From Clostridium sp. BNL1100 (GTDB lineage: Bacteria; Bacillota; Clostridia; Acetivibrionales; DSM-1351): a stretch of DNA of 64,000 bases. Of the stretch, positions 1 through 64,000 are shown one piece after another (the first letter of the stretch is position 1; each line of letters begins with the position of its first letter). The stretch spans positions 3,105,001 through 3,169,000 of the forward strand of contig NC_016791.1 in assembly GCF_000244875.1 (NCBI RefSeq), given 5' to 3'. The position numbers and the translations under genes were made by a program. The notes below the pieces were generated by a model that was not told the origin of the DNA, did no database searches, and worked only from the letters and a program-made list of their open reading frames with translations.

Positions 1-31
1 TCCTTTCAGTAACTTATCAAAGAATCTACTA

Positions 32-90
32 AAATAAACATACAATAAAAAGATGGCTTTACTAACCATCTTTTTATTGTATGTTTATTT
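32..90. terminator. Large bidirectional hairpin terminator
   Basis: A perfect 25-bp inverted repeat (32-56 against 66-90) has a 9-nt loop at 57-65. The stem carries T/A runs on both sides, so it can terminate transcription in either direction. It lies 26 nt beyond the stop codon of cheX, which reads toward it. Confidence 0.8.
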
Positions 91-115
91 ATTTTATCAT
101 TTTACTTATAATTTC

Positions 116-580
116 TCAATCCTGAACGGATATATCAATCTCAAGAATCTCATTATCCGACAGATATAAAGGTATACATATTGTCTTCATTTTAGACTGT
201 GAAATCTGCAAATTCTCACCAAGTAGCAATGAAGGAGGGGTGATTTCTATACCTATTCCTTTATTATAAAGTAAAGTGGCTGTATTCCCCAATATCATAT
301 TTGTAAGCTCGGACAGTGCACTTTTTGATATTTCATTTAATTCGTCAACAGGCATACCCATCATCATAGCTGAAGCTATTTTAAAGGCTACGTCCTTGGA
401 CATTGTAAAAATAGCTTGTCCACGAATTTTACCGGTAATTCCTACAATTATAAGTATCGACTCTCCCTGATAAGGAGAATTTTTCAAAAACACTTTTCCC
501 AACCTAGCATCAACGTTCACAACTTGTTTAAGAACTGTCTGGCTTGCTTCAATAAATGGGTTTATATACTCTATGTTCAT
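116..580 (-). CDS. cheX: CheX-like chemotaxis phosphatase
   Basis: A 154-residue protein of the CheX/CheC family, cytoplasmic proteins that dephosphorylate CheY-P. The phosphatase signature E-x-x-N is present as E91-L-T-N94 in the helix SELTNMILGN, and the rest fits the CheX alpha/beta fold. The ATG at 580 is preceded by AAGGTGG, which supports this start. The gene stands alone at the end of the sporulation locus, about 32 kb from the che operon at 32.5-39.5 kb. It probably serves that pathway in trans. A strong terminator follows it. Confidence 0.85.
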   Translation of the reverse strand: MNIEYINPFIEASQTVLKQVVNVDARLGKVFLKNSPYQGESILIIVGITGKIRGQAIFTMSKDVAFKIASAMMMGMPVDELNEISKSALSELTNMILGNTATLLYNKGIGIEITPPSLLLGENLQISQSKMKTICIPLYLSDNEILEIDISVQD

Positions 581-703
581 AATTCATCCACCTTGTTTTT
601 ATGTATTGTTCTTCTACATTCAAAATTTCGTTGATGAGTATAAAAAAATCTTCTTCAATTATAAACAATTTCAAGGTAAAATTCCATATATTTTTTTAAA
701 AAG

Positions 704-774
704 TAAAAAAAGAGGAATATTTAACTTAGCAAAACTAAAAAAATTACTTTAGCCTTGACCTTAAATATTCCTCT
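704..774 (-). terminator. Terminator of the spoIIA-spoVA operon
   Basis: The 14-nt arms 711-724 and 761-774 (AGAGGAATATTTAA and its complement) are perfect inverted repeats. On the minus strand the stem is followed by seven Ts (704-710). It starts 7 nt after the spoVAE stop. The loop is long (36 nt), but the stem and T tract are convincing. Confidence 0.7.
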
Positions 775-781
775 AAAATGT

Positions 782-1138
782 TTATTTTTTTGCTTTCGGT
801 TTAAATATCGCAGCCATCATAAACCCAAAAAATACAGCTGCAGCAAGCCCCGCAGCACCTGCTTTGAATCCTCCAGTAAATGCTCCCAGCAATCCCGTTT
901 CATCCACATCCCTGAACACACCTTTTGCCAGATTATAGCCAAATCCGGTAAGGGGAATAGTGGCACCTGCTCCTCCTATATCAACTATTTTCTGATATAT
1001 TCCCAAGGATGCCAGTACTACCCCGGCCACTACATAAACTACCAATATACGTGCAGATGTTAATTTCGTTTTGTCTATCAATATTTGACCAATGGCACAA
1101 ATTATTCCACCGACTATAAAAGCACTCAAGTAAGTCAT
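782..1138 (-). CDS. spoVAE: Stage V sporulation protein AE
   Basis: A 118-residue hydrophobic protein with about three to four membrane segments and Gly-rich turns (GGAGATIPLTGFGYNLAKG). This is characteristic of SpoVAE/SpoVAEb, a component of the spore inner-membrane SpoVA channel that moves Ca-dipicolinate during sporulation and germination. It is the last gene of spoVAC-AD-AE, with 25 nt between it and spoVAD, and is followed by a hairpin terminator. Its core motif resembles that of SpoVAC upstream, which agrees with the shared ancestry of the two families. Confidence 0.9.
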   Translation of the reverse strand: MTYLSAFIVGGIICAIGQILIDKTKLTSARILVVYVVAGVVLASLGIYQKIVDIGGAGATIPLTGFGYNLAKGVFRDVDETGLLGAFTGGFKAGAAGLAAAVFFGFMMAAIFKPKAKK

Positions 1139-1163
1139 TATTTCACCTCATTATTTTAACTTG

Positions 1164-2183
1164 TTAGTTTAATGTTCTGTGGATAGCCACAGCATGTGCT
1201 ATACCCGGTATGGATTCCTTTTGCTGAGAACTTATAGGACTCATTAATGCCCCTGTAGCAATAAATAATACTCTCTTTAAGTTCCCCTGAGTTAGCTGTT
1301 TATATATATGTCCTGCAAGAACCGTTGCCGAACATGCACATCCGCTTCCTCCCGAATGAGTATCCTGCGTTTCTGCATCAAATATCATTACTCCGCAGTC
1401 ATTAAATCTGGATTCTATATCCAACCCGTTTGACTTCAGCATTTCCTGACAAATTTGTTTTCCAACCTTACCCAAATCACCGGTTACAATAAGATCATAA
1501 TAATCAGGCTGCAACCCTGTATCCTTAAAGTGAGCGAATATGGTATCCGCTGCTGCCGGAGCCATAGCCGCACCCATATTATTTGCATCTGTTATTCCTA
1601 AATCTATAATTTTTCCTGTTGTAATATGCTTAATATACGGGCCGGCACCACTAGAAGACAGTACTACCGCACCGGAACCTGTTACAGTCCACTGTGCAGT
1701 GGGGGTTCTCTGACTTCCCAATTCAAGAGGAAACCTAAACTGCTTTTCTGCTGAACAGAAATGGCTGGAGGTCATACATACTATGTTTTCCGCAAAGCCT
1801 CCCTCAACCAATAGACTTCCAATGCTCATTGATTCAGCCATGGTTGAGCACGCACCGTATAAACCAAAAAATGGAACTTCAGTTTCTCTTAGTCCGTAGT
1901 TTGCTGCTATACACTGGTTTAGAAGATCCCCTGCCAGAACATAATCTATTTGATCATTTGGGAGCTTTGCCTTCTGGAGAACTTTTGCAAAAGCTTCCCT
2001 TACAAGCTTACTTTCAGCTTTCTCCCAACTGTCCTCTCCCCATAACTCATCTGGAATAATATAATCAAAGTCGTTTTTTAAAGGGCCCTTACCTTCCTTT
2101 GGCCCTACAAATGATGCTGTAGCTTTAATGGAAGGTGGATTTTTTAAAAATACAGTCTGCTTTCCGATATGCTTTTCTGCCAT
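1164..2183 (-). CDS. spoVAD: Stage V sporulation protein AD
   Basis: A 339-residue thiolase-fold protein. SpoVAD is a soluble component of the SpoVA channel and binds dipicolinic acid in Bacillus. The family is visible from GLYGACSTMAES near residue 108, SHFCSAEKQFRFPLELG, and the C-terminal GGSGCACSATVLAG segment. Length is normal for the family (about 335-340). AAAGGAGG lies 14 nt before the ATG at 2183, a rather long spacing. It sits between spoVAC and spoVAE in the usual AC-AD-AE order. Confidence 0.95.
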   Translation of the reverse strand: MAEKHIGKQTVFLKNPPSIKATASFVGPKEGKGPLKNDFDYIIPDELWGEDSWEKAESKLVREAFAKVLQKAKLPNDQIDYVLAGDLLNQCIAANYGLRETEVPFFGLYGACSTMAESMSIGSLLVEGGFAENIVCMTSSHFCSAEKQFRFPLELGSQRTPTAQWTVTGSGAVVLSSSGAGPYIKHITTGKIIDLGITDANNMGAAMAPAAADTIFAHFKDTGLQPDYYDLIVTGDLGKVGKQICQEMLKSNGLDIESRFNDCGVMIFDAETQDTHSGGSGCACSATVLAGHIYKQLTQGNLKRVLFIATGALMSPISSQQKESIPGIAHAVAIHRTLN

Positions 2184-2265
2184 GTTTATTTTATTAGCCT
2201 CCTTTAGCCATAGTTATTTCTTTATTTCCCTTCATCCGAACTTTTATGCGGATAAAAGAGGGCTA

Positions 2266-2709
2266 TTAAGTAATAAGGTAGTGTATAATACCTGCAATTA
2301 TTGATGAACAAATTCCATATACTATTACAGGTCCTGCAACAATAAACATTTTTGCACCCATTCCAAGGACGTATCCTTCGGACTTAAATTCCATAGCAGG
2401 AGATACTACAGAGTTTGCAAATCCCGTAATTGGTACTATCGATCCTGCTCCCGCAAACTTGCCTATTTCGTCATAAACGTTAAGTCCCGTTAAAAGCGCT
2501 GCCTGAAAAATCATTATAATACTGGTTATGGCGGATACAGCATCATTGTCCAAGCCTCTATTTTTAAGCAAATTAATAAATAGCTGTCCAATATCACATA
2601 TAATACCTCCAACCAGAAAAGCCTTTAAAACATTTGTAAAAAGTTTAGATTTCGGCGAGACTTCTTCAACGTATTTTGAGTATTGATCCTTGGTAAAACT
2701 CTTTTTCAT
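2266..2709 (-). CDS. spoVAC: Stage V sporulation protein AC
   Basis: The protein is 147 residues from the chosen start and has several membrane segments. SpoVAC is a SpoVA channel component described as mechanosensitive in Bacillus. Family features include the N-terminal QYSKYVEEVSPKSKLFTNVLKAF and GAGSIVPITGFANSVVSPAMEFKSEG. The reading frame extends upstream to 2781, but I place the start at the ATG at 2709. GGGAGG sits 8 nt ahead of it, and known SpoVAC proteins begin at this point. A sigma-G-like promoter and a hairpin lie just upstream, so it may be transcribed separately from sigF. Confidence 0.92.
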   Translation of the reverse strand: MKKSFTKDQYSKYVEEVSPKSKLFTNVLKAFLVGGIICDIGQLFINLLKNRGLDNDAVSAITSIIMIFQAALLTGLNVYDEIGKFAGAGSIVPITGFANSVVSPAMEFKSEGYVLGMGAKMFIVAGPVIVYGICSSIIAGIIHYLIT

Positions 2710-2731
2710 AAAAGGCCTCCCATATGAATAT

Positions 2732-2779
2732 AAAAAAATGAAAATGCAATTTGCTATATTTAATATACTTTGCATTTTC
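2732..2779 (-). terminator. Low-GC hairpin with T tract before spoVAC
   Basis: The 10-nt arms GAAAATGCAA (2770-2779) and TTGCATTTTC (2740-2749) pair perfectly, and on the minus strand the stem is followed within 2 nt by seven Ts. It could attenuate read-through from sigF and the small membrane gene into spoVAC. The stem is AT-rich, so efficiency is uncertain, and it overlaps the predicted sigma-G promoter. Confidence 0.4.
2740..2768 (-). promoter_or_regulatory. Candidate sigma-G promoter of spoVAC
   Basis: GTATA (2764-2768), a 17-nt spacer and CATTTTC (2740-2746) match the forespore sigma-G pattern GnATR-N17/18-CATnnTA at all but the last position. It ends 31 nt upstream of the spoVAC ATG. 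spoVA operons are forespore (sigma-G) genes in Bacillus, so the context fits. No expression data are available. Confidence 0.4.
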
Positions 2780-2811
2780 ATTCTAATTATTATGGTAAAT
2801 TTTATATTCTG

Positions 2812-3000
2812 TTATAATCTTAATTCAATAGGACTATGGTTTAAAACATAAACTCCCTTGTTGTGTATTTTTTTTGAAGACGGGAAACCGGTGAGAACCA
2901 GCACAATTATTATAGCTCCCAAAATCAACGCAGCTATGACTGCAATAATAGCTTTGGTTTTATAAAAAGTCATTTTTCCTGTTTTAAAGTTGTTAATCAT
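2812..3000 (-). CDS. Small single-pass membrane protein between sigF and spoVAC
   Basis: A 62-residue protein from the ATG at 3000, chosen because AGAGGTGG precedes it by 9 nt. A longer in-frame start at 3057 would overlap sigF. It has a basic N terminus, one strong hydrophobic segment at about residues 15-38 (IIAVIAALILGAIIIVLVL) and a short polar tail. I do not recognise a family. It lies 40 nt after sigF inside the sporulation operon, which suggests forespore expression, but its function is unknown. Confidence 0.6.
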   Translation of the reverse strand: MINNFKTGKMTFYKTKAIIAVIAALILGAIIIVLVLTGFPSSKKIHNKGVYVLNHSPIELRL

Positions 3001-3040
3001 ATCAAAATGCCACCTCTTATGATGTATAAACCGTTGACCT

Positions 3041-3790
3041 TTAATTATTGTTTGCAATCATTTTAGATTTAATATCCCTAAGTATCTTCTTTTCGATTCT
3101 GGAAACTTGTACCTGAGAAATCCCTAGCAGTTTTGCTATCTGAACCTGGGTCTTTTCCTTGAAATATCTTAATATGATTATCTGTCTCTCTCTTGTATCC
3201 AGTGTATCCAGTATTTGTCGTATTGCAATTTTGTCAATAAGATCGACTTCACAGCTGTTATTGTCTGCTGCATCTATCCTGTCTATAAGCAGTATGGGCG
3301 AATTGTCTCCATCGCCTATAGTACTGTACAGGGATTCAGGAGTACATCCTGCTTCAATAGCCATGACAAGTTCTTCAGGTGAAATATTCATACGCTGAGC
3401 AATTTCATTAATTGTAGGCTCCCTACCAAGTTCCTTACTCATTATCTCCTTGGTTATACGTGCTTTTGAGGAAACCTCCTTGAGAGATCTGCTTACTTTT
3501 ATTATTCCGTCATCTCTGATAAATCTTTTTATTTCACCAATTATCATAGGAACAGCATATGTAGAGAATTTGACATCATAAGATGTATCAAACTTGTTTA
3601 TTGCTTTGATTAACCCAATGCTTCCTATTTGAAATAAATCGTCAACTTCATATCCTCTGTTCTGAAATCTCTTTACAATGCTCCATACAAGGCCTACATT
3701 CTTTTCAACCAGAACGGATTGGGCTTGTTTGTCGCCAGCCTTGGCCTTTATTATAAGAGTTAAAACAGCATCATCTGATGTTTCCTTCAT
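3041..3790 (-). CDS. sigF: RNA polymerase sporulation sigma factor SigF
   Basis: A 249-residue sigma-70 family protein that directs early forespore transcription. Region 2 is seen as GYEVDDLFQIGSIGLIKAIN and KFSTYAVPMIIGEIKRFIRD, region 3 around residues 95-140, and region 4 ends in the helix-turn-helix QIAKLLGISQVQVSRIEKKI. Its position directly downstream of spoIIAB identifies it as SigF rather than SigG. An unusual 188-nt gap separates it from spoIIAB. The ribosome site before the ATG is weak (AGGCAG), so translation may depend on the leader. Confidence 0.95.
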   Translation of the reverse strand: MKETSDDAVLTLIIKAKAGDKQAQSVLVEKNVGLVWSIVKRFQNRGYEVDDLFQIGSIGLIKAINKFDTSYDVKFSTYAVPMIIGEIKRFIRDDGIIKVSRSLKEVSSKARITKEIMSKELGREPTINEIAQRMNISPEELVMAIEAGCTPESLYSTIGDGDNSPILLIDRIDAADNNSCEVDLIDKIAIRQILDTLDTRERQIIILRYFKEKTQVQIAKLLGISQVQVSRIEKKILRDIKSKMIANNN

Positions 3791-3876
3791 ATTTTCTGCC
3801 TAAACCTTTCTGTCACATATTTTGCCTGTCCAGGCCGTATCTTATTACTTCGGGGAATGAAATCTTGTATAATCTA

Positions 3877-3905
3877 ATTATTAGCCGCAATATATATATT
3901 TATAC
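3877..3905 (-). promoter_or_regulatory. Candidate sigma-F/G-type promoter in the spoIIAB-sigF gap
   Basis: GTATA (3901-3905), a 14-nt spacer and GGCTAATAAT (3877-3886) match the forespore consensus (GnATA, about 15 nt, GGnnAnAnT) with one mismatch. It ends about 86 nt before the sigF ATG. If real, it would let SigF or SigG amplify sigF transcription in the forespore independently of spoIIAA-AB. This is a pattern match only. Confidence 0.3.
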
Positions 3906-3978
3906 ATAAATTCTAATTATTTACATTTAAATGCAAAAATCTCTAGCCCCCGGTGTTATTTCTATTCTGAAAATGTTT

Positions 3979-4404
3979 TTAAGATTTTAATTTTTTAAAC
4001 ATTGTGACAGTTGTACCCATATTGGGTTCAGAAACTATTTCGACGCTGTCCATAAAACTCTCCATAACAGTAAAACCCATTCCTGAGCGTTCCATGTCCG
4101 GCTTTGAAGTGTAAAGAGGCTGGCGTGCCAGCTCAATGTCTTCTATTCCTTTTCCTTTATCTGATATGATTATCTGAATACCTTCGTCATATAGTCTGCA
4201 AATCATTTCTACTGTTCCTGAAGAATCTTCATATCCATGTATTATGGCATTTGTCACAGCCTCGGAAACAGCCGTTTTTATATCCGCCAATTCCTCTACA
4301 GTAGGGTCAAGCTGAGACGCAAATGCCGCAGCAACAACTCTTCCGAAGGATTCATTATTGGATTTACTCATAAATTCAAGCTTCATCTCATTAACCAGTT
4401 GCAT
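3979..4404 (-). CDS. spoIIAB: Anti-sigma F factor (serine kinase)
   Basis: A 141-residue GHKL-fold protein that binds SigF and phosphorylates SpoIIAA. The ATPase boxes are visible: N box [13 protein letters not shown]1 [11 protein letters not shown]2 [15 protein letters not shown]. Length is normal. The ATG at 4404 has GAGGAAG 4 nt upstream. It follows spoIIAA by 37 nt and precedes sigF, forming the standard partner-switching module for forespore SigF control. Confidence 0.95.
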
Positions 4405-4441
4405 TTTTCTTCCTCACTCTCTTTAACATGATGTTACATTA

Positions 4442-4783
4442 TTAACCGCACATGCTTGAAATAGCTGTATCCAAACTGTTGTACACAGGAATAATCTTTA
4501 ATACGCCGGACATCTCAAATATTTGCAATATTTTTGGATTTGCATTTACTATAGCTGCCTTACCGTTCAACTTGCATACATTTTTGTACCTACCTACAAC
4601 AACACCTATACCAGAGCTGTCCATGAAGTTTACATTGGTAAAATCAAATACAATATTTTTTATAGTTGCCTTGGTAATCTCACTGTCTATCTTTTGTCTG
4701 AGATACTGTGCAGAATGATGGTCCATATCTTCCATTATTCTTACAACAAGGGTTGTCCCTTTTTTTGAAAGTTTAACATCCAA
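4442..4783 (-). CDS. spoIIAA: Anti-sigma F factor antagonist
   Basis: A 113-residue STAS-domain protein. The phosphorylated serine motif FMDSSGIG places the target at S56, matching Ser58 of the Bacillus protein. When dephosphorylated (by SpoIIE in Bacillus) it binds SpoIIAB and frees SigF. It lies 54 nt downstream of whiA on the same strand, so the sporulation genes may receive some read-through from the housekeeping operon as well as their own promoter. Confidence 0.95.
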   Translation of the reverse strand: MDVKLSKKGTTLVVRIMEDMDHHSAQYLRQKIDSEITKATIKNIVFDFTNVNFMDSSGIGVVVGRYKNVCKLNGKAAIVNANPKILQIFEMSGVLKIIPVYNSLDTAISSMCG

Positions 4784-4837
4784 ACCTGTTTCCTCCTATT
4801 TGTTTATTCACAGTATCAATTCTATATTTCCCTGATT

Positions 4838-5779
4838 TTACCTTTCGTTATTTTTTCTAATCTCATCAGCAATTTCATCCAGCTTTCTTAATCTGTGGTT
4901 TACTCCTGACTTTCCAAGTTTCGGGTGAAGCATTTCTCCAAGCTCTTTAAGGCTTGCATCACTGAATTGAAGCCTTACGTCGGCTATCTCTGCAAGGTTT
5001 TCGGGGAGCATGTCTATTCCTATTGTGGATTGAATATACTTTATATTTTCTATTTGTCTAATAGAAGCATTTACCGTTTTCTCAAGATTCGCCGTTTCGC
5101 AGTTTACTATCCTATTTACACTGTTCCTCATATCTTTTAGTATTCTTACGTTTTCCAGTTCCATAAGCGCTGTGTGTGCACCAATAATATTCAGGAAATC
5201 CACTATCTGCTCTCCTTCTTTTATATAAGCCACAAAGCTGCCTTTGCGTTTGATTATCTTTGTATTTATATCATAATCATCCAGCAAGTCTTTTATAATT
5301 TCGGCAGACATAATATTGTGAGTTGCTATTTCCAGATGATATGTCTTTTCAGGATCGCTTATTGAACCTCCCGAAAGAAAAGCCGCCCTCAAAAAGCTTT
5401 TTCTGCAGCACACCTTTTCAAGTGTACTTGCAGTTGGAATATATTCGTCTCCAGAGAAAGCGCTTATTCCAAAGTCATACAGTATTCTGTTTATCATCTG
5501 GTTCGGTACCAGCGTAAGAGAATACGATACATGCTTTTTGAGTTTGCTGCTTCTTCTGATAGCAACCTCCGGGCAAATGCCGTATATTCTCCGGAATATT
5601 GAATATATTCTTCTGGCAAAAGCGGCATTTTCAGTGACCACTTTTGTATTTCTTAATACTTTTTCATGGGAAAAGAGGTTACCTGTAAGGATAACCCCTA
5701 AAATTTCGGATTTCATGCAACATTCCTCATGTAGCTCAATCCTGCAAAGCTCATCTTTTACTATAGTCGAAAAAGACAC
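4838..5779 (-). CDS. whiA: DNA-binding protein WhiA
   Basis: A 313-residue WhiA protein, a homing-endonuclease-like (LAGLIDADG-derived) N-terminal domain fused to a C-terminal helix-turn-helix. It is conserved in Gram-positives and linked to cell division or sporulation. Characteristic segments are FLRAAFLSGGSISDPEKTYHLEI around residues 128-150 and the C-terminal LKELGEMLHPKLGKSGVNHR. The start is a GTG at 5779 with CGGGAG upstream. It follows yvcK-rapZ as in most Firmicutes, with the debranching-enzyme gene inserted between. Confidence 0.93.
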   Translation of the reverse strand: MSFSTIVKDELCRIELHEECCMKSEILGVILTGNLFSHEKVLRNTKVVTENAAFARRIYSIFRRIYGICPEVAIRRSSKLKKHVSYSLTLVPNQMINRILYDFGISAFSGDEYIPTASTLEKVCCRKSFLRAAFLSGGSISDPEKTYHLEIATHNIMSAEIIKDLLDDYDINTKIIKRKGSFVAYIKEGEQIVDFLNIIGAHTALMELENVRILKDMRNSVNRIVNCETANLEKTVNASIRQIENIKYIQSTIGIDMLPENLAEIADVRLQFSDASLKELGEMLHPKLGKSGVNHRLRKLDEIADEIRKNNER

Positions 5780-5798
5780 TTAACAACACTCCCGCACA

Positions 5799-7790
5799 CT
5801 AATAATTTATTCTTTGACCAAGCTGGTCAATACCTATGTCTTCAACAGCAGCCCTCAGTATCTCGGAAACACTCCATGCCTGTGCAAAGCATCCTCTGGG
5901 ATAGTGTGGATTGTCCCCGTCAAATATTTCTGAAATACTGCCCAATCCACCGTTTTTAACATGATCTGAAAACGGGTTTATAAATTCCAGAGCATTTCGT
6001 CGTGCCTGCTCTGTTCCACCCTTTATGTGAATATATGCCTTTATAAACCTTCCCAGAAGCCATGTCCAGACTGTTCCCTGATGGTACGCACCGTCTCTTT
6101 CAAGTTGGGTTCCGCAATAAACGCCCTTGTATCCACTGTTAGTACTGGATAATGACCTAAGCCCATAAGGCGTATATAGCTCTTCCCACACCTTATTCAG
6201 TATTTTTTCAGCCTTTTGTCCTTCAATAACCGGATAGGAAAGTCCTATGGCCAGAATCTGGTTTGGCCTGATATCTGAATCTTTCCCTTCAGAATTAATT
6301 ACATCATACAAGCATTGATCCTTTTCATTCCAGAATTCCTTTTGAAAGGACTCCTTCGTTTTGGAGGCTATAGCCGAATAGATATCAATATCACCAAATC
6401 TTTCAGCAAGACCGGACATAATCATTAAAGCGTTATACCATAACGCATTTATTTCTACGGCTTTCCCATGACGAGGCGTTACTACCCAGTCTCCTACCTT
6501 GGCGTCCATCCATGTTAGCTGTGTATTTTCACTACCTGCCGTTACAAGGGCATCATCCGTCATTTTAATGTCATAGATGGTACCATTTACAAATCCACTA
6601 CATATATCCTTGAGACAAGCGTATATATTCTTCTGAATAAAATTATAGTCCTCTGTGTAAGAAAGATAACTATTAACAGCCTCAAAATACCACAAGGCAG
6701 CATCTACACTGTTATAGGCCGGTTCTTCCCCGTCATCCGGAAACATATTGGGTATAAGCCCATGATTAACATACTTTGAGAATGTCAACAATATATCCTT
6801 TGCATCTCCATATCTGCCCGTTGCCAAGGTAAGGCCGCTGAAGGCAATCATAGTATCGCGGCCCCAGTCTGTAAACCATGGATACCCTGCTATAACCGTC
6901 TTTGATTTTGTTGATTTTCTGTATACAATGAAGCTATCCGCAGCAAGTACCAGCCTTCTGCATAGCTCGTTCTGAACACCGGCCCTGTCCAGAAGCTCTT
7001 TTAATCTTTCTTCTTCAGATTGTATAACTCGTGATGCATTTATATTTTCAAGGTCATAGTTTTCAGTTGATGCAATAAATGAAACTGTTTTTGTTTCCCA
7101 AGGTTTAACTTTTATGCTGAAACAGCCCGGTATAAAATGGTCTTCAGTATAGTCCAATCCCCGTTCCCTCTCAACCTCATAAAACATGTCATAAAAAAAG
7201 CAGTCATTGTAGCTTTTAAATTCTCCGCCATCAACCAGAAACCTGATTTCCGATTCTCCGTCTCCTGATACACGGATTACATTTGCTTCATGTTTTATGC
7301 TGAATTTTAAATGACTGCTTTTACTGGTATAATGATGGTCTCTGTTGTTTACAAGGGGGGTCAGCTTAAAAACCGCTTCCTTATTGCCGTTTCGTACCTC
7401 ATACTGTACAATCACGGTATTATCTCCCTGCTTCATTGATACTTTCTTTTTTACAAAAATATCTTTATAAGAATAAATGAATTCCGGAAGATAATTATAT
7501 TCAACCCTTTGAAGATGTGTATAGCCGTTATTTATATATCCGGTACCTGTTTGAAAGGAGCTAAGAGATACAGTAATTCCATCTTCAAAGCTCATGTCTT
7601 CGAGAATATTGGAAAGAAAAAGCTGCCTTTTAGTTGGAGGTACTGATGCAGAAACCAGTAAGCCGTGGTATCTTCTATTATTTGAACATATCAGGGACAG
7701 TGATGAATAACCTCCGATGCCATTTGTGATTAACCATTCTCTTTGACAGCCTTGCTGGTAGCTGTACCAGCAGCTTTTTCCAAAGTCCAT
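5799..7790 (-). CDS. Glycogen debranching enzyme (amylo-alpha-1,6-glucosidase type)
   Basis: The protein is 663 residues from the ATG at 7790, which GGAGG precedes by 8 nt. The open frame continues upstream into yvcK, but that part is not family-like. The N-terminal domain (WLITNGIGGYSSLSL, NRRYHGLLV) and the GH133 catalytic domain (GYPWFTDWGRDTMIAFSGLT, then HQGTVWTWLLGRFIKAY) identify a bacterial GDE that removes alpha-1,6 branches of glycogen. It begins 4 nt after the yvcK stop. Coupling to yvcK and near hprK makes sense for carbon-storage control. Confidence 0.9.
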   Translation of the reverse strand: MDFGKSCWYSYQQGCQREWLITNGIGGYSSLSLICSNNRRYHGLLVSASVPPTKRQLFLSNILEDMSFEDGITVSLSSFQTGTGYINNGYTHLQRVEYNYLPEFIYSYKDIFVKKKVSMKQGDNTVIVQYEVRNGNKEAVFKLTPLVNNRDHHYTSKSSHLKFSIKHEANVIRVSGDGESEIRFLVDGGEFKSYNDCFFYDMFYEVERERGLDYTEDHFIPGCFSIKVKPWETKTVSFIASTENYDLENINASRVIQSEEERLKELLDRAGVQNELCRRLVLAADSFIVYRKSTKSKTVIAGYPWFTDWGRDTMIAFSGLTLATGRYGDAKDILLTFSKYVNHGLIPNMFPDDGEEPAYNSVDAALWYFEAVNSYLSYTEDYNFIQKNIYACLKDICSGFVNGTIYDIKMTDDALVTAGSENTQLTWMDAKVGDWVVTPRHGKAVEINALWYNALMIMSGLAERFGDIDIYSAIASKTKESFQKEFWNEKDQCLYDVINSEGKDSDIRPNQILAIGLSYPVIEGQKAEKILNKVWEELYTPYGLRSLSSTNSGYKGVYCGTQLERDGAYHQGTVWTWLLGRFIKAYIHIKGGTEQARRNALEFINPFSDHVKNGGLGSISEIFDGDNPHYPRGCFAQAWSVSEILRAAVEDIGIDQLGQRINY

Positions 7791-7794
7791 ATTA

Positions 7795-9099
7795 TCAGCC
7801 TCCGATTTTATTGATTCTATCTTTTGCATAATAATAGTCAAGTATTCTGTCTCCGTCGTTTGCCAGAACAAGCTCGGTTACCAGTTCCATAATATTTTTT
7901 GCCAGCTTGTTTGAATCATGCCTTACATAGCCATTATTAATACTCTTAAAATCTCCGGTAATTATCTCAATCCCCATCTTCTTGACTACGTCAAAGTCAA
8001 CCTTGACAAGCTCAGCTCCGTCTTTGCTGTATCTTTCCGCCATTTCTTCAGGAATTGTTGACGTATTTACAATACAGTAATCAATTAAACCCCTGTGAGA
8101 GTGTTTTTCTATTGCCTTTATATGATCACTCAATTTGTAGCCTTGAGTTTCACCCGGCTGTGTCATTACATTACACACGTATACTATAACAGCCCTTGTT
8201 TTGCCCAATGCATCACATACCCCGTCAACCAGAAGATTCGGTATTATGCTTGTATAAAGGCTTCCGGGGCCCAATACAACAATATCCGCTTCCAAAATGG
8301 CTTCAATTGCTTCATTCAAAGGCTTAACCTTTGTCTGATTCAGGAAAACTCGGTTTATTCTGGATTTATCACTTTCACTTCTGTGGCCTATGTTAAATTC
8401 GCCAAGGATTGTGTTTCCATTGTCTGTTTCGGCACATAACCTGACATCTTCAAGGGTAATAGGCAATACTGTTCCTGTTACTGCCAGAACATCACTCATT
8501 TTTTTTACAGCCTCTTCAAAGCTGTCTGAAATACCATCCATTGCAGCCAGAAACAGGTTTCCGAAGCTCTGTCCTTTTAACATTCCATCCTGAAATCTGT
8601 ATTGAAGCAGTTTTTGCATTATAGGCTCCGTATTTGCCAATGCAAGAATACAGTTTCGGATATCACCCGGAGGCAACATACCAAGATCTTCCCGCAATAC
8701 CCCTGAACCGCCTCCATCATCCGCTACGGTAACCAATGCTGTAAGATTTGACGAGTACTTTTTTAGTCCTCTCAACATTGTTGAAAGGCCTGTACCGCCT
8801 CCTATTGCCACTATTTTAGGCCCCTTGACCGAAATTTTTTTTTCATGGAGAAGGCTACTTATATCCTGTCCGTTCATTAACTTACCTGCAAAATTTTTCA
8901 CAAGAAGTCTGAAAGCTGCAAAAACACCTGCAAGACCCAAAAACGCTAAAGTAGCCATTTCAATAATGTATGGGACTCCCTTATCGTAATTATATATGGT
9001 AAATAAGATACTGAAACATATTAAGGCTATACCTGCTGAAAGTAATGCTATCCACCTTTTGATTCTGGCACCAGGCTTCATCCAACTGAACCGACTCAT
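7795..9099 (-). CDS. yvcK: YvcK/CofD-like carbon-metabolism regulator
   Basis: A 434-residue member of the YvcK (gluconeogenesis factor) family, needed in Bacillus for growth and wall synthesis on gluconeogenic carbon. Two N-terminal membrane segments (about residues 14-36 and 42-66) precede the CofD-like Rossmann domain, which opens with [17 protein letters not shown] and continues with [11 protein letters not shown] and [14 protein letters not shown]. The start overlaps the end of rapZ by 4 nt, indicating translational coupling in the conserved rapZ-yvcK-whiA group. Confidence 0.93.
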
Positions 9100-9971
9100 T
9101 TTCCAACCCCTTTACCGTCTTTCTCTATATCTCTGTGTTCAATAACCACCCTATGCATTTTTTCTTCCAGTCTTCTATATATTTCATCCGCTATTGCAAC
9201 CGACCTGTGTCTTCCGCCTGTACAACCTATTCCGATGTCCAACTGGGATTTTCCCTCTTTTATATAGTTTGGAATCAGGAAATCCAGCATATCGTCCAGC
9301 TTTGATATAAACTCCTTTGTTTCCGAAGCAGTTAGTACGAATTCCTTAACCATCTGATCCTTTCCTGTCTGTTTCTTCATAGGAGCTATATAATAAGGGT
9401 TAGGTATAAACCTGACATCAAAAACAAGGTCGCAATCTGTTGGAATCCCATATTTAAATCCAAAGGATACCACATTGATTATTATCCCTTTAAAAGTTTT
9501 GCCTTCTAAAAATATACCGTTTATCTCCTGTTTGAGTTGTCTGGTTACTAGAGTCGATGTATCTATTATATAGTTTGCATTTGATTTTATGGTCTGAAGT
9601 GCTTTTCTTTCTTCCCTGATTCCCTTAATAAGGCGGCCTTCCGGTGATAAGGGATGCTGTCTTCTGCTTTCCTTATATCTTTTTACAAGAACATCGTCAT
9701 CTGCTTCAAGGAAAAGTATTTCATAGCTGAAACCCGATTCCTTGACCTCTGCTAAAGCAGGGAAAAGGTCGTGTAAAAGTTCACCGCCTCTAATATCTAT
9801 AACCAGAGCAATTTTTTCCATCTTGCCCTCGCTCTGGGCACTGATTTCGGCAAATTTGGGAATCAGTGCTGGAGGAAGGTTATCGACGCAGAAAAATCCT
9901 ATATCCTCTAAATATTTGGTAACAAGGCTTTTGCCCGCACCTGACATTCCCGTTACTATTACAAATCTCAT
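9096..9971 (-). CDS. rapZ: RNase adapter RapZ family nucleotide-binding protein
   Basis: A 291-residue P-loop protein of the RapZ/YvcJ family. The Walker A box is GMSGAGKS near the N terminus. The C-terminal domain carries the family signature [16 protein letters not shown]. In E. coli RapZ controls GlmZ decay, while in Firmicutes (YvcJ) the role is less clear. The ATG at 9971 follows GGGGGA. It lies between murB and yvcK and overlaps yvcK by 4 nt. Confidence 0.93.
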
Positions 9972-10007
9972 CCTAATCCCCCAAATCTTTTGTATGTGTA
10001 ATCTTTA

Positions 10008-10952
10008 TTAGTTAAAGTCTCCTATAATCCTTAGTTCAGGCTCTAACTGAACTCCAAATTTCTCATCAACCGTACTCTGTATGTGCTTTATCAAGGCTAA
10101 AACATCACTACATGTAGCGCCTCCCCGATTTATAATGAAGCCGCTGTGTTTATCTGATATTTGTGCCCCTCCAATCCCAAAACCTCTAAGTTCACTATCG
10201 TCAATAAGCTTACCCACAAAATATCCCTGGGGTCTTTTGAAGACACTCCCTGCACTGGGCCATTCCAAAGGCTGCTTATCCCTTCGCTTAAAATTGAACT
10301 CATCCATTTTTTCCTTTATTTTTAAGCTGTCACCCTTCTGAAGCTTTAATCTTGTTTTGAGAACTATCCCCTTTGATTTCTGTATGATACTGTTTCTATA
10401 GGAAAAACAATGTTCATCCCCGATTATCGTCCTGATATTCCCCTCTCGATCCATGTATTCGGTCTGGTGAACAACCATACACATTTCACCTATATAGGCT
10501 CCTGCATTCATAGTTACGGCCCCGCCCACAGTACCTGGGATTCCTTCAGCAAATTCCAGCCCTGTAAGTGAATATTCAAGTGCCAGTTTAGATGCCTTTG
10601 AAACAAGTATTCCTGCTTCAAGCTCGATTGTATCATTGTCAACCTTGAAGGCTGCCATATTGTCATATATTTTAATTACAACGCCCCTGATTCCCTGGTC
10701 TGACACCAGCAGATTAGTACCGTTTCCCATAACCATAAATGGGACATTGGATTTCATGCACTCTCTTACAATGTTTACTAGCTGAGTGCTGTTTTTGGGA
10801 TAAGTCATTATATCAGCAGGCCCGCCTATTTTAAAGGAGGTATGATTAGACATAGGTTCATTAACTGACACTCCGTCCTTTCCGGTAACAGAAACTAGCT
10901 TCTGAACAAACTCCTCATTCTGTAATATAACGCATTCCTCCTTCTCTAGCAT
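10008..10952 (-). CDS. murB: UDP-N-acetylenolpyruvoylglucosamine reductase
   Basis: A 314-residue FAD-dependent MurB, which reduces UDP-GlcNAc-enolpyruvate to UDP-MurNAc in peptidoglycan synthesis. The FAD-binding segment (VMGNGTNLLVSD, GLEFAEGIPGTVGGAVTMNAGA), SYRNSII and the catalytic-serine segment WPSAGSVFKRP are present. The start is uncertain. The ATG at 10952, 2 nt after the PHP gene, has no visible ribosome site, while a strong AGAAGGAGG lies inside the first codons with no ATG, GTG or TTG at the right distance in frame. Confidence 0.93.
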   Translation of the reverse strand: MLEKEECVILQNEEFVQKLVSVTGKDGVSVNEPMSNHTSFKIGGPADIMTYPKNSTQLVNIVRECMKSNVPFMVMGNGTNLLVSDQGIRGVVIKIYDNMAAFKVDNDTIELEAGILVSKASKLALEYSLTGLEFAEGIPGTVGGAVTMNAGAYIGEMCMVVHQTEYMDREGNIRTIIGDEHCFSYRNSIIQKSKGIVLKTRLKLQKGDSLKIKEKMDEFNFKRRDKQPLEWPSAGSVFKRPQGYFVGKLIDDSELRGFGIGGAQISDKHSGFIINRGGATCSDVLALIKHIQSTVDEKFGVQLEPELRIIGDFN

Positions 10953-10954
10953 AT

Positions 10955-11677
10955 CTATTTTTCAATACGTTTTTTCCTTTCGGAGAGATAATTTTCCATC
11001 TTCTCAACAGAAGTAGTAACAACCAGATCTTCCGGCATCTCCACTTCCTTTAAAATCTTCATGACATTATCAAACCTGCCAATATTAAAGCTTATGTGAG
11101 CGTCTGTCCCTGTTGTTATCCTTACACCGTATTTTTTACACATTCGTGCTATGTCCCTGCAATTCCCTTCACTTCCCTTGCGCACATTAAAGGAATGGTT
11201 GTTCAGTTCAATAAGCTTGCCGTAATCCTTAGCTGTTTTAACAACCTTCTCAATGTCTATCTGGAATTGGGGATTTCCCGGATGAGCAAAAATATCTATA
11301 TATGGATTTTTTAATATTTCAATGGCTGCATTGGTATGATTTTCAATCGTAGAAGGTTCTATACAGATATCATGAAAGCTGGCAAGAACCAGCTCCAACT
11401 TTTTTAAATATCTCTCCGGCAAATCAACCGTACCATTATAATCCGTTATGTTTAATTCTATACCACGAACAATCCTTACCCCATACAATATATCCGGTAT
11501 GATTTCAAGATTCCCGAAATGATAGAGAAATGGAGCTCCCTTCATTGCCGGACCGTGATCGGAAATATTAATCATGCGAATTCCATTTGTATAAGCCTCT
11601 TTGGCGTTTTCCTGAACTGTACTGTATGCGTGTCCACTTGAAACTGTATGTGTGTGCGTATCAACTACTATATTCAA
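10955..11677 (-). CDS. PHP-domain phosphoesterase (YcdX-like)
   Basis: A 240-residue PHP-family metal-dependent phosphoesterase. Motif I is VDTHTHTVSSGHAY at the N terminus. Other metal ligands are likely in ISDHGPAM, GIELNITD, HPGNP and the C-terminal TGTDAH. The start is a TTG at 11677 with GGAGG 8 nt upstream. Tight spacing with hprK (34 nt) and murB (2 nt) places it in the same operon. The substrate cannot be told from sequence. Confidence 0.85.
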   Translation of the reverse strand: MNIVVDTHTHTVSSGHAYSTVQENAKEAYTNGIRMINISDHGPAMKGAPFLYHFGNLEIIPDILYGVRIVRGIELNITDYNGTVDLPERYLKKLELVLASFHDICIEPSTIENHTNAAIEILKNPYIDIFAHPGNPQFQIDIEKVVKTAKDYGKLIELNNHSFNVRKGSEGNCRDIARMCKKYGVRITTGTDAHISFNIGRFDNVMKILKEVEMPEDLVVTTSVEKMENYLSERKKRIEK

Positions 11678-11711
11678 TGATCCTACCTCCCCAGCCGGGT
11701 TTTAAATGTAT

Positions 11712-12638
11712 TTATAAATCTTTATTTATATTTCCAAGTACTCTTTCGCTAAGAGCTTTTGCAGCATTGTATCCCATTTTCTTCTGTCGGTTGTTCATGG
11801 CAGCTACCTCTACTATAATTGCCAGATTTCTTCCGGGGCTAACCGGAATATTAAGACAAGGCACTGCAAGACCCAATATTTCTGTAAATTCATCTTCAAG
11901 ACCAAGTCTGTCATATATTTTCTTATCGTTCCAATGTTCAAGCTTTATTACAAGGTTTATATTCTCTGTCATTTTAACGGAACCTACGCCATAAAGGTTT
12001 TTTACATCAAGAATACCGATACCTCTTATCTCTATAAAGTGACGTATTATATCAGGAGCAGTACCTACAAGGGTCTTATCCGAAACCTTTCTGACTTCGA
12101 CATTATCATCGGCTACAAGCCTGTGTCCTCTTTTTACCAGTTCCAGAGCTATTTCACTTTTTCCAACTCCACTTTCTCCAAGTATCAGTATACCTTCACC
12201 GTATACTTCTACAAGCACGCCGTGCATACTTGTTCTTGGTGCAAGCTGAAGATTCAGATATCTTATTACACCGCTCATAAATCTGGATGTTACATCATCT
12301 GTCCTTAAAACAGGAATGTTATATTTACGGCCTACTTCTATCATTTCAGGGAAAACCCCTAATCCTCTTGCTACAACCATACACGGGAATCCGCATTTAA
12401 AGAAGTTATCCAGTCTCTTATACCGTTCTTCCTCTGTTAGCTGCATCAAGTAGGCAGTTTCACCTTTACCGATTATCTGCATTCTATCTGTTCCAAAATA
12501 TTCCATATATCCGGCAAGCTGTAATCCCGGCCTGTTCACATCGGCTGATGAGATTTCCACATTCTCGTAGTCCGGGGTCCCGGTTAATTCTTCAAGCTGA
12601 AACTCTTCCATTATCTCTCTTATGGTTACAGAAAACAT
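11712..12638 (-). CDS. hprK: HPr kinase/phosphorylase
   Basis: The protein is 308 residues from the ATG at 12638, which has GAGGTG about 6 nt upstream. A GTG three codons earlier is possible. HprK phosphorylates HPr on Ser46 and thereby controls carbon catabolite repression in Firmicutes. The Walker A box [11 protein letters not shown] and the HprK signature [19 protein letters not shown] are both seen. It leads a run of tightly packed genes that includes murB, rapZ and yvcK. Confidence 0.95.
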
Positions 12639-12754
12639 CTGAAACACCTCAATTCGTTGTATATTAGGCTAACGCAATACACTTGTTTTCTTCTTTTTGA
12701 TACATACCTTATTATTATATTATAATGGAGATAAAAAGGAAATGGGCTGGAGCA

Positions 12755-12792
12755 AAACTGTGCTTTGGCCGTATGTTTCAGCCAAAGCACCA
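12755..12792 (-). terminator. Terminator downstream of the pyrophosphatase gene
   Basis: The 10-nt arms GTGCTTTGGC (12760-12769) and GCCAAAGCAC (12781-12790) pair perfectly around an 11-nt loop. On the minus strand a short T run follows. It lies 21 nt after the hppA stop and separates hppA from hprK. Confidence 0.65.
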
Positions 12793-12810
12793 ACTGTATT
12801 TATGTTCCCT

Positions 12811-15252
12811 CTAGTTTTTCTTGTCTATCCTCATTCTATAGAAGGATCTCCATACAAAGAATAATGCACATACCAAAAATACTAACCCCACATAAGGTGC
12901 AGCATCCTTGAAGGTATCTGAAATAGCTATTTCCATTGCCAGCAGGCCAAAAAGAGTAGTAAATTTGATTATCGGGTTAAGAGACACAGAAGAAGTATCC
13001 TTAAAGGGGTCTCCTACCGTATCTCCTACTACCGTGGCATCATGAAGAGGTGTACCCTTCTGCTGCAAATCCACTTCAACCACCTTTTTAGCATTATCCC
13101 AGCACCCTCCGGCATTTGCCATAAATATTGCCTGATACAGACCGAAAACTGCTATAGACATCAGATATGACACAAAAAGTGCTACCGAATCATTTCCTGA
13201 TTTTGGAGAAGACAAAAATGCAAACGCCAACGAAAATGAGAAGATTGCCACAAAAATATTGAGCATTCCTTTTTGCGCATATTGTGTGCAAATTTTTACA
13301 ACCTCTTTAGATTTCTCCACAGCTGCTTTTGAACTGGCATCCTCATCCAGCTGTATGTTTTTCTTTATATATTCTACTGCCCTGTAAGCGCCTGTTGAGA
13401 CAGCCTGAGTAGAAGCTCCCGTAAACCAGTAGATTACAGCTCCACCGCAGAGAAAGCCAAGAATAGTGAAAGGATTAAGCAGGTTTAATATTTCCTCAGG
13501 TTTGACTCCAAGAGTGTCCTTAATCACCAGTATCAGTGAAAAAATCATTGTTGTGGCCCCAACTACTGCGGTACCTATCAATACCGGTTTTGCTGTTGCC
13601 TTGAAGGTATTGCCCGCTCCGTCATTTGCCTCCAGATAATACTTTGCTTTTTCAAAGTCAGGCGTAAAACCAAAGTCTTTTTCTATCTCGAGATCAATTT
13701 CAGGTATAGATTCTATTAATGATAACTCATATATAGATTGGGCATTATCCGTAACAGGCCCATAGCTGTCAACTGCAATGGTAACAGGCCCCATACCTAA
13801 AAATCCGAATGCCACCAAACCGAAAGCGAATATTGAGGGGTAACTCATTATATCTGCCAGCCCAATCCTGCTTGCAATATAAGCTGCAAACATCAGAACA
13901 ATGAAAACCATGCCCTTCCAGAAGGCACTAAAATTACCGGCTACAAGTCCGGAAAGGATATTAAGGGATGGTCCTCCTTCTCTGGAGGCTGTAACCGTTT
14001 CCTTTACATGAACTGATTTGGGACTTGTAAATATCTTTGTAAACTCAGGTATAAGCGCAGCTCCCAGAGTTCCGCAGCTTATTATTAAAGATAAGACAAG
14101 CCATAATCCGTCTGAAGTATCGTTTGTTAAGGTTCCCGGGCCTATCATAATAAAGCTTGTCAGGAAGGTTGCTATTATTGACAAAAAAGAAGTAATCCAG
14201 ACGAGGCTTGTCAGAGGCTTTTCAAAATCAATATTTTCACTGTTCCCGAATCTGATTTTACTGAGTAATTTGTTTATATAAAATGATGCTATTGAAGTTA
14301 TTATCATGAGAATGCGCATTGTAAATATCCATATGAGCATATGACTTTGAAGATTGCATGTTACAGCCAGCATAATAAATGTTATCAGCGCCACTCCTGT
14401 GACTCCGTAGGTCTCAAAGCCGTCCGCTGTAGGGCCTACACTGTCTCCCGCATTATCACCTGTGCAATCCGCTATAACACCCGGATTTCTTGGATCGTCC
14501 TCCTTGATTTTAAAAACAATTTTCATAAGATCAGATCCAATATCAGCTATCTTGGTAAAAATGCCTCCTGCTATACGCAATACGCTGGCTCCAAGGGATT
14601 CACCTATTGCAAATCCTATAAAACTTGCACCTGCCAGTTCACCGGGAACAAACCTCAGAATTATAAGCATCATAACAAGCTCAATGCAAATAAGGATTAC
14701 ACCTATACTCATTCCCGAATCAAGAGGTATAAAGAGCAGCTTCAAGGGTTTTCTCTCCAAGGAGGAAAAAGCCATTCTGCTGTTCGCCATGGTGTTCATC
14801 CTTATACCATACCACGCAACGCTGTACGAACCCAAAATACCTATTACAGTGAAGCACAGTATCAGAGCCACCCCTCCCGCTCCCTTATCCTGTAGGAAGC
14901 CAAAGTAGAAAGCAATGCATACTCCAATAAAAATGAGCAGTAAAGCCAGAAACTTCCCTTGCTGAACCAGATAGGTTCTGCAGGTTTGATAAATGGTATC
15001 TGCAACGTCCAACATGCTTTTATGTGCAGCAATTTTTTTTATCTTCAGGAATTGGAATACTCCGAATAACATACCCAACATACATACCAGTATTCCTATG
15101 TAGAGTATATTGTTCTGAATAGAGGATAGCGGCGGAGTTTTGAGATCCACCTCCCCTGCAAAAACAGAAAGAGGTGATAAAGCAACCATTATTGAACTTA
15201 TTAATAATACTCTCAATACCTTCTTCCACAACTTTTTATGCTGCGAATACAT
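12811..15252 (-). CDS. hppA: Membrane-bound ion-translocating pyrophosphatase (divergent type)
   Basis: The protein is 813 residues from the ATG at 15252 (AAAGGAGG just upstream) and has about 16 membrane segments. It couples PPi hydrolysis to H+ (or Na+) export. The PPi site is seen as DDPRNPGVIADCTGDNAGD, the second half as VTDNAQSIYELS, and the C-terminal half as GGCWDNAKK and HDATVVGDTVGDPFKDTS. At the K+-dependence site it reads GNTFKATAK rather than GNTTAAIGK, so Lys replaces the Ala of K+-dependent enzymes and K+-independence is likely. The C-terminal GPTADGFETYG segment marks a divergent branch. It has its own promoter and terminator. Confidence 0.92.
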   Translation of the reverse strand: MYSQHKKLWKKVLRVLLISSIMVALSPLSVFAGEVDLKTPPLSSIQNNILYIGILVCMLGMLFGVFQFLKIKKIAAHKSMLDVADTIYQTCRTYLVQQGKFLALLLIFIGVCIAFYFGFLQDKGAGGVALILCFTVIGILGSYSVAWYGIRMNTMANSRMAFSSLERKPLKLLFIPLDSGMSIGVILICIELVMMLIILRFVPGELAGASFIGFAIGESLGASVLRIAGGIFTKIADIGSDLMKIVFKIKEDDPRNPGVIADCTGDNAGDSVGPTADGFETYGVTGVALITFIMLAVTCNLQSHMLIWIFTMRILMIITSIASFYINKLLSKIRFGNSENIDFEKPLTSLVWITSFLSIIATFLTSFIMIGPGTLTNDTSDGLWLVLSLIISCGTLGAALIPEFTKIFTSPKSVHVKETVTASREGGPSLNILSGLVAGNFSAFWKGMVFIVLMFAAYIASRIGLADIMSYPSIFAFGLVAFGFLGMGPVTIAVDSYGPVTDNAQSIYELSLIESIPEIDLEIEKDFGFTPDFEKAKYYLEANDGAGNTFKATAKPVLIGTAVVGATTMIFSLILVIKDTLGVKPEEILNLLNPFTILGFLCGGAVIYWFTGASTQAVSTGAYRAVEYIKKNIQLDEDASSKAAVEKSKEVVKICTQYAQKGMLNIFVAIFSFSLAFAFLSSPKSGNDSVALFVSYLMSIAVFGLYQAIFMANAGGCWDNAKKVVEVDLQQKGTPLHDATVVGDTVGDPFKDTSSVSLNPIIKFTTLFGLLAMEIAISDTFKDAAPYVGLVFLVCALFFVWRSFYRMRIDKKN

Positions 15253-15289
15253 ATTTCCTCCTTTTACCATAAAGGTTAAAAAATCCTAT

Positions 15290-15318
15290 ATACTATTTTA
15301 TAGGCTATGTATTCTCAA
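15290..15318 (-). promoter_or_regulatory. Sigma-A-type promoter of hppA
   Basis: TTGAGA (15313-15318), a 17-nt spacer and TAGTAT (15290-15295) lie 37 nt before the hppA ATG. Spacing is ideal and each hexamer matches the consensus at four of six positions. Confidence 0.5.
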
Positions 15319-15385
15319 CATTCGGATTTTTATGAATTTCTTGCTGAAATAGCACGTACAAGCTTATTTCATGTTGACAAAGCAT

Positions 15386-15423
15386 AAAAAAAGAACTGTT
15401 TTCTAAGAAAACAGTTCTTTTTT
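15386..15423 (-). terminator. Rho-independent terminator of the tRNA-Gly pair
   Basis: The arms AAGAACTGTTTTC (about 15391-15403) and its complement (about 15408-15420) are flanked by A and T runs. The hairpin follows directly on the 3' end of tRNA-Gly(UCC). Confidence 0.8.
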
Positions 15424-15424
15424 A

Positions 15425-15498
15425 TGGAGCGGGTGATGGGAATCGAACCCACGCAATCAGCTTGGAAGGCTGATGTTCTACCATTGAACTACACCCGC
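15425..15498 (-). tRNA. tRNA-Gly (anticodon UCC)
   Basis: On the minus strand the gene reads GCGGGTGTAGTTCAATGGTA and ends in an encoded CCA. The acceptor stem GCGGGTG/CACCCGC, the D loop, the anticodon loop CTTCCAA and the T arm GGGTTCGATTCC are all present. It is cotranscribed with tRNA-Gly(GCC), 6 nt upstream, and followed by a terminator. Confidence 0.97.
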
Positions 15499-15504
15499 AA
15501 ATAG

Positions 15505-15579
15505 TGGAGCGGGTTACGAGATTTGAACTCGCGACTTTCACCTTGGCAAGGTGACACTCTACCGCTGAGTTAAACCCGC
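15505..15579 (-). tRNA. tRNA-Gly (anticodon GCC)
   Basis: On the minus strand the gene begins GCGGGTTTAACTCAGCGGTA and ends with CCA. The acceptor stem GCGGGTT/AACCCGC, anticodon loop CTTGCCAA and T arm GAGTTCAAATCTC are all present. It is the first gene after a perfect sigma-A promoter. Confidence 0.97.
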
Positions 15580-15598
15580 ATCACTGACTGCAAGAGAT

Positions 15599-15627
15599 AT
15601 TATACCGAGCAGCAACTGATTTGTCAA
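15599..15627 (-). promoter_or_regulatory. Consensus sigma-A promoter of the tRNA-Gly pair
   Basis: TTGACA (15622-15627), exactly 17 nt, then TATAAT (15599-15604): a perfect consensus promoter 20 nt before the first tRNA. This is expected for stable RNA genes. Confidence 0.92.
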
Positions 15628-15655
15628 CCCGTTTATTTAATAAAAGTAAATTTTT

Positions 15656-16384
15656 CTACATAAAAATCATTTTTATTATATAGTAAAAAACAGGTATGAA
15701 AACAGCCGGAAGTAAATTTCCTACATTTATCTTCTTAATCTCCAGAAGATTAATACCTATTGCAAATATTAATACTCCTCCTATAAGCGACATCTGAGAA
15801 ATTACAGCATCTGAAAGCCATGGTTTTATTACTCCAGAAAGCAGGGTTATTCCACCCTGATAAACAAATATAGGTATAGCCGAAAAAGCAACGCCAATTC
15901 CAAGCGTTGAAGCAAATACCAATGATGTTACCCCATCAAGAATAGATTTTGCAAACAATGTTGAAGGGTTACCGGAAAGACCGTCTTCCAGAGCCCCAAC
16001 TATAGCCATGGCACCTACACAGAAAACAAGGCTTGCAGTCACAAAACCGTCTGAAAAAGAGCCTCCTTTGTCAGGAATCCTTTTTTGAAACCATACTCCC
16101 AAATTTTCAAGCCTTTTTTCTATTTTCAAGAACTCACCCGTAAGACCGCCTATTACCAAGCTGAAAATCATAAGCATTATATACTGCCTGTCCAACTTAT
16201 TGCCATTGACTATGGTCACCATTTCCTTAATTGTACCCGATATTCCTATAAATACTACCGAAAGACCTATCGCCTGCATTACAATCTTTTTATACTTTTC
16301 CGGTATACCATTTCTAAGTACTGTCCCTGCCAATCCCCCAACTATTACAGCGCCTGCATTTACAATTGTACCAATTCCAGTCAT
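15656..16384 (-). CDS. DUF554 family membrane protein
   Basis: A 242-residue, roughly seven-helix membrane protein of the YdfK/YqgA (DUF554) family. It starts with GTIVNAGAVIVGGLAGTVLRNG and contains FVTASLVFCVGAMAIVGALEDGLSG, both typical of the family. Its function is not established; a transport role is likely. It lies 10 nt downstream of the tRNA nucleotidyltransferase gene, so the two are probably cotranscribed. Confidence 0.85.
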   Translation of the reverse strand: MTGIGTIVNAGAVIVGGLAGTVLRNGIPEKYKKIVMQAIGLSVVFIGISGTIKEMVTIVNGNKLDRQYIMLMIFSLVIGGLTGEFLKIEKRLENLGVWFQKRIPDKGGSFSDGFVTASLVFCVGAMAIVGALEDGLSGNPSTLFAKSILDGVTSLVFASTLGIGVAFSAIPIFVYQGGITLLSGVIKPWLSDAVISQMSLIGGVLIFAIGINLLEIKKINVGNLLPAVFIPVFYYIIKMIFM

Positions 16385-16394
16385 AACCTCTCCC

Positions 16395-17741
16395 CTACTT
16401 CATACGCTTCTTCGCAAGTTCCAATAATTTTTGTTTTTCATTAAGCTCCGGACATTCCAATACACAATCGCATAAATAATCCAGCATTTCTCGTATTTCT
16501 ATGCCGGGTTTCATTCCAAGCAAAAGTATCAGATCATCTCCGTTGACAGCCATATCTTTTTTGTTCAAGCACTGCTGTTCACTTTTTATGTCTGAATAAA
16601 TCTTATCTATTTTTATCCATTTTATAATCCGCTCCGGAAGAAAATCCGGATTCTGAGCCATTTTATCGGCCTTCTGGACCTTCAGCAATAATGGAAACAA
16701 TTCATCACCAATTTTATTTACTGCCTTTCTTATAGATTTTGGAGTATCCTCTATATCCATATCGTGGTGTTTTACAAGCAAAACAATCTTTTTTATTGAT
16801 TCCTTGTCAAATCTCAACCGATTAAGTACTTTTTCCGCAATTTGACTGCTTACTGCCTGATGCCCGTAAAAATGATCTATTCCTTTGGCATCAGTTGTTT
16901 TTCTTGGTGGTTTACCCACATCATGCAGAAGCATTGTCCACCTGAGAATATGATCATTATCAATACTTTTTACCGCATACATTGTGTGGTCTGCTACATT
17001 GTAAACATGATAAGGATTTATCTGTTCAGTTTTATAGCACCTCTCAAACTCAGGAAGAATATATGGCAATAGACCTGTCTGGTGCAGATAGTTGAAATGT
17101 AAAGGATTCTCTGATACCAACGTTTTATTCAGCTCATCCCTTATCCTCTCACTGCTAATATTGGCTATAAGTGCCGAATTGTTTTTTATAGCTTCAAATG
17201 TAGCTTCTTCAATGGAAAACCCCAGCTGTGCACTGAATCTTATTGCCCGCATCATACGCAAAGCATCTTCCCGGAACCTCTGCTCGGGGTCACCAACCGC
17301 TTTTATAACTTGCTTTTTTAAATCCTGTAAACCGCCGAAAAAATCAACTAGACCGTGCTCAGGATGATATGCCATGGCATTAATAGTAAAATCCCTTCTT
17401 GCCAAATCCTCTCTAAGACTGGATGTAAACTCAACCTTTTCCGGCCGGCGAAAATCTTTGTAATCTCCATCTATCCTATATGTTGTAACTTCCAAACTCA
17501 TTTCTCCTGCAAGTACAGTAACTGTACCATGCTTTATCCCTGTATCATAGGTTTTGTCAAATAATTTCTTTATATCAGCAGGTAATGCATTTGTTGTTAT
17601 GTCCCAATCATAGGGTGCCTTGCAAAGGATACTATCTCTTACGCAGCCTCCCACAAAATAAGCTTCGTAGCCGGCTTCGTTAAGCTTTTTTATAACATAT
17701 CCCGCATTTTCGGGGAACTCAAATTTTTCACATAAATTCAT
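16395..17741 (-). CDS. cca: CCA-adding tRNA nucleotidyltransferase
   Basis: A 448-residue class II nucleotidyltransferase. The catalytic head has FVGGCVRDSIL, the carboxylates in YDWDITTNA, and the RRDFTINAMAYHP segment. An HD domain (MLLHDVGKPPRKTTD) follows in the second half. It adds or repairs the 3' CCA of tRNAs. A poly(A) polymerase role cannot be excluded by sequence alone. AAAGGT lies upstream of the ATG at 17741. Two tRNA genes with encoded CCA lie just downstream. Confidence 0.9.
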   Translation of the reverse strand: MNLCEKFEFPENAGYVIKKLNEAGYEAYFVGGCVRDSILCKAPYDWDITTNALPADIKKLFDKTYDTGIKHGTVTVLAGEMSLEVTTYRIDGDYKDFRRPEKVEFTSSLREDLARRDFTINAMAYHPEHGLVDFFGGLQDLKKQVIKAVGDPEQRFREDALRMMRAIRFSAQLGFSIEEATFEAIKNNSALIANISSERIRDELNKTLVSENPLHFNYLHQTGLLPYILPEFERCYKTEQINPYHVYNVADHTMYAVKSIDNDHILRWTMLLHDVGKPPRKTTDAKGIDHFYGHQAVSSQIAEKVLNRLRFDKESIKKIVLLVKHHDMDIEDTPKSIRKAVNKIGDELFPLLLKVQKADKMAQNPDFLPERIIKWIKIDKIYSDIKSEQQCLNKKDMAVNGDDLILLLGMKPGIEIREMLDYLCDCVLECPELNEKQKLLELAKKRMK

Positions 17742-17830
17742 ACATATACCTTTTTAACGTATTTTAATAATTAATAGTAATTGTATCACAATATTCAATT
17801 TCTGATACATAATAACTTATATACTTTGCT

Positions 17831-18205
17831 TCATATACTATTATGTACAAAGGCTGTGACAGCTTCAAGAGGAATCTCTGCGATTGTCCCGATTGTTTGG
17901 TTGTAAGGACAAATAGTGCAAAACAGAAAATTAACTCTCTTCCCGCTACAAGAATTTCCCAAGGAACATTCCGGCGGTGCAGACGGCAGTATTAAAAGTT
18001 TTAAGTATGCGTCCGTTTGAAGTAGCAAAACACCTGTAAATCCGTTCCCGGCAGCTCCTCCTGAATTGACAAATACGGTTACCGTCTGTCCCTCATATTC
18101 TCGATAATTTATATGTTGCTTTTTTATACATGGACTTTTCTCAGGAACTATAATTTGTACTTTTTCTGATTTGGCCTTACTTCTCTTTCTTTGGGTTAAA
18201 CTCAT
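17831..18205 (-). CDS. Hypothetical Cys-containing protein, 124 residues
   Basis: I do not recognise this protein. It has a very basic N terminus (about residues 1-20, KRSKAKSEK), a middle part with Gly/Ala-rich VFVNSGGAAGNGFTGVLLL and a cluster of cysteines (SLGNSCSGKRVNFLFCTICPYNQ). There is no signal peptide or clear membrane helix. A good GGAGG precedes the ATG at 18205. It is divergent from the 39-residue membrane ORF at 18384 and separate from cca. A spore-surface or nucleic-acid-binding role is possible but unsupported. Confidence 0.6.
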   Translation of the reverse strand: MSLTQRKRSKAKSEKVQIIVPEKSPCIKKQHINYREYEGQTVTVFVNSGGAAGNGFTGVLLLQTDAYLKLLILPSAPPECSLGNSCSGKRVNFLFCTICPYNQTIGTIAEIPLEAVTAFVHNSI

Positions 18206-18383
18206 ACATGCCTCCGTTTACCTTAAAGAGTTTTATATCTTATTATATTTTCTTTAACGTATAATGCTAATCAAAAATTAAAAGATGTGTAACACAATTT
18301 ATCAGCAATGAATACTATGTTATTAGCCATTTAGTTACCAAGCTAAAAATTTAACATTAATCTTTGGAGGGAGTTGTGTACCT

Positions 18384-18503
18384 ATGTCTGACAAGAAAGG
18401 TTTCTTAGGTGGATTTAACGGCTGTATCGATGAAAGAGTAATTTTCGCTCTTATTATTATCTTTATTATCAGCGTCTGTTGCGGAAATAAGCATGACTGC
18501 TAA
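18384..18503 (+). CDS. 39-residue Cys-rich membrane mini-protein
   Basis: Reading from the ATG at 18384 gives MSDKKGFLGGFNGCIDERVI, then a hydrophobic run (FALIIIFIISVCCG) and a short NKHDC tail. It is a single-span peptide with four cysteines. GGAGGG lies 12 nt upstream, a long spacing, and a strong terminator follows directly, so it looks like a real monocistronic unit. Similar tiny hydrophobic Cys/Gly proteins occur in spore-formers, but I cannot assign a family. Confidence 0.6.
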   Translation: MSDKKGFLGGFNGCIDERVIFALIIIFIISVCCGNKHDC

Positions 18504-18506
18504 TGA

Positions 18507-18546
18507 AAATGGCCTAAGGAGCTACATAAGCTTCTTAGGCCATTTT
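18507..18546. terminator. Bidirectional terminator between the mini-protein and terC
   Basis: The arms AAAATGGCCTAAG and CTTAGGCCATTTT are complementary, with A and T runs on both flanks. It serves the plus-strand 39-residue ORF and the minus-strand terC gene, which converge here. Confidence 0.85.
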
Positions 18547-18554
18547 AAGCTTTT

Positions 18555-19418
18555 TTAAAGGTCTACTCTTTTAAGCTCTATTTCTTTTTTCTTCTTTTCC
18601 TCGTTTTTTGACTTAAATACAGAGAAAATTACGCTGGCTACTAATATTGTAAATATTGTAAGCAGTGAGTAAAGTATAGGTATTTCAAGGTCAAAGAACA
18701 AAATGCCAAGTTTTACACCTGTAAATACAAGTATAAGTGCTACACCGTATTTCACATACTTGAATCTTTCCTGCAATGCTCCGAGAACAAAATATAAGCT
18801 CCTGAGTCCCAATATGGCAAATATATTTGATGTATAAACTATAAACGGGTCAGTTGATATTGAAAAAATAGCAGGTATTGAATCTATTGCAAACAGGATA
18901 TCCGAGGATTCAATAAGTACGAGTATTGCCAGCAGAGGAGTTGCATATTTTTTACCATTTTCTACGATAAAGAATTTCTCTTCGTGCATCTTGTCTGTCA
19001 TAGGTAAAAATTTACCCATTATCTTTAATACTTTATTATCCTTGTGGTCCACAGGTTTTTCGTGACCAAACATCATCTTGCAGCCGCTTATTATCAATAT
19101 TACTCCGAAGATATACAGAATAAAGTGAATCTTGTTAACAAGAGTTATTCCCAAAACTATAAATATCAGTCTTAAAACTATAGCTCCAAATATTCCATAG
19201 TTCAAAACTCTTCTCTGATAAGCCGGCTGAATTCCAAAGCTTGAGAATAAGATAAGGAACAGGAACAGGTTATCAACGCTGAGACTTAATTCAATAACAT
19301 ACCCGCCAAGGAATTGTGATGCTTTGGCAGGGCCCTCAATCAGCAGAATTCCGATATTAAATATTATGGCTAATGCCATCCAGAATCCAACCCATTTCAG
19401 TGCTTTTTTAGTAGACAT
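18555..19418 (-). CDS. TerC/Alx family integral membrane protein
   Basis: A 287-residue protein with about nine membrane helices. Family hallmarks are the acidic membrane motifs ELSLSVDNLFLFLILF and LIESSDILFAIDSIPAIF, and GLRSLYFVLGAL. TerC/Alx proteins act in Mn2+ export or metal loading of exported enzymes in several bacteria, and names based on tellurite resistance are historical. A yybP-ykoY manganese riboswitch upstream supports a metal role. The ATG at 19418 follows AGGGGGT. The C-terminal tail is Lys/Glu-rich. Confidence 0.92.
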   Translation of the reverse strand: MSTKKALKWVGFWMALAIIFNIGILLIEGPAKASQFLGGYVIELSLSVDNLFLFLILFSSFGIQPAYQRRVLNYGIFGAIVLRLIFIVLGITLVNKIHFILYIFGVILIISGCKMMFGHEKPVDHKDNKVLKIMGKFLPMTDKMHEEKFFIVENGKKYATPLLAILVLIESSDILFAIDSIPAIFSISTDPFIVYTSNIFAILGLRSLYFVLGALQERFKYVKYGVALILVFTGVKLGILFFDLEIPILYSLLTIFTILVASVIFSVFKSKNEEKKKKEIELKRVDL

Positions 19419-19497
19419 TTTTTACCCCCTAGTTAGTTTTTATTTAATATTGCCAGTCTATATATACTTCATACAATTTGCCGGAGATATATATAAA

Positions 19498-19632
19498 CAA
19501 AAAGACCCTGAATGTATAAAAGCACTACATTCAAGGTCTTGCTTTCCATATGGAGAATAAAGCCAGGCTCTTTTTTAAAGCCGGTTGTTGACTTTATCGC
19601 TTATAAGCTACTCCCCTTTACTTTAAATGTAG
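19498..19632 (-). ncRNA. yybP-ykoY (Mn2+) riboswitch with intrinsic terminator
   Basis: The minus-strand leader of terC contains the hallmark AAAGGGGAGTAGC (around 19609-19621), then an internal stem pairing AAGCCGG/GAGCC-CTGGCTTT, and a distal GCAAGACCTTG. The GCAAGACC strand also forms the 5' side of a hairpin (19498-19540, CCTTGAATGT/ACATTCAGGG) ending in a T run. That is the expected expression platform. yybP-ykoY RNAs sense Mn2+ and usually turn genes on. Location ahead of a terC gene is a classic association. Confidence 0.85.
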
Positions 19633-19683
19633 TTTATCAAAGTATGAGTATTTAGTCAATAATTTATCCATAAAGTTACATTT

Positions 19684-19730
19684 AAAAGAGGCCGTTTGCA
19701 AAAATGTACATTTCTGCAAACGGCCTCTTA
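19684..19730 (-). terminator. Terminator-like hairpin after the TnpB-like gene
   Basis: The arms TAAGAGGCCGTTTGCA and TGCAAACGGCCTCTTTTA pair over about 16 bp with a 14-nt loop. It lies 81 nt past the stop of the TnpB-like gene and before the terC riboswitch. The trailing T run is short. Because TnpB guide RNAs lie at the 3' end of the gene, this hairpin could also belong to such an RNA. Confidence 0.6.
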
Positions 19731-19810
19731 AACTAGATAGCTGCACTTTTTTATATGTTTTAACATATAAGCTTACTCTGTAAGCAATGTGCGGCAGCAA
19801 AAGCACAAGA

Positions 19811-21286
19811 TTAAATAATTTCTATATTTGAAAAATTACTTTTAACTAATTTATCAAGAATACTTTTTATATCTTTAAAATTAAGCTTTGAGTTAATGTA
19901 GTTATCCTCTTTTTTATCCAGTAACCTCTTTACCTCTTCCTTCAGCCGGTCATAAGGATTTTCATTTTTGTGAACAAACATATCTAAACCAATAAGTTCA
20001 TTATTAAGATACATACCTTCCGGCGTCTTTCTAGCCTTTAACTTGAAGGTAGTCTTTTCATACTTTATTAGTTTTACAGCAAGATTTCTGCTGCCAAGTT
20101 CATCCATACTATAGCTGGCCCCACAGGTTGTGCAGATAAACATGGTTTCTGAAAACCTGTTTTTTCTGGTGTTGCTTCCGCATACACAACAGGTGTGGAA
20201 AATATCAACGGAACTCACTTTTGCAGGAACGGGCAATCCCTTTTGCGGAAGCTTGTATTCCAGTACTCTTACAAGCTCATTGTACATTTTACAACCATAT
20301 GCAGGTTTATGTACTGTTCCTTCTTCCCTCCAACTAAGTTTGTCACCCTTACCCACCAGATTCTGAAGAATTACCATTGATTTGTTTTTAAAAGCTATAT
20401 CTGCTATAGTGTTTGCCATCTTACATATAATTTGTTTTCTATCATTTGTATTTCGGCAGTTTTCAAGGCTTCCCTTTTTAATTGAGTTTCCTTTTTCATC
20501 TACAATTGTGTAATTAATATCGTTCCTGATACCCCTGCTGACACCCATAAACGTTGTAGTTTTTACTTCCTGCTCCTCGGGAAGGTTTATACTCATGCTC
20601 AGAAAGTACTCGTTATTTTTATACAACAGGCGTGCCGTTCTAAGAATTTCAGGCCTGTCAATAGCCTGTTTAAGCATATTTTCCTGCCATTTTCCGAATG
20701 AAAGGGGAACTATAATGAAGGTTTCCCTTTTTAAGCATTTGGCAGGCTCGGGATTTTTTGATATATATATAAGTTCTCTTTTATTAGCTGATATTTTACG
20801 TCCCTTGGCATTCTTTATATTCATCAGGAACAGTTTAGCAAAATACTTGTTACTGTCAGGGTCATAAAGCAAGCAAAAACTTCTTTTTGTGTCATACCTG
20901 CAAAAATAAATAGGTCTTAGCTTTTCCTGCACCTGAGCATTATCCTGTTTGAAATTCGGAAACACCATATCGGGCTTTGTTTGCTTCTGAACAAAATAAC
21001 TTGCCATCGTCATCCCAAAGTCAAGCTTCAAAGAGTCCTTGAAAGGCTGAACGTCAAACTCGTTCAATTCATTTGATTTTTTACTGTCTATCCATTTTGA
21101 AAGAGACAGTGTACTGTAAGTCCCCTTAGGGGATTTATAATTACTTTCAATATCATCTATATTATCAAAAGCAGTTTTTAATAAATAATTAAATGCATTA
21201 TTATAGTTTTCAAATGCTTTTTGTATAATTTCACGTTTAAGCTTACCGGGTTTATGAAGTTTTAAATGTATTGTCCTTAGACCCAA
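19811..21286 (-). CDS. TnpB-like protein with inactivated RuvC site, last gene of the hydrogenase operon
   Basis: A 491-residue protein of the TnpB/Cas12 family, normally an RNA-guided nuclease. RuvC-I reads MGVSRGIRN with S250 where the catalytic Asp belongs. RuvC-II reads MVILQNL with Q308 instead of Glu. RuvC-III (SMDELGSRN) keeps D395 but lacks the usual Asn after it. The zinc finger is intact (C366-x2-C369, C385-x2-C388). A tail of about 85 residues follows, and the N-terminal part is longer than in ordinary TnpB. The TTG start has GGGAGGGGG overlapping the phosphatase stop 15 nt upstream, so the two look translationally coupled. No tnpA or insertion-sequence ends are visible. A domesticated, RNA-guided DNA-binding regulator is my inference. 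Confidence 0.8.
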   Translation of the reverse strand: MGLRTIHLKLHKPGKLKREIIQKAFENYNNAFNYLLKTAFDNIDDIESNYKSPKGTYSTLSLSKWIDSKKSNELNEFDVQPFKDSLKLDFGMTMASYFVQKQTKPDMVFPNFKQDNAQVQEKLRPIYFCRYDTKRSFCLLYDPDSNKYFAKLFLMNIKNAKGRKISANKRELIYISKNPEPAKCLKRETFIIVPLSFGKWQENMLKQAIDRPEILRTARLLYKNNEYFLSMSINLPEEQEVKTTTFMGVSRGIRNDINYTIVDEKGNSIKKGSLENCRNTNDRKQIICKMANTIADIAFKNKSMVILQNLVGKGDKLSWREEGTVHKPAYGCKMYNELVRVLEYKLPQKGLPVPAKVSSVDIFHTCCVCGSNTRKNRFSETMFICTTCGASYSMDELGSRNLAVKLIKYEKTTFKLKARKTPEGMYLNNELIGLDMFVHKNENPYDRLKEEVKRLLDKKEDNYINSKLNFKDIKSILDKLVKSNFSNIEII

Positions 21287-21301
21287 GAAAGCTCCCCCTC
21301 C

Positions 21302-22474
21302 CTAGCAATACTCTATACTGATATGTTTTCCCGTATGTGTAAGCAATGCGGCCAGTTCTTCCACTAGCTTGAATTTCATTCCCATGTTAAGTGGAAATTC
21401 AGGATTCTGATGTGCCGGATTCATTGCCCTTCCAACAAAGAAATATATACTGGTACTCTCCTCAAGGAGCATTTTTGCCAGCCTTGAAGCACCATCCTTT
21501 TTATTAAGCTTCAGCATATCTCCCATACCGCTGTCAGGCGAAACGCAGGCTTTAAGCAAATCAAGTGTTTTTCTAAGGGTCAGTACGCCTTCTGTAGTCA
21601 GGTTAATACCTTCTATCTCTGCCGTAGGAGGAACCGCAGGATTAAAGTATTCTATAGATGTCTTAATTTCCTTCCCCAAAACTCTGGCAACAATTTGTGA
21701 CGTAGTACCGCCACAAATAACTTTTTTACCTTCGTTTCCTATAAATCGGGATACAATCTCCTCATCCCGCGCAGAATCCACAGGCGGTCCGATCATCAGA
21801 TTCAGCTTCACAGGTTTTTTTGCTTTTAGGGTAACAACTGTAGTGTCATCGCCGGGTTCATGGGAATAAAGGTTGTCACAGGCTGACAACAAGAGTTTTG
21901 CGAGTGTCTTTGAGGATGCATCCTTTTTATAGGTCTTTTGTATATACTCACTGACATTATCCCACTGCCAGCCCAAATTTAGGGTCTGGCCTATTCCGGC
22001 ATGGATAACTCCGTCGCTTATCATTACAAACAAGTCATCAGGACTGACTTTGAACCTGGCTTCTTTTATAAGTTTATCATTAACGACCCTGCTTTCTGTC
22101 TCCAGGCTCATTATCTTACCTTTTCTCAGCCTTACTACAGAAGGATTATCAAATTCGGCCAAGTATCCTTCACCGTTGTTGAATATCTGTATTATGGAGA
22201 AAGTTGAATATGCAACCCCTCGCTCCTTGCAAACAGGGAGGGTTTTTGCAACCGTATTAACAGCCTCTTCTATATCCAGACCATTTGACATAATCGTACC
22301 TATGATCTTTGAAGTAAGCGTTGCAAGTATATTTGCCTTCACACCACTTCCCAGACCATCAGCCAAAACCACTACCACTGAATCAGGGCTTCTGATTATT
22401 TCAACCTTGTCTCCGCATAATTCTTCCCTATATTTATTTATACTTTCGTAACTTACATCAATATACAGGCTCAC
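21302..22474 (-). CDS. PP2C/SpoIIE-type phosphatase linked to sensory hydrogenase
   Basis: A 390-residue protein. Residues about 1-215 form a PP2C-fold (SpoIIE-like) Ser/Thr phosphatase with metal-binding motifs VVVLADGLGSGVKA, FVMISDGV and EPGDDTTVV. The C-terminal 170 residues are a separate conserved-looking domain that I cannot name. The GTG start at 22474 overlaps the hydS stop (TAGTG), so the pair is coupled. Phosphatase-linked (group C3) sensory [FeFe]-hydrogenases are a known class. The substrate phosphoprotein, probably a STAS or kinase pathway, is not encoded nearby. Confidence 0.85.
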   Translation of the reverse strand: MSLYIDVSYESINKYREELCGDKVEIIRSPDSVVVVLADGLGSGVKANILATLTSKIIGTIMSNGLDIEEAVNTVAKTLPVCKERGVAYSTFSIIQIFNNGEGYLAEFDNPSVVRLRKGKIMSLETESRVVNDKLIKEARFKVSPDDLFVMISDGVIHAGIGQTLNLGWQWDNVSEYIQKTYKKDASSKTLAKLLLSACDNLYSHEPGDDTTVVTLKAKKPVKLNLMIGPPVDSARDEEIVSRFIGNEGKKVICGGTTSQIVARVLGKEIKTSIEYFNPAVPPTAEIEGINLTTEGVLTLRKTLDLLKACVSPDSGMGDMLKLNKKDGASRLAKMLLEESTSIYFFVGRAMNPAHQNPEFPLNMGMKFKLVEELAALLTHTGKHISIEYC

Positions 22475-24198
22475 TATAATTCACCCATCTCTGACATAAT
22501 GGATTTTTTAAGCTTGGTTAAAGCCACCTTTGTTTCGGCAGTAGTTTCACCAAGAAGACTGGCAATCTCCTGAGCCACTGTCATTTGTTTTTCCATAATT
22601 TTCTGAGCAATATCTATATTCTGAGAACGACTTTCCAGAATTTTCTGCCTCTGGGCCTCCTCTTTTGTAATATCATTTACTATAACTATAACAGTATTAT
22701 GCTGTTTTACGTTTATGATGGATTGTTTGACCACCATACCGTAACTTTCATAAACATATTTTTCATCATATACATTTTCAGCACCTTCCAATACCTGTTC
22801 AAAATCGTCGCAGGGAAGTATTTCAGAAATACTTCTGCCATTCATGTTTTTGGCTCCCAGGTTGAACATCTGCTGGGCTGACTTGTTAAGTTCCTGTATT
22901 TTAAGACTCTCGTCCAGTGCAAAAATAGCATATGGTGTATAATTTATAATTATATTTGAAATAGACTCAGCCCTTTCCCTCATATAGGGCAGACACATAT
23001 GAACCTGTGCTTTTCCGTGAAATACGGCTGTAGCCTTTTCCCTGCAGGAGTGATAACCGCAAGCCCCGCAGTTGAGCTCTTTGTCTTTGCTGAATTTTCC
23101 AATACTATTTAATATACCTTGTATTACTGCCTCTGACGGTACTTCCAGCTTCTTTGACCTGTCAACGAATTTCTTTGATAAGTCGACCTTGGTCAAAGCC
23201 ATTACAGAGTTTGTCAAACCTGTGTCCGTTTGAACCCCTGTTCTTTTTGCATAGTTTAAAAGTCTCTCTCTAGCAGTGAGAAATCCTCCGGGTACATGTT
23301 TCATACAGGGGCCTCCCAAACAGCCACCCTTACAACTGCTCATTTCAATCAGGTAATTTTCAATGTCACCTTCTACTATGGATTGAAGAACATCCATGCA
23401 TCGTTCAACACCGTCTACACTGATAGACCTGTAGTTCTTTTTATATTTTCTGTCAATAGTCTTTAAAATTCCGCCGGGTACGGGATATATTCTCGCTGAC
23501 GTATCAAAGCTTTTTATACCGTCAACGATTTCATTTGACTCGTACAGGCCTTCTTCTTCAAACCACTTGTCCAAATCATCAAAAGTTACTACCGCATCAA
23601 TTTGACTACCGTTTTGAAGATCATTAAATTCTTCTTTCTTTGAAATACAAGGTCCTATAAATACTACTCTGATTCTTTGTCCATATGTTTCCCTGAGCAT
23701 TTTAGCATGGGCTATCATGGGAGAAACTACCGGAGCAAGCTGATCCAACAGCTGAGGATAATATTTTTCTATAAGTAATATTATTGATGAGCAGCAGCTG
23801 GTTATGATATTTTTCATTTTCTTCTGCTTCAAAAGACTTTCATACTGCCTTGATACCTGATAAGCACCATTAGCTGTTCCTTCTATGTGTGTAAAACCGA
23901 GCTTTTTCAGGGCATAATAAACCCACTTTTCATCATGGTCAAATGCAGAAATAAATGAAGGTGCAAGACTTACATAAACTTTTTCACGCTTCTGTATAAA
24001 TTTTTTAACTTTTTCAACATCGCTGTTAACGCTTTTTGCATTCTGAGGACATACTGTGAGGCAATTTCCGCAGAGCATGCACTCGTCATGTATGATTTCA
24101 GCCTGATCGTTCTTAAATGCAATAGCGTTTACAGGGCAGCTTCGTATACATTTATAACAGTTTTTACAGTTCGCTTCTTTAAATTGAATTATGCTCAT
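22474..24198 (-). CDS. hydS: Sensory [FeFe]-hydrogenase-like protein with PAS domain (HydS type)
   Basis: A 574-residue protein. Two [4Fe-4S] motifs (C11/14/17/21 and C40/43/46/50) precede an H-cluster domain with TSCC (C135-C136), GPCISKKEE (C184) and CKGGC (C289, C293). A further four-Cys Fe-S motif follows (C377, C380, C385, C402), then a PAS domain (about 412-515) and a coiled coil to the end. The H-cluster surroundings differ from catalytic HydA (SCCSS instead of SCCPAW), as in group C sensors. It probably senses H2 or redox state and signals to the phosphatase downstream. GGAGG lies before the ATG. Confidence 0.88.
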   Translation of the reverse strand: MSIIQFKEANCKNCYKCIRSCPVNAIAFKNDQAEIIHDECMLCGNCLTVCPQNAKSVNSDVEKVKKFIQKREKVYVSLAPSFISAFDHDEKWVYYALKKLGFTHIEGTANGAYQVSRQYESLLKQKKMKNIITSCCSSIILLIEKYYPQLLDQLAPVVSPMIAHAKMLRETYGQRIRVVFIGPCISKKEEFNDLQNGSQIDAVVTFDDLDKWFEEEGLYESNEIVDGIKSFDTSARIYPVPGGILKTIDRKYKKNYRSISVDGVERCMDVLQSIVEGDIENYLIEMSSCKGGCLGGPCMKHVPGGFLTARERLLNYAKRTGVQTDTGLTNSVMALTKVDLSKKFVDRSKKLEVPSEAVIQGILNSIGKFSKDKELNCGACGYHSCREKATAVFHGKAQVHMCLPYMRERAESISNIIINYTPYAIFALDESLKIQELNKSAQQMFNLGAKNMNGRSISEILPCDDFEQVLEGAENVYDEKYVYESYGMVVKQSIINVKQHNTVIVIVNDITKEEAQRQKILESRSQNIDIAQKIMEKQMTVAQEIASLLGETTAETKVALTKLKKSIMSEMGEL

Positions 24199-24283
24199 AA
24201 AGTCGCCTCCATAGCCCTGACGGCTCTTATGCAGTCATTAGTATATTCTGCCTGTCGCCCTATGTAAATTGTAATAATTTACA

Positions 24284-24544
24284 TTATCCCTTCTTGCCTT
24301 CAATTGTGTTAATTACTTTCTCTGTAAAGAAACTTTCAGCATTTATTACGCCTACATCTCCATAAAAAGTATCGCCTATTTTAACGCAAACACCTGTTGT
24401 GCAATGCCCCATGCAAAAGGATGCCTTTAATTCAACTTTGCTTTCAAGATTATTTTCCTTAATCATTCTTTGAAAGCAGTTGATTATCTGATAAGACCCC
24501 TTAAGATGGCAGGAACTACCAACACAAACATATATATCAAGCAT
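24284..24544 (-). CDS. Thioredoxin-like [2Fe-2S] ferredoxin
   Basis: The protein is 86 residues from the ATG at 24544 (GGTGG 5 nt upstream); a GTG at 24553 is a less likely start. The cysteines CVGSSCHLKG and CMGHCTTGVC match the [2Fe-2S] site of the NuoE/HydC C-terminal thioredoxin fold without the N-terminal helical domain. It is likely an electron carrier or assembly partner of the hydrogenase cluster. It lies between hydA and hydS in the same orientation. Confidence 0.82.
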   Translation of the reverse strand: MLDIYVCVGSSCHLKGSYQIINCFQRMIKENNLESKVELKASFCMGHCTTGVCVKIGDTFYGDVGVINAESFFTEKVINTIEGKKG

Positions 24545-24674
24545 ATATTCCACCGCCTATGTTTGTTAAACAAATAACAATATAATTGTAAATTATATAT
24601 TTTTTTATGTCAAATCCATTTAGTTACTAAAAATCTAATTATATATATGAAGGTCTTTAATTTAAGCTTATGGT

Positions 24675-24863
24675 CTATTTACGTCCTGAAAATGCAGGTA
24701 CCATACCTAAAAACAGCGGGCTTAATTCACAATAGGATTTATTACAGCTGTTACAGCAATACTCCATATCTGTTTTTGCTTCATCAACCATCATTAACTG
24801 CATGCAAATGCTAATATCATTGCCTGCTACATTACACAACATATTGTTTTCGTTATTCATCAT
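24675..24863 (-). CDS. Cys-rich mini-protein of the hydrogenase operon
   Basis: A 62-residue protein with a Met/Asn-rich N terminus and six cysteines, four of them in EYCCNSCNKSYCELSP. There is no membrane helix or known domain. GGGAGG is placed 5 nt before the ATG at 24863, so translation is credible. It sits between hydA and the small [2Fe-2S] protein. A metal- or cluster-binding role is suggested by composition and context only. Confidence 0.6.
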   Translation of the reverse strand: MMNNENNMLCNVAGNDISICMQLMMVDEAKTDMEYCCNSCNKSYCELSPLFLGMVPAFSGRK

Positions 24864-24985
24864 GGTATCCTCCCTTTGCCTTATTGGCTTATAATTGTTT
24901 TTTTGCTTCTTTAATATATGAGATTGTTAAAACAGATGGGGCCAAAGACTTTTAACCTTTGAACCACATCTGTAAGTTTAATATT

Positions 24986-26674
24986 TTAATGTTTTCCGTC
25001 TCTGTGAAGAATATGTCTGTTGCTGTTTAGAATGCCGTTATACAAAGCATCTATAGTTGGATTGTCATCAGAACGTTTTATCGGCAAGGACTTATCTACC
25101 TTGTATATACCCTTTGCTCTTAATTTTCTTACATTTTCATTCTGTGGAATCGGCTGTCCTGCACCGCCTATACACCCTCCCGGGCAAGCCATTACTTCAA
25201 TAAAGTCGAATTTTTCTTCCCCGCGTTTTATTTTTCTGATTAGTTTTTCAGCATTTTTAAGTCCATGAACTACTCCGATTCTTACTGTTCTGCCGTCAAT
25301 TTCAGCTGTTGCTTCCTTGACACCTTCCATACCCCTCACTCCTGAATATGAGATGCCTTTGAGTGTTGAAGCGTTTCTTTCCTTGTAGTAATAACGAAGT
25401 ACTGCTTCGGACACACCTCCGCTTACACCGAATATTACACCTGCACCGCTGGTAAATCCGAAAGGCATATCAATTGCTTCGTCTTCAAGCTCATTAAACA
25501 CTATACCGTTTTCCTGTATCATAATTGCCAGTTCCTGTGTTGTTATGACCATATCTACCTGTCTTTCACCGTTTATAGTATTTTCAGGTCTTGAAGCTTC
25601 ATATTTCTTAGCGGTACATGGCATTATGGCGATAACAATGTTTTCTTTTTCGTTGGAAGACTGTTCCTTTTTAAACTGTTCCTTTATAACTGCTCCAAAC
25701 ATCTGCTGTGGAGACAGGCAGGAGGACACATTTTCCATGAGCTCAGGATGCTTTTGCTCCGCGTATTTGAACCAAGCAGGACAACATGAGCTGAACAAAG
25801 GTAGCTTTTCCTTTCTCTGAATTCTGTCCATGAGCTCTTCCGCTTCCTCTATAACAGTCAGGTCCGCACCAACAGCTGTATCAAATACCTGATCAAAACC
25901 AAGTTTTCTGAGTGCTGCCACAATCTTACCCATTGATATCTCACCGGGTTGAAGTCCAAAATCTTCTCCGATTGCAACACGTACGGCAGGTGCTATCTGA
26001 GCTATTACACGCTTGTTTTTGTTCTGAAGTGCCTCATATGCCCTGTCAATATCTTTCTTTATCATTAATGCCCCGGTAGGACAAACAACCCTGCACTGAC
26101 CGCAGTTAACGCAATCCACTTCCTGCAATGATTTATTGAAGGCAGTTGTTACCTGAAGATTTGATCCTCTATAAGCAAAGTCCAGTACCCCAACGCCTTG
26201 AATTTCCTGACATGCTCTTACACAGTCTCCGCAAAGAATACACTTGTTTGGATTTCTGATTATTGATGGCCCAAGGTCATCTATAGGCATTTCTTTCTTT
26301 TCCTGTCCAAACCTTACTTTCTTTACTCCAACTTTTAAAGCTATTTCCTGCAGCTTACATCTTCCGCTCTTTTCACAGGTTGTACAATCCCTGTCATGAT
26401 TGGCAAGAAGAAGCTCCAATATCATTTTTCTGTGCTTTTTGAGCTTATCTGTATTTGTCCATACCTCCATACCATCCTTTGGAGGCGTTGAACATGAGGT
26501 TATTGTACTGCCCCACTTATCCTCAACCATACACATTCTGCACGCACCGTAAACACTAAGTTCTGAGTGGTAGCAGAAGGTCGGAAGCTCAATACCTGCT
26601 TTTCTGATTACTGCCAGTATATTTTTTTCATCTGTATATTCAACCAGCTGTCCGTCAATTATCATAGTTCCCAT
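24986..26674 (-). CDS. hydA: [FeFe]-hydrogenase catalytic subunit
   Basis: A 562-residue enzyme that reduces protons to H2. The N-terminal [2Fe-2S] plant-type domain (C34, C45, C48, C61) is followed by the His/Cys [4Fe-4S] site (NHDRDCTTCEKSGRC) and two [4Fe-4S] motifs (CILCGDCVRAC, CVNCGQCRVVC). The H-cluster domain has SSCCPAW, MPCTAKKYE and MACPGGCIGG. With hydB and hydC it makes the NADH/ferredoxin-coupled (electron-bifurcating type) complex. AAAGGAGG precedes the ATG, and hydB ends 6 nt upstream. Confidence 0.96.
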   Translation of the reverse strand: MGTMIIDGQLVEYTDEKNILAVIRKAGIELPTFCYHSELSVYGACRMCMVEDKWGSTITSCSTPPKDGMEVWTNTDKLKKHRKMILELLLANHDRDCTTCEKSGRCKLQEIALKVGVKKVRFGQEKKEMPIDDLGPSIIRNPNKCILCGDCVRACQEIQGVGVLDFAYRGSNLQVTTAFNKSLQEVDCVNCGQCRVVCPTGALMIKKDIDRAYEALQNKNKRVIAQIAPAVRVAIGEDFGLQPGEISMGKIVAALRKLGFDQVFDTAVGADLTVIEEAEELMDRIQRKEKLPLFSSCCPAWFKYAEQKHPELMENVSSCLSPQQMFGAVIKEQFKKEQSSNEKENIVIAIMPCTAKKYEASRPENTINGERQVDMVITTQELAIMIQENGIVFNELEDEAIDMPFGFTSGAGVIFGVSGGVSEAVLRYYYKERNASTLKGISYSGVRGMEGVKEATAEIDGRTVRIGVVHGLKNAEKLIRKIKRGEEKFDFIEVMACPGGCIGGAGQPIPQNENVRKLRAKGIYKVDKSLPIKRSDDNPTIDALYNGILNSNRHILHRDGKH

Positions 26675-26680
26675 TGTTAT

Positions 26681-28552
26681 TTACGCCTCCTTTATTGCTG
26701 CAAATGGACATGCTTCCAGACAGGCACCGCACTTGATACATTTTGACTGATTAATTGTATACGGTTCCTTAATTTTTCCTTCGATTGCCTGAACTGGACA
26801 TATTCTGGCACATTTGCTGCAGCCCTTGCATTTTTCCTTTTCTATTACTATAGAAGCTAAAGCTTTACAGGTATGTGTTTTGCACTTCTTATCTATAACG
26901 TGTTCCAAGTATTCATCCTTAAAATATTTCAATGTACTTACGACAGGGCTTGCAGCTGACTTACCTAGTCCGCATAAAGCCGTACTGCTTATGGTATCTG
27001 CCAGTTCTTCGAGTAAATCAAGCTCTTCTTTAGTACCTTTTCCGTTTACTATCTTTTCAAGGATTTCAAGCATTCTCTTGGTTCCTTCACGGCATGGCAC
27101 ACATTTTCCGCAGGATTCGTTTTGTGTGAAATTCATGAAGAACCTTGCTACTTCAACCATACAGGTGTCTTCATCCATTACTACTAGTCCGCCTGAACCA
27201 ATCATTGCTCCTACTTTTTTAAGGGAATCGAAGTCCAACGGCAATTCCAGATGTTCCTCTGTGAGACATCCTCCGGAAGGGCCTCCTATCTGAACTGCCT
27301 TAAATTTCTTGTTGTCTTTGATACCGCCACCGATATCAAATATTACTTCCCTCAGGGTTGTTCCCATTGGAACTTCTATCAAACCTGTATTGTTGACGTT
27401 TCCGGTTATGGCAAAGGCTTTTGTACCCGGACTGTTTTCAGGCCCGATACCTTTGTACCATTCACTGCCGTTGGTGATAATTAAAGGAACATTGGCGTAT
27501 GTTTCTACATTGTTAAGTACTGTCGGCTTTTCCCAAAGTCCTTTTTCCACCGTTCTTGGAGGTTTTACCCTTGGCATTCCTCTTTCGCCTTCTATTGATG
27601 CGGTTAATGCACTTCCCTCACCGCATACGAAAGCTCCTGCGCCTTTGTTTATGTTTATATCAAACGAAAATCCGGAATTTAGTATGTTCTCACCCAACAT
27701 TCCGTGCTTTCTTGCATCTTCAATAGCTATCCTTAGTCTTTCAACTGCCAGAGGATATTCTGCTCTAACATATATATATCCGGCAGTACTTTTGGTTGCA
27801 TACCCGGCAATAGTCATACCTTCGATTACACCGTGAGGATCGCCCTCCATAATACTTCTGTCCATGAAAGCTCCGGGGTCACCTTCGTCGCCGTTACAGA
27901 CAACATATTTGATTTTGCTGTCCTGCTTTAATACCTGCTGCCACTTCCTTCCGGCAGGATAACCTCCGCCCCCTCTTCCTCTGAGGTTGGAGTCCAGTAT
28001 GGACTGACATACTTCCTGAGACTCCATTTCAAACAATACTTTGCTCAGGGCCTGATAACCGCCCTTTGCAACATATTCTGCAAAGGATTCGGCATTGATG
28101 CTTCCGCAGTTTTTCAGAACCATTCTTGTCTGCTTTTTATAGAAAGGAATGTCCTCCTGTGCCTTATACACCTTGTTATCTGCCGTATACATAAGTCTTT
28201 CAACAGCTTCATTGTTTATAAGGGTTTTGTATACGATTTCTTCACAATCTTCTATCTGAACTCTCAAGTACAAGTAATTTTCAGGTTCTATTCTTACCAA
28301 AGGCCCCATTTCGCAAAAACCGTGGCAACCGCTCTTTTTAACTCCTATTCCTTCTTTTTCATAATCCAGTTCAAGATCAACCAGAAGGCCTTTTTCATCT
28401 ATAAGCTCTTTGATTCTGTTGTATATCTCTAATGATCCGCCGGCTACACAACCTGTTCCCGCACACACCAGAACCTTCTTTTTTTGTTTCTCCATTGCCT
28501 GTGCCGACCTGTCAGAAAAGGCTTTAAATTCTTGCAAATTATTAATTTTCAT
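26681..28552 (-). CDS. hydB: NADH-binding NuoF-like hydrogenase subunit
   Basis: A 623-residue flavoprotein. The N-terminal thioredoxin-like [2Fe-2S] domain (CAGTGCVAGGS, CHGFCEMGP) leads into the FMN/NADH domain (RGRGGGGYPAGRKW, GDEGDPGAFMDR), an SLBB domain and the CGKCVPCREGTKRM [4Fe-4S] site. The C terminus adds two ferredoxin clusters (CKGCSKCARIC, CIKCGACLEAC). It accepts electrons from NADH and ferredoxin for HydA. Its ATG overlaps the hydC stop by one base (TAATG). Confidence 0.95.
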   Translation of the reverse strand: MKINNLQEFKAFSDRSAQAMEKQKKKVLVCAGTGCVAGGSLEIYNRIKELIDEKGLLVDLELDYEKEGIGVKKSGCHGFCEMGPLVRIEPENYLYLRVQIEDCEEIVYKTLINNEAVERLMYTADNKVYKAQEDIPFYKKQTRMVLKNCGSINAESFAEYVAKGGYQALSKVLFEMESQEVCQSILDSNLRGRGGGGYPAGRKWQQVLKQDSKIKYVVCNGDEGDPGAFMDRSIMEGDPHGVIEGMTIAGYATKSTAGYIYVRAEYPLAVERLRIAIEDARKHGMLGENILNSGFSFDININKGAGAFVCGEGSALTASIEGERGMPRVKPPRTVEKGLWEKPTVLNNVETYANVPLIITNGSEWYKGIGPENSPGTKAFAITGNVNNTGLIEVPMGTTLREVIFDIGGGIKDNKKFKAVQIGGPSGGCLTEEHLELPLDFDSLKKVGAMIGSGGLVVMDEDTCMVEVARFFMNFTQNESCGKCVPCREGTKRMLEILEKIVNGKGTKEELDLLEELADTISSTALCGLGKSAASPVVSTLKYFKDEYLEHVIDKKCKTHTCKALASIVIEKEKCKGCSKCARICPVQAIEGKIKEPYTINQSKCIKCGACLEACPFAAIKEA

Positions 28553-29025
28553 TATCCTTCACTCCTCAAAGTCTTTATTAATTCTATTGTTGAATCCGGC
28601 GTCATTTTAGCGTGTACCTTATCATTTATTGTAATAACCGGTGCAAGTCCGCAGGCTCCCAAACAGGAAACTGTTTCAACTGTAAACAGCTTATCATCTG
28701 TAGTATGTTTGCTTTCAGACAGGCCAAGTTCTTTTCTCATTGCATTTAATATAGGAATTGATTTTCTTACATGACAAGCTGTACCGTCACATACCTTTAT
28801 AATGTATTTTCCCTTAGGAACCAAAGAAAAGTTTTCGTAAAACGTAGCTACACTGAATATCTTTGAGAGATTAATCTCCAGCTTTTCAGCTACATAATTT
28901 AAAACATCCTCGGGCAAATATTTGTATTCGTTCTGGATTTCCTGTAAAACTGCTATCAGGTGCGATTTATTATTGTCATACTTATTCAAAATCCCGTCAA
29001 CCAGACTGCATTTGCAATCATCCAT
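28552..29025 (-). CDS. hydC: NuoE-like [2Fe-2S] hydrogenase subunit
   Basis: The protein is 157 residues from the ATG at 29025, which GAGGAGGG precedes by 8 nt. A longer frame to 29064 lacks a ribosome site. It has the NuoE fold: an N-terminal helical bundle and a thioredoxin-like domain with the four ligands in CDGTACHVRKS and CLGACGLAP. It is the first gene of the hydrogenase operon and is preceded by a promoter and a Rex-like operator. Confidence 0.93.
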   Translation of the reverse strand: MDDCKCSLVDGILNKYDNNKSHLIAVLQEIQNEYKYLPEDVLNYVAEKLEINLSKIFSVATFYENFSLVPKGKYIIKVCDGTACHVRKSIPILNAMRKELGLSESKHTTDDKLFTVETVSCLGACGLAPVITINDKVHAKMTPDSTIELIKTLRSEG

Positions 29026-29077
29026 TTTGTTTTCCCTCCTCAAGTACTTGTAAAGTGCATTCACTTATCAGCTATCA

Positions 29078-29095
29078 TTGTTATTTTTTTGACAA
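29078..29095 (-). promoter_or_regulatory. Rex-like operator at the hydCBA transcription start
   Basis: TTGTTATTTTTTTGACAA matches the redox-repressor Rex consensus TTGTTAAnnnnTTAACAA at 12 of the 14 defined positions. It begins 4 nt after the predicted -10 box and would cover the start site. Rex senses the NADH/NAD+ ratio and controls fermentation genes in Clostridia, so it fits a hydrogenase that oxidises NADH. Confidence 0.65.
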
Positions 29096-29099
29096 TTTA

Positions 29100-29128
29100 A
29101 TTCTAGCCAGAGGAATACCTTCTGCCAA
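29100..29128 (-). promoter_or_regulatory. Sigma-A-type promoter of the hydrogenase operon
   Basis: TTGGCA (29123-29128), a 17-nt spacer and TAGAAT (29100-29105), each with five of six consensus bases. It ends 74 nt before the hydC ATG, directly upstream of the Rex-like site. Confidence 0.65.
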
Positions 29129-29226
29129 TGTTTATATAGAAATACAATGTCTGAAACCCAGTTATAGATAAGGTTTTTGGAATTTATTTCAAATAATTTC
29201 AAGGATAATTCGTTAAAAGAATACAA

Positions 29227-29272
29227 AAAATCAGCACATTGCAATGTTTAATTATTGCAATGTGCTGATTTT
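29227..29272 (-). terminator. Terminator of the aldo/keto reductase gene
   Basis: The arms AAAATCAGCACATTGCAAT and its perfect complement (19 bp) have an 8-nt loop and are followed by Ts on the minus strand. It isolates the reductase gene from the hydrogenase promoter. Confidence 0.88.
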
Positions 29273-29315
29273 CTCTGAGTAAGTTCAAAATACCAAGTTT
29301 GATGGTAATATTAAC

Positions 29316-30413
29316 TTATTTATTTGTATCCCCAAATGCACCAATTTCTTTCAACCTGCTTATTATCGGCAAGTGCTGTGTACATTTTCCTTCGCATAAA
29401 CCACATTCTATACAGTTGTTAACATCCTCCTGCTTAATTCCCCAGTGACCTTTCAGGTTATTAAGAACGTCCTCCGTATTACCTAAAATATGATTGTTGT
29501 AAGAAAGCATATATTTTGATACGGGGATTTCCTTAGGACAGTACTCGCAATAACGGCAGCCTGTACAAAGCTTATCCATGGAATTAAACAGCCTTCCTTC
29601 TATTTCCTTCAACTTGGTTTGTTCAAGTTTAACCAGGTTATCGCCGACCTTACAGTTTTGAACTACCTCGTCAATACTGCCCATTCCGGCTAATACAGTG
29701 GTTATTTCATCATGGGAAGCATTAAATCTTAATGCAGCATTAACTACATTTTTATCGTCTTCACTTTTTATAAAATCAAAATAATCAGCCTTTTGAGGAA
29801 TCAGACCTCCTCCAAGGGGATTCATTGTAGCAATACCGAGTCCCTTTTTATAAGCAGCTTCCAAACCCTTTTGCCTGAACGGGAAGTTAAGTATATTATA
29901 ACCGACTGTCATTCCTTCGAAGCAGCCTTCATTTACTATTGTTTCAATCTCATCCCCTGTGCAATGGGTTGAGAATACAATATGTTCTATAAGTCCTTCT
30001 TCCTTTGCCTTTAACGCAGCCTCATAAGCACCGCCTTTTACCATCCTGCTTTTGTAATCGTCCAGGCTAAGAATACACCATATATGGAAAAAATTAATTT
30101 TTTCAAGATTCATCCTCTTTAAAGATGTCTCCAACTGCTCACGTAGTTTTGATCCATCCTTCCGGCTGCTTTTTGTTGAAACATAGAATGGCTTCTTCAT
30201 GTTCTTAAAAGCATGGGACATAATAAATTCGCTATGGTCGTCGTTATATCCCGGTGCAGTATCAAAATAATTCACACCAAGTTCATTTGCACGTACTACT
30301 ATCTCTGCACATTTATCGTAATTATAACTATCTCCGGTTTTTGGAAACCTCATACCTCCAAACCCTATTGCAGATATATCCTTACCTGTATTACCGTATT
30401 TTTTGTAAATCAT
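29316..30413 (-). CDS. Aldo/keto reductase with C-terminal ferredoxin domain
   Basis: The protein is 365 residues from the ATG at 30413, supported by GGAGG 9 nt upstream. The TIM-barrel aldo/keto reductase part starts at YGNTGKDISAIGFGGMRFPK and carries the AKR catalytic region (YFDTAPGYNDDHSE). The C terminus has Fe-S motifs CTGCRYCEYCPKEIP and CIECGLCEGKC. This fusion is common in anaerobes. The substrate is unknown, and an electron-transfer-linked oxidoreductase role is likely. It is monocistronic between two terminators or gaps. Confidence 0.88.
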   Translation of the reverse strand: MIYKKYGNTGKDISAIGFGGMRFPKTGDSYNYDKCAEIVVRANELGVNYFDTAPGYNDDHSEFIMSHAFKNMKKPFYVSTKSSRKDGSKLREQLETSLKRMNLEKINFFHIWCILSLDDYKSRMVKGGAYEAALKAKEEGLIEHIVFSTHCTGDEIETIVNEGCFEGMTVGYNILNFPFRQKGLEAAYKKGLGIATMNPLGGGLIPQKADYFDFIKSEDDKNVVNAALRFNASHDEITTVLAGMGSIDEVVQNCKVGDNLVKLEQTKLKEIEGRLFNSMDKLCTGCRYCEYCPKEIPVSKYMLSYNNHILGNTEDVLNNLKGHWGIKQEDVNNCIECGLCEGKCTQHLPIISRLKEIGAFGDTNK

Positions 30414-30555
30414 CCTATAATACCTCCGGGTTACCAATTATATTCATCATTTTTCATATATTAATCTAAGTAGTATTACGTTAAAATTATACTTTTATAA
30501 AACTAAATTTCAATGTACATTCTTATCTTTTTTGCATGTAATTTTATAACTATTT

Positions 30556-31302
30556 TTAATCAAATGATAAAGTACAACCATTTTCCTTCAACCATTTTTT
30601 GTAAACTTTATAATCCGGCATAACAGCTTCAACAAGGCTCCAAAATTTCCCTGAATGGTTCATCTCTTTCATGTGACAGAGTTCATGTATAACTACGTAA
30701 TCAACTATCGGCAAAGGCGACATAACAAGTTTCCAATTAAGGTTAATATTACCTTTCGAACTACAACTTCCCCACCTTGTTTTTTGCTCTTTGATAGCCA
30801 CTTTTTTAGGTGATAAACCAGTAAAAGATGAGTATAATCTGATTCTTTCAACCAGAAGCTCTCCGGCCTTTGATATATACCAGTTTTTTAGGAAAGATTT
30901 AATTTTGTCCTTATTTGCAGTTTCCGATATTTCCAAAACCATTAGTTCCTCTTCAAACCGTACTTGTGGTTTTTTGATAATATTATTTTCAACAATTTTA
31001 AGTCTGTATGATTTTCCCAGATAATAAAACAAATCACCGTTTTCAAAGGATTTTTTTATCACAGCAGAGGGTTTCTCGCTGATTTCATCCAACTTTTGTA
31101 CAATCCACCTCTCTTTTTCAAACAGAAGTTTCTCAATGTATGCAATCGGAGTTTTTAGCGGACAACATACAAAAATCTGTCCTGTATTTTTTATCATAAT
31201 GGAAATTGTTCTTCTGCTGCTTCTTTTGAGGTTATATACCAGTTCTTTTCCGTTGAGGTTAATTCGTGATAATATTTCTACAGTTTTTTGAGATTTATTC
31301 AA
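30556..31302 (-). CDS. YgjP/SprT-like zinc metallopeptidase (DUF45)
   Basis: A 248-residue protein of the YgjP-like family. The zinc motif is VIHELCHMKEMNHSGKFW near the C terminus, preceded by the family signature KTRWGSCSSKGNINLNWKLV. It is predicted to be cytosolic. The family often accompanies restriction or housekeeping genes and its substrate is not established. It is divergent from the CmpB-like gene at 31490. Confidence 0.85.
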   Translation of the reverse strand: MNKSQKTVEILSRINLNGKELVYNLKRSSRRTISIMIKNTGQIFVCCPLKTPIAYIEKLLFEKERWIVQKLDEISEKPSAVIKKSFENGDLFYYLGKSYRLKIVENNIIKKPQVRFEEELMVLEISETANKDKIKSFLKNWYISKAGELLVERIRLYSSFTGLSPKKVAIKEQKTRWGSCSSKGNINLNWKLVMSPLPIVDYVVIHELCHMKEMNHSGKFWSLVEAVMPDYKVYKKWLKENGCTLSFD

Positions 31303-31489
31303 TTTAAATATTCCTCCGCAAGCATAAATAAATGTATCCCGATATTAGCAAAGCAAATCCGTAATGTCAATTAACAAAATTTTATATTGAAATATTATTA
31401 AAAGACTTTGAATACACATATAAAAGTAACGCAATTTGTTTGAATTTCATAGCATGATATTAAACAAAGTCAATAAGAGAGCTGCATAT

Positions 31490-32116
31490 ATGAACTATAA
31501 CGTATCTAAATATTTGGCAAGGGTCTATGATGTATTTCTATGCTTTATTATATATTCTTTCTGCGGTTGGCTAATGGAAACAGTATATTTATCCGTTTAT
31601 CACTGGCAGTTTATAAAAAGAGGATTTCTCATAAGCCCTTTATGCGGAATTTATGGAGTGGGTACAATTTTGGTTGTATTTCTTCTGGACAAATTAAAAT
31701 CACGCCCCATCCTTGTATTTTTTGGTGCAATACTTATTACTACCGTTCTGGAGCTTTTTACAGGCCTGCTCCTTCAAAATGTTCTGAAACGTGAACTATG
31801 GGATTACAGCGGGGATTCTTTAAATTTTCTTGGAATAATATGTTTAAGGAATACTCTGATTTGGGGAATAATGTCCCTTATAGCAGTTTATAGCATCCAT
31901 CCTGTAGTAATAAGGAAAATAAAAGTTCTTTCACTGCGTACCAAGGCATTAATCAGCAATATTTGCTTTGTATGGATTTCGGCAGACTTATGCATTTCCA
32001 TCTTTACAAGCCTCCACGGCATAAATAATATTCACTGGGTATCCGGCTTAGTGTTCCACAGGCTAAAGGACATTGGAAGTATGACCGTAAAGGTAGTTTA
32101 TTATATAAGACATTAA
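31490..32116 (+). CDS. CmpB-like membrane protein (putative ABC-transporter type IV)
   Basis: The protein is 208 residues from the ATG at 31490. Upstream in-frame starts (TTG 31436, ATG 31454) have no better ribosome site. About five membrane segments include FCGWLMETVYLS and RGFLISPLCGIYGVG, the signature of the PF06541 family. That family is named after ABC permeases but is not clearly a transporter. It is one of only two plus-strand genes, and its end lies 4 nt from the convergent ArsC-like gene. Confidence 0.8.
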   Translation: MNYNVSKYLARVYDVFLCFIIYSFCGWLMETVYLSVYHWQFIKRGFLISPLCGIYGVGTILVVFLLDKLKSRPILVFFGAILITTVLELFTGLLLQNVLKRELWDYSGDSLNFLGIICLRNTLIWGIMSLIAVYSIHPVVIRKIKVLSLRTKALISNICFVWISADLCISIFTSLHGINNIHWVSGLVFHRLKDIGSMTVKVVYYIRH

Positions 32117-32120
32117 ATTT

Positions 32121-32456
32121 TTATTCCCATTGATTCCAAACATCAGGCTGATAGCCTACGGTTGCCAGCTTTCCGTTTCTTACTATGGGACTTTTAAAGA
32201 GCTTGGGGTTTTTTAAAAGCACCTCTTGTGCAACATTGCCTACTCCTAGATTTCTCACATTGAGCTTTTCGTATTCCTTTGATTCTGTATTTATCAAATT
32301 ACTTATACCGACGGAAGCTTTTACACTTTCGAATTCTCCTTTGCTCATTCCATACTTAAAGAGATCTATATACTGGTAGCTGATTTTTCGCTCTTTGAAA
32401 TATCTCTCTGCTTTCTGTGTATCAAACCCTTTGGCCCCATAAATCTGTATATTCAT
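32121..32456 (-). CDS. ArsC/Spx-fold protein without cysteines
   Basis: A 111-residue protein of the ArsC/Spx/YffB thioredoxin-like family, judged from NIQIYGAKGFDTQKAERYFKE, the central SKGEFESVKASVG and the C-terminal LFKSPIVRNGKLATVGYQPD. The active-site Cys (usually GxxxCxTC or similar) is replaced by GFDTQ and the protein contains no cysteine at all. Arsenate reduction or redox switching by Cys is therefore excluded. A binding role like that of Spx is possible. Confidence 0.8.
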   Translation of the reverse strand: MNIQIYGAKGFDTQKAERYFKERKISYQYIDLFKYGMSKGEFESVKASVGISNLINTESKEYEKLNVRNLGVGNVAQEVLLKNPKLFKSPIVRNGKLATVGYQPDVWNQWE

Positions 32457-32491
32457 AAAACTCCTTTTAACTTACTGTTTATAAAAATCTT

Positions 32492-33505
32492 TTATTTTAA
32501 TATTGAGAACAGTATCTTAGGAATATTCTCAAGGGACGTCTGCTTTTCTACTGCTCCAATTTCATATGCAACTCTTGGCATACCGTAAACAACACAGGAC
32601 TTCTCATCCTGTCCGATGGTCCTTGCGCCTTTTCCTCTCATAGCCAATAGTCCCTTGGCTCCATCAGAACCCATTCCAGTTAATATGACTCCAACTGCAT
32701 TGTTCCCGGCTTCCTTGGCTACTGATTCAAATAGTATATCGACAGAAGGACAATGTCCATTAACCTTTTCACTCTGAAATACTTCAACCTTGTAACGTTC
32801 TCCTGTTTTTCTTACTCTCATATGGTAATCACCCGGTGCAACAAGTACTTTTCCTTCTTCAATATAGTCACCGTTACTAGCCTCTTTAACTCTTAATCCG
32901 GTTTGATTATTGAGTCTTTCGGCGAACATACGTGAAAACATTGGTGGTATATGTTGAACTATAACTATACCGGGAATGTTTGGCGGCAACTGTTTAAGAA
33001 TGTTGAAAACAGCCTCAGTTCCTCCTGTTGAAGCACCTATTGCAATAATTTTACTGCTGTCAAATTTCATATCCGAGGAGACAGTTTCACCGATAATTCT
33101 GATTCTTTCAGGAAGTTTGGACTTTTTCGCAGTTTTTACTTTAGTTATCAATTCGTTTATAAATTCTTCTACGTTTTTGGATATTTGCATTTCCGGCTTC
33201 AGTATAAAATCTACTGCTCCAGCTTTTATTGCATCGAACACAGCTTCACTAATAGAGCTTACAACAATAATTGGAATCATATGCTGCGGTAAAAGCCTGC
33301 TGATAAACTCAATACCATTCATTTTAGGCATTTCAATGTCGCAGATCATAACATCGGGGTCATACTCTTCTATTTTATCCCTGGCATCAAAGGGATCAAC
33401 CGCCTTAGCAACTACTTCTATTTCCGGGTCTATAGTTATCCCTCTTGAAATTACTTCACGAAACAATAAACTGTCATCAACAACCAGCACTTTGATTTTT
33501 TTCAT
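32492..33505 (-). CDS. cheB: Chemotaxis protein-glutamate methylesterase CheB
   Basis: The protein is 337 residues from the ATG at 33505; an upstream in-frame extension to 33532 lacks family residues. The receiver domain has the phosphoacceptor in VMICDIEMPKMNG. The methylesterase domain has the catalytic Ser in IGASTGGTEA, His in QHIPPMFSRMFAERLN and Asp in GMGSDGAKGL. It removes methyl groups from MCP glutamates for adaptation. It is the last gene of the che operon. Confidence 0.95.
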   Translation of the reverse strand: MKKIKVLVVDDSLLFREVISRGITIDPEIEVVAKAVDPFDARDKIEEYDPDVMICDIEMPKMNGIEFISRLLPQHMIPIIVVSSISEAVFDAIKAGAVDFILKPEMQISKNVEEFINELITKVKTAKKSKLPERIRIIGETVSSDMKFDSSKIIAIGASTGGTEAVFNILKQLPPNIPGIVIVQHIPPMFSRMFAERLNNQTGLRVKEASNGDYIEEGKVLVAPGDYHMRVRKTGERYKVEVFQSEKVNGHCPSVDILFESVAKEAGNNAVGVILTGMGSDGAKGLLAMRGKGARTIGQDEKSCVVYGMPRVAYEIGAVEKQTSLENIPKILFSILK

Positions 33506-33553
33506 ATCATGTAACCCTTCCTGTATAATCATATGGTTAGTCTGCTCTACATT

Positions 33554-33597
33554 AAAACACCATACCCCTTTTTTAAAGAGGTATGGCGTTTTTTGAG
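33554..33597 (-). terminator. Terminator between the DUF1540 gene and cheB
   Basis: The arms ACGCCATACCTC and GGGGTATGGTGT pair (with a G-T) around an A-rich loop and are followed by TTTT on the minus strand. cheB would then be read by partial read-through or from its own promoter. Confidence 0.65.
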
Positions 33598-33620
33598 TCT
33601 AATATTTTAAATCTATTAGC

Positions 33621-33794
33621 TTACTGGTTTTCAGGTAAAAATGTTGCACAATCTGTTTCCTGAGTGTCTCTTGCATTTCTAGGCTGAACTTCAATCTGTT
33701 CAGCAGTGCAGTGATCACCATTCATATAATAGTGACATGTATTAACAACACATTTTATACCAGTATTAGGCTGGCTCATTTTTTTAACAGACAT
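33621..33794 (-). CDS. DUF1540 small protein
   Basis: A 57-residue protein with the DUF1540 pattern: four cysteines in CVVNTCHYYMNGDHCTAEQI and a later DCATF near the C terminus. AAAGGAGGAA precedes the ATG at 33794. DUF1540 proteins are small, spore-former-enriched and of unknown, possibly metal-binding, function. It interrupts the che operon between cheR and cheB. Confidence 0.82.
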   Translation of the reverse strand: MSVKKMSQPNTGIKCVVNTCHYYMNGDHCTAEQIEVQPRNARDTQETDCATFLPENQ

Positions 33795-33879
33795 TGTGTA
33801 TTCCTCCTTTGAAAATTGATTCCTAAAGTATTATTTGCACAAATTCTGTTTTAATTCACTTAAGCAAAATTTGCATCAT

Positions 33880-34692
33880 CTACTCTTTTATGTACAAAGA
33901 AGGCTTAATATATCTAAAACCAGTTTTTTCACGGCTAATCGACTCAGAATGACCTATAAATAAGTATCCGCCATACTCCAATATATCATAAAACTTATTA
34001 ATAAGTGTATTTTTTGTGAAATTATCAAAATAAATCATTACATTTCTACAAAAAATCACATGAAATTTTTTCTTAAAAGGAAAACTATCCATCAGGTTGA
34101 ACTTTCGAAATATGACATCCTCCTTTATCAGATCTTTTACTACCGAACTCCGGCTGTTATATTTTTTAAAATAATTTGTTTTCCAGCACACCGGAAGCTG
34201 AAGAAGCTCCTCATCATTATATATGCCGTTTGAAGCAGTTTCCAGTACTTTTTGTGATATATCTGTAGCCAGAATTTTAGTATCCCAATATACTTTTTCA
34301 TTTCCCAAACAGTCACGGTTTATCATTGCCAAAGTATAGGGTTCCTCGCCTGTGGAGCATCCTGCACTCCATATCCTTAAATCCTTGTTTCTTACATTCT
34401 GAACCAGATATGGCAATACCTTGTTTTTGTAATATTCGAAGTGTTCAGCCTCTCTCATAAAAAATGTATGGTTTGTTGTAATCCTGTCAATTAGTATTTG
34501 TTCTGAGTTTTCTGTTCTGTCGCTGGTAACATGCGTGAAATAATCAGTAAAGTTATCAATATCCAATGAATTTAAGACATTTTGAAGTCTTCCCATTACA
34601 AGAACCCGTTTCTCTGGTTTCAAATGGATACCATATCTATATTCAATATACTCCGATAACTGTTTAAATTCCTTTTCAGTAATAGAAATCAT
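33880..34692 (-). CDS. cheR: Chemotaxis protein methyltransferase CheR
   Basis: A 270-residue CheR that methylates MCP glutamates using S-adenosylmethionine. The N-terminal four-helix domain (residues about 1-75) is followed by the methyltransferase domain with IWSAGCSTGEEPYTLAM and HVIFCRNVMIYFDN. It lies 28 nt downstream of the mcp gene in the che operon. Confidence 0.95.
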   Translation of the reverse strand: MISITEKEFKQLSEYIEYRYGIHLKPEKRVLVMGRLQNVLNSLDIDNFTDYFTHVTSDRTENSEQILIDRITTNHTFFMREAEHFEYYKNKVLPYLVQNVRNKDLRIWSAGCSTGEEPYTLAMINRDCLGNEKVYWDTKILATDISQKVLETASNGIYNDEELLQLPVCWKTNYFKKYNSRSSVVKDLIKEDVIFRKFNLMDSFPFKKKFHVIFCRNVMIYFDNFTKNTLINKFYDILEYGGYLFIGHSESISREKTGFRYIKPSLYIKE

Positions 34693-34720
34693 TAAAAATT
34701 CCCCACCAGATTTGTAAAAT

Positions 34721-36424
34721 TTAATATTTGCCGAATTCCTTGTCGCTTAAATCTATTGTTTTAGTTCTCACATTCTGGGTGGTATTTCTGCTTTTTTCAC
34801 TCATTTTATTAAGAATTTTCAGTATTTCCGGGTTAATTTCACCGTCTCCTCTGTAGTTGTCTGTTGAACGTACAGCTTTCTTGAGTGTGAACCTTTCCAC
34901 CTGTTCGCTCAAAAGCTCTGCCTGACTGGAAAGCTCTTCACTTGCAGCAGCACTTTCCTCAGAGGTTGCTGAGTTAGCCTGAATTACCTGAGAAACCTGC
35001 ATAATGCCCTGATTTATTTGTTCAATTCCCGCAGCCTGCTCATTTGATGCTTCCGCAATATTACCTACAAGATCAGCAGCCTTGGCAACACCATCCACAA
35101 TCAGTTCGAGTGCTTCTGCAGTCTCATTGGCTATCTTTGTTCCACCTTCTACCTTACGTATTGAACCTTCAATCATATCGGTAGTTTCCTTTGCGGCGTT
35201 TGCGGAACGAGCAGCCAGATTTCTGACCTCCTCTGCAACTACTGCAAAACCTTTTCCGTGTTGTCCTGCTCTTGCTGCTTCTACAGCTGCATTAAGGGCA
35301 AGTATGTTTGTCTGAAATGCAATCTCATCTATTACCTTGATTATTTTTGAAATATTACTTGACGAATCGTTAATGTCATCCATTGCACTGAGCATTTCCT
35401 TCATATGCTTGTTGCCCTTTAAAGCTATTGTTTTTACATTTTCCGCAAGACTGCTGGCTTGTGTTGCATTTTCAGCATTTAATCTTGTTTGGGCCGATAT
35501 TTCTTCAAGGGATGCAGTTAATTCTTCTATTGAGCTGGCCTGTTCAGTTGCGCCCTGAGAAAGTGCCACACTGGAATCAGACACCTGTCTGGAGCCTGAG
35601 GATACCTGTTCCGCAGCCGAACTGATACTGGATATGACATCGTTCAAATTGTCCGACATCTTTTTAAAGGCTGAAGCAAGCATTCCTATCTCATCTTTAG
35701 AATTTTCCTTAACATCCACATTCAAATCACCGTCTGCAATTTTTTCGGCAGCAATAACAAGCCTATTTACGGGAACACTTATTATTCTGGAAATAAGAAT
35801 TCCCAGAAGTACTGCTGCAATCACCGCTATCACCACAACCGCAACCATCATGTAAACAGTAGTGTCCGTATCTCCGGAGTATTCTTCTGATCTCTCCACT
35901 CCACCAGTTTCCTTTAGGTCAAATAATTCATCTATGTACTGTTTTGCTAATTTTGCAGGTTCCGCTCCTTCGTTATAGAATAATGTAATAGCTTGCTCAT
36001 TCTGTCCTGCAATTGACATATTTATTACCCTGTCCCTGATTTCATTGTACTTGTTTAGATTTTCATTAAGTGCCTTATATGCTTTTTGTCCTTCCTCAGT
36101 TTGCAATGAATCATAGAGCTCTTTAAGGTTTAATTGAACATCCTTATCCAGGTCCTTAATCTGGTTGCTGTAGTTTTTCTTGTCTTCAACACTATTACTA
36201 AGCAATATATCTCTGGTTACTGCCCGGATACTATTAAAGTCTGTACTTGCCTTTCCTATGTTAGCGGTAGCTATACCAAAGTTTTCATAAAGTTCGGTAT
36301 AGTTTTTATCTACCTGTTTGATATTGATTATACCTACTATTCCAACTACTCCCGCTAATAGTGCCACAATTATAAATGTTGATACAAGCTTTGTTCCTAT
36401 TTTTAAGTTGTTAAACCATTTCAT
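34721..36424 (-). CDS. Methyl-accepting chemotaxis protein
   Basis: A 567-residue receptor. Membrane segments lie at about 12-34 and 189-212, bracketing a short four-helix sensor (4HB_MCP type) domain. HAMP and the signalling coiled coil follow, with the conserved hairpin tip [20 protein letters not shown]. The C terminus has no CheR-docking pentapeptide. As the only receptor in the operon, it probably senses a periplasmic ligand; the ligand is unknown. Confidence 0.93.
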
Positions 36425-36437
36425 TGTGAAAGGCCCC

Positions 36438-36935
36438 CTAATTATTAAAATTAATTAACATTTCTACGTCATTTTCATTCAACAATTTCTCACAATCCAG
36501 CAGCATTTTAACATCATTATCTACTTTGCCTATACCTTTTATAAATCTGTTCCCTGTTTTCTTAATATCCGGGGGCGGAACTATATCCGATTCCGGTATT
36601 GTTATTACCTCAGATACACTATCTACAATCAGTCCTGCCGAGAGGTCATCAATATCGATGACAATAACGCAAGTCCGGTCATTATACTCCTTGAAAGGCT
36701 TTTTGAACCTTAATCTTACGTCAATTACCGGAATTATCTTTCCTCTTAGATTAATAATACCCCTGACGTACTCTGGCAGTTCCGGAACCTCAGTTATTGG
36801 CTGTATCCCTATGATTTCCGTTACATGCCTTATTTCCATTCCATAAAATTCCTTTCCTAACAGAAATGTAAGAAATTTGTCTTTTTGAGTATCTTCATCC
36901 TGTTCGTCTATTTCCTGAACTATTGCATTTTCCAT
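36438..36935 (-). CDS. cheW: Chemotaxis coupling protein CheW
   Basis: The protein is 165 residues from the ATG at 36935 (AGGAG 8 nt upstream; a GTG two codons earlier is less likely). The SH3-like CheW fold is recognised from [45 protein letters not shown] and [11 protein letters not shown]. It links the receptor to CheA. It sits between cheA and mcp with gaps of 26 and 13 nt. Confidence 0.95.
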
Positions 36936-36961
36936 AATCACAGCTCCTTTTTATTAAGATG

Positions 36962-38959
36962 TTATAATTTATTTGTCAAAATAAGTCGGGATACGTCAAA
37001 TATAAGACTTATATTTCCGTCCCCCAACAAAGTGCAGCCTGTAAAATCAGAGTTTTGGTATATTTTCTTAATATATGGAGGCAGTGTTTTAACAACCACC
37101 TGCTGTTGACCCAGCAATTCATCAGCAAAGATACATATGGATTTTTCGTCCTGTTCGACCATTAACAATATTCCCCGGTCAAATTCAGTTATTTCTGTTT
37201 TTATGCTATAAATGCGGTGAAGCCTGTATACGGGATAACATATTCCTCTTACCATTATCATCTCATTTTCGTCAGGGTCGGTTATTAAATCTTTTTTACC
37301 CGGTCTGAAAGATTCCTTGATAGCTGTCGTAGGAATTGTAAACCTTGAATTGCCTACCTTTATGTTCATACCATCAATAATGGCCAGTGTAAGGGGAATT
37401 TTAAGCGTAATTACGGTACCCTTCCCTTCGGTACTGTCAACAGACACACTTCCTCCGACTGCTTCAATATTCTTTGCAACTACGTCCATTCCCACGCCTC
37501 TGCCTGAAAATTCAGTAATGTTGTTGTTTGTAGTAAATCCCGGAAGAAAAATCAAGTTGTATATTTCCCTATCCGGCATTTCATTTTCAGGCTTATATAT
37601 AAGACCGTTTTCTCTTGCTTTATTCATTATTGAGTTTTTATCAAGTCCCTGTCCGTCGTCTTTCACCATAATCAATACATCACTACCGGAATTTTTCGCC
37701 TCAAGAGTTAGAGTACCACGTTCCGGTTTTCCTGCTGTTAATCTTACTTTGGCTGTTTCTATTCCGTGGTCTATGGAATTTCTTATGAGATGCATTAAGG
37801 GGTCGGATATGTGCTCAATAATGTTTTTATCAACTTCAGTGTCTTCTCCCATTAAAACCAGATCCACCTTTTTATCAAGCTTTTTGCACATATCACGTAC
37901 AATCCTGTGCATTTTATGAAAAGAAGTTGCCAAAGGCACCATTCTTATAGACATTACCATCTGTTGAATTTCATTATGTATTTTTCGCATTTGTCGTGCT
38001 GCTTTATAAAAATCAGGCAGCTCTAAATTTTTTAAATCAGGATTTTGCGTAACCATGGCTTCGGCAATAACCATTTCTCCAACGAGATCCATAAGGGTAT
38101 CAAGTTTTGAGACACTGACACTTATCATACTTTGATGTGTGTTGGTACATGATTTCATTCCTTCTTGGGATTTGTTATTTGCCTCCTCATGTTTTCCACA
38201 GTCCTGACTATTATTATGAACCAGTTCCAAATCCTTCAGAAAAATTATTTGACTGAAAAAATCATGTAATTCTTCATATGTCTTATCTGAATTAAAGAAT
38301 ATTTTGAAACCGTTTTTTTGTATGATGTTGGAGCTATTATCATCATCTACGATGTCATCCGGTATATAGTAAAAATCCTCTGTAATCTGCTTTAGATTAT
38401 GAATAACCGAATATGCGCGGATATTCTCCATTTCGCAGCCATCCTCAAATCGGATTACTGCCTGAAATTCTTTTAGGGAAGTGCTTACTAAAGCATTTTC
38501 CTGCTTTGTACAATCACTATTTTGATTTACCGATTCTTTAACTTTACTGTCCTTTTTAATGTAACTTAAAAGGTCTCTTATACCTGCAATAAGATTATCC
38601 GCCTTACCATCAGCAGTATCGTTTCTTTTGATCTTTTGCAGCTCAACCTTGATAAAGTCTACACCATCCAGAACTATATCAGAAATGGCAGAAAAATTAA
38701 CATATTGATTTTTTTCTTCACGGATAAAAAAGAACAAATCCTCAAGTGCATGTGCCAAAGTTGAGATATGATTAAATAGCATCATGGCTGAAGAACCTTT
38801 AATAGTGTGCATTATTCGAAATATTTCGTTTACAGTTTCACAGGTATAATTACCGACTTTTTCACTTTCAATTATAATAGTTTCAAGCTGTTCTATAAGC
38901 TGATCTGTTTCATACAAATATATCTCAAGCATTGGTTCATTACTGGATTGCTCTGACAT
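36962..38959 (-). CDS. cheA: Chemotaxis histidine kinase CheA
   Basis: The protein is 665 residues from the ATG at 38959 (GGAGG upstream); the longer frame to 39016 is not family-like. The domains in order are the HPt domain with phosphorylated His in MHTIKGSSAMMLF, a central P2-like region, the dimerisation helices, the ATPase domain (LMHLIRNSIDHGIE, GRGVGMDVVAKNIE) and a CheW-like C terminus. It passes phosphate to CheY (39050) and CheB. Confidence 0.95.
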   Translation of the reverse strand: MSEQSSNEPMLEIYLYETDQLIEQLETIIIESEKVGNYTCETVNEIFRIMHTIKGSSAMMLFNHISTLAHALEDLFFFIREEKNQYVNFSAISDIVLDGVDFIKVELQKIKRNDTADGKADNLIAGIRDLLSYIKKDSKVKESVNQNSDCTKQENALVSTSLKEFQAVIRFEDGCEMENIRAYSVIHNLKQITEDFYYIPDDIVDDDNSSNIIQKNGFKIFFNSDKTYEELHDFFSQIIFLKDLELVHNNSQDCGKHEEANNKSQEGMKSCTNTHQSMISVSVSKLDTLMDLVGEMVIAEAMVTQNPDLKNLELPDFYKAARQMRKIHNEIQQMVMSIRMVPLATSFHKMHRIVRDMCKKLDKKVDLVLMGEDTEVDKNIIEHISDPLMHLIRNSIDHGIETAKVRLTAGKPERGTLTLEAKNSGSDVLIMVKDDGQGLDKNSIMNKARENGLIYKPENEMPDREIYNLIFLPGFTTNNNITEFSGRGVGMDVVAKNIEAVGGSVSVDSTEGKGTVITLKIPLTLAIIDGMNIKVGNSRFTIPTTAIKESFRPGKKDLITDPDENEMIMVRGICYPVYRLHRIYSIKTEITEFDRGILLMVEQDEKSICIFADELLGQQQVVVKTLPPYIKKIYQNSDFTGCTLLGDGNISLIFDVSRLILTNKL

Positions 38960-39049
38960 AATGTACCTCCACCCGTAATTACGGGTACAAATTAATGATA
39001 TTATCTTATATGGCAAAATTAGGTAATTAGGTGAATAAAAAAAGAAAAG

Positions 39050-39415
39050 TTACGAATCGGCGATTTTTCTTAATGTGTTTATAACATGCTCATCTTTATA
39101 TGGCTTAACAATAAAGCTTGTAGCTCCATGCAATATAGATTCTCTGACCTGAGCTTCCTGCCCCATTGCAGAAACCATTACAACCTTTGCATTGGCATTG
39201 ATTTGTCTTATGGCTTTTAAAGCCTGCAAACCGTCCATTTCCGGCATTGTAATATCCATTGTTACTACATCGGGCATAAATTCCCGATACTTATTAATAG
39301 CTGTAAGACCATTGTCAGCCTCACCTACAACTTCAAAGTCATTTCTTTCAAGTAATAGTCTTAAAGAAGTACGCATAAAAACAGTATCGTCAACAACAAG
39401 AACCTTTTTCCCCAT
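39050..39415 (-). CDS. cheY: Chemotaxis response regulator CheY
   Basis: A 121-residue single receiver domain from the ATG at 39415. An in-frame ATG at 39448 has a comparable ribosome site, but the standard CheY length and GKKVLVVDDTVFM start favour 39415. The acidic pocket is VVDD, the phosphoacceptor Asp is in PDVVTMDITMPEMDG, and the Lys switch is in FIVKPYK. It is the first gene of the che operon after a consensus promoter. Confidence 0.95.
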   Translation of the reverse strand: MGKKVLVVDDTVFMRTSLRLLLERNDFEVVGEADNGLTAINKYREFMPDVVTMDITMPEMDGLQALKAIRQINANAKVVMVSAMGQEAQVRESILHGATSFIVKPYKDEHVINTLRKIADS

Positions 39416-39547
39416 TTTATGTATCCTTTCATTGAAGGCGAAATTCATAAACGAATTCCGCCTGATATAAGTTATTATTTGTTTGCATAATTAGTTTACC
39501 GTTGAATTTATAAGGTTTACTAAATTTAGCTTATGTTTACAAACAAT

Positions 39548-39576
39548 ATTATAAATTTATCCAATATTTATGTCAA
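39548..39576 (-). promoter_or_regulatory. Consensus sigma-A promoter of the che operon
   Basis: TTGACA (39571-39576), 17 nt, TATAAT (39548-39553): a perfect consensus. The start site falls near 39541, giving a leader of about 125 nt before cheY. That leader is AT-rich with no structure I can name. Confidence 0.88.
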
Positions 39577-39608
39577 CTATTGACTTTTTGAGAAAAGATA
39601 TAAATTTT

Positions 39609-40253
39609 TCAGAAAAGTTTCAGACATGGTCCGTGACCAGACATCAGATATTTTAACTGCAAGGCTGAAATGTCTTTTTTTAGGCGTTCAAGAGCTTCCT
39701 GAGACGGCACTTTCTGCGAGTTGATATTTTGTATCTCCTCATATATTTTTGAATCCTCCATAGGCTTTTGGATTTTACCGGTTCTGGTAAAGATATCACT
39801 GCTGTATAGTATTCCCTGATTTGTTTCAAACACCATTAAACCTTCCCAAAGATGCATTTCAGAAGGGTATGATATGAATTCAAACAAACTGTCTCCAATT
39901 TTCATCTTGTCCTGAGGATTAACAACTACAATATTGGTAGTAATTCCAAAGCCCATCAGTTGTCTTGCCGTTATCTGGGAACATATAGCTTTTATTTCGG
40001 GATAGAAATTTTTTAAAAGTGCCAGACCACCGCACTCGTCTGATTCAAAATGTGAAATAAACACATACTCCAAAGGGCGACTGCCCAATACTTCCTTGAT
40101 TTTTGGAAGTAACACTTCAGTCTGGTCTATGGCTCCTGTATGAATTAGCATTGGAATTGGAGTTAAAACAAGAAACTGATTGAATGACAGATCAATTGCA
40201 TCAATATAACTATTAAAAAGGTATACGTTATCCATTACTCTGTATTCTTTCAT
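39609..40253 (-). CDS. ODP-type diiron beta-lactamase-fold protein (O2/iron sensor family)
   Basis: A 214-residue metallo-beta-lactamase-fold protein related to the diiron domain of flavodiiron proteins but without flavodoxin. Putative ligands are H68, E70, D72 (HFESDECGG), H134, D153 and H207; the position usually held by a second His (HxExDH) is E73. In Treponema denticola such ODP proteins sense O2/Fe for a chemotaxis receptor. Here the gene lies directly upstream of the che operon promoter on the same strand, so a chemotaxis role is an attractive inference. Confidence 0.8.
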   Translation of the reverse strand: MKEYRVMDNVYLFNSYIDAIDLSFNQFLVLTPIPMLIHTGAIDQTEVLLPKIKEVLGSRPLEYVFISHFESDECGGLALLKNFYPEIKAICSQITARQLMGFGITTNIVVVNPQDKMKIGDSLFEFISYPSEMHLWEGLMVFETNQGILYSSDIFTRTGKIQKPMEDSKIYEEIQNINSQKVPSQEALERLKKDISALQLKYLMSGHGPCLKLF

Positions 40254-40399
40254 AATAATCTCCCTGTTTGCTACGTATTTTTATGAATTTAATATTAGTG
40301 TACATAAATTCATTAAAAAATATTGGTATAAACTATTTCCAATACCAATATCCAATAAATCTGCTTCAATTAATATCCCTTTGTTATTTTCCTTACAAA

Positions 40400-41041
40400 C
40401 TAAAATTTTAAACTTGCGCTTAGCAAATGCCTGTACATAATCTCTTTTTCACTGAGTATAAAAGATGTTAATTGATTCTGTGTCGCATACATAGAATTTT
40501 TGTCCCTGTGCATCAGCTGTATACCGTACTCACATCTTCCGAAGTTTACGTTTTTTCTGACTATGGTTGCATCATATTTAATAACACTATTGCTAAGGAA
40601 TGCACTAATCTCAACCTCATCGTCTTTATTGAACTCATCGTTAGAATATATGCACATACCTGCATAGCTGAAATCCTTTATACATATGGGTTCTCTTTTG
40701 CTGGAATTTACAAGCTTAATTTCACCTGTCAGTGAAGTAGGGAATCTCTCGTATTGTCTTCTTTCAGTATCGGAAGCTATATTTTGAGGATTATTCGCGT
40801 GGATTATGTATTCTTCTTCTTTTGGTAAGACACCTACTATATTGCCGCCGCTTAGATAAAGAGATTCGTCACTATTAAGAAAGCCAATTAGCACGGGGTC
40901 TCCCTTTAGAATTTGAGCACCATTTTTTTCATCTTCACATAACTTAACAGTGAATACTTTTTGAGTATCACCGCTCACAATATTACAGTGCATAGGTTTA
41001 ACCTTATTATAATGTCTTAATACCAAGTTCAACTTTTCCAT
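40400..41041 (-). CDS. PilZ-domain c-di-GMP effector (YpfA/YcgR-like)
   Basis: The protein is 213 residues from the ATG at 41041 (GGAGG upstream). An N-terminal YcgR-type domain (residues about 10-95) is followed by a PilZ domain with the c-di-GMP motif RRQYER (RxxxR) and DFSYAG (D/NxSxxG). Such proteins bind c-di-GMP and slow the flagellar motor or control polysaccharide synthesis. It sits between a diguanylate cyclase and the che operon. Confidence 0.88.
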   Translation of the reverse strand: MEKLNLVLRHYNKVKPMHCNIVSGDTQKVFTVKLCEDEKNGAQILKGDPVLIGFLNSDESLYLSGGNIVGVLPKEEEYIIHANNPQNIASDTERRQYERFPTSLTGEIKLVNSSKREPICIKDFSYAGMCIYSNDEFNKDDEVEISAFLSNSVIKYDATIVRKNVNFGRCEYGIQLMHRDKNSMYATQNQLTSFILSEKEIMYRHLLSASLKF

Positions 41042-41223
41042 GCTATCCTCCAGTACCAAAATACATAATATTAAGTTTAGGATTGTATATTCTTGATACA
41101 CTTATTCCACTGATAAAAGAATAGCACATTCTAATTTCTTGAACAAGACCATTTCTGGGAAATGTAATATTTATTTACATAATTTATTTAAAAAATTATC
41201 CTTTTTAAAAACTATTTTATAAA

Positions 41224-42318
41224 TTATTCTGATATAACTTTATCTGAAACCACAAGATTCCTTCCGGTATGCTTTGCTTTGTAAAGAGCATCATCAGCCC
41301 TCTCTATTATCTGTGTTATATCTGTGACTGTTTCAGGATAGGAAGATATACCAATGGATATTGTTACATTAATTTTCCTGCCGTAAGAAATCTCAAACTC
41401 ATTATCAGCAATTATTTTCCTGATTCTTTCAGCTATTTCAATAGCCTTATTGTTTGAAGCATTTTCGAGTAAAATTGAAAATTCTTCACCCCCATTTCGT
41501 GAAATCTTATCATCTGCTCTGCAATTTTGCCTTAATATTTTTCCTATTTCTTTTAAGACCCTATCTCCTGCCTGGTGACCATGTGTATCATTTATTTTTT
41601 TGAAAAAATCTATATCTATTAAAAGTAAAGAGAATTTTTGATTATTGCTTACGGCCTTTTCTATTACAAGCCTGAATAATTTATTAAATTCCCTTACATT
41701 GTTAAGGCCTGTCAGATAATCTTTGGTTGATTCCTCTTTTAGCTTTCTAAACAATAAGCTCATGTTATTAAGATATATCATATATTTATATACTGTATAA
41801 CTGACGACAACAGTTCCCAGAATAAAGTATGGGTAAATTGTAAAAAGGATTGATAAATTTTTTTGAAAAATATAAAAGTAAACACCACAGCTTACAATGG
41901 TCATGTATATTGTTGATACAAACCATTTCTTCCCCTGAGACCTTCTTGTTTTAAAAATCAACGAAATTCCTATTGTTACCAATGTAATAACAACTGCCCC
42001 AGCCTCAGAATATCTGTTAAGTCCAAAATATGCAATTCTGAAGCCTCCCATCACAAGGCCTGAAACAACAGCCGATAATCCTCCTCCTACAGTAGCTGCC
42101 AACAAAGTGGCTATATTTCTGAAATCCACCAGCGTTTTGTTTTGGATTCTGACACTATACCACATTAGAAGTATACCTAAAATCCCACATACAACTCCTG
42201 CCAAAAGCTTAAAAATAGGGCGGGATTGTATTTCTAAATCTCGGTCTCTATAGAATTGACTTGCTATGCTTAAAAAAGAAATAAGTATAGCTGCATTTAT
42301 TATCAGATCACTTAACAT
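41224..42318 (-). CDS. Membrane diguanylate cyclase (5TM-5TMR_LYT/GGDEF)
   Basis: A 364-residue protein. About six membrane helices of the LytS-like 5TM type occupy residues 1-190. A GGDEF domain follows with catalytic GGEEF (SRNGGEEFSILL) and an RADD sequence five residues before it, matching the RxxD product-inhibition site. It should make c-di-GMP with feedback control. The PilZ gene downstream is its likely effector. Confidence 0.92.
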   Translation of the reverse strand: MLSDLIINAAILISFLSIASQFYRDRDLEIQSRPIFKLLAGVVCGILGILLMWYSVRIQNKTLVDFRNIATLLAATVGGGLSAVVSGLVMGGFRIAYFGLNRYSEAGAVVITLVTIGISLIFKTRRSQGKKWFVSTIYMTIVSCGVYFYIFQKNLSILFTIYPYFILGTVVVSYTVYKYMIYLNNMSLLFRKLKEESTKDYLTGLNNVREFNKLFRLVIEKAVSNNQKFSLLLIDIDFFKKINDTHGHQAGDRVLKEIGKILRQNCRADDKISRNGGEEFSILLENASNNKAIEIAERIRKIIADNEFEISYGRKINVTISIGISSYPETVTDITQIIERADDALYKAKHTGRNLVVSDKVISE

Positions 42319-42457
42319 CCTTTATTCCCTTCTTATGTATACCTCCTCATATATATACGGTTATTATGAGATTTCACATTAAAAATCCTTAACTAGTATT
42401 TCTTTATATGAGTTCAGATATTCTTGAAACCTTTTATTGATATAAGGTAATTATATC

Positions 42458-42489
42458 AAAAATTAAGCCCGGATAAATCACCCGGGCTT
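42458..42489 (-). terminator. Terminator of the 1496-residue xylanase gene
   Basis: The arms AAGCCCGG (42465-42472) and CCGGGCTT (42482-42489) are followed on the minus strand by a T run (AATTTTT). It lies 62 nt past the stop. Confidence 0.8.
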
Positions 42490-42550
42490 TTGGATTATTA
42501 CAAGTATTTTTTACCATTTATTTTTAAACTCTTTTAGTATATTAATTTCT

Positions 42551-45500
42551 CTAAATAAGGCTTGACTTGGTTAATAACTTATTAATAACCGATGCAGTTT
42601 CAGCACGTGTAAGATTATCGTTTGGTGCGATTACTGTCAAGTTTTTTCCTGACACGATTCCAGCCTTAACGCAGGCAGCAGCTGAATTTTTTGCCCATGT
42701 TGCAAGCTTGTCCGAATCATTATAGCCTTTAAGTAATTTAACTACTTCATCTGCGGTATAAGCAGTTTTTAGCCCGGTAATCTTCATTGCTTTTGAAACT
42801 ATAGTCATAGCTTCCTGACGGGTTATTTTACCCATAGGTCTGAATTCACCGTTTTCATAACCTGAAATGATACCGTATTCGTATGCTATACCTACTGCAT
42901 CATAATAGCTGTTGCTACTACTTACATCTGCAAAAATATCTTTTCCCTCACCAGTTCGATAAAGCCCCATAGCCTTTACCAAAGAGTCAATGAACTCGCC
43001 CCTTGTGATAGCCATGTCAGGATTGAAGTTATCATTATCAACACCGTCCATGATAAGTCTTGAAGCAATATTGTTTACAGAACTCTTCGACCAGTGATTC
43101 TCAGTATCTTTAAAGGTCCTTGCACTTGATATCAACGCATATGTGCTGTTGGTCAAACTGTTTATTTTTGCATAGTATTTGCCGTCTTTACTTACTATAG
43201 TTGTAGGTACATGTGAGAAACTACCGTCCCTATTGAGCACTATTCCTGTTATAACCTCACCTGGGATTATTCCTCCATTTATTGCAATTGTTCTTTCAAC
43301 ATATCCGCTAAATTTGGAAATTTCAATGTTTTTAGTACCATTTGAACATGTTACGTTAAATTCTACCGGATTGGAAGCCAACTTGTAATTATTCTTACCT
43401 GCGGTCTCCTTTACGGCATTATTTACAGCATCAGGCACTCCTGAAATACTTATATTCACCTTAACGTCAAGGTTGCCTTCTAACGCAGACAAAATCTTTT
43501 CAATATCTATCCTTGATGCCGGCATTGCATACGTCATGTTGTCGCTTTTTATCTCCAGAACAGCTTCCTTCTCAGCCATATTTTTTATGGTTTTAGCAGT
43601 TAACTGTCCGGTTACAACGTCCGATTTTGCAATTGGTTCTAATACTATTATGGTCTTCTCACCAAGCAATTCTACAACCCTATTTTCATCTACAACTATA
43701 CTTGTAACTTTTTTGCCGTCCTTGTATTCAGTTACTGCTTTTGCAATGGATACTTCCTTTCCGTTAACGGTACCCTTTACGTTGTCCGAAGTAGTAGTAC
43801 TATCCGACGGTGATGAAGGCGTTGAAGGTGTTGTCGGAGTGCTGCTGCCATCGCTCAGTGTAAGCTCACCATATACAGAGGTGTCTTTATAACCTACTCC
43901 TGTAGTATCATTCCAATTTCTATATCCGGTACGTGTCCCATCCTTGGCATCATTAATCTGAGCATCAAATCCGATTTTAAGATTATTTGCCGGCGTCATA
44001 GTTTTAAACGGTATTTTCATTTCAACAGTATAGCTTGTACCTGAAACTTTAACAGCCGATTCGAATCCTTCTTTTATTTTGTCAGGATTAAATGTTCCTT
44101 CATTTTCGAAATTTACTCTGTATTGTCCGTCATCATTCTCATATGAGGCGGTTTTTCCGTTATTTTCATCAGCAAATACTTCTACAGAGTCCTGTTCCCA
44201 AGGATTTGCACTTGATTTGTCAAGAACAGAATCTTTTACCTGAATTAAAACATAGAGGTTTTTGTCATCCCAAAGAGCTTGGGCAGTTCCGTTTGCTATC
44301 TCCCATGCTGTTTTAGTCTGATTTATCGGAAGCTTCTGTGTATTACTCCAAATACCATCTACTGTTCCGTCTATTACAGGTGTACCTTTTGCAGCCGTTC
44401 CCTGCTTTATCTCAACTGTAGGCGGTGCCTCATGCTCAGCCATGTATTTATCAGGGTCGATTATAGCGTAGTATGCATTTTTTGCCTGCAATTCACTGTC
44501 AAATGGCAGAGGGCAAGCTTCTTTTCTCCAACTGTGGCCATCCTCAAGTCCCCAAATTGTAACACGGCTTATATTATCAGCGTGAGCCTTGTAGATTTTC
44601 ATCAGCTGTGCGTACAAGTAAGCCTGTGCATTTATCTCATCGCTGCTCTGCTTTTGGTCGCTTCCGGCCATAATATCCAGCTCGGTTACGCTTACTTCTA
44701 CTCCTAAATCAATAAATCTTTCCAGAGAATCCTTTACATTCTGAGGTTTTGTAGATGTATTGTAGTGAGCCTGCATCCCTATGCCGTCAATAAGTAGCTT
44801 GTCAGGGTAAGTTTTCGCATAGTTTGTATTGATTTCATTTACCATGTTAGCTATAGCTATAGATTTATTCTGATCATCTTCATTATAGTCATTATAATAA
44901 AGCTTTATATTGCCTAAATTGTTGTTATCAAGAACTTCCCTTGTGATTAAAAATGCTTGCTCTACATAATCATCACCAATTGACTGATACCACATTGAAT
45001 CTTTACGTAAGCAATTCTTCCAATTGGAAGGGTCGCTGATTCCATCCGCCATTGCTTCATTAACTACATCCCAGGATATGACTTTGTTACCGAAATGCTT
45101 AACAACGTTTTCAATATGGGTTCTCATATTTTCAAGAGCATCTTCCCTTGAAATGGGAATATTTTTACCGTTTCCGTCCTTTTTATATTTTGTTGTATCA
45201 ACATCATCCGGTACGCTATTCATCCATGCAGGTGTCTGTTGATGCCAAACTAATACATGACCGTGAACCTGCATATCGTTATCCTTTGCTTTTTGTATCA
45301 TTGCATCAGCTGTTTCAAACGTGAATTCCCCTTTGGTTCTCTGAAGTGCATCCGGTTTCATATCATTGCCTGCTGTAATAACATTGAAATGATGCTTTAA
45401 AAGCTCAAAGCTTTTTCCCTCAAGTTCGTTTGGAGCTATTGCATTTCCGAAAAGGAAGTCATTCTTATATACGTCCTTGAAAGGAGTCAGGTCGGTTTGG

Positions 45501-47041
45501 ACGGGTAGTGACACAGAACCTGTATTAACCACACTGATATCATCAATATAAAACGCTGCTTCTTTGTTAGCACTTTGTAAATATATAGTTATATATTCGC
45601 TTGAAGTATCATAATAACGTTGTTTACCCTCAAACTTTACCCAACCGTCAGTGTCGTTAATTGTCTTTTTAAATAATGAAGGATATTCTACACCATCTCC
45701 ATTACCAATCTGAGTACTAAGATCAATTTCTGCACTTTCTGCATCTGATGCCAGCTTCACCCATACCGTCACTCTATATTCACTGCCTTGATCTATATGC
45801 TTCTCCACACGCAACGACGGGCCACAGTTTGCATTTTCTCTGCCCCCGTCCACTTTAAGGGCATGTCCTCCACCATCGGTATGGTTAGCTTCATTTGTTA
45901 CGGTTAGAACTTCTTTACCAATTCTTGGTGTAAAGCCACTTGCCGTCCCATCCTCGAAGTCAATGGTTTTCATTGAAGGTGCAGGTCCGGTTATAAGTAC
46001 ATCGCCTATGTAAAAAGGAACTGTAGCTCCTTTATCGTTTGACTGGACTCGTATCCTGTCATCCTTACTTGTATCTACCGTGTACTTACCTTTTAATATA
46101 AATGGTTTTCCTGCTATAAAATCAGTACTAGCGACTACACCATAACTGCTTATGCTTTGCAGAAATGCCTGTGCCCCTGCCGGTACAGCAGTATTTGTAT
46201 CAACATAGCCAATTACTGTTATTTCATAGGATTTTCCGTTCTCCAGACCTATGTCACTGAACACAAAATCTGCCCCATCATAGTTGTTAACTCTGGTATC
46301 CACATATAAAGCAGCCCCGTCTTTATTTAGCACAGTTCCCTCAATATCACCTGTGGGAAAAGTTTTTTCGGTAACAGGCGTCAGAGTCGCACTACCGGAT
46401 TGTTTTGCCAAGCCATTACCGCTTGCAAAGGTTTCGTGGTAAATTGTTTTTTCAGTTACCGGTGTTGGTGATGTTGATTTTTCTCCTGTTACAGTTATCT
46501 CTCCGATATAAAAAGAAACTTTTGCTCCCACATCATTGGATTGAATACGTACGGCAGAATCCTTGCTGGTATCAACAGTATAAGTTCCTGTTAATGTAAA
46601 CTCTTTTCCCGCAACAAACCCGGCACCTGCAATCCAAGCATAGCTGTTTACAACCTGAAGAAAGGCCTGTGCCCCTGATTGTACTATCGGATTTTCGGGG
46701 TCAGTTTCAGGGTCAACATATCCCTTAACTGTTATGGTATATTTATTCCCTTCTTTCATCCCTAATTTCTCAAATGAAAAGTCAGCTCCATCCCAGTTGT
46801 TTTTTCTGGGATTTACGTACAGAGCAGCCCCATCATCGTTGCCGGTAAAAACTTTGTCAGTAACTGTTGTCAGGGTCGCATCTCCGGCTTGTACGGCTAC
46901 CCCCTTTCCATTAGTAAAATCCTCATGATAAATTGTTGTAATTTCTGCTTTTACCGAATTGTTTAAAGGCATTACCGAAAAAAGCAGGGCGATTGTCATT
47001 ACAAATGATAAAACTCTTTTCCATTTTACATTTCTCCTCAA
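42551..47041 (-). CDS. S-layer-anchored multimodular GH10 xylanase (1496 residues)
   Basis: A secreted endo-1,4-beta-xylanase. Order: signal peptide (1-32), two related N-terminal carbohydrate-binding modules (about 36-186 and 198-352), a CBM22-like module (357-508), a GH10 domain (515-870) with acid/base E662 (WDVVNEAM) and nucleophile E787 (VTELDIM), CBM9 (888-1065), a Pro/Thr/Ser linker, an unassigned region (about 1090-1305) and three SLH repeats (1308-1496). The SLH repeats should anchor it to the cell wall. The start is a TTG with GGAGGTG upstream. It follows a homologous xylanase gene (47166). Confidence 0.93.
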
Positions 47042-47111
47042 ATAAATGCACCTCCATTAAAATAGAACTCTAAATATCTGCCTTTTGTATCCATCAATGT
47101 CTTATTAATAT

Positions 47112-47150
47112 AAAAGCCGACCCCTTTAAACTTTTACGGGGCCGGCTTAA
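47112..47150 (-). terminator. Terminator between the two xylanase genes
   Basis: The arms AAGCCGGCCCC and GGGGTCGGCTT pair with one G-T, around a loop of about 13 nt, and end in Ts. It lies 16 nt past the stop of the upstream xylanase. Expression of the downstream xylanase therefore needs read-through or its own start. Confidence 0.75.
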
Positions 47151-47165
47151 AATGAAATTCAGTTA

Positions 47166-50100
47166 TTATTTTGCGGACAATTTCTTTACTATTGATTCTG
47201 TTTGTGAAACAGTTATATTTTCTTGTGGCGCCAGCATTTTTCCGCTTTTGCCTGACACAATTCCTGCTTTAATACAAGCAGCAACAGAACCTTTTGCCCA
47301 GCCGGCAACTTTGTTTGAATCCTTAAATTCCTTAAGTATTTTATTTATCTCATCAGCTGAGTAATTGGCATTTTTTCCTGCTACCTTCATAGCCTTGGCA
47401 ATTATTGTCATCGCTTCCTGACGAGTAATCTTAGCCTGTGGCTTAAATTCTCCATTCTTGTATCCTGATATTATGCCTTTTTGGTAAGCAACACTTACAG
47501 AAGCATAATAGCTGGCATCCTTGGTTACATCTTTGAAGGAGTCTTTAACCTGAACATTTTTATTCAAACCTAAAGCTTTAATGATAGAATCAATAAATTC
47601 TCCTCTTGTAATGTAATTAGCTGTATTATTGCTTTCAGAATTACTGAGGGTAAGAACACCATATACTGATGTATCCTGATATCCTGTTCCTGTAGTATCG
47701 TTCCAGGTTGCAACACTCTTACGTGAACCGTCTTTAGCATCATTAACCTGAACATCAAAACCAACTTTCATATTATTGGAAGGAGTTACAGATTTAAAAG
47801 GTATCTTTATTTCAACAATATAGCTTGTTCCTGAGACTTTAGTTGCAGACTCAAACCCGGCTGAAATTGCTGCAGGGTTAAATGAAGTCTCATTATCAAA
47901 GTTTACTCTGTACTGACCGTCATCATCCTGATAGAATGAAGTTTTTCCGTTGTTCTCATCAAAGAATACTTCAACAGAGTCTTGTTCGTATGTATTTGCA
48001 CTCTTCTTATCAAGCTCTGAGTCACTTACCTGAACGAGAACATAAAGATTTTTGTCATCCCAGAGAGCCTTTGCAGTTCCTGTTGCTCCCTGCCATGCCA
48101 TTTGATATGTGTTTACAGGTATAACCTGTGCTTTACTCCAAACACTGTCTACGGTACCGTCTATTACAGGTGTTCCATATTTTGCAGTTGTTAATTTAGC
48201 ACCTTTAGGTGTTTGAGGTTTATGTTCGGCCATGAACTTAGCCGGGTCTACTACCCCGAAAAACGCAGGCTTTGCCTGAAGATTTTTATCAAACGGTAAA
48301 GGATTTGTGGATGATCTCCAGCTTGTACCGTCATCTATTCCCCAAATAGTAACACGGCTTATATCTGCTGCATGCTTCTTATATATATCGAATAACTGTG
48401 CATACAAATATCCCTGTGCGTTTGCAACATCATCTGACAATTTGAAGTCACTGCCTGCCTGAACATCAAGCTCTGTTATGCTTACTTCAACACCCAGTGA
48501 AATAAATCTCTCCAAAGAAAGTTCAACGTTGGAAGGATTCGTTGACATGTTGTAATGTGCCTGCATACCTACACCGTCGATAAGACGCTTGCCGGGATGA
48601 GTTTTTGCATATTTTTCATTTAATTCTTTTACCATATAATAAATAGCTTTAGATTTATTTTGATTATCATCGTTATAATCATTATAATAAAGCTTCACAT
48701 CCCAATCAGGATGAGCATCCAGAACCTCTCTTGCTGCTAAAAACGCCTGTTCCATGTAATCTGGGCCAATTGCCTGATACCATGGGCTTTGACGCAATGC
48801 GCCCTTCCAGTCTTCTGGGTTAGTAGGATTATCGTTCATACCTTCATTTACTACGTCCCAGGATATTACCTTGTTACCGTAATGCTCAACAACTGTCTTA
48901 ATATGAGTTCTCAGATTTGTAAGAGCTTCCTCACGTGACAAAGGTACGGTATTTCCGCTTGCATCAACTTTTGTATTTAGCCATGCAGGTGACTGCTGAT
49001 GCCAAACGAGGGTATGCCCGTGCATCTTGAATCCCTCTGCCAAAACCTTGTCAACAAGTTTATCTGCATCTGCGAATGTAAAGTTGCCCTTTGTAGGCTG
49101 TAATGCATCAGGCTTCATAGCGTTGCCGGCGGTCATTACATTAAAGTGCTTCTTTAGAAGATCAAGTCTGATCCCTTCCATATCCTCTGCTGCTATTGCG
49201 TTTCCAATAAGGAAATCATTTTTATATACATCTTTGATAGATTTCAAATCATTTTGGATTTTAATTGGTCCTGAACCTGTTTGTTCAAAGCTGATATCAT
49301 CAATATAGAAGGATGCATTAGCACTGCTTGCGCTTTCTACATATATAGTAATGAATCCGCTTGAAACATTGTTGTAGCGGTATGTACCCTCATATTTAAC
49401 CCAACCGTCAGAAGTACCTATTGTTTTTGCTGCAAGGCTTACGTAAGAAGCACTTCCACCATTTCCAACCTGTGTTGAGAGTTGAAGTTGTGAGCTTTCA
49501 GGACTAATAAGTTTTACCCATGCAGTAACCTTGTATTCGCTACCTTGGCTTACAAACTTCTCAACATGCATTGAAGGACCATGCCAGGTCATTGTTCTGT
49601 TTTCTACTTTTAATGCGTATGAACCCCCATCTGTATGGTTGGCTTCTTTTGTTACAGTCAGTTTTTCTGATCCTTCACCGCCTCTGGCTTCAAAGCCTCC
49701 TGTGGCATTATCTTCAAATGTTATTGTTTTGAAAGTTTCCGCCTTTGGTTGGTTAGGATCAACGGGTACTTCTTCAACGGCCTCTTCTGTTATTGAAATG
49801 TCTCCGATATAGAAAGGAACCTCTTTACCTTCATCATTAGATTGAACACGTACTCTGTCGTCCTTTGAAGTATCAACAGTATACTTTCCGCTTAATGTGA
49901 AAGCCTTTCCTGCAACGAATTCTGCACCTGCCAGCCATGCGTAGCTGTTTGCAACCTGAAGAAATGCCTGTGCACCTGCCGGAACCTTGGCATTGGAGTC
50001 AACAAAACCTTTTACGGTTATGTTATAAGTCTTACCGTTTTTTAATCCAATATCGGTAAATTTGAAATCAGCTGCGTCCCAGTTATTTTTTCTGTTGCTT

Positions 50101-50318
50101 ACATATAATGCTACCCCATCATCATTACCTTCAAAAACCTTATTTCCAACCTTGTCAAGATTAGCTCCTCCGGATTGGGATGCTGCTCCCTTTCCGTCTG
50201 CAAAAGTTTCGTGATAAGTAGTTTTTGTATCTGCCATTACTGAGCTAAAAGGCATAACGGAAATGAGCATTGCAAAAGCTAAAAGCAATGCTAAGACTTT
50301 ATTTCTGTTCCTGTACAT
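47166..50318 (-). CDS. S-layer-associated GH10 xylanase with truncated first SLH (1050 residues)
   Basis: A secreted endo-1,4-beta-xylanase. Order: signal peptide (about 1-30), one N-terminal carbohydrate-binding module (35-177), a CBM22-like module (198-347), GH10 (about 355-695) with acid/base E492 and nucleophile E616, CBM9 (710-893) and an SLH region (901-1050). Compared with the neighbouring xylanase it lacks one N-terminal module, the Pro/Thr linker and unassigned region, and the first half of SLH1, which begins abruptly at [17 protein letters not shown] precedes the ATG. It is probably a duplicate of the same gene. Confidence 0.93.
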
Positions 50319-50768
50319 TCAATCGTCCTCCTGATTTTAAATGTTTTTCCACTTGATTAAATATTGTGCGGATTTTCTAAGAACTCGATTATTACCGTAC
50401 TGTCCCCCTTTCAAAATGTAGAGTTGCTTTATTAATTACTTTTAACAATTACTTGAACTAAGTGGCTATAGTATCAATTTATGTGAAAAACAGAAATTAA
50501 TGTAGTAATTTTTTTCTACCTTGTAAGCTCTAATTAAACGAGGTTCTTTGTTCTTGTATGATAAAATTTAGAAATTAACGTATTTAAATTAATATTATAT
50601 ATTTGCTCCGATAATTTATGAATTACAGCTTAAAATTCCTCCTTGAAATAGGACTGATGCACTGTATAAACTGGAATATAATACTATATTTAAAATACTA
50701 CTATTGTTTTTACAAGTCACGACTGATTTTACATAATTAGTACCGAAAAATCTTATATCTTTTTCTTA
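50319..50768 (-). other. 450-nt AT-rich intergenic region upstream of the xylanase genes
   Basis: No credible ORF or RNA gene is visible. A possible extended -10 promoter (TGATACTAT, core 50468-50473) would give a leader of about 145 nt before the xylanase at 47166. An AAGGAGGAA-like stretch near 50640 has no start codon after it. I see no clear catabolite-response (cre) operator and no terminator after the histidine kinase gene. Confidence 0.3.
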
Positions 50769-51671
50769 TTATTTTTTTATTAATGGAAATTCAACATGAA
50801 TTGTGAGTTGATTTTTATACAAGTCTGCACTTACATTTCCGCCCAATTCTTCTGCCAGGATTTTTACAATTGCAAGACCAAGACCTGTTGTTTTGCTTCT
50901 TGATTTGTCTCCTGTATAGAAGCGGTCAAACAGACGTGTTATATCTATCTGAGATGTGTTTTCTACCGGATTTTTTATTGATATGACTGCAGTTTTATTT
51001 GCTGTCAATTTAACTTCAACGTTTCCGGCAGAATGTGTAAGACAATTTCTCAAAAGGTTTTGAATAATACGAAATGTCATCTCTTTATCTGCCATAATAA
51101 ATATGGGAGGTGTCTCAGTGAAGGACAATGTCAGTCCGTGTTCCTCAAATGAGGAAACATACCCTGCAAGACATTCCGTTACAAGGTTTGTAAGATTAAT
51201 TCGTTCCATTTGAGGTTTAAGTTCTGAGTTTAAAAGATATGAGTATTCAAAAAAATGTTCAACCAGATGTCCAAGCTGCTCGGCATGTTTTTGTGCAATG
51301 CCAAGTCTCTTTCTCTGTTCCTCTGTTAGCTGTCCCTTTTCTATCAGCTGTTGATAGCCTCTTATTGCTGTAAGAGGGGTACGCAAATCATGGGATATAT
51401 TTGCTATTAGTTCTTTAAACTGTTTTTCCTCTCTAACGCAGTCAAGACGGAGGGTTTCCTCCGCCTTCAAGCACTTGTTTATATTGGAAATCAATTGACT
51501 AAGTTCATGGTTAATAAGCTCCACCCTAACAGGCTGCCTTGTATCTCCTGCAAGCCTGTTCTCCAACTGGCGATTAATTCTCCGCAATTGAGTCTGAACA
51601 ACTACAATGTAAAGAATCAGCAGCAAAACTATGATTATTAGAATTCCAATTCCAATTGACAATCGCTTCAC
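50769..51671 (-). CDS. Sensor histidine kinase of the RR-ABC-HK operon
   Basis: A 300-residue kinase with a single N-terminal membrane helix (about residues 5-26) and almost no extracellular part. A HisKA domain (ISHDLRTPLTAIRG) and an ATPase domain (NLLRNCLTHS, GLGLAIVKILAEELGG) follow. A lack of sensor domain is typical of intramembrane-sensing kinases that take their signal from a partner ABC transporter. It is 11 nt downstream of the permease gene. Confidence 0.88.
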   Translation of the reverse strand: MKRLSIGIGILIIIVLLLILYIVVVQTQLRRINRQLENRLAGDTRQPVRVELINHELSQLISNINKCLKAEETLRLDCVREEKQFKELIANISHDLRTPLTAIRGYQQLIEKGQLTEEQRKRLGIAQKHAEQLGHLVEHFFEYSYLLNSELKPQMERINLTNLVTECLAGYVSSFEEHGLTLSFTETPPIFIMADKEMTFRIIQNLLRNCLTHSAGNVEVKLTANKTAVISIKNPVENTSQIDITRLFDRFYTGDKSRSKTTGLGLAIVKILAEELGGNVSADLYKNQLTIHVEFPLIKK

Positions 51672-51682
51672 CTGACCTTCTA

Positions 51683-52480
51683 TTACTTTATTTCTGATTT
51701 TCTGAAAATACCATAAGTAATTGTAATAACTACAATACCAAATATTATACTTACTACAAACGCCTTAAAAAGTTCTCCGCCTCCGGATTGTACAGTCAAA
51801 AACATTCTGTTTCCTCCAAAGGGAGTCAAAGACAAAATATCGTTAACAACTTCTGACCGTGATGCTAAAGATGACAATTGCCCGCTAAGAATGGAAATAG
51901 CATAATATATTGCAACCACTAAAACAGGCTTTTTAACTGCAAATGCAATGGGCAGGCATAAGCTTAGCTGTGACATGTGAACCAATATCAGCGTACCTGT
52001 TACTACAATCAGCTTTGCCAACACAGATGCACTAAGTTCAATACCTGATTCTTTAGATAATACATTTAAAAATCCAATGGATACCGAACCCATATCAAAT
52101 TTATATCCGGTACACACCGCAATGATTGTTGCTAGAGCATAAGGAAGAATAATGAACAGAATTGAACAAAAGAACACAATGGATTTACTGACTATTATCC
52201 TGCCTCTACCGTCCCCATCCGCTATAATGTTATGGATTGTTTTGTTTTCAAAATCTCCGCAAATAAAAATTCCTGCTGTTACAGCTCCAAGAATACTCAT
52301 TGTATTCATATCTGAGAACATAAAGCCAATCCCCGTATATTCCCCTCCAAGACTGCCCTTGGGAATAAGGTATGCAAACAATACCATCATTAAGGAGCAG
52401 AATAACGTAATTGCAAATAAAACCTTTATTACTGTTGATTTAAATACTTTATATAAGTCAGCACGAATCATGTTAACCAT
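51683..52480 (-). CDS. ABC-2 type transporter permease
   Basis: The protein is about 265 residues from the ATG at 52480 (GGTGG 8 nt upstream; TTG/GTG starts up to 52495 and an ATG at 52471 are alternatives). About six membrane helices include FICGDFENKTIHNIIADG and LTPFGGNRMF. It overlaps the ATPase gene and pairs with it. It resembles lantibiotic/bacitracin-immunity permeases (BcrB/LanE type) rather than large BceB permeases. Confidence 0.85.
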   Translation of the reverse strand: MVNMIRADLYKVFKSTVIKVLFAITLFCSLMMVLFAYLIPKGSLGGEYTGIGFMFSDMNTMSILGAVTAGIFICGDFENKTIHNIIADGDGRGRIIVSKSIVFFCSILFIILPYALATIIAVCTGYKFDMGSVSIGFLNVLSKESGIELSASVLAKLIVVTGTLILVHMSQLSLCLPIAFAVKKPVLVVAIYYAISILSGQLSSLASRSEVVNDILSLTPFGGNRMFLTVQSGGGELFKAFVVSIIFGIVVITITYGIFRKSEIK

Positions 52481-53396
52481 TCTGTTCACCACCAATCACT
52501 GAAATAAAATAATTTTCAAGAGTATCTCCCTGTATTGAAAATTCAGTTACCAAAATACCATTATCAAAAATTGCCCTCGATACTGCTTCTCTGTTATCAA
52601 GATAATCGTAAAGCTTTATTCTCTTATCCGGCATTACCTTATAGTTAGTTGTACCAAGCTGGGTTTCCAGAACACTTGCCAGTTTTTCGGGCTGGTCGCA
52701 TTCGATAAAGATATGATGTTTACATTTTTCTTCCAGTTCTGACAGTGTAACTGCCTGTTTCACCACTCCCTGATGCATTATTATATAGTCTGTAGCAACC
52801 TGATAAAGCTCCGGCAGATTGTGGCTGGATATCAGAATGGTCATATGTCTTTCATCACTCAGCCTGTTAAGGAGATTCCTTATCTCTACTACTCCTAGAG
52901 GGTCAAGCCCATTAATTGGCTCGTCCAGAATCAGCAGTTCCGGCTCTCCCAATAATGCTATGGCTATTCCCAGGCGCTGCTTCATTCCAAGGGAAAAGTT
53001 TTTAGCCTTCTTTTTTCCTGTATTTGCAAGACCTACAAGTTCAAGCAGTTCCTGCTCTACGTTAACGTTTGGAATACCTTTAATTATCCGATAATACCTG
53101 AGGTTTTCCTGTGCGGACATGTAAGGTATGAAACCGGGATATTCAATCATGCAACCCATTCTTTTTCTTTGGGTCTCAAGCAGCTTATCTCCCTTCTTTC
53201 CAAACAGCTCCACATGGCCTCCTGTGGGAAAAGCAAGTCCGGCTGCTATCCTCATAAATGTCGTTTTACCGGCTCCGTTCCTGCCTATCAATCCGTATAT
53301 TCTGCCTGCCTCTATAGCTAGAGATACATTATCCAGTACTTTTACACCATGATAACTTTTAGTCAGGCTATTTGTTTTCAAAACATATTCCTTCAT
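52473..53396 (-). CDS. ABC transporter ATP-binding protein
   Basis: The protein is 307 residues from the ATG at 53396 (a GTG at 53405 is possible). Walker A is GRNGAGKTT, the signature FSLGMKQRLGIA and Walker B LLILDEPINGLDP. The length and C-terminal extension match drug/bacteriocin-immunity ATPases (BcrA type). It works with the ABC-2 permease that overlaps its 3' end. Confidence 0.92.
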   Translation of the reverse strand: MKEYVLKTNSLTKSYHGVKVLDNVSLAIEAGRIYGLIGRNGAGKTTFMRIAAGLAFPTGGHVELFGKKGDKLLETQRKRMGCMIEYPGFIPYMSAQENLRYYRIIKGIPNVNVEQELLELVGLANTGKKKAKNFSLGMKQRLGIAIALLGEPELLILDEPINGLDPLGVVEIRNLLNRLSDERHMTILISSHNLPELYQVATDYIIMHQGVVKQAVTLSELEEKCKHHIFIECDQPEKLASVLETQLGTTNYKVMPDKRIKLYDYLDNREAVSRAIFDNGILVTEFSIQGDTLENYFISVIGGEQNG

Positions 53397-53536
53397 TTTT
53401 TTCACTTCCCTTTCTTCACCTTAAAGTTCCATTATCTATACCTTTAAGGAACGTTCTGACTATGCTTTTAGTATAAAATCTAATGGTTTAGAAAAGGTTA
53501 AGCTGGGAAACAAATATGTAAGGTTTTTGATAAGAT

Positions 53537-54217
53537 TTATTCTTTGTACAGACGGTAACCGAGTCCCCACACTGTTTCTATATAATCTTGCTGAGAATTT
53601 GCGTTTTTAAGTTTACTTCTTAGATTGCTCATGTGGGTTTTCACTGCATTATCATCTCCGAGATATGCATCCTGCCAAATGGTTTCATAAAGATTTGCTT
53701 TGGTAAATACCTTCTCCCTGTTCTTTATGAGTAATTCCATTATCCCGTATTCCTTGGCTGTCAGTTCAAGTTCCGTGTCATTGACAACTATCCTTTTTGA
53801 AGCAATGTCAACAGCCATATCCTTATAACGTAATATTTTTTCTGACTGTGTCTTTCTGCGGGAGCGCCTGAGATTTGCTGAAACTCTTGCAACAACCTCA
53901 CCTAAGTCAAAAGGTTTTGTTATATAATCATCGGCACCCATTTTAAGCAAATCAATTTTTAATCCAATTATATCTTTGGCTGAAATGACGATGACAGGTA
54001 CATCTGAAAATTCACGCACTTCTTTTAGTATCTCGTCACCGCTTTTAAACGGAAGCATAATGTCAAGAAGAATCAGATCATACTGATTCTTCTTTATCTC
54101 TTTAAATCCATCGGTTCCGGTATATGCCGAAAATACTTCAAAGCCTTCCTCTGTAAGTATTTCCGACAACATTAAATTTACATCTTTATTATCTTCAATA
54201 ATGAGTATTTTTTCCAT
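53537..54217 (-). CDS. OmpR/PhoB-family response regulator
   Basis: A 226-residue regulator with a receiver domain (acidic pocket IIEDN, phosphoacceptor in DLILLDIMLPFKSG) and a winged-helix DNA-binding domain (TAKEYGIMELLIKN, KTHMSNLRSKLK). It heads the RR-ABC-ABC-HK operon and probably activates it. It has its own promoter only 67 nt after the end of the glycosyltransferase cluster. Confidence 0.92.
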   Translation of the reverse strand: MEKILIIEDNKDVNLMLSEILTEEGFEVFSAYTGTDGFKEIKKNQYDLILLDIMLPFKSGDEILKEVREFSDVPVIVISAKDIIGLKIDLLKMGADDYITKPFDLGEVVARVSANLRRSRRKTQSEKILRYKDMAVDIASKRIVVNDTELELTAKEYGIMELLIKNREKVFTKANLYETIWQDAYLGDDNAVKTHMSNLRSKLKNANSQQDYIETVWGLGYRLYKE

Positions 54218-54247
54218 ATTTGTTCTCCATATATTAGTACTTTTAAA

Positions 54248-54274
54248 ATTATACCAGACCTTTCACATAATCAA
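54248..54274 (-). promoter_or_regulatory. Promoter of the RR-ABC-HK operon
   Basis: A perfect TATAAT (54248-54253) with the extended -10 TGG directly before it, and TTGATT (54269-54274) at a short 15-nt spacing. It ends 30 nt before the response regulator ATG. Confidence 0.6.
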
Positions 54275-54284
54275 TAGTCCAAAA

Positions 54285-55505
54285 TCATTCAACCATTTGG
54301 ACTATTCTTTTCTTTCCCACATAAAGTTGTATATCCTTAACAGCCTGTCCGGGGCCACCTGCATTTATGAAAGAATCCCTCATCCTTAGTGCATTCTCCC
54401 GGTATGAATAGTCAGACATTATTGTTTGTACCGATTTTTTTAGTAAGTCGGAAGTAATCTTTGATTTTTTCAGACAAATACCACTTCCGGTTCTGACTAC
54501 CTGCATTGCTACATGGGCCTGTTCCTGCTGTTGTGGTATGATTATTAACGGAACTCCGTAGTAAAGACCTTCTTGTGTACTGTTCATTCCTCCATGTGTC
54601 ATGAATATATTGCATTCTTTTAATATTTCCAACTGGGGAACTTCAAAATAGTGTTTTACGGTAAAGTTGTTCGGGATTGTCAATGCTGATATATCAATAC
54701 TCTTTCCTACTGACATTAGTACATCTATTTCCATGTTTCCAAAAGCCTCAGCACAGATATTAAAGAAATCTTTATTGTTATTGAATATGGTCCCCATGGA
54801 TATGAACAGCAGTGGCCTTTTAGCGTTCCTGTTGAGCTTTAGTTCCGGTACATTCTCTTTTCTGAACATACTGGACGGGCCTACAAACTTGTAATGTTTC
54901 ATAAGTTTTTCTGACTTTGGCTGGAATTCCTTTGAGGTATATACTAAATTTATCTCTTCCTTGTTAAGGACAACATCCAACAGACTGTTTACTTTTATAT
55001 TATATTTTCTTTCAATTATTTTTTTACTTCTTCGTACTTTTATCATGTTAGGTATATTTTTTACTATATTAAAAGCCAGTGCTAAAACAAAACCGGCGGT
55101 TAAAATAAATCCGTCCGGTTCCAAAGCTATAGTTGAAAAAGTATTAATTGCAGGTATATTTGTAATTTCGGCCAAATGTTTTCCCCAAGGGCACATAGTA
55201 TCATGTACTATATATGTAGGCTTATCTCTTTTCACATCCTCTATCAATTCATCAAGTATTAATGAACTCAATTCAAGATGAACCCTGAACAAATCCGTAA
55301 TATTATATGTTACATAATTTTCATCCAGATAAAATTTACTGCTGTACCTTCTGAACACAGCTCCGGTACTTTCAATCTTTTCTCTGAAACTTTCGTTGCA
55401 ATAATATATTACTTCCTCGCCGCTCTTAACCAACTCGCTAACCAAACCCAAACTGGGATTTACATGACCATGAAAAGGAATGTTGAAAAAAAACACCTTG
55501 GACAT
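54285..55505 (-). CDS. MGT-family glycosyltransferase 1
   Basis: A 406-residue GT1 enzyme of the macrolide-glycosyltransferase (MGT) type. It starts MSKVFFFNIPFHGHVNPSLG and carries the nucleotide-sugar site FMTHGGMNSTQEGLYYGVPL and IIPQQQEQAHVA. A hydrophobic patch near residues 130-150 (FILTAGFVLALAFNIV) could contact membrane or a lipid acceptor. It begins 2 nt after the PCP-fusion gene. Its ribosome site GGAGGA is part of the last codons of that gene. Confidence 0.9.
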   Translation of the reverse strand: MSKVFFFNIPFHGHVNPSLGLVSELVKSGEEVIYYCNESFREKIESTGAVFRRYSSKFYLDENYVTYNITDLFRVHLELSSLILDELIEDVKRDKPTYIVHDTMCPWGKHLAEITNIPAINTFSTIALEPDGFILTAGFVLALAFNIVKNIPNMIKVRRSKKIIERKYNIKVNSLLDVVLNKEEINLVYTSKEFQPKSEKLMKHYKFVGPSSMFRKENVPELKLNRNAKRPLLFISMGTIFNNNKDFFNICAEAFGNMEIDVLMSVGKSIDISALTIPNNFTVKHYFEVPQLEILKECNIFMTHGGMNSTQEGLYYGVPLIIIPQQQEQAHVAMQVVRTGSGICLKKSKITSDLLKKSVQTIMSDYSYRENALRMRDSFINAGGPGQAVKDIQLYVGKKRIVQMVE

Positions 55506-55507
55506 AT

Positions 55508-56941
55508 CTATTTTCCTCCTTTATAGCCTGTTTCAAATTCTCTGCAAAGCTCTCTTAATAAACCTTCTTCTCTACCTCCGATTGTTTTTATTGTATCTAT
55601 TACTTTCTGAAATGAAACCAATATATCCTCAAAGTTCACAGCAGCAGGATTGAAATTAAATCTTAACATATGCTCCAAATCAAAGAATGTAAGCCTTGCA
55701 GTGTTCATCTTTTCCACCAGTTTATTAAATTCATTCAATAAGTCGTCTAATTTTGCTGATGTGTAGTATTTATCTGCAATATATTTAAACCTGTCATAAA
55801 GTCCTCTTTTATGTTCGTATAATAAATGAATACTTCTGTAGTCAATTGCAGGCATTATGTCCCCCAGCATCTTTTCCTTAAACTGCTCTACCATCCCCTG
55901 AACATCCAATCCTTGAATGATGTCTCTGCCAAGCTTTTCAAGGCTTTCTACCATTGCACTGTATATTTTGGGGCCATATATTAAATTAGTACACATTTGC
56001 TGTTCTTCCAAAGGTATAAGTTTTTCAATTCTGGATTTATCCAGGTTTGAACCTTCCAGGTATTTATATATTTCTTCCATGAATTTGTTCAAATCAAATT
56101 TATATTCCCCTGCCGTTTGCTTTGGTGTCAGCAGCTGTATTGCTTCGGTCTCTGCCCATGGTGCCGTATGCTTATAATTTGTCTTAGCCGATTCATATGC
56201 CTTGGCAAAATCATCGTAGTAAAATTCAAGCTCTTTAAACACCATATTTGTGTCAAAACCCAGCCCCATTAATTTTCTTTCTGCTTTATCATAACCAAAA
56301 ACCATTGATTGGTGAACATAGTGATGTTCATTGTAGCTGCCCTTCTGGGGCAAGTAATATTCATCAACATTTATTGTAAGATATGTGCCGGAGTCAATGC
56401 TCTTTTCAACAAAATCAATAATATCAGACTGTTGTTCAGCGTAAGTAAGGTATTTCTCTTCAAATATATCTTCAAAGTTGTTTTTTGGCTCTAAAAACTC
56501 CAATCTTGAAAAACTGTTATTGTATGTAATGAAAAATAATTGAATATAGTGTTGATAAAACCATGTATAATACCTTTCGTCTGATAAAATAGCACATAGA
56601 GGAATAGACCGATGCAAATATGTTGTTATATCCCTTTGATATTTTATTTTCAACTTTTTTCCTTCTGTTTTATTATGGAGCATAACAATCTCTTTTTCTA
56701 AATTGTCAGTAGTATGCATATTTTTGACTATTTCTGAAATTGTCCTATAGTTAAAAATATCATTGGGCGTCACCTGAATACCCTTTTCCAAACAAATGTC
56801 CGTTATCATTTCTGCTTTAAATGAATCTCCTCCCAAATCAAAGAATCTGTCATTTACATCTAATGTCTTTACATGCAGTACTTCCTTCCAGATATTTGCC
56901 AGTATGTCCTCAATTTGCCCCACATTCTGTTTTTCGTTCAT
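55508..56941 (-). CDS. Free-standing carrier protein fused to papain-like domain
   Basis: A 477-residue protein. Residues about 8-78 form a peptidyl carrier domain with phosphopantetheine Ser40 in FFDLGGDSFKAE. After a linker comes a domain (about 95-470) shared with the C terminus of the NRPS at 59417. Conserved candidate residues are C116 (IPLCAIL), H207/H210 and D218 (HHYVHQSMVFGYD). This Cys-His-Asp layout recalls papain-fold acyltransferases such as the BtrH_N family; the assignment is tentative. The last 200 residues are helical and unassigned. Confidence 0.75.
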   Translation of the reverse strand: MNEKQNVGQIEDILANIWKEVLHVKTLDVNDRFFDLGGDSFKAEMITDICLEKGIQVTPNDIFNYRTISEIVKNMHTTDNLEKEIVMLHNKTEGKKLKIKYQRDITTYLHRSIPLCAILSDERYYTWFYQHYIQLFFITYNNSFSRLEFLEPKNNFEDIFEEKYLTYAEQQSDIIDFVEKSIDSGTYLTINVDEYYLPQKGSYNEHHYVHQSMVFGYDKAERKLMGLGFDTNMVFKELEFYYDDFAKAYESAKTNYKHTAPWAETEAIQLLTPKQTAGEYKFDLNKFMEEIYKYLEGSNLDKSRIEKLIPLEEQQMCTNLIYGPKIYSAMVESLEKLGRDIIQGLDVQGMVEQFKEKMLGDIMPAIDYRSIHLLYEHKRGLYDRFKYIADKYYTSAKLDDLLNEFNKLVEKMNTARLTFFDLEHMLRFNFNPAAVNFEDILVSFQKVIDTIKTIGGREEGLLRELCREFETGYKGGK

Positions 56942-56980
56942 AAATATCCAACACCCTTTCTTTTAAATTATGTCATCCTA

Positions 56981-58180
56981 TCAATGCTTTTTTATATAAG
57001 AACATATCTCCTCTGCGGCACGCTCCGGCCCGCCTGCTTTTAAAAACGAATCCTTCATTTTATCAGCATTTTTTCCGTATGAATCATCAGAGGTTATTTT
57101 TTTATAACATTCTTTTAACGACTCCGGCGTAACTTCCGACATGTCAAGATAGATTCCGCTTCCTGTTTCAGCTACCCGTTTTGCCATATGAGACTGTTCT
57201 AACTGCTGTGGTACGACTATCAATGGAATTCCGTTCATAAGTCCCTCGTGGACGCTGTTCATTCCTCCGTGAGTTATAAATACATCGCATTCTTTTAGTA
57301 CTTCTAACTGGGGTATCTCGTAAAAATGCTTTACTGTAAAGTTTTCTGGAATTGCAAGGGATGATATATCTATTTTCTTGCCTACCGACATGAGAACATC
57401 CATATGCATGTTGCCAAAAGCCTTGATACATTTTATAAAGAACTCTCTGTCATTATTAAACACCGTACCAAGGGAAATAAAAAGTAAGGGTCTGCCTTCT
57501 GACCTGTTTAGCCTGAAACCTTTTATTTTCTCCTTCCTATACATACTTACAGGCCCTATAAATTTGTAATCGTCCCCAAACTTTTCAGAATACGGTTGAA
57601 ATTTACGGGATGTAAATACCAGTGTTAAGGCCTCTTTATTGTCGATAATATCAATCAAGCCTTTTACTTTTATATTGTATTTCTTTTTTAACCTTCTGGA
57701 AATTTTTCGTATATCTATCATTCTTGGAATGTTTTTGAGTATCAAAAATACCACTGCCAAAACTAAACCAACTGTCTTTAAAATACCTTCCGGTCTTTCT
57801 ACAAATGTTGTATACATATTGACAGCCGGTATATTCGAGGCCTGTGCCGCATGTTTTCCCCATGTAGACATAAAATCATGGATTATATAGTCAGGCCTGT
57901 CCCGTTTTATATCGTTATACAGTTGTTCCATTATAAGTTCACTTAACTCCATGTGAACTCTCAATATTTCAATATTATTGTGTGTAACAAAATCATCATT
58001 CAGGTAAAATTTATCTCCATAGCTTCTGAAGACAGCGCCAGAGCTTTCAATCTTTTCCCTGAAGCTGTCAGTACAGTAGTATATGACTTCTTCGCCTTTT
58101 TCTACCAACTCCCCGGCTAGTCCCACACCGGGATTAACATGTCCGGAAAATGGTATGCTGAAAAAAAACACTTTTGACAT
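56981..58180 (-). CDS. MGT-family glycosyltransferase 2
   Basis: The protein is 399 residues from the ATG at 58180, supported by GGAGG about 6 nt upstream; the TTG at 58192 is rejected. It begins MSKVFFFSIPFSGHVNPGVG and carries FITHGGMNSVHEGLMNGIPL and PQQLEQSHMA. It is the most divergent of the three MGTs. It lies between MGT 3 and the carrier-protein fusion and begins 1 nt after MGT 3 ends. Confidence 0.9.
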   Translation of the reverse strand: MSKVFFFSIPFSGHVNPGVGLAGELVEKGEEVIYYCTDSFREKIESSGAVFRSYGDKFYLNDDFVTHNNIEILRVHMELSELIMEQLYNDIKRDRPDYIIHDFMSTWGKHAAQASNIPAVNMYTTFVERPEGILKTVGLVLAVVFLILKNIPRMIDIRKISRRLKKKYNIKVKGLIDIIDNKEALTLVFTSRKFQPYSEKFGDDYKFIGPVSMYRKEKIKGFRLNRSEGRPLLFISLGTVFNNDREFFIKCIKAFGNMHMDVLMSVGKKIDISSLAIPENFTVKHFYEIPQLEVLKECDVFITHGGMNSVHEGLMNGIPLIVVPQQLEQSHMAKRVAETGSGIYLDMSEVTPESLKECYKKITSDDSYGKNADKMKDSFLKAGGPERAAEEICSYIKKH

Positions 58181-58181
58181 A

Positions 58182-59414
58182 TTAACCTCCAATTTTAGAA
58201 ACAGAAGAAATTATTTTCGTCTTTCTTACGTATGTAAATATCTCCTCGACTCCCCTTTCAGGGCCACCGGCATCAATAAAAGAATCTCTCATTTTCAGTG
58301 CATTTTCCCTGTATGAATGGTCGGACATAATTTTTTCTACCGATTGTTTAAGCAAAGCCGGTGTAATTTTGGAATTTTTCAGACAGATGCCACTTTTAGT
58401 TCTCACTACCTGCATTGCAACATGAGCCTGCTCCTGCTGCTGAGGTATTATAATCAATGGAACACCATTGTAAAGTCCTTCATGAGTACTGTTCATTCCG
58501 CCATGTGTCATGAAAATACTACATTCTTTAAGTACCTCTAACTGTGGAATTTCGTTGTAAGGCTTTACTGTAAAGTTTTCAGGAATTAAAAGAGACGGTA
58601 TATTAATGTTCTTGCCTACAGACATTAATACATCCAGCTCCATATCCCCGAAAGCCTCTGTGCATTTATCAAAGAACTCCCTGTTATTATTGAATATTGT
58701 ACCCATGGAAATAAATAACAAAGGTCTGTTTCCTCGCCTGTCAATACTAAATCCGGTTATAGATTCTTTTCTGAACATACTTGTAGGCCCTATAAATTTA
58801 TATTCATTACCCAGTGCCTGCCGGTTAGGCTGAAAGATGTCCGAAGTATAAACAAGGTTTAAATCCTGCCTGTTGCATAAAATATCAACAAGGCTTTCTA
58901 TATGTACATTATATTTATTTTTTAGATTTTTCCTTATTTTTTGTATTTTTAATACGTTGGGTATATTGGTTATCATGGCAAGAGCAAAACTAAGAATAAA
59001 GCCTGCTGTAAGTAAAAAACCGTCAGGCGCAAGTACTATGGTAGTAAAGGTGTCAATTGCCGGAATACCCGCAGCCGCTGCCGCACATTTGCCCCATGTT
59101 GCCAAAGAGTCATGTACAATATAATCCGGTTTGTCTCTTTCTATATCCTGCAGCAGTTTATCCATTATGAATTCACTGTTTTCCATATGAACTTTGAACA
59201 ATTCGGTTAAGTTATAGGTTACAAAATTCTCGTCCAGATAAAATTTATCTCCGTAGCTTCTGAATCTGGCGCCGGTACTTTCAATCTTTTCCCTAAAGCT
59301 GTCTATTCCGTAATATATAACTTCCTCTCCCTTTTTAACCAATTCCTGTGCCAGTCCCAAACTTGGATTAACGTGTCCATGAAAAGGAATGTTGAAAAAG
59401 AATACTTTTGACAT
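58182..59414 (-). CDS. MGT-family glycosyltransferase 3
   Basis: A 410-residue GT1 enzyme. It starts MSKVFFFNIPFHGHVNPSLG, identical to the start of MGT 1, and shares FMTHGGMNSTHEGLYNGVPL and IIPQQQEQAHVA. The two are clearly recent paralogues. It begins 2 nt after the NRPS gene, and its ribosome site lies in the last Gly-Gly codons of the NRPS. It is likely to glycosylate the peptide product or a carrier-bound intermediate. Confidence 0.9.
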   Translation of the reverse strand: MSKVFFFNIPFHGHVNPSLGLAQELVKKGEEVIYYGIDSFREKIESTGARFRSYGDKFYLDENFVTYNLTELFKVHMENSEFIMDKLLQDIERDKPDYIVHDSLATWGKCAAAAAGIPAIDTFTTIVLAPDGFLLTAGFILSFALAMITNIPNVLKIQKIRKNLKNKYNVHIESLVDILCNRQDLNLVYTSDIFQPNRQALGNEYKFIGPTSMFRKESITGFSIDRRGNRPLLFISMGTIFNNNREFFDKCTEAFGDMELDVLMSVGKNINIPSLLIPENFTVKPYNEIPQLEVLKECSIFMTHGGMNSTHEGLYNGVPLIIIPQQQEQAHVAMQVVRTKSGICLKNSKITPALLKQSVEKIMSDHSYRENALKMRDSFIDAGGPERGVEEIFTYVRKTKIISSVSKIGG

Positions 59415-59416
59415 AC

Positions 59417-62400
59417 TTATCTTCCTCCGTTAAGTTTGTTCTGGATTTCTGTGTAAATCTGCCTGAGTAATATCTTTTCTTCATCACCTGCTGATTTAAC
59501 GGCAGCCGTCATTTGTTGAAAGGATTGGAACAGTTCGTTAAAATTGATTTTATTCGGGTCAAAGCCTGCGTTAAACATACTCTCTAAATCAAAGAATGTA
59601 AGTCTTGCAGTATTGAGTTTTTCTATGATTTTCAGGTACTTATCTGCCAACTGATTTAATACTTTCGAAGAACCAAAATTATCAATAATATACCTTATTC
59701 TATTGTAAATGCCCTTTTTATGCTCATACAGTAAGTGCATACTTCTATAGTCCATTGATGGCATGATATCAGCCACAGCTTTTTCTTTGCACTGTTCAAT
59801 GATATTCTGTACGTCAAGGCCCTTTATAATATCACTGCCCAGCTTTTCAAGGCTTTGTACTATGACATCGTATACATCAATACCATACTTTAACTGATCA
59901 AAAGTATTCATTTCATCAGTGGACACCAGTTTTACGATTTTATCGCTATTTACAGCAGAGGAAGTCAGGTAGTTGTCAATACTCACAAGTACACTTTCCA
60001 GGTCTAATTTATAATCTTTGTCAAATTCCCGGGGAATAAGCAGCTGTACGGCTTCCGTTTCTGCCCACGGTGCAAATGTCCCGTAATGTATCTTTGCTGA
60101 TTCATATGCCTCAACAAAATCATTAAAATCAAAAGTAATTTCATTGAATATCATTTCAGAGTCAAAACCTATTGCCATAAGCTTATTTTGTATATTGTCA
60201 TAACCATATATAAGAGACGGGTGTACAAAGTGATTTTTTCCGTAACTTCCCTTCTGTGGAAGGCAGTATTCGTCTATATGCACTGAAACATATACCCCTG
60301 AGTCAATTTTATCCTTTATAAATTGCAGAATATCTGGTACTTCCTCAAATTTCAAAAAGGCCTCATGAAATACAGCATCGTAATTATTTTTTTCTTCAAG
60401 AAATTCAAGTCTGGAAAAACCATTTTGGTATGTTATTGAAAAGATTTCAATATAGTGCTGATAAAACCATTTGTAGTTTTCTTCACAAGAAAGTATGGCG
60501 CATAACGGCAGTGACCTGTGCAAATAAGTTGTTATCTCCCGCTGAAGGTTTATTTTGAGCTTTTTAGTACCGGCCTGTTCATTAAAAATTGTATCTGTGT
60601 TATGATGATTATCATTTACAGTATCAAAATTCACATTTTGCACTAATTTTGCAATGGTCTTGTGAGTAAAAATGTCCTTTGCAGATATTTTTATCCCATT
60701 TTCTAAACATAATTCAGATATTTTCACGGCTTTCATTGAATCTCCGCCAATGTCAAAAAATCTATCATTTACTCCTATTTTTTCTAAGCCCAATACTTCC
60801 TGCCAAACGGCTGTAAGCTTTTCTTCCTGAATATTAACAGGTGCCGAATATTCCACCCCTGTGGCTATATTTACCGTATATTTGGCAAGAGCATTTCTGT
60901 CTGCTTTTCCATTTTGCATTAGCGGAACTTCAGCAAGCTTTATATATTGCGAAGGTATCATATATTCCGGCAGCATGCTAGATAGATAATCTCTGAGTTC
61001 TACAGCAGTCAATTCCCTTTCTGAAACAATATATGCGCATATGTATTTGCTGCCTTTTGTATCTTCATTGACCATTACAATACATTCCTTGACAGGCTCA
61101 TAGCTTAACAGGCTGTTTTCAATCTCACCCAGTTCTATTCTGAAACCTCTTATTTTCACCTGATAATCAGCTCTGCCCAGAAACTCTATATTCCCGTCAT
61201 CATGCCATTTAGCCATATCGCCTGTTCTGTAAATTGTAATTGAGGCATTATTAATTTGTATAGATATAAATTTTTCTTCAGTTAGCTGCGGACGCTTTAG
61301 ATAACCTCCCGTAATACCTGCACCCGAAACACATAATTCACCGGGAACACCGGCAGGAACAAGGTTTAAATCCCTATTTACAATAAATACACTATGGTTT
61401 GATATAGGTTTTCCGATAATCGAGGTAGTGTCCCTTGTCATTCCTTTATATGATGTAGTGGCAATTGTATTCTCAGTTGGGCCGTATTCATTTGATATCA
61501 CAATTTCAGGATTTATGTAATTACTCATATCTATGAGACTCTCATCGGCCTTTTCCCCTGCAAGAGTTACAAATCTAACATTACTTAGCTGTTCTCTCTT
61601 TGCCCCATCAAGAATAGCTCTGTACATAGATGGTACAAGACACATATTGGTTACACTTCTGTCCTCCAATACATTTCTTATAAAGCTGTAGTTTATCCTG
61701 TTTTCTTCTTCTATAATTACAAGTGTACCCCCGGACAACAGGCTGGAATAAAAAATAGAACCAAAGCCGTCAAAGGCAACGGACAGCAATTGAAGGGATA
61801 CATCCTTTGTATTGTAGTTATAATTGCCAATACGCCAATTTGAAAAGTTTACCATATTTATATGTTTTACCAATACACCTTTTGGCGTCCCGGTCGAACC
61901 TGATGTATATATAACACATGCCAAATCCTCCGGTTTGTTTACTTCCTCAAGGTTTTCATCATTTATATGGTACATCTCTTCGTTATCTATATGTATAATT
62001 TCTCCAATAAATTTAACCTTGTCTGCAATATCGCTATGTGTCAATAGCATATTGGTTTCGCTGTCTTCCAGTATGAGGTTTATCCTATTCTGAGGGTAAT
62101 CAGGGTCAATGGGAAGGTATGCTCCTCCAGCCTTTAATACAGCCAGTATGCCAACTACCATCTCATAGGATTGGCGAGGCATTATAGCTATAATACTGTT
62201 GGGCCTGACTCCTTTTTTCCTTAACAGTCTTGCAAGCCTATTGGATTTTTCGTTTAATTCTTTAAATGTTATATTTTGTGCAACACATTTGCCATTGTGC
62301 TCTGAAACGCAGCTTACTGCCGTATTGTCCGGGGTAAGTGCAGTCTGCTTTTCAAACATCTTATGAAGAGAAATATTACTTTCGGGGTATGCTACTGTGG

Positions 62401-63052
62401 TATCATTAAAATCTTTAATAATTTTTTCACGTTCCTCAGCTTTAATCAGTTCCACTCTTGCTATTTGGATATCCTGATTTGAAAGAAGCTGTTCCAATAT
62501 GTAAAGATAGGATTTTTTAAACTGAATGATACTCTCATTCTTAAACTTGTTTGAATTATATGTAATCTGTGCAGTTATACAGCCATCAGTTTTAAAAAAA
62601 TAAAAAACAAGGTCATTTTCTAGGTGGCATATTTCGTCTTCATTAATGTTATGTATGTCTTTATAAATTGAAATAGCTTTAAACAGGGATGTCCTGTCCA
62701 CGGGGCAATACTGATTTCTATAATTTGTGGTTATTTCTCGAGTTACATTCTCCAAAAAATCTCTGACAGTCATTTTACCCTGTACACAGGAATAAAACTC
62801 CTGTATCCCGTCCAAAAGAGGTATACCCACAAGAATGTCGTTCTGATTGGTGTATTTATAAAGAAGGATATTTATAGCAGCCGTGAGCTTTATGAAAACA
62901 CTAATATCTTTATCTTCTTCGATGCAACATAATTTATTAGTCAACTCCCTGCTTATTTCAAAGTGAAATCTTTTACTTCTGTTACCCGATTTTCTTTCTA
63001 AATCACAGGGCATTGATACTTCCGAAAGCTCTCCTGATAACTTCTGTTCCAT
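59417..63052 (-). CDS. NRPS: half C domain, A domain, PCP, papain-like domain
   Basis: A 1211-residue synthetase. Residues 25-205 resemble only the C-terminal half of a condensation domain; no HHxxxDG motif is present. The A domain (about 215-725) has IYTSGSTGTPKGV, NEYGPTENT, YRTGDMAKW and a FDGF acidic residue (D428) near the substrate pocket. The PCP Ser is S772 (FFDIGGDSMKAV). A C-terminal domain (830-1205) with C851, H941/H944 and D952 matches that of the protein at 55508. There is no thioesterase. The A-domain specificity cannot be read reliably. Confidence 0.88.
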   Translation of the reverse strand: MEQKLSGELSEVSMPCDLERKSGNRSKRFHFEISRELTNKLCCIEEDKDISVFIKLTAAINILLYKYTNQNDILVGIPLLDGIQEFYSCVQGKMTVRDFLENVTREITTNYRNQYCPVDRTSLFKAISIYKDIHNINEDEICHLENDLVFYFFKTDGCITAQITYNSNKFKNESIIQFKKSYLYILEQLLSNQDIQIARVELIKAEEREKIIKDFNDTTVAYPESNISLHKMFEKQTALTPDNTAVSCVSEHNGKCVAQNITFKELNEKSNRLARLLRKKGVRPNSIIAIMPRQSYEMVVGILAVLKAGGAYLPIDPDYPQNRINLILEDSETNMLLTHSDIADKVKFIGEIIHIDNEEMYHINDENLEEVNKPEDLACVIYTSGSTGTPKGVLVKHINMVNFSNWRIGNYNYNTKDVSLQLLSVAFDGFGSIFYSSLLSGGTLVIIEEENRINYSFIRNVLEDRSVTNMCLVPSMYRAILDGAKREQLSNVRFVTLAGEKADESLIDMSNYINPEIVISNEYGPTENTIATTSYKGMTRDTTSIIGKPISNHSVFIVNRDLNLVPAGVPGELCVSGAGITGGYLKRPQLTEEKFISIQINNASITIYRTGDMAKWHDDGNIEFLGRADYQVKIRGFRIELGEIENSLLSYEPVKECIVMVNEDTKGSKYICAYIVSERELTAVELRDYLSSMLPEYMIPSQYIKLAEVPLMQNGKADRNALAKYTVNIATGVEYSAPVNIQEEKLTAVWQEVLGLEKIGVNDRFFDIGGDSMKAVKISELCLENGIKISAKDIFTHKTIAKLVQNVNFDTVNDNHHNTDTIFNEQAGTKKLKINLQREITTYLHRSLPLCAILSCEENYKWFYQHYIEIFSITYQNGFSRLEFLEEKNNYDAVFHEAFLKFEEVPDILQFIKDKIDSGVYVSVHIDEYCLPQKGSYGKNHFVHPSLIYGYDNIQNKLMAIGFDSEMIFNEITFDFNDFVEAYESAKIHYGTFAPWAETEAVQLLIPREFDKDYKLDLESVLVSIDNYLTSSAVNSDKIVKLVSTDEMNTFDQLKYGIDVYDVIVQSLEKLGSDIIKGLDVQNIIEQCKEKAVADIMPSMDYRSMHLLYEHKKGIYNRIRYIIDNFGSSKVLNQLADKYLKIIEKLNTARLTFFDLESMFNAGFDPNKINFNELFQSFQQMTAAVKSAGDEEKILLRQIYTEIQNKLNGGR

Positions 63053-63072
63053 TTGACAAATACCTGCCTTCC

Positions 63073-64000
63073 TTATAAACTGCCAGTTTTAGATTGTAAC
63101 CCCGCTTCTATGAACAACTTGTTTAACCTTACCTTCTGTTCATTAACCGGTAACAATTTTGTATTGAATATTTGTTTTAATAAATCCACAGCCTCTTCAA
63201 TATGCTCTTCGTTAGGCTGTATTCTTTGTTTTATCAACTCTTCTTTCAGTTCAACTAATTTTCTGTAAGACTCAACTACACCTTTCTGATATGTATTTTC
63301 GTCCCAGTTGCGGTTTTTCGTACTGACCGCAGCTGCAATACAACCGGTTATAAACATCAGACCGTTATCTACAGGCTTTTCCGAATCTTTTGCCGAAACC
63401 AGTTTTTTCTTCATAAGTGATATATCTTCCGTTGTTTCTGATGTAAATACCGTTATTGTCGTATTGCTCCGCAAAAGGTTTTTTAAAACAGCTTTTGGCC
63501 CCATTTCAACAGCTTTATTAATGCCGGAGTTCTGTAAATACTCTATCGTGGACTGCCATTTTACAGGATTTGTTATTTGCAGTGTCAAATAATCAATAAT
63601 TTGGTCTTTGCCGGGGTATGGCTTTGCCGTAACATTTGAAATTACAGGCCATTCCATTTCGCAGAAGTCATATTTCTCCAGTTCCTCTCTGAATCTGTCA
63701 GCTGCGGGCTGCATCAACGGGCTGTGAAAGGGTGCACTTACTTTCAGATAAACCACTCTTGCACCCATGGACTTCAACTGCTCTCCCATATCATTAACTG
63801 CTTTTACATGCCCTGATATTACTATTTGCTCCAATGAATTATAGTTGGAGACCACCACAATATTCCCTTCTTTTGATACCCGGGAACATTCCTTTTCTAT
63901 AATTTCCTTTTCAACACCGCTTACCGCAGCCATACTACCCATTCCTTCAGGAACTGCTTGCTGCATAAGCCTTCCTCTCTGCCTTACAAGCCTGACAGCG
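63073..64000 (-). CDS. Discrete malonyl-type acyltransferase (trans-AT), cut by window edge
   Basis: The reading frame runs past the window end. The visible 309 residues begin with FabD-like RLMQQAVPEGMGSM and contain APFHSPLMQPAADR and a conserved NPVKWQSTIEYL. The GHSxG active site lies beyond the edge. A tail of about 110 residues after the AT fold is unusual for housekeeping FabD and is seen in AT proteins of trans-AT polyketide clusters. It ends 20 nt before the NRPS, so it belongs to the cluster. More polyketide or NRPS genes probably lie beyond 64000. Confidence 0.82.
   Translation of the reverse strand, partial: AVRLVRQRGRLMQQAVPEGMGSMAAVSGVEKEIIEKECSRVSKEGNIVVVSNYNSLEQIVISGHVKAVNDMGEQLKSMGARVVYLKVSAPFHSPLMQPAADRFREELEKYDFCEMEWPVISNVTAKPYPGKDQIIDYLTLQITNPVKWQSTIEYLQNSGINKAVEMGPKAVLKNLLRSNTTITVFTSETTEDISLMKKKLVSAKDSEKPVDNGLMFITGCIAAAVSTKNRNWDENTYQKGVVESYRKLVELKEELIKQRIQPNEEHIEEAVDLLKQIFNTKLLPVNEQKVRLNKLFIEAGLQSKTGSL

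What the first reader, a model, noticed from the sequence alone, without database searches (positions are those of the whole stretch)
19811..21286. Nuclease-dead TnpB-like gene embedded in a hydrogenase-sensor operon
The TnpB/Cas12-like protein has Ser for Asp in RuvC-I (S250) and Gln for Glu in RuvC-II (Q308), so cleavage is very unlikely. The zinc finger, the third Asp and the full length are retained, which argues against simple decay. There is no tnpA or visible element boundary. The gene starts 15 nt after, and is apparently coupled to, a PP2C phosphatase that follows a sensory hydrogenase. TldR-type TnpB-derived repressors are known, but I know of none linked to hydrogenase. A guide RNA near the 3' end could target hydrogenase or fermentation promoters.
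Basis: partly seen in the sequence, partly recalled or inferred. Interest (0 to 1): 0.85.

Follow-up and report, generated by a model that had tools for sequence, protein, structure and literature searches.

The report
RNA-guided switch for hydrogenase genes
A gene-cutting enzyme that lost its cutting ability appears to have become, in many Clostridia, an RNA-guided gene switch that sits beside a hydrogen sensor and points to the promoter of a main set of hydrogenase genes.

Summary
The 491-aa TnpB/Cas12f-like protein (19811-21286, minus strand) lacks the RuvC-I Asp, as do all 24 family members read. It is no decaying insertion sequence: dN/dS is 0.07-0.10 and 24 of 24 loci carry it with HydS and PP2C. 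Within 153 nt 3' of the gene, in 24 of 24, lies a structured RNA with a covarying pseudoknot. The bases just after the pseudoknot, UAUCU(A), recur behind CC[A/G/T] upstream of hydC in 20 of 23 genomes with a hydC orthologue; no other 5-mer of the RNA exceeds 7 of 23. Guide and target carry the same unusual base at position 6 in three genomes. The site keeps a fixed spacing, 78-79 or 88-90 bp, to a Rex-like box in nearly all hydC promoters measured. CC[A/G/T] equals the PAM reported for CnCas12f1. Best reading: a nuclease-dead, RNA-guided transcription factor with a 6-8 nt guide linking H2 sensing to hydrogenase expression, perhaps an activator. Three of 23 genomes do not fit. All evidence is computational.

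The parts
19811..21286 (-). nuclease-dead Cas12f/TnpB-like protein, 491 aa
19728..19810 (-). guide-RNA-like structured RNA directly 3' of the gene
   Evidence: one strong copy in the genome; covariation; fold z -6.9, taken together with part of the terminator hairpin; counterpart at 24 of 24 loci
19788..19807 (-). P1 hairpin; its loop carries GCTGC, the 5' half of the pseudoknot
19772..19784 (-). P3 hairpin CTTAC-AGA-GTAAG
   Evidence: 4 of 5 pairs with changes on both sides
19751..19770 (-). variable hairpin
19740..19744 (-). 3' half of the pseudoknot, GCAGC
   Evidence: 2 of 5 pairs with changes on both sides, 100% of cells paired
19734..19739 (-). proposed guide UAUCUA
19684..19727 (-). intrinsic-terminator-like hairpin and T run after the RNA
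   Evidence: read from sequence
21302..22474 (-). SpoIIE/PP2C-type phosphatase
   Evidence: Pfam SpoIIE E=8e-18, residues 30-218 of 390
22474..24198 (-). HydS-like sensory [FeFe] hydrogenase with PAS domain
24284..24553 (-). small thioredoxin-like [2Fe-2S] protein, first gene of the sensor operon
24563..24580 (-). Rex-box-like palindrome in the sensor-operon promoter (consensus recalled)
24986..29064 (-). hydA, hydB, hydC: trimeric [FeFe] hydrogenase genes, the proposed target
29165..29173 (-). proposed target site CCT-TATCTA (TAM plus protospacer)
29100..29128 (-). -35/-10-like elements TTGGCA-17-TAGAAT of hydCBA
   Evidence: read from sequence
29078..29095 (-). Rex-box-like palindrome, 78 bp downstream of the start of the target site

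Best explanation
The gene encodes a nuclease-dead Cas12f/TnpB descendant that works as an RNA-guided transcription factor. Shown by comparison: a Cas12f-type fold, loss of the RuvC-I Asp in the whole family read, purifying selection, fixed linkage to HydS-PP2C, a cognate pseudoknotted RNA, and a conserved CC[A/G/T]-TATCT(A) site in hydCBA promoters that matches the bases after the pseudoknot. Inferred: the RNA is part of the sensor-operon transcript or its 3' end, binds the protein, and guides it by 6-8 bp of RNA-DNA pairing beside a CCD TAM to the hydCBA promoter. There it sits some 80-90 bp upstream of the start site at a fixed spacing and most likely helps RNA polymerase (about 0.6 for activation, given that the rest holds). 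HydS (H2/redox state) and the phosphatase would set its level or activity, next to Rex (NADH), so that H2- and alcohol-forming enzymes follow the H2 and redox state.
Against: No expression, binding or phenotype data. The pairing is short. Three of 23 genomes do not fit: G005 has CCT-TATTTA, and G200 and G127 (family f66) have no site; a search for the longer guide of these two gave 15 hits against 10 for the reversed control. G048 has a guide mismatch at position 5. Positions 8 and 9 match less often than in shuffles. UAUCU is invariant in 23 of 24 RNAs, also where no site was found, so it could be scaffold. Allowing one mismatch, the motif is not enriched genome-wide (61 against 56 reversed hits in 12 genomes; 79 against 115 in G000). 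The PAM argument is soft: OsCas12f (TTN) scores almost as well by profile as CnCas12f1, and the best structural match, AsCas12f1, uses NTTR.
Confidence: 0.82

Rival explanations
1. Same RNA-guided factor, but a repressor of hydCBA, like the known TldRs.
For: Known TldRs repress, and guides as short as 6 nt suffice there (PMC13418256, passages).
Against: In the window the site lies about 40 bp upstream of the -35-like element, outside the core promoter, and its spacing to the Rex-like box comes in two classes about one helical turn apart, which is more usual for activators; the -35 elements look weak (read from sequence).
Confidence: 0.3
2. CCGTATCTA is the site of an ordinary DNA-binding regulator, and the RNA resembles it by chance or acts as a decoy; the protein-RNA complex does something else.
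For: UAUCU is also present in the f66 RNAs, where no promoter site was found; one-mismatch sites are not enriched.
Against: Only the post-pseudoknot window of the RNA matches; guide and target agree at position 6 where targets differ; CC[AGT] fits a known Cas12f PAM; 0 of 30 genomes without the gene have CC[GT]TATCTA within 600 bp of their best HydC homologue, though in 26 of these that homologue is only 41-49% identical and in the other 4 hydC follows the phosphatase gene directly.
Confidence: 0.12
3. A decaying or passively carried insertion-sequence gene with no function.
For: TnpB-like sequence, catalytic residues lost, no transposase seen nearby.
Against: dN/dS 0.07-0.10, the same neighbours in 24 of 24 loci, covarying RNA, no relative among viral contigs with the two peptide patterns used, and only partial matches of 23-29% identity among the listed plasmid and phage records.
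Confidence: 0.02

Closest known systems
TldR (TnpB-like nuclease-dead repressors; fliC- and csrA-linked ones seen in PMC13418256 passages, oppF-linked ones recalled)
   Same: TnpB-derived, RuvC-inactivated, 3' guide RNA, promoter targeting with very short seeds (6 nt suffice there)
   Different: Linked to a sensory hydrogenase and PP2C; one guide and target kept across many families; site upstream of the core promoter; CC[A/G/T] TAM; C-terminal extension (about 415-491) beyond the aligned range of solved Cas12f proteins
Natural dCas12f-gRNA complexes (PDB 9n9c, 9n9m; their link to sigma factors is recalled)
   Different: No sigma-factor gene among the ten window proteins scanned; the promoters here have their own -10-like elements
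CnCas12f1 and RhCas12f1 (Cas12f nucleases)
   Same: CnCas12f1 (8hr5) is the top sequence-profile match in the PDB, closely followed by OsCas12f and a TnpB; PAM NCCD and CCD in a table of PMC11224995 (passage) equals the site's CC[A/G/T]
   Different: Those are nucleases; here the RuvC-I Asp is missing and there is no repeat array at 17000-25000
Sensory [FeFe] hydrogenases (HydS) of Clostridia
   Same: PAS-bearing sensory hydrogenase near a bifurcating hydrogenase that it may regulate (PMC3561251, passages)
   Different: The passages seen name a histidine/serine kinase, not an RNA-guided factor, between the two

Membership tests
TldR | TnpB/Cas12f-type fold | tested here: met
TldR | RuvC active site lost | tested here: met
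   RuvC-I Asp 0 of 24; loss of cleavage itself not assayed
TldR | guide RNA encoded next to the 3' end | tested here: met
   24 of 24 loci, covariation; transcription not tested
TldR | guide matches a TAM-flanked promoter site of a host gene | tested here: met
   20 of 23 hydC orthologues; in silico only, 3 exceptions
TldR | represses the target | not testable with these tools
   needs a knockout; geometry suggests activation
TldR | descends from the same TnpB clades as known TldRs | not tested
   no tree with known TldRs was built
dCas12f-sigma systems | cognate sigma-factor gene beside the effector (recalled) | tested here: not met
   none among the ten window proteins scanned around the gene; flanks of the other loci were not fully annotated
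CRISPR-Cas12f | CRISPR array beside the effector | tested here: not met
   no direct repeat of 20 nt or more at 17000-25000 of the window; other loci not searched
IS200/IS605 or IS607 element | tnpA and mobility | tested here: not met
   no transposase among the ten window proteins scanned; the same neighbours at 24 of 24 loci; no close mobile relative in the collections searched

The most novel reading that the evidence does not exclude
An ancient, vertically inherited RNA-guided transcriptional activator of central metabolism: a domesticated Cas12f reads a 9-bp CC[A/G/T]-TATCTA motif with a 6-8 nt guide, serves several promoters like a classical regulon factor (hydCBA, hydS, hydrogenase paralogues, Fe-alcohol dehydrogenase), and is the missing output of the HydS hydrogen-sensing pathway.
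Probability: 0.48. Interest if true: 0.95.

Novelty: new variant of a known kind. Interest (0 to 1): 0.9.

Why it matters
It would extend RNA-guided transcription control from flagellin genes to core energy metabolism, with a guide and target kept together across many families of Clostridia. It offers a concrete output for sensory hydrogenases and a handle on H2 and ethanol formation in cellulose-degrading bacteria. It makes testable how small a guide a natural RNA-guided factor can use, and whether such factors can activate.

Tried and rejected
Guide taken as the 13-16 nt after the scaffold: no match in the window besides itself and no more hits in the genome than the reversed control (138 against 234); in the window the terminator-like hairpin begins within a few bases, so I settled on 6-8 nt. 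Further RNA copies in the genome: model R1 gave three weak hits (E 0.011, 0.032, 6.7); I printed their loci but did not annotate them, and take them as chance. R1 holds only 10 base pairs and no pseudoknot. The hydS-operon promoter was the first guess for a target: in the window it has a Rex-like box but no TATCT site that I saw; in G137 and G230 such sites exist there. Counts of CC[GT]TATCT[AGT] over all loci equal the reversed control (41 and 44), so the evidence is position and conservation, not abundance. Target of family f66 (G200, G127): not found. G033 has no hydC orthologue; its paralogue has no site. No usable Rfam family for the RNA: none at gathering threshold, only sub-threshold chance-like microRNA models over the terminator hairpin. 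Not done: tree with known TldRs, separate fold of residues 415-491, full annotation of all flanks. Of 61 hits, 30 were fetched and looked at by ORFs; the 7 exact ones are among them, the 31 others were placed by coordinates only or not at all.

Full report

Not a decaying insertion sequence. In the genus the gene is in 10 of 11 genomes, the window's own included; the nine others are 61-96% identical. In the order one search lists 18 of 58 genomes with a match; one of these (G003) is a zinc-finger-only hit of another TnpB-like protein, which leaves 17. With an alignment profile 14 of 391 genomes drawn from the class matched at E<=1e-30, seven of them outside the order (at most three candidates per genome were scored). 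I read 24 loci: the window, L026-L041 and L061-L067. In 24 of 24 the gene lies with PP2C and HydS, HydS being cut by the end of the stretch in L030 and L062. In 7 of 24 a gene of about 870 aa stands between PP2C and it: domain or family models call L035, L036 and L038 an AdhE-type protein, L061-L063 match that AdhE at 82-84%, and L040's was judged by size only. Position 250 (RuvC-I Asp) is S16 A4 G2 T1 V1; position 308 is Glu in 2 of 24; position 395 is 12 D and 12 E; the four zinc Cys are kept in 24 of 24. dN/dS against four close relatives is 0.07-0.10. Mobile relatives: none confirmed in viral contigs, where two peptide patterns were used; among plasmids 308 records and among phages 7 match, none over 80% of the protein, the listed ones at 23-29% identity.

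Genomes without the gene. Of the 41 genomes of the order without it I tested 30. Four have the phosphatase at E<=1e-40, and in these four hydC follows it directly (0-47 nt by match coordinates); HydS was not looked for there. In the other 26 the best HydC homologue is 41-49% identical. So the gene tends to occur where the phosphatase and hydCBA are separate units; this is an inference, and f66 (L066, L067), where hydBA, hydS, PP2C and the gene run on in one direction, is an exception.

The RNA. Starting 0-153 nt 3' of the stop codon, in 24 of 24 loci, lies a conserved structured RNA. In the window and many other loci a terminator-like hairpin follows (read by eye; not clear in L037 and L039). 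Anatomy: P1 with a loop bearing GCUGC; a CUUAC-AGA-GUAAG hairpin; a variable hairpin; then GCAGC, which pairs with the P1 loop as a pseudoknot, followed at once by UAUCU (UAUCC in L035). On 21 distinct rows of excised blocks 99.0% of cells pair, 9 of 15 pairs have changes on both sides (4.5 in shuffles), and 0 of 500 shuffles reach the covariation score; the pseudoknot pairs in 100% of cells with 2 of 5 pairs compensated. The blocks were cut to fit the helices, so the percentage paired leans towards the structure; the two-sided changes are the stronger evidence. Related rows also inflate such shuffle tests. The genome of the window has one strong copy.

The target. I fetched the region upstream of hydC. 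Most promoters held CC[GT]TATCTA about 106-118 bp before the gene, or further where the gene start differs. A k-mer count in ten divergent promoters (f66 left out) put CCGTATCTA and its parts at the top of the 7-, 8- and 9-mers. I then fetched hydC from further genomes. Of five orthologues not seen before and outside f66, three had CC[GT]TATCT as defined until then and two (G137, G207) had CCATATCT; from then on I counted CC[AGT]. Over all 23 genomes with a hydC orthologue the count is 20; G005 has CCT-TATTTA, and G200 and G127 (f66) have none. As a control on choosing the guide after the fact, I scanned every 5-mer of the window's RNA behind CC[AGT]: the one just after the pseudoknot scores 20 of 23, the next 7, 53 of 80 score 0, and the reverse complement of TATCT scores 0 (the RNA itself was cut out of two promoters). 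In 30 genomes without the gene 0 have CC[GT]TATCTA within 600 bp of the best HydC homologue (one stretch was only 253 bases); with CC[AGT]TATCT there are two, both more than 400 bp upstream (L118, L119).

Guide and target together. In G026 both read TATCTTA; in G164 and G111 both read TATCTGA; elsewhere the target has A at position 6 and the guide A or G, the latter a G-T wobble. Watson-Crick runs from position 1 are 6-8 in 15 of 21 genomes, and 6 or more in 19 of 21 with wobbles; G005 has 3 and G048 has 4. Matches at position 6: 17 of 21 against 12.6 in shuffles (p 0.003; 12 of 16 after dropping five near relatives, p 0.009); position 7: 9 of 21 against 6.1 (p 0.03); positions 8 and 9: 2 and 5 of 21, fewer than in shuffles. 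The p values ignore kinship.

TAM. CC[A/G/T] equals the PAM NCCD of CnCas12f1 and CCD of RhCas12f1 in a table of PMC11224995 (passage seen). CnCas12f1 (8hr5) is the top profile match in the PDB (E 5.9e-11), but OsCas12f (2.2e-10; PAM TTN in the same table) and a TnpB (2.4e-10) are close behind, and AsCas12f1 (NTTR) is the best structural match. So the agreement is suggestive only. That RhCas12f1 comes from a Ruminiclostridium is recalled. For TldR, guides of 6 nt suffice (PMC13418256, passages).

Geometry. From the site to the Rex-like palindrome there are 78-79 bp in nine of nine genus promoters where the box was found (in G008 my pattern did not find it) and 88-90 bp in the 11 divergent hydC promoters, one of them (L083) with a degenerate box, all chosen for having site and box 70-100 bp apart. 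The classes differ by about one helical turn. In these 11 the columns CC-[G9 A2]-TATCT are otherwise invariant. In the window the site lies about 40 bp upstream of the -35-like element, so the complex would sit some 80-90 bp upstream of the start, which fits contact with RNA polymerase better than a roadblock. Other spacings: paralogue L158 54 or 75 bp; hydS promoters of G137 and G230 26, 56, 60 or 90 bp; no box found for L180, L185 and L194. Rex boxes and promoter elements are named from recalled consensus.

Regulon. AAACCGTATCTRAWA, a pattern made from the hydC sites, occurs exactly 7 times in 12 divergent genomes with the gene. All 7 lie some 110-450 nt upstream of a fitting gene in its direction: hydC (G013, G041; both used in making the pattern), hydC paralogues (G207 twice, one seen before), a protein with a weak HydA match (G048), an Fe-type alcohol dehydrogenase (G137) and the [2Fe-2S]-hydS operon (G137). 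Four of the seven are thus independent of earlier steps. G230 has two sites before its own hydS operon. One-mismatch hits are not enriched (61 against 56 reversed).

Mechanism. Shown by comparison: a nuclease without its RuvC-I Asp, a cognate RNA, a conserved site and its match to the RNA. Inferred: RNA-guided binding, activation, and control by HydS and the phosphatase. PMC3561251 (passages) says that sensory hydrogenases are usually encoded upstream of bifurcating ones, which suggests regulation.

Literature. Searches listed no paper in this open-access library that I could see to link a TnpB/Cas12f-like protein to hydrogenase control (titles and starts of abstracts seen; the one paper holding TnpB, hydrogenase and guide RNA together is on landfill viruses). 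Subscription papers and bioRxiv are mostly outside it.

Noticed in passing
19473-19628 (-): Weak, sub-threshold match to the yybP-ykoY manganese riboswitch (18.8 bits against a gathering score of 45, E 0.003) just before terC (18555-19418).
   Followed up: partly
24563-24580 and 29078-29095 (-): Rex-box-like palindromes in both the hydS-operon and the hydCBA promoters, which suggests joint NADH control.
   Followed up: partly
L064 2702 and 2732: Two tandem CCGTATCT(A/T) sites 30 bp apart before the own hydS operon of G230: possible autoregulation.
   Followed up: partly
L036 5683 (-): ATA-CCGTATCTAACAATC site just downstream of the guide-like RNA in G028, with no obvious target gene.
   Followed up: no
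L158 (G008) and L174 (G207): Paralogous hyd operons with the same CCGTATCTA site, as if the regulator serves more than one hydrogenase.
   Followed up: partly
L002 (genome 1760174-1760431): Another TnpB-like match in the same genome, with a stop codon inside the matched stretch.
   Followed up: no
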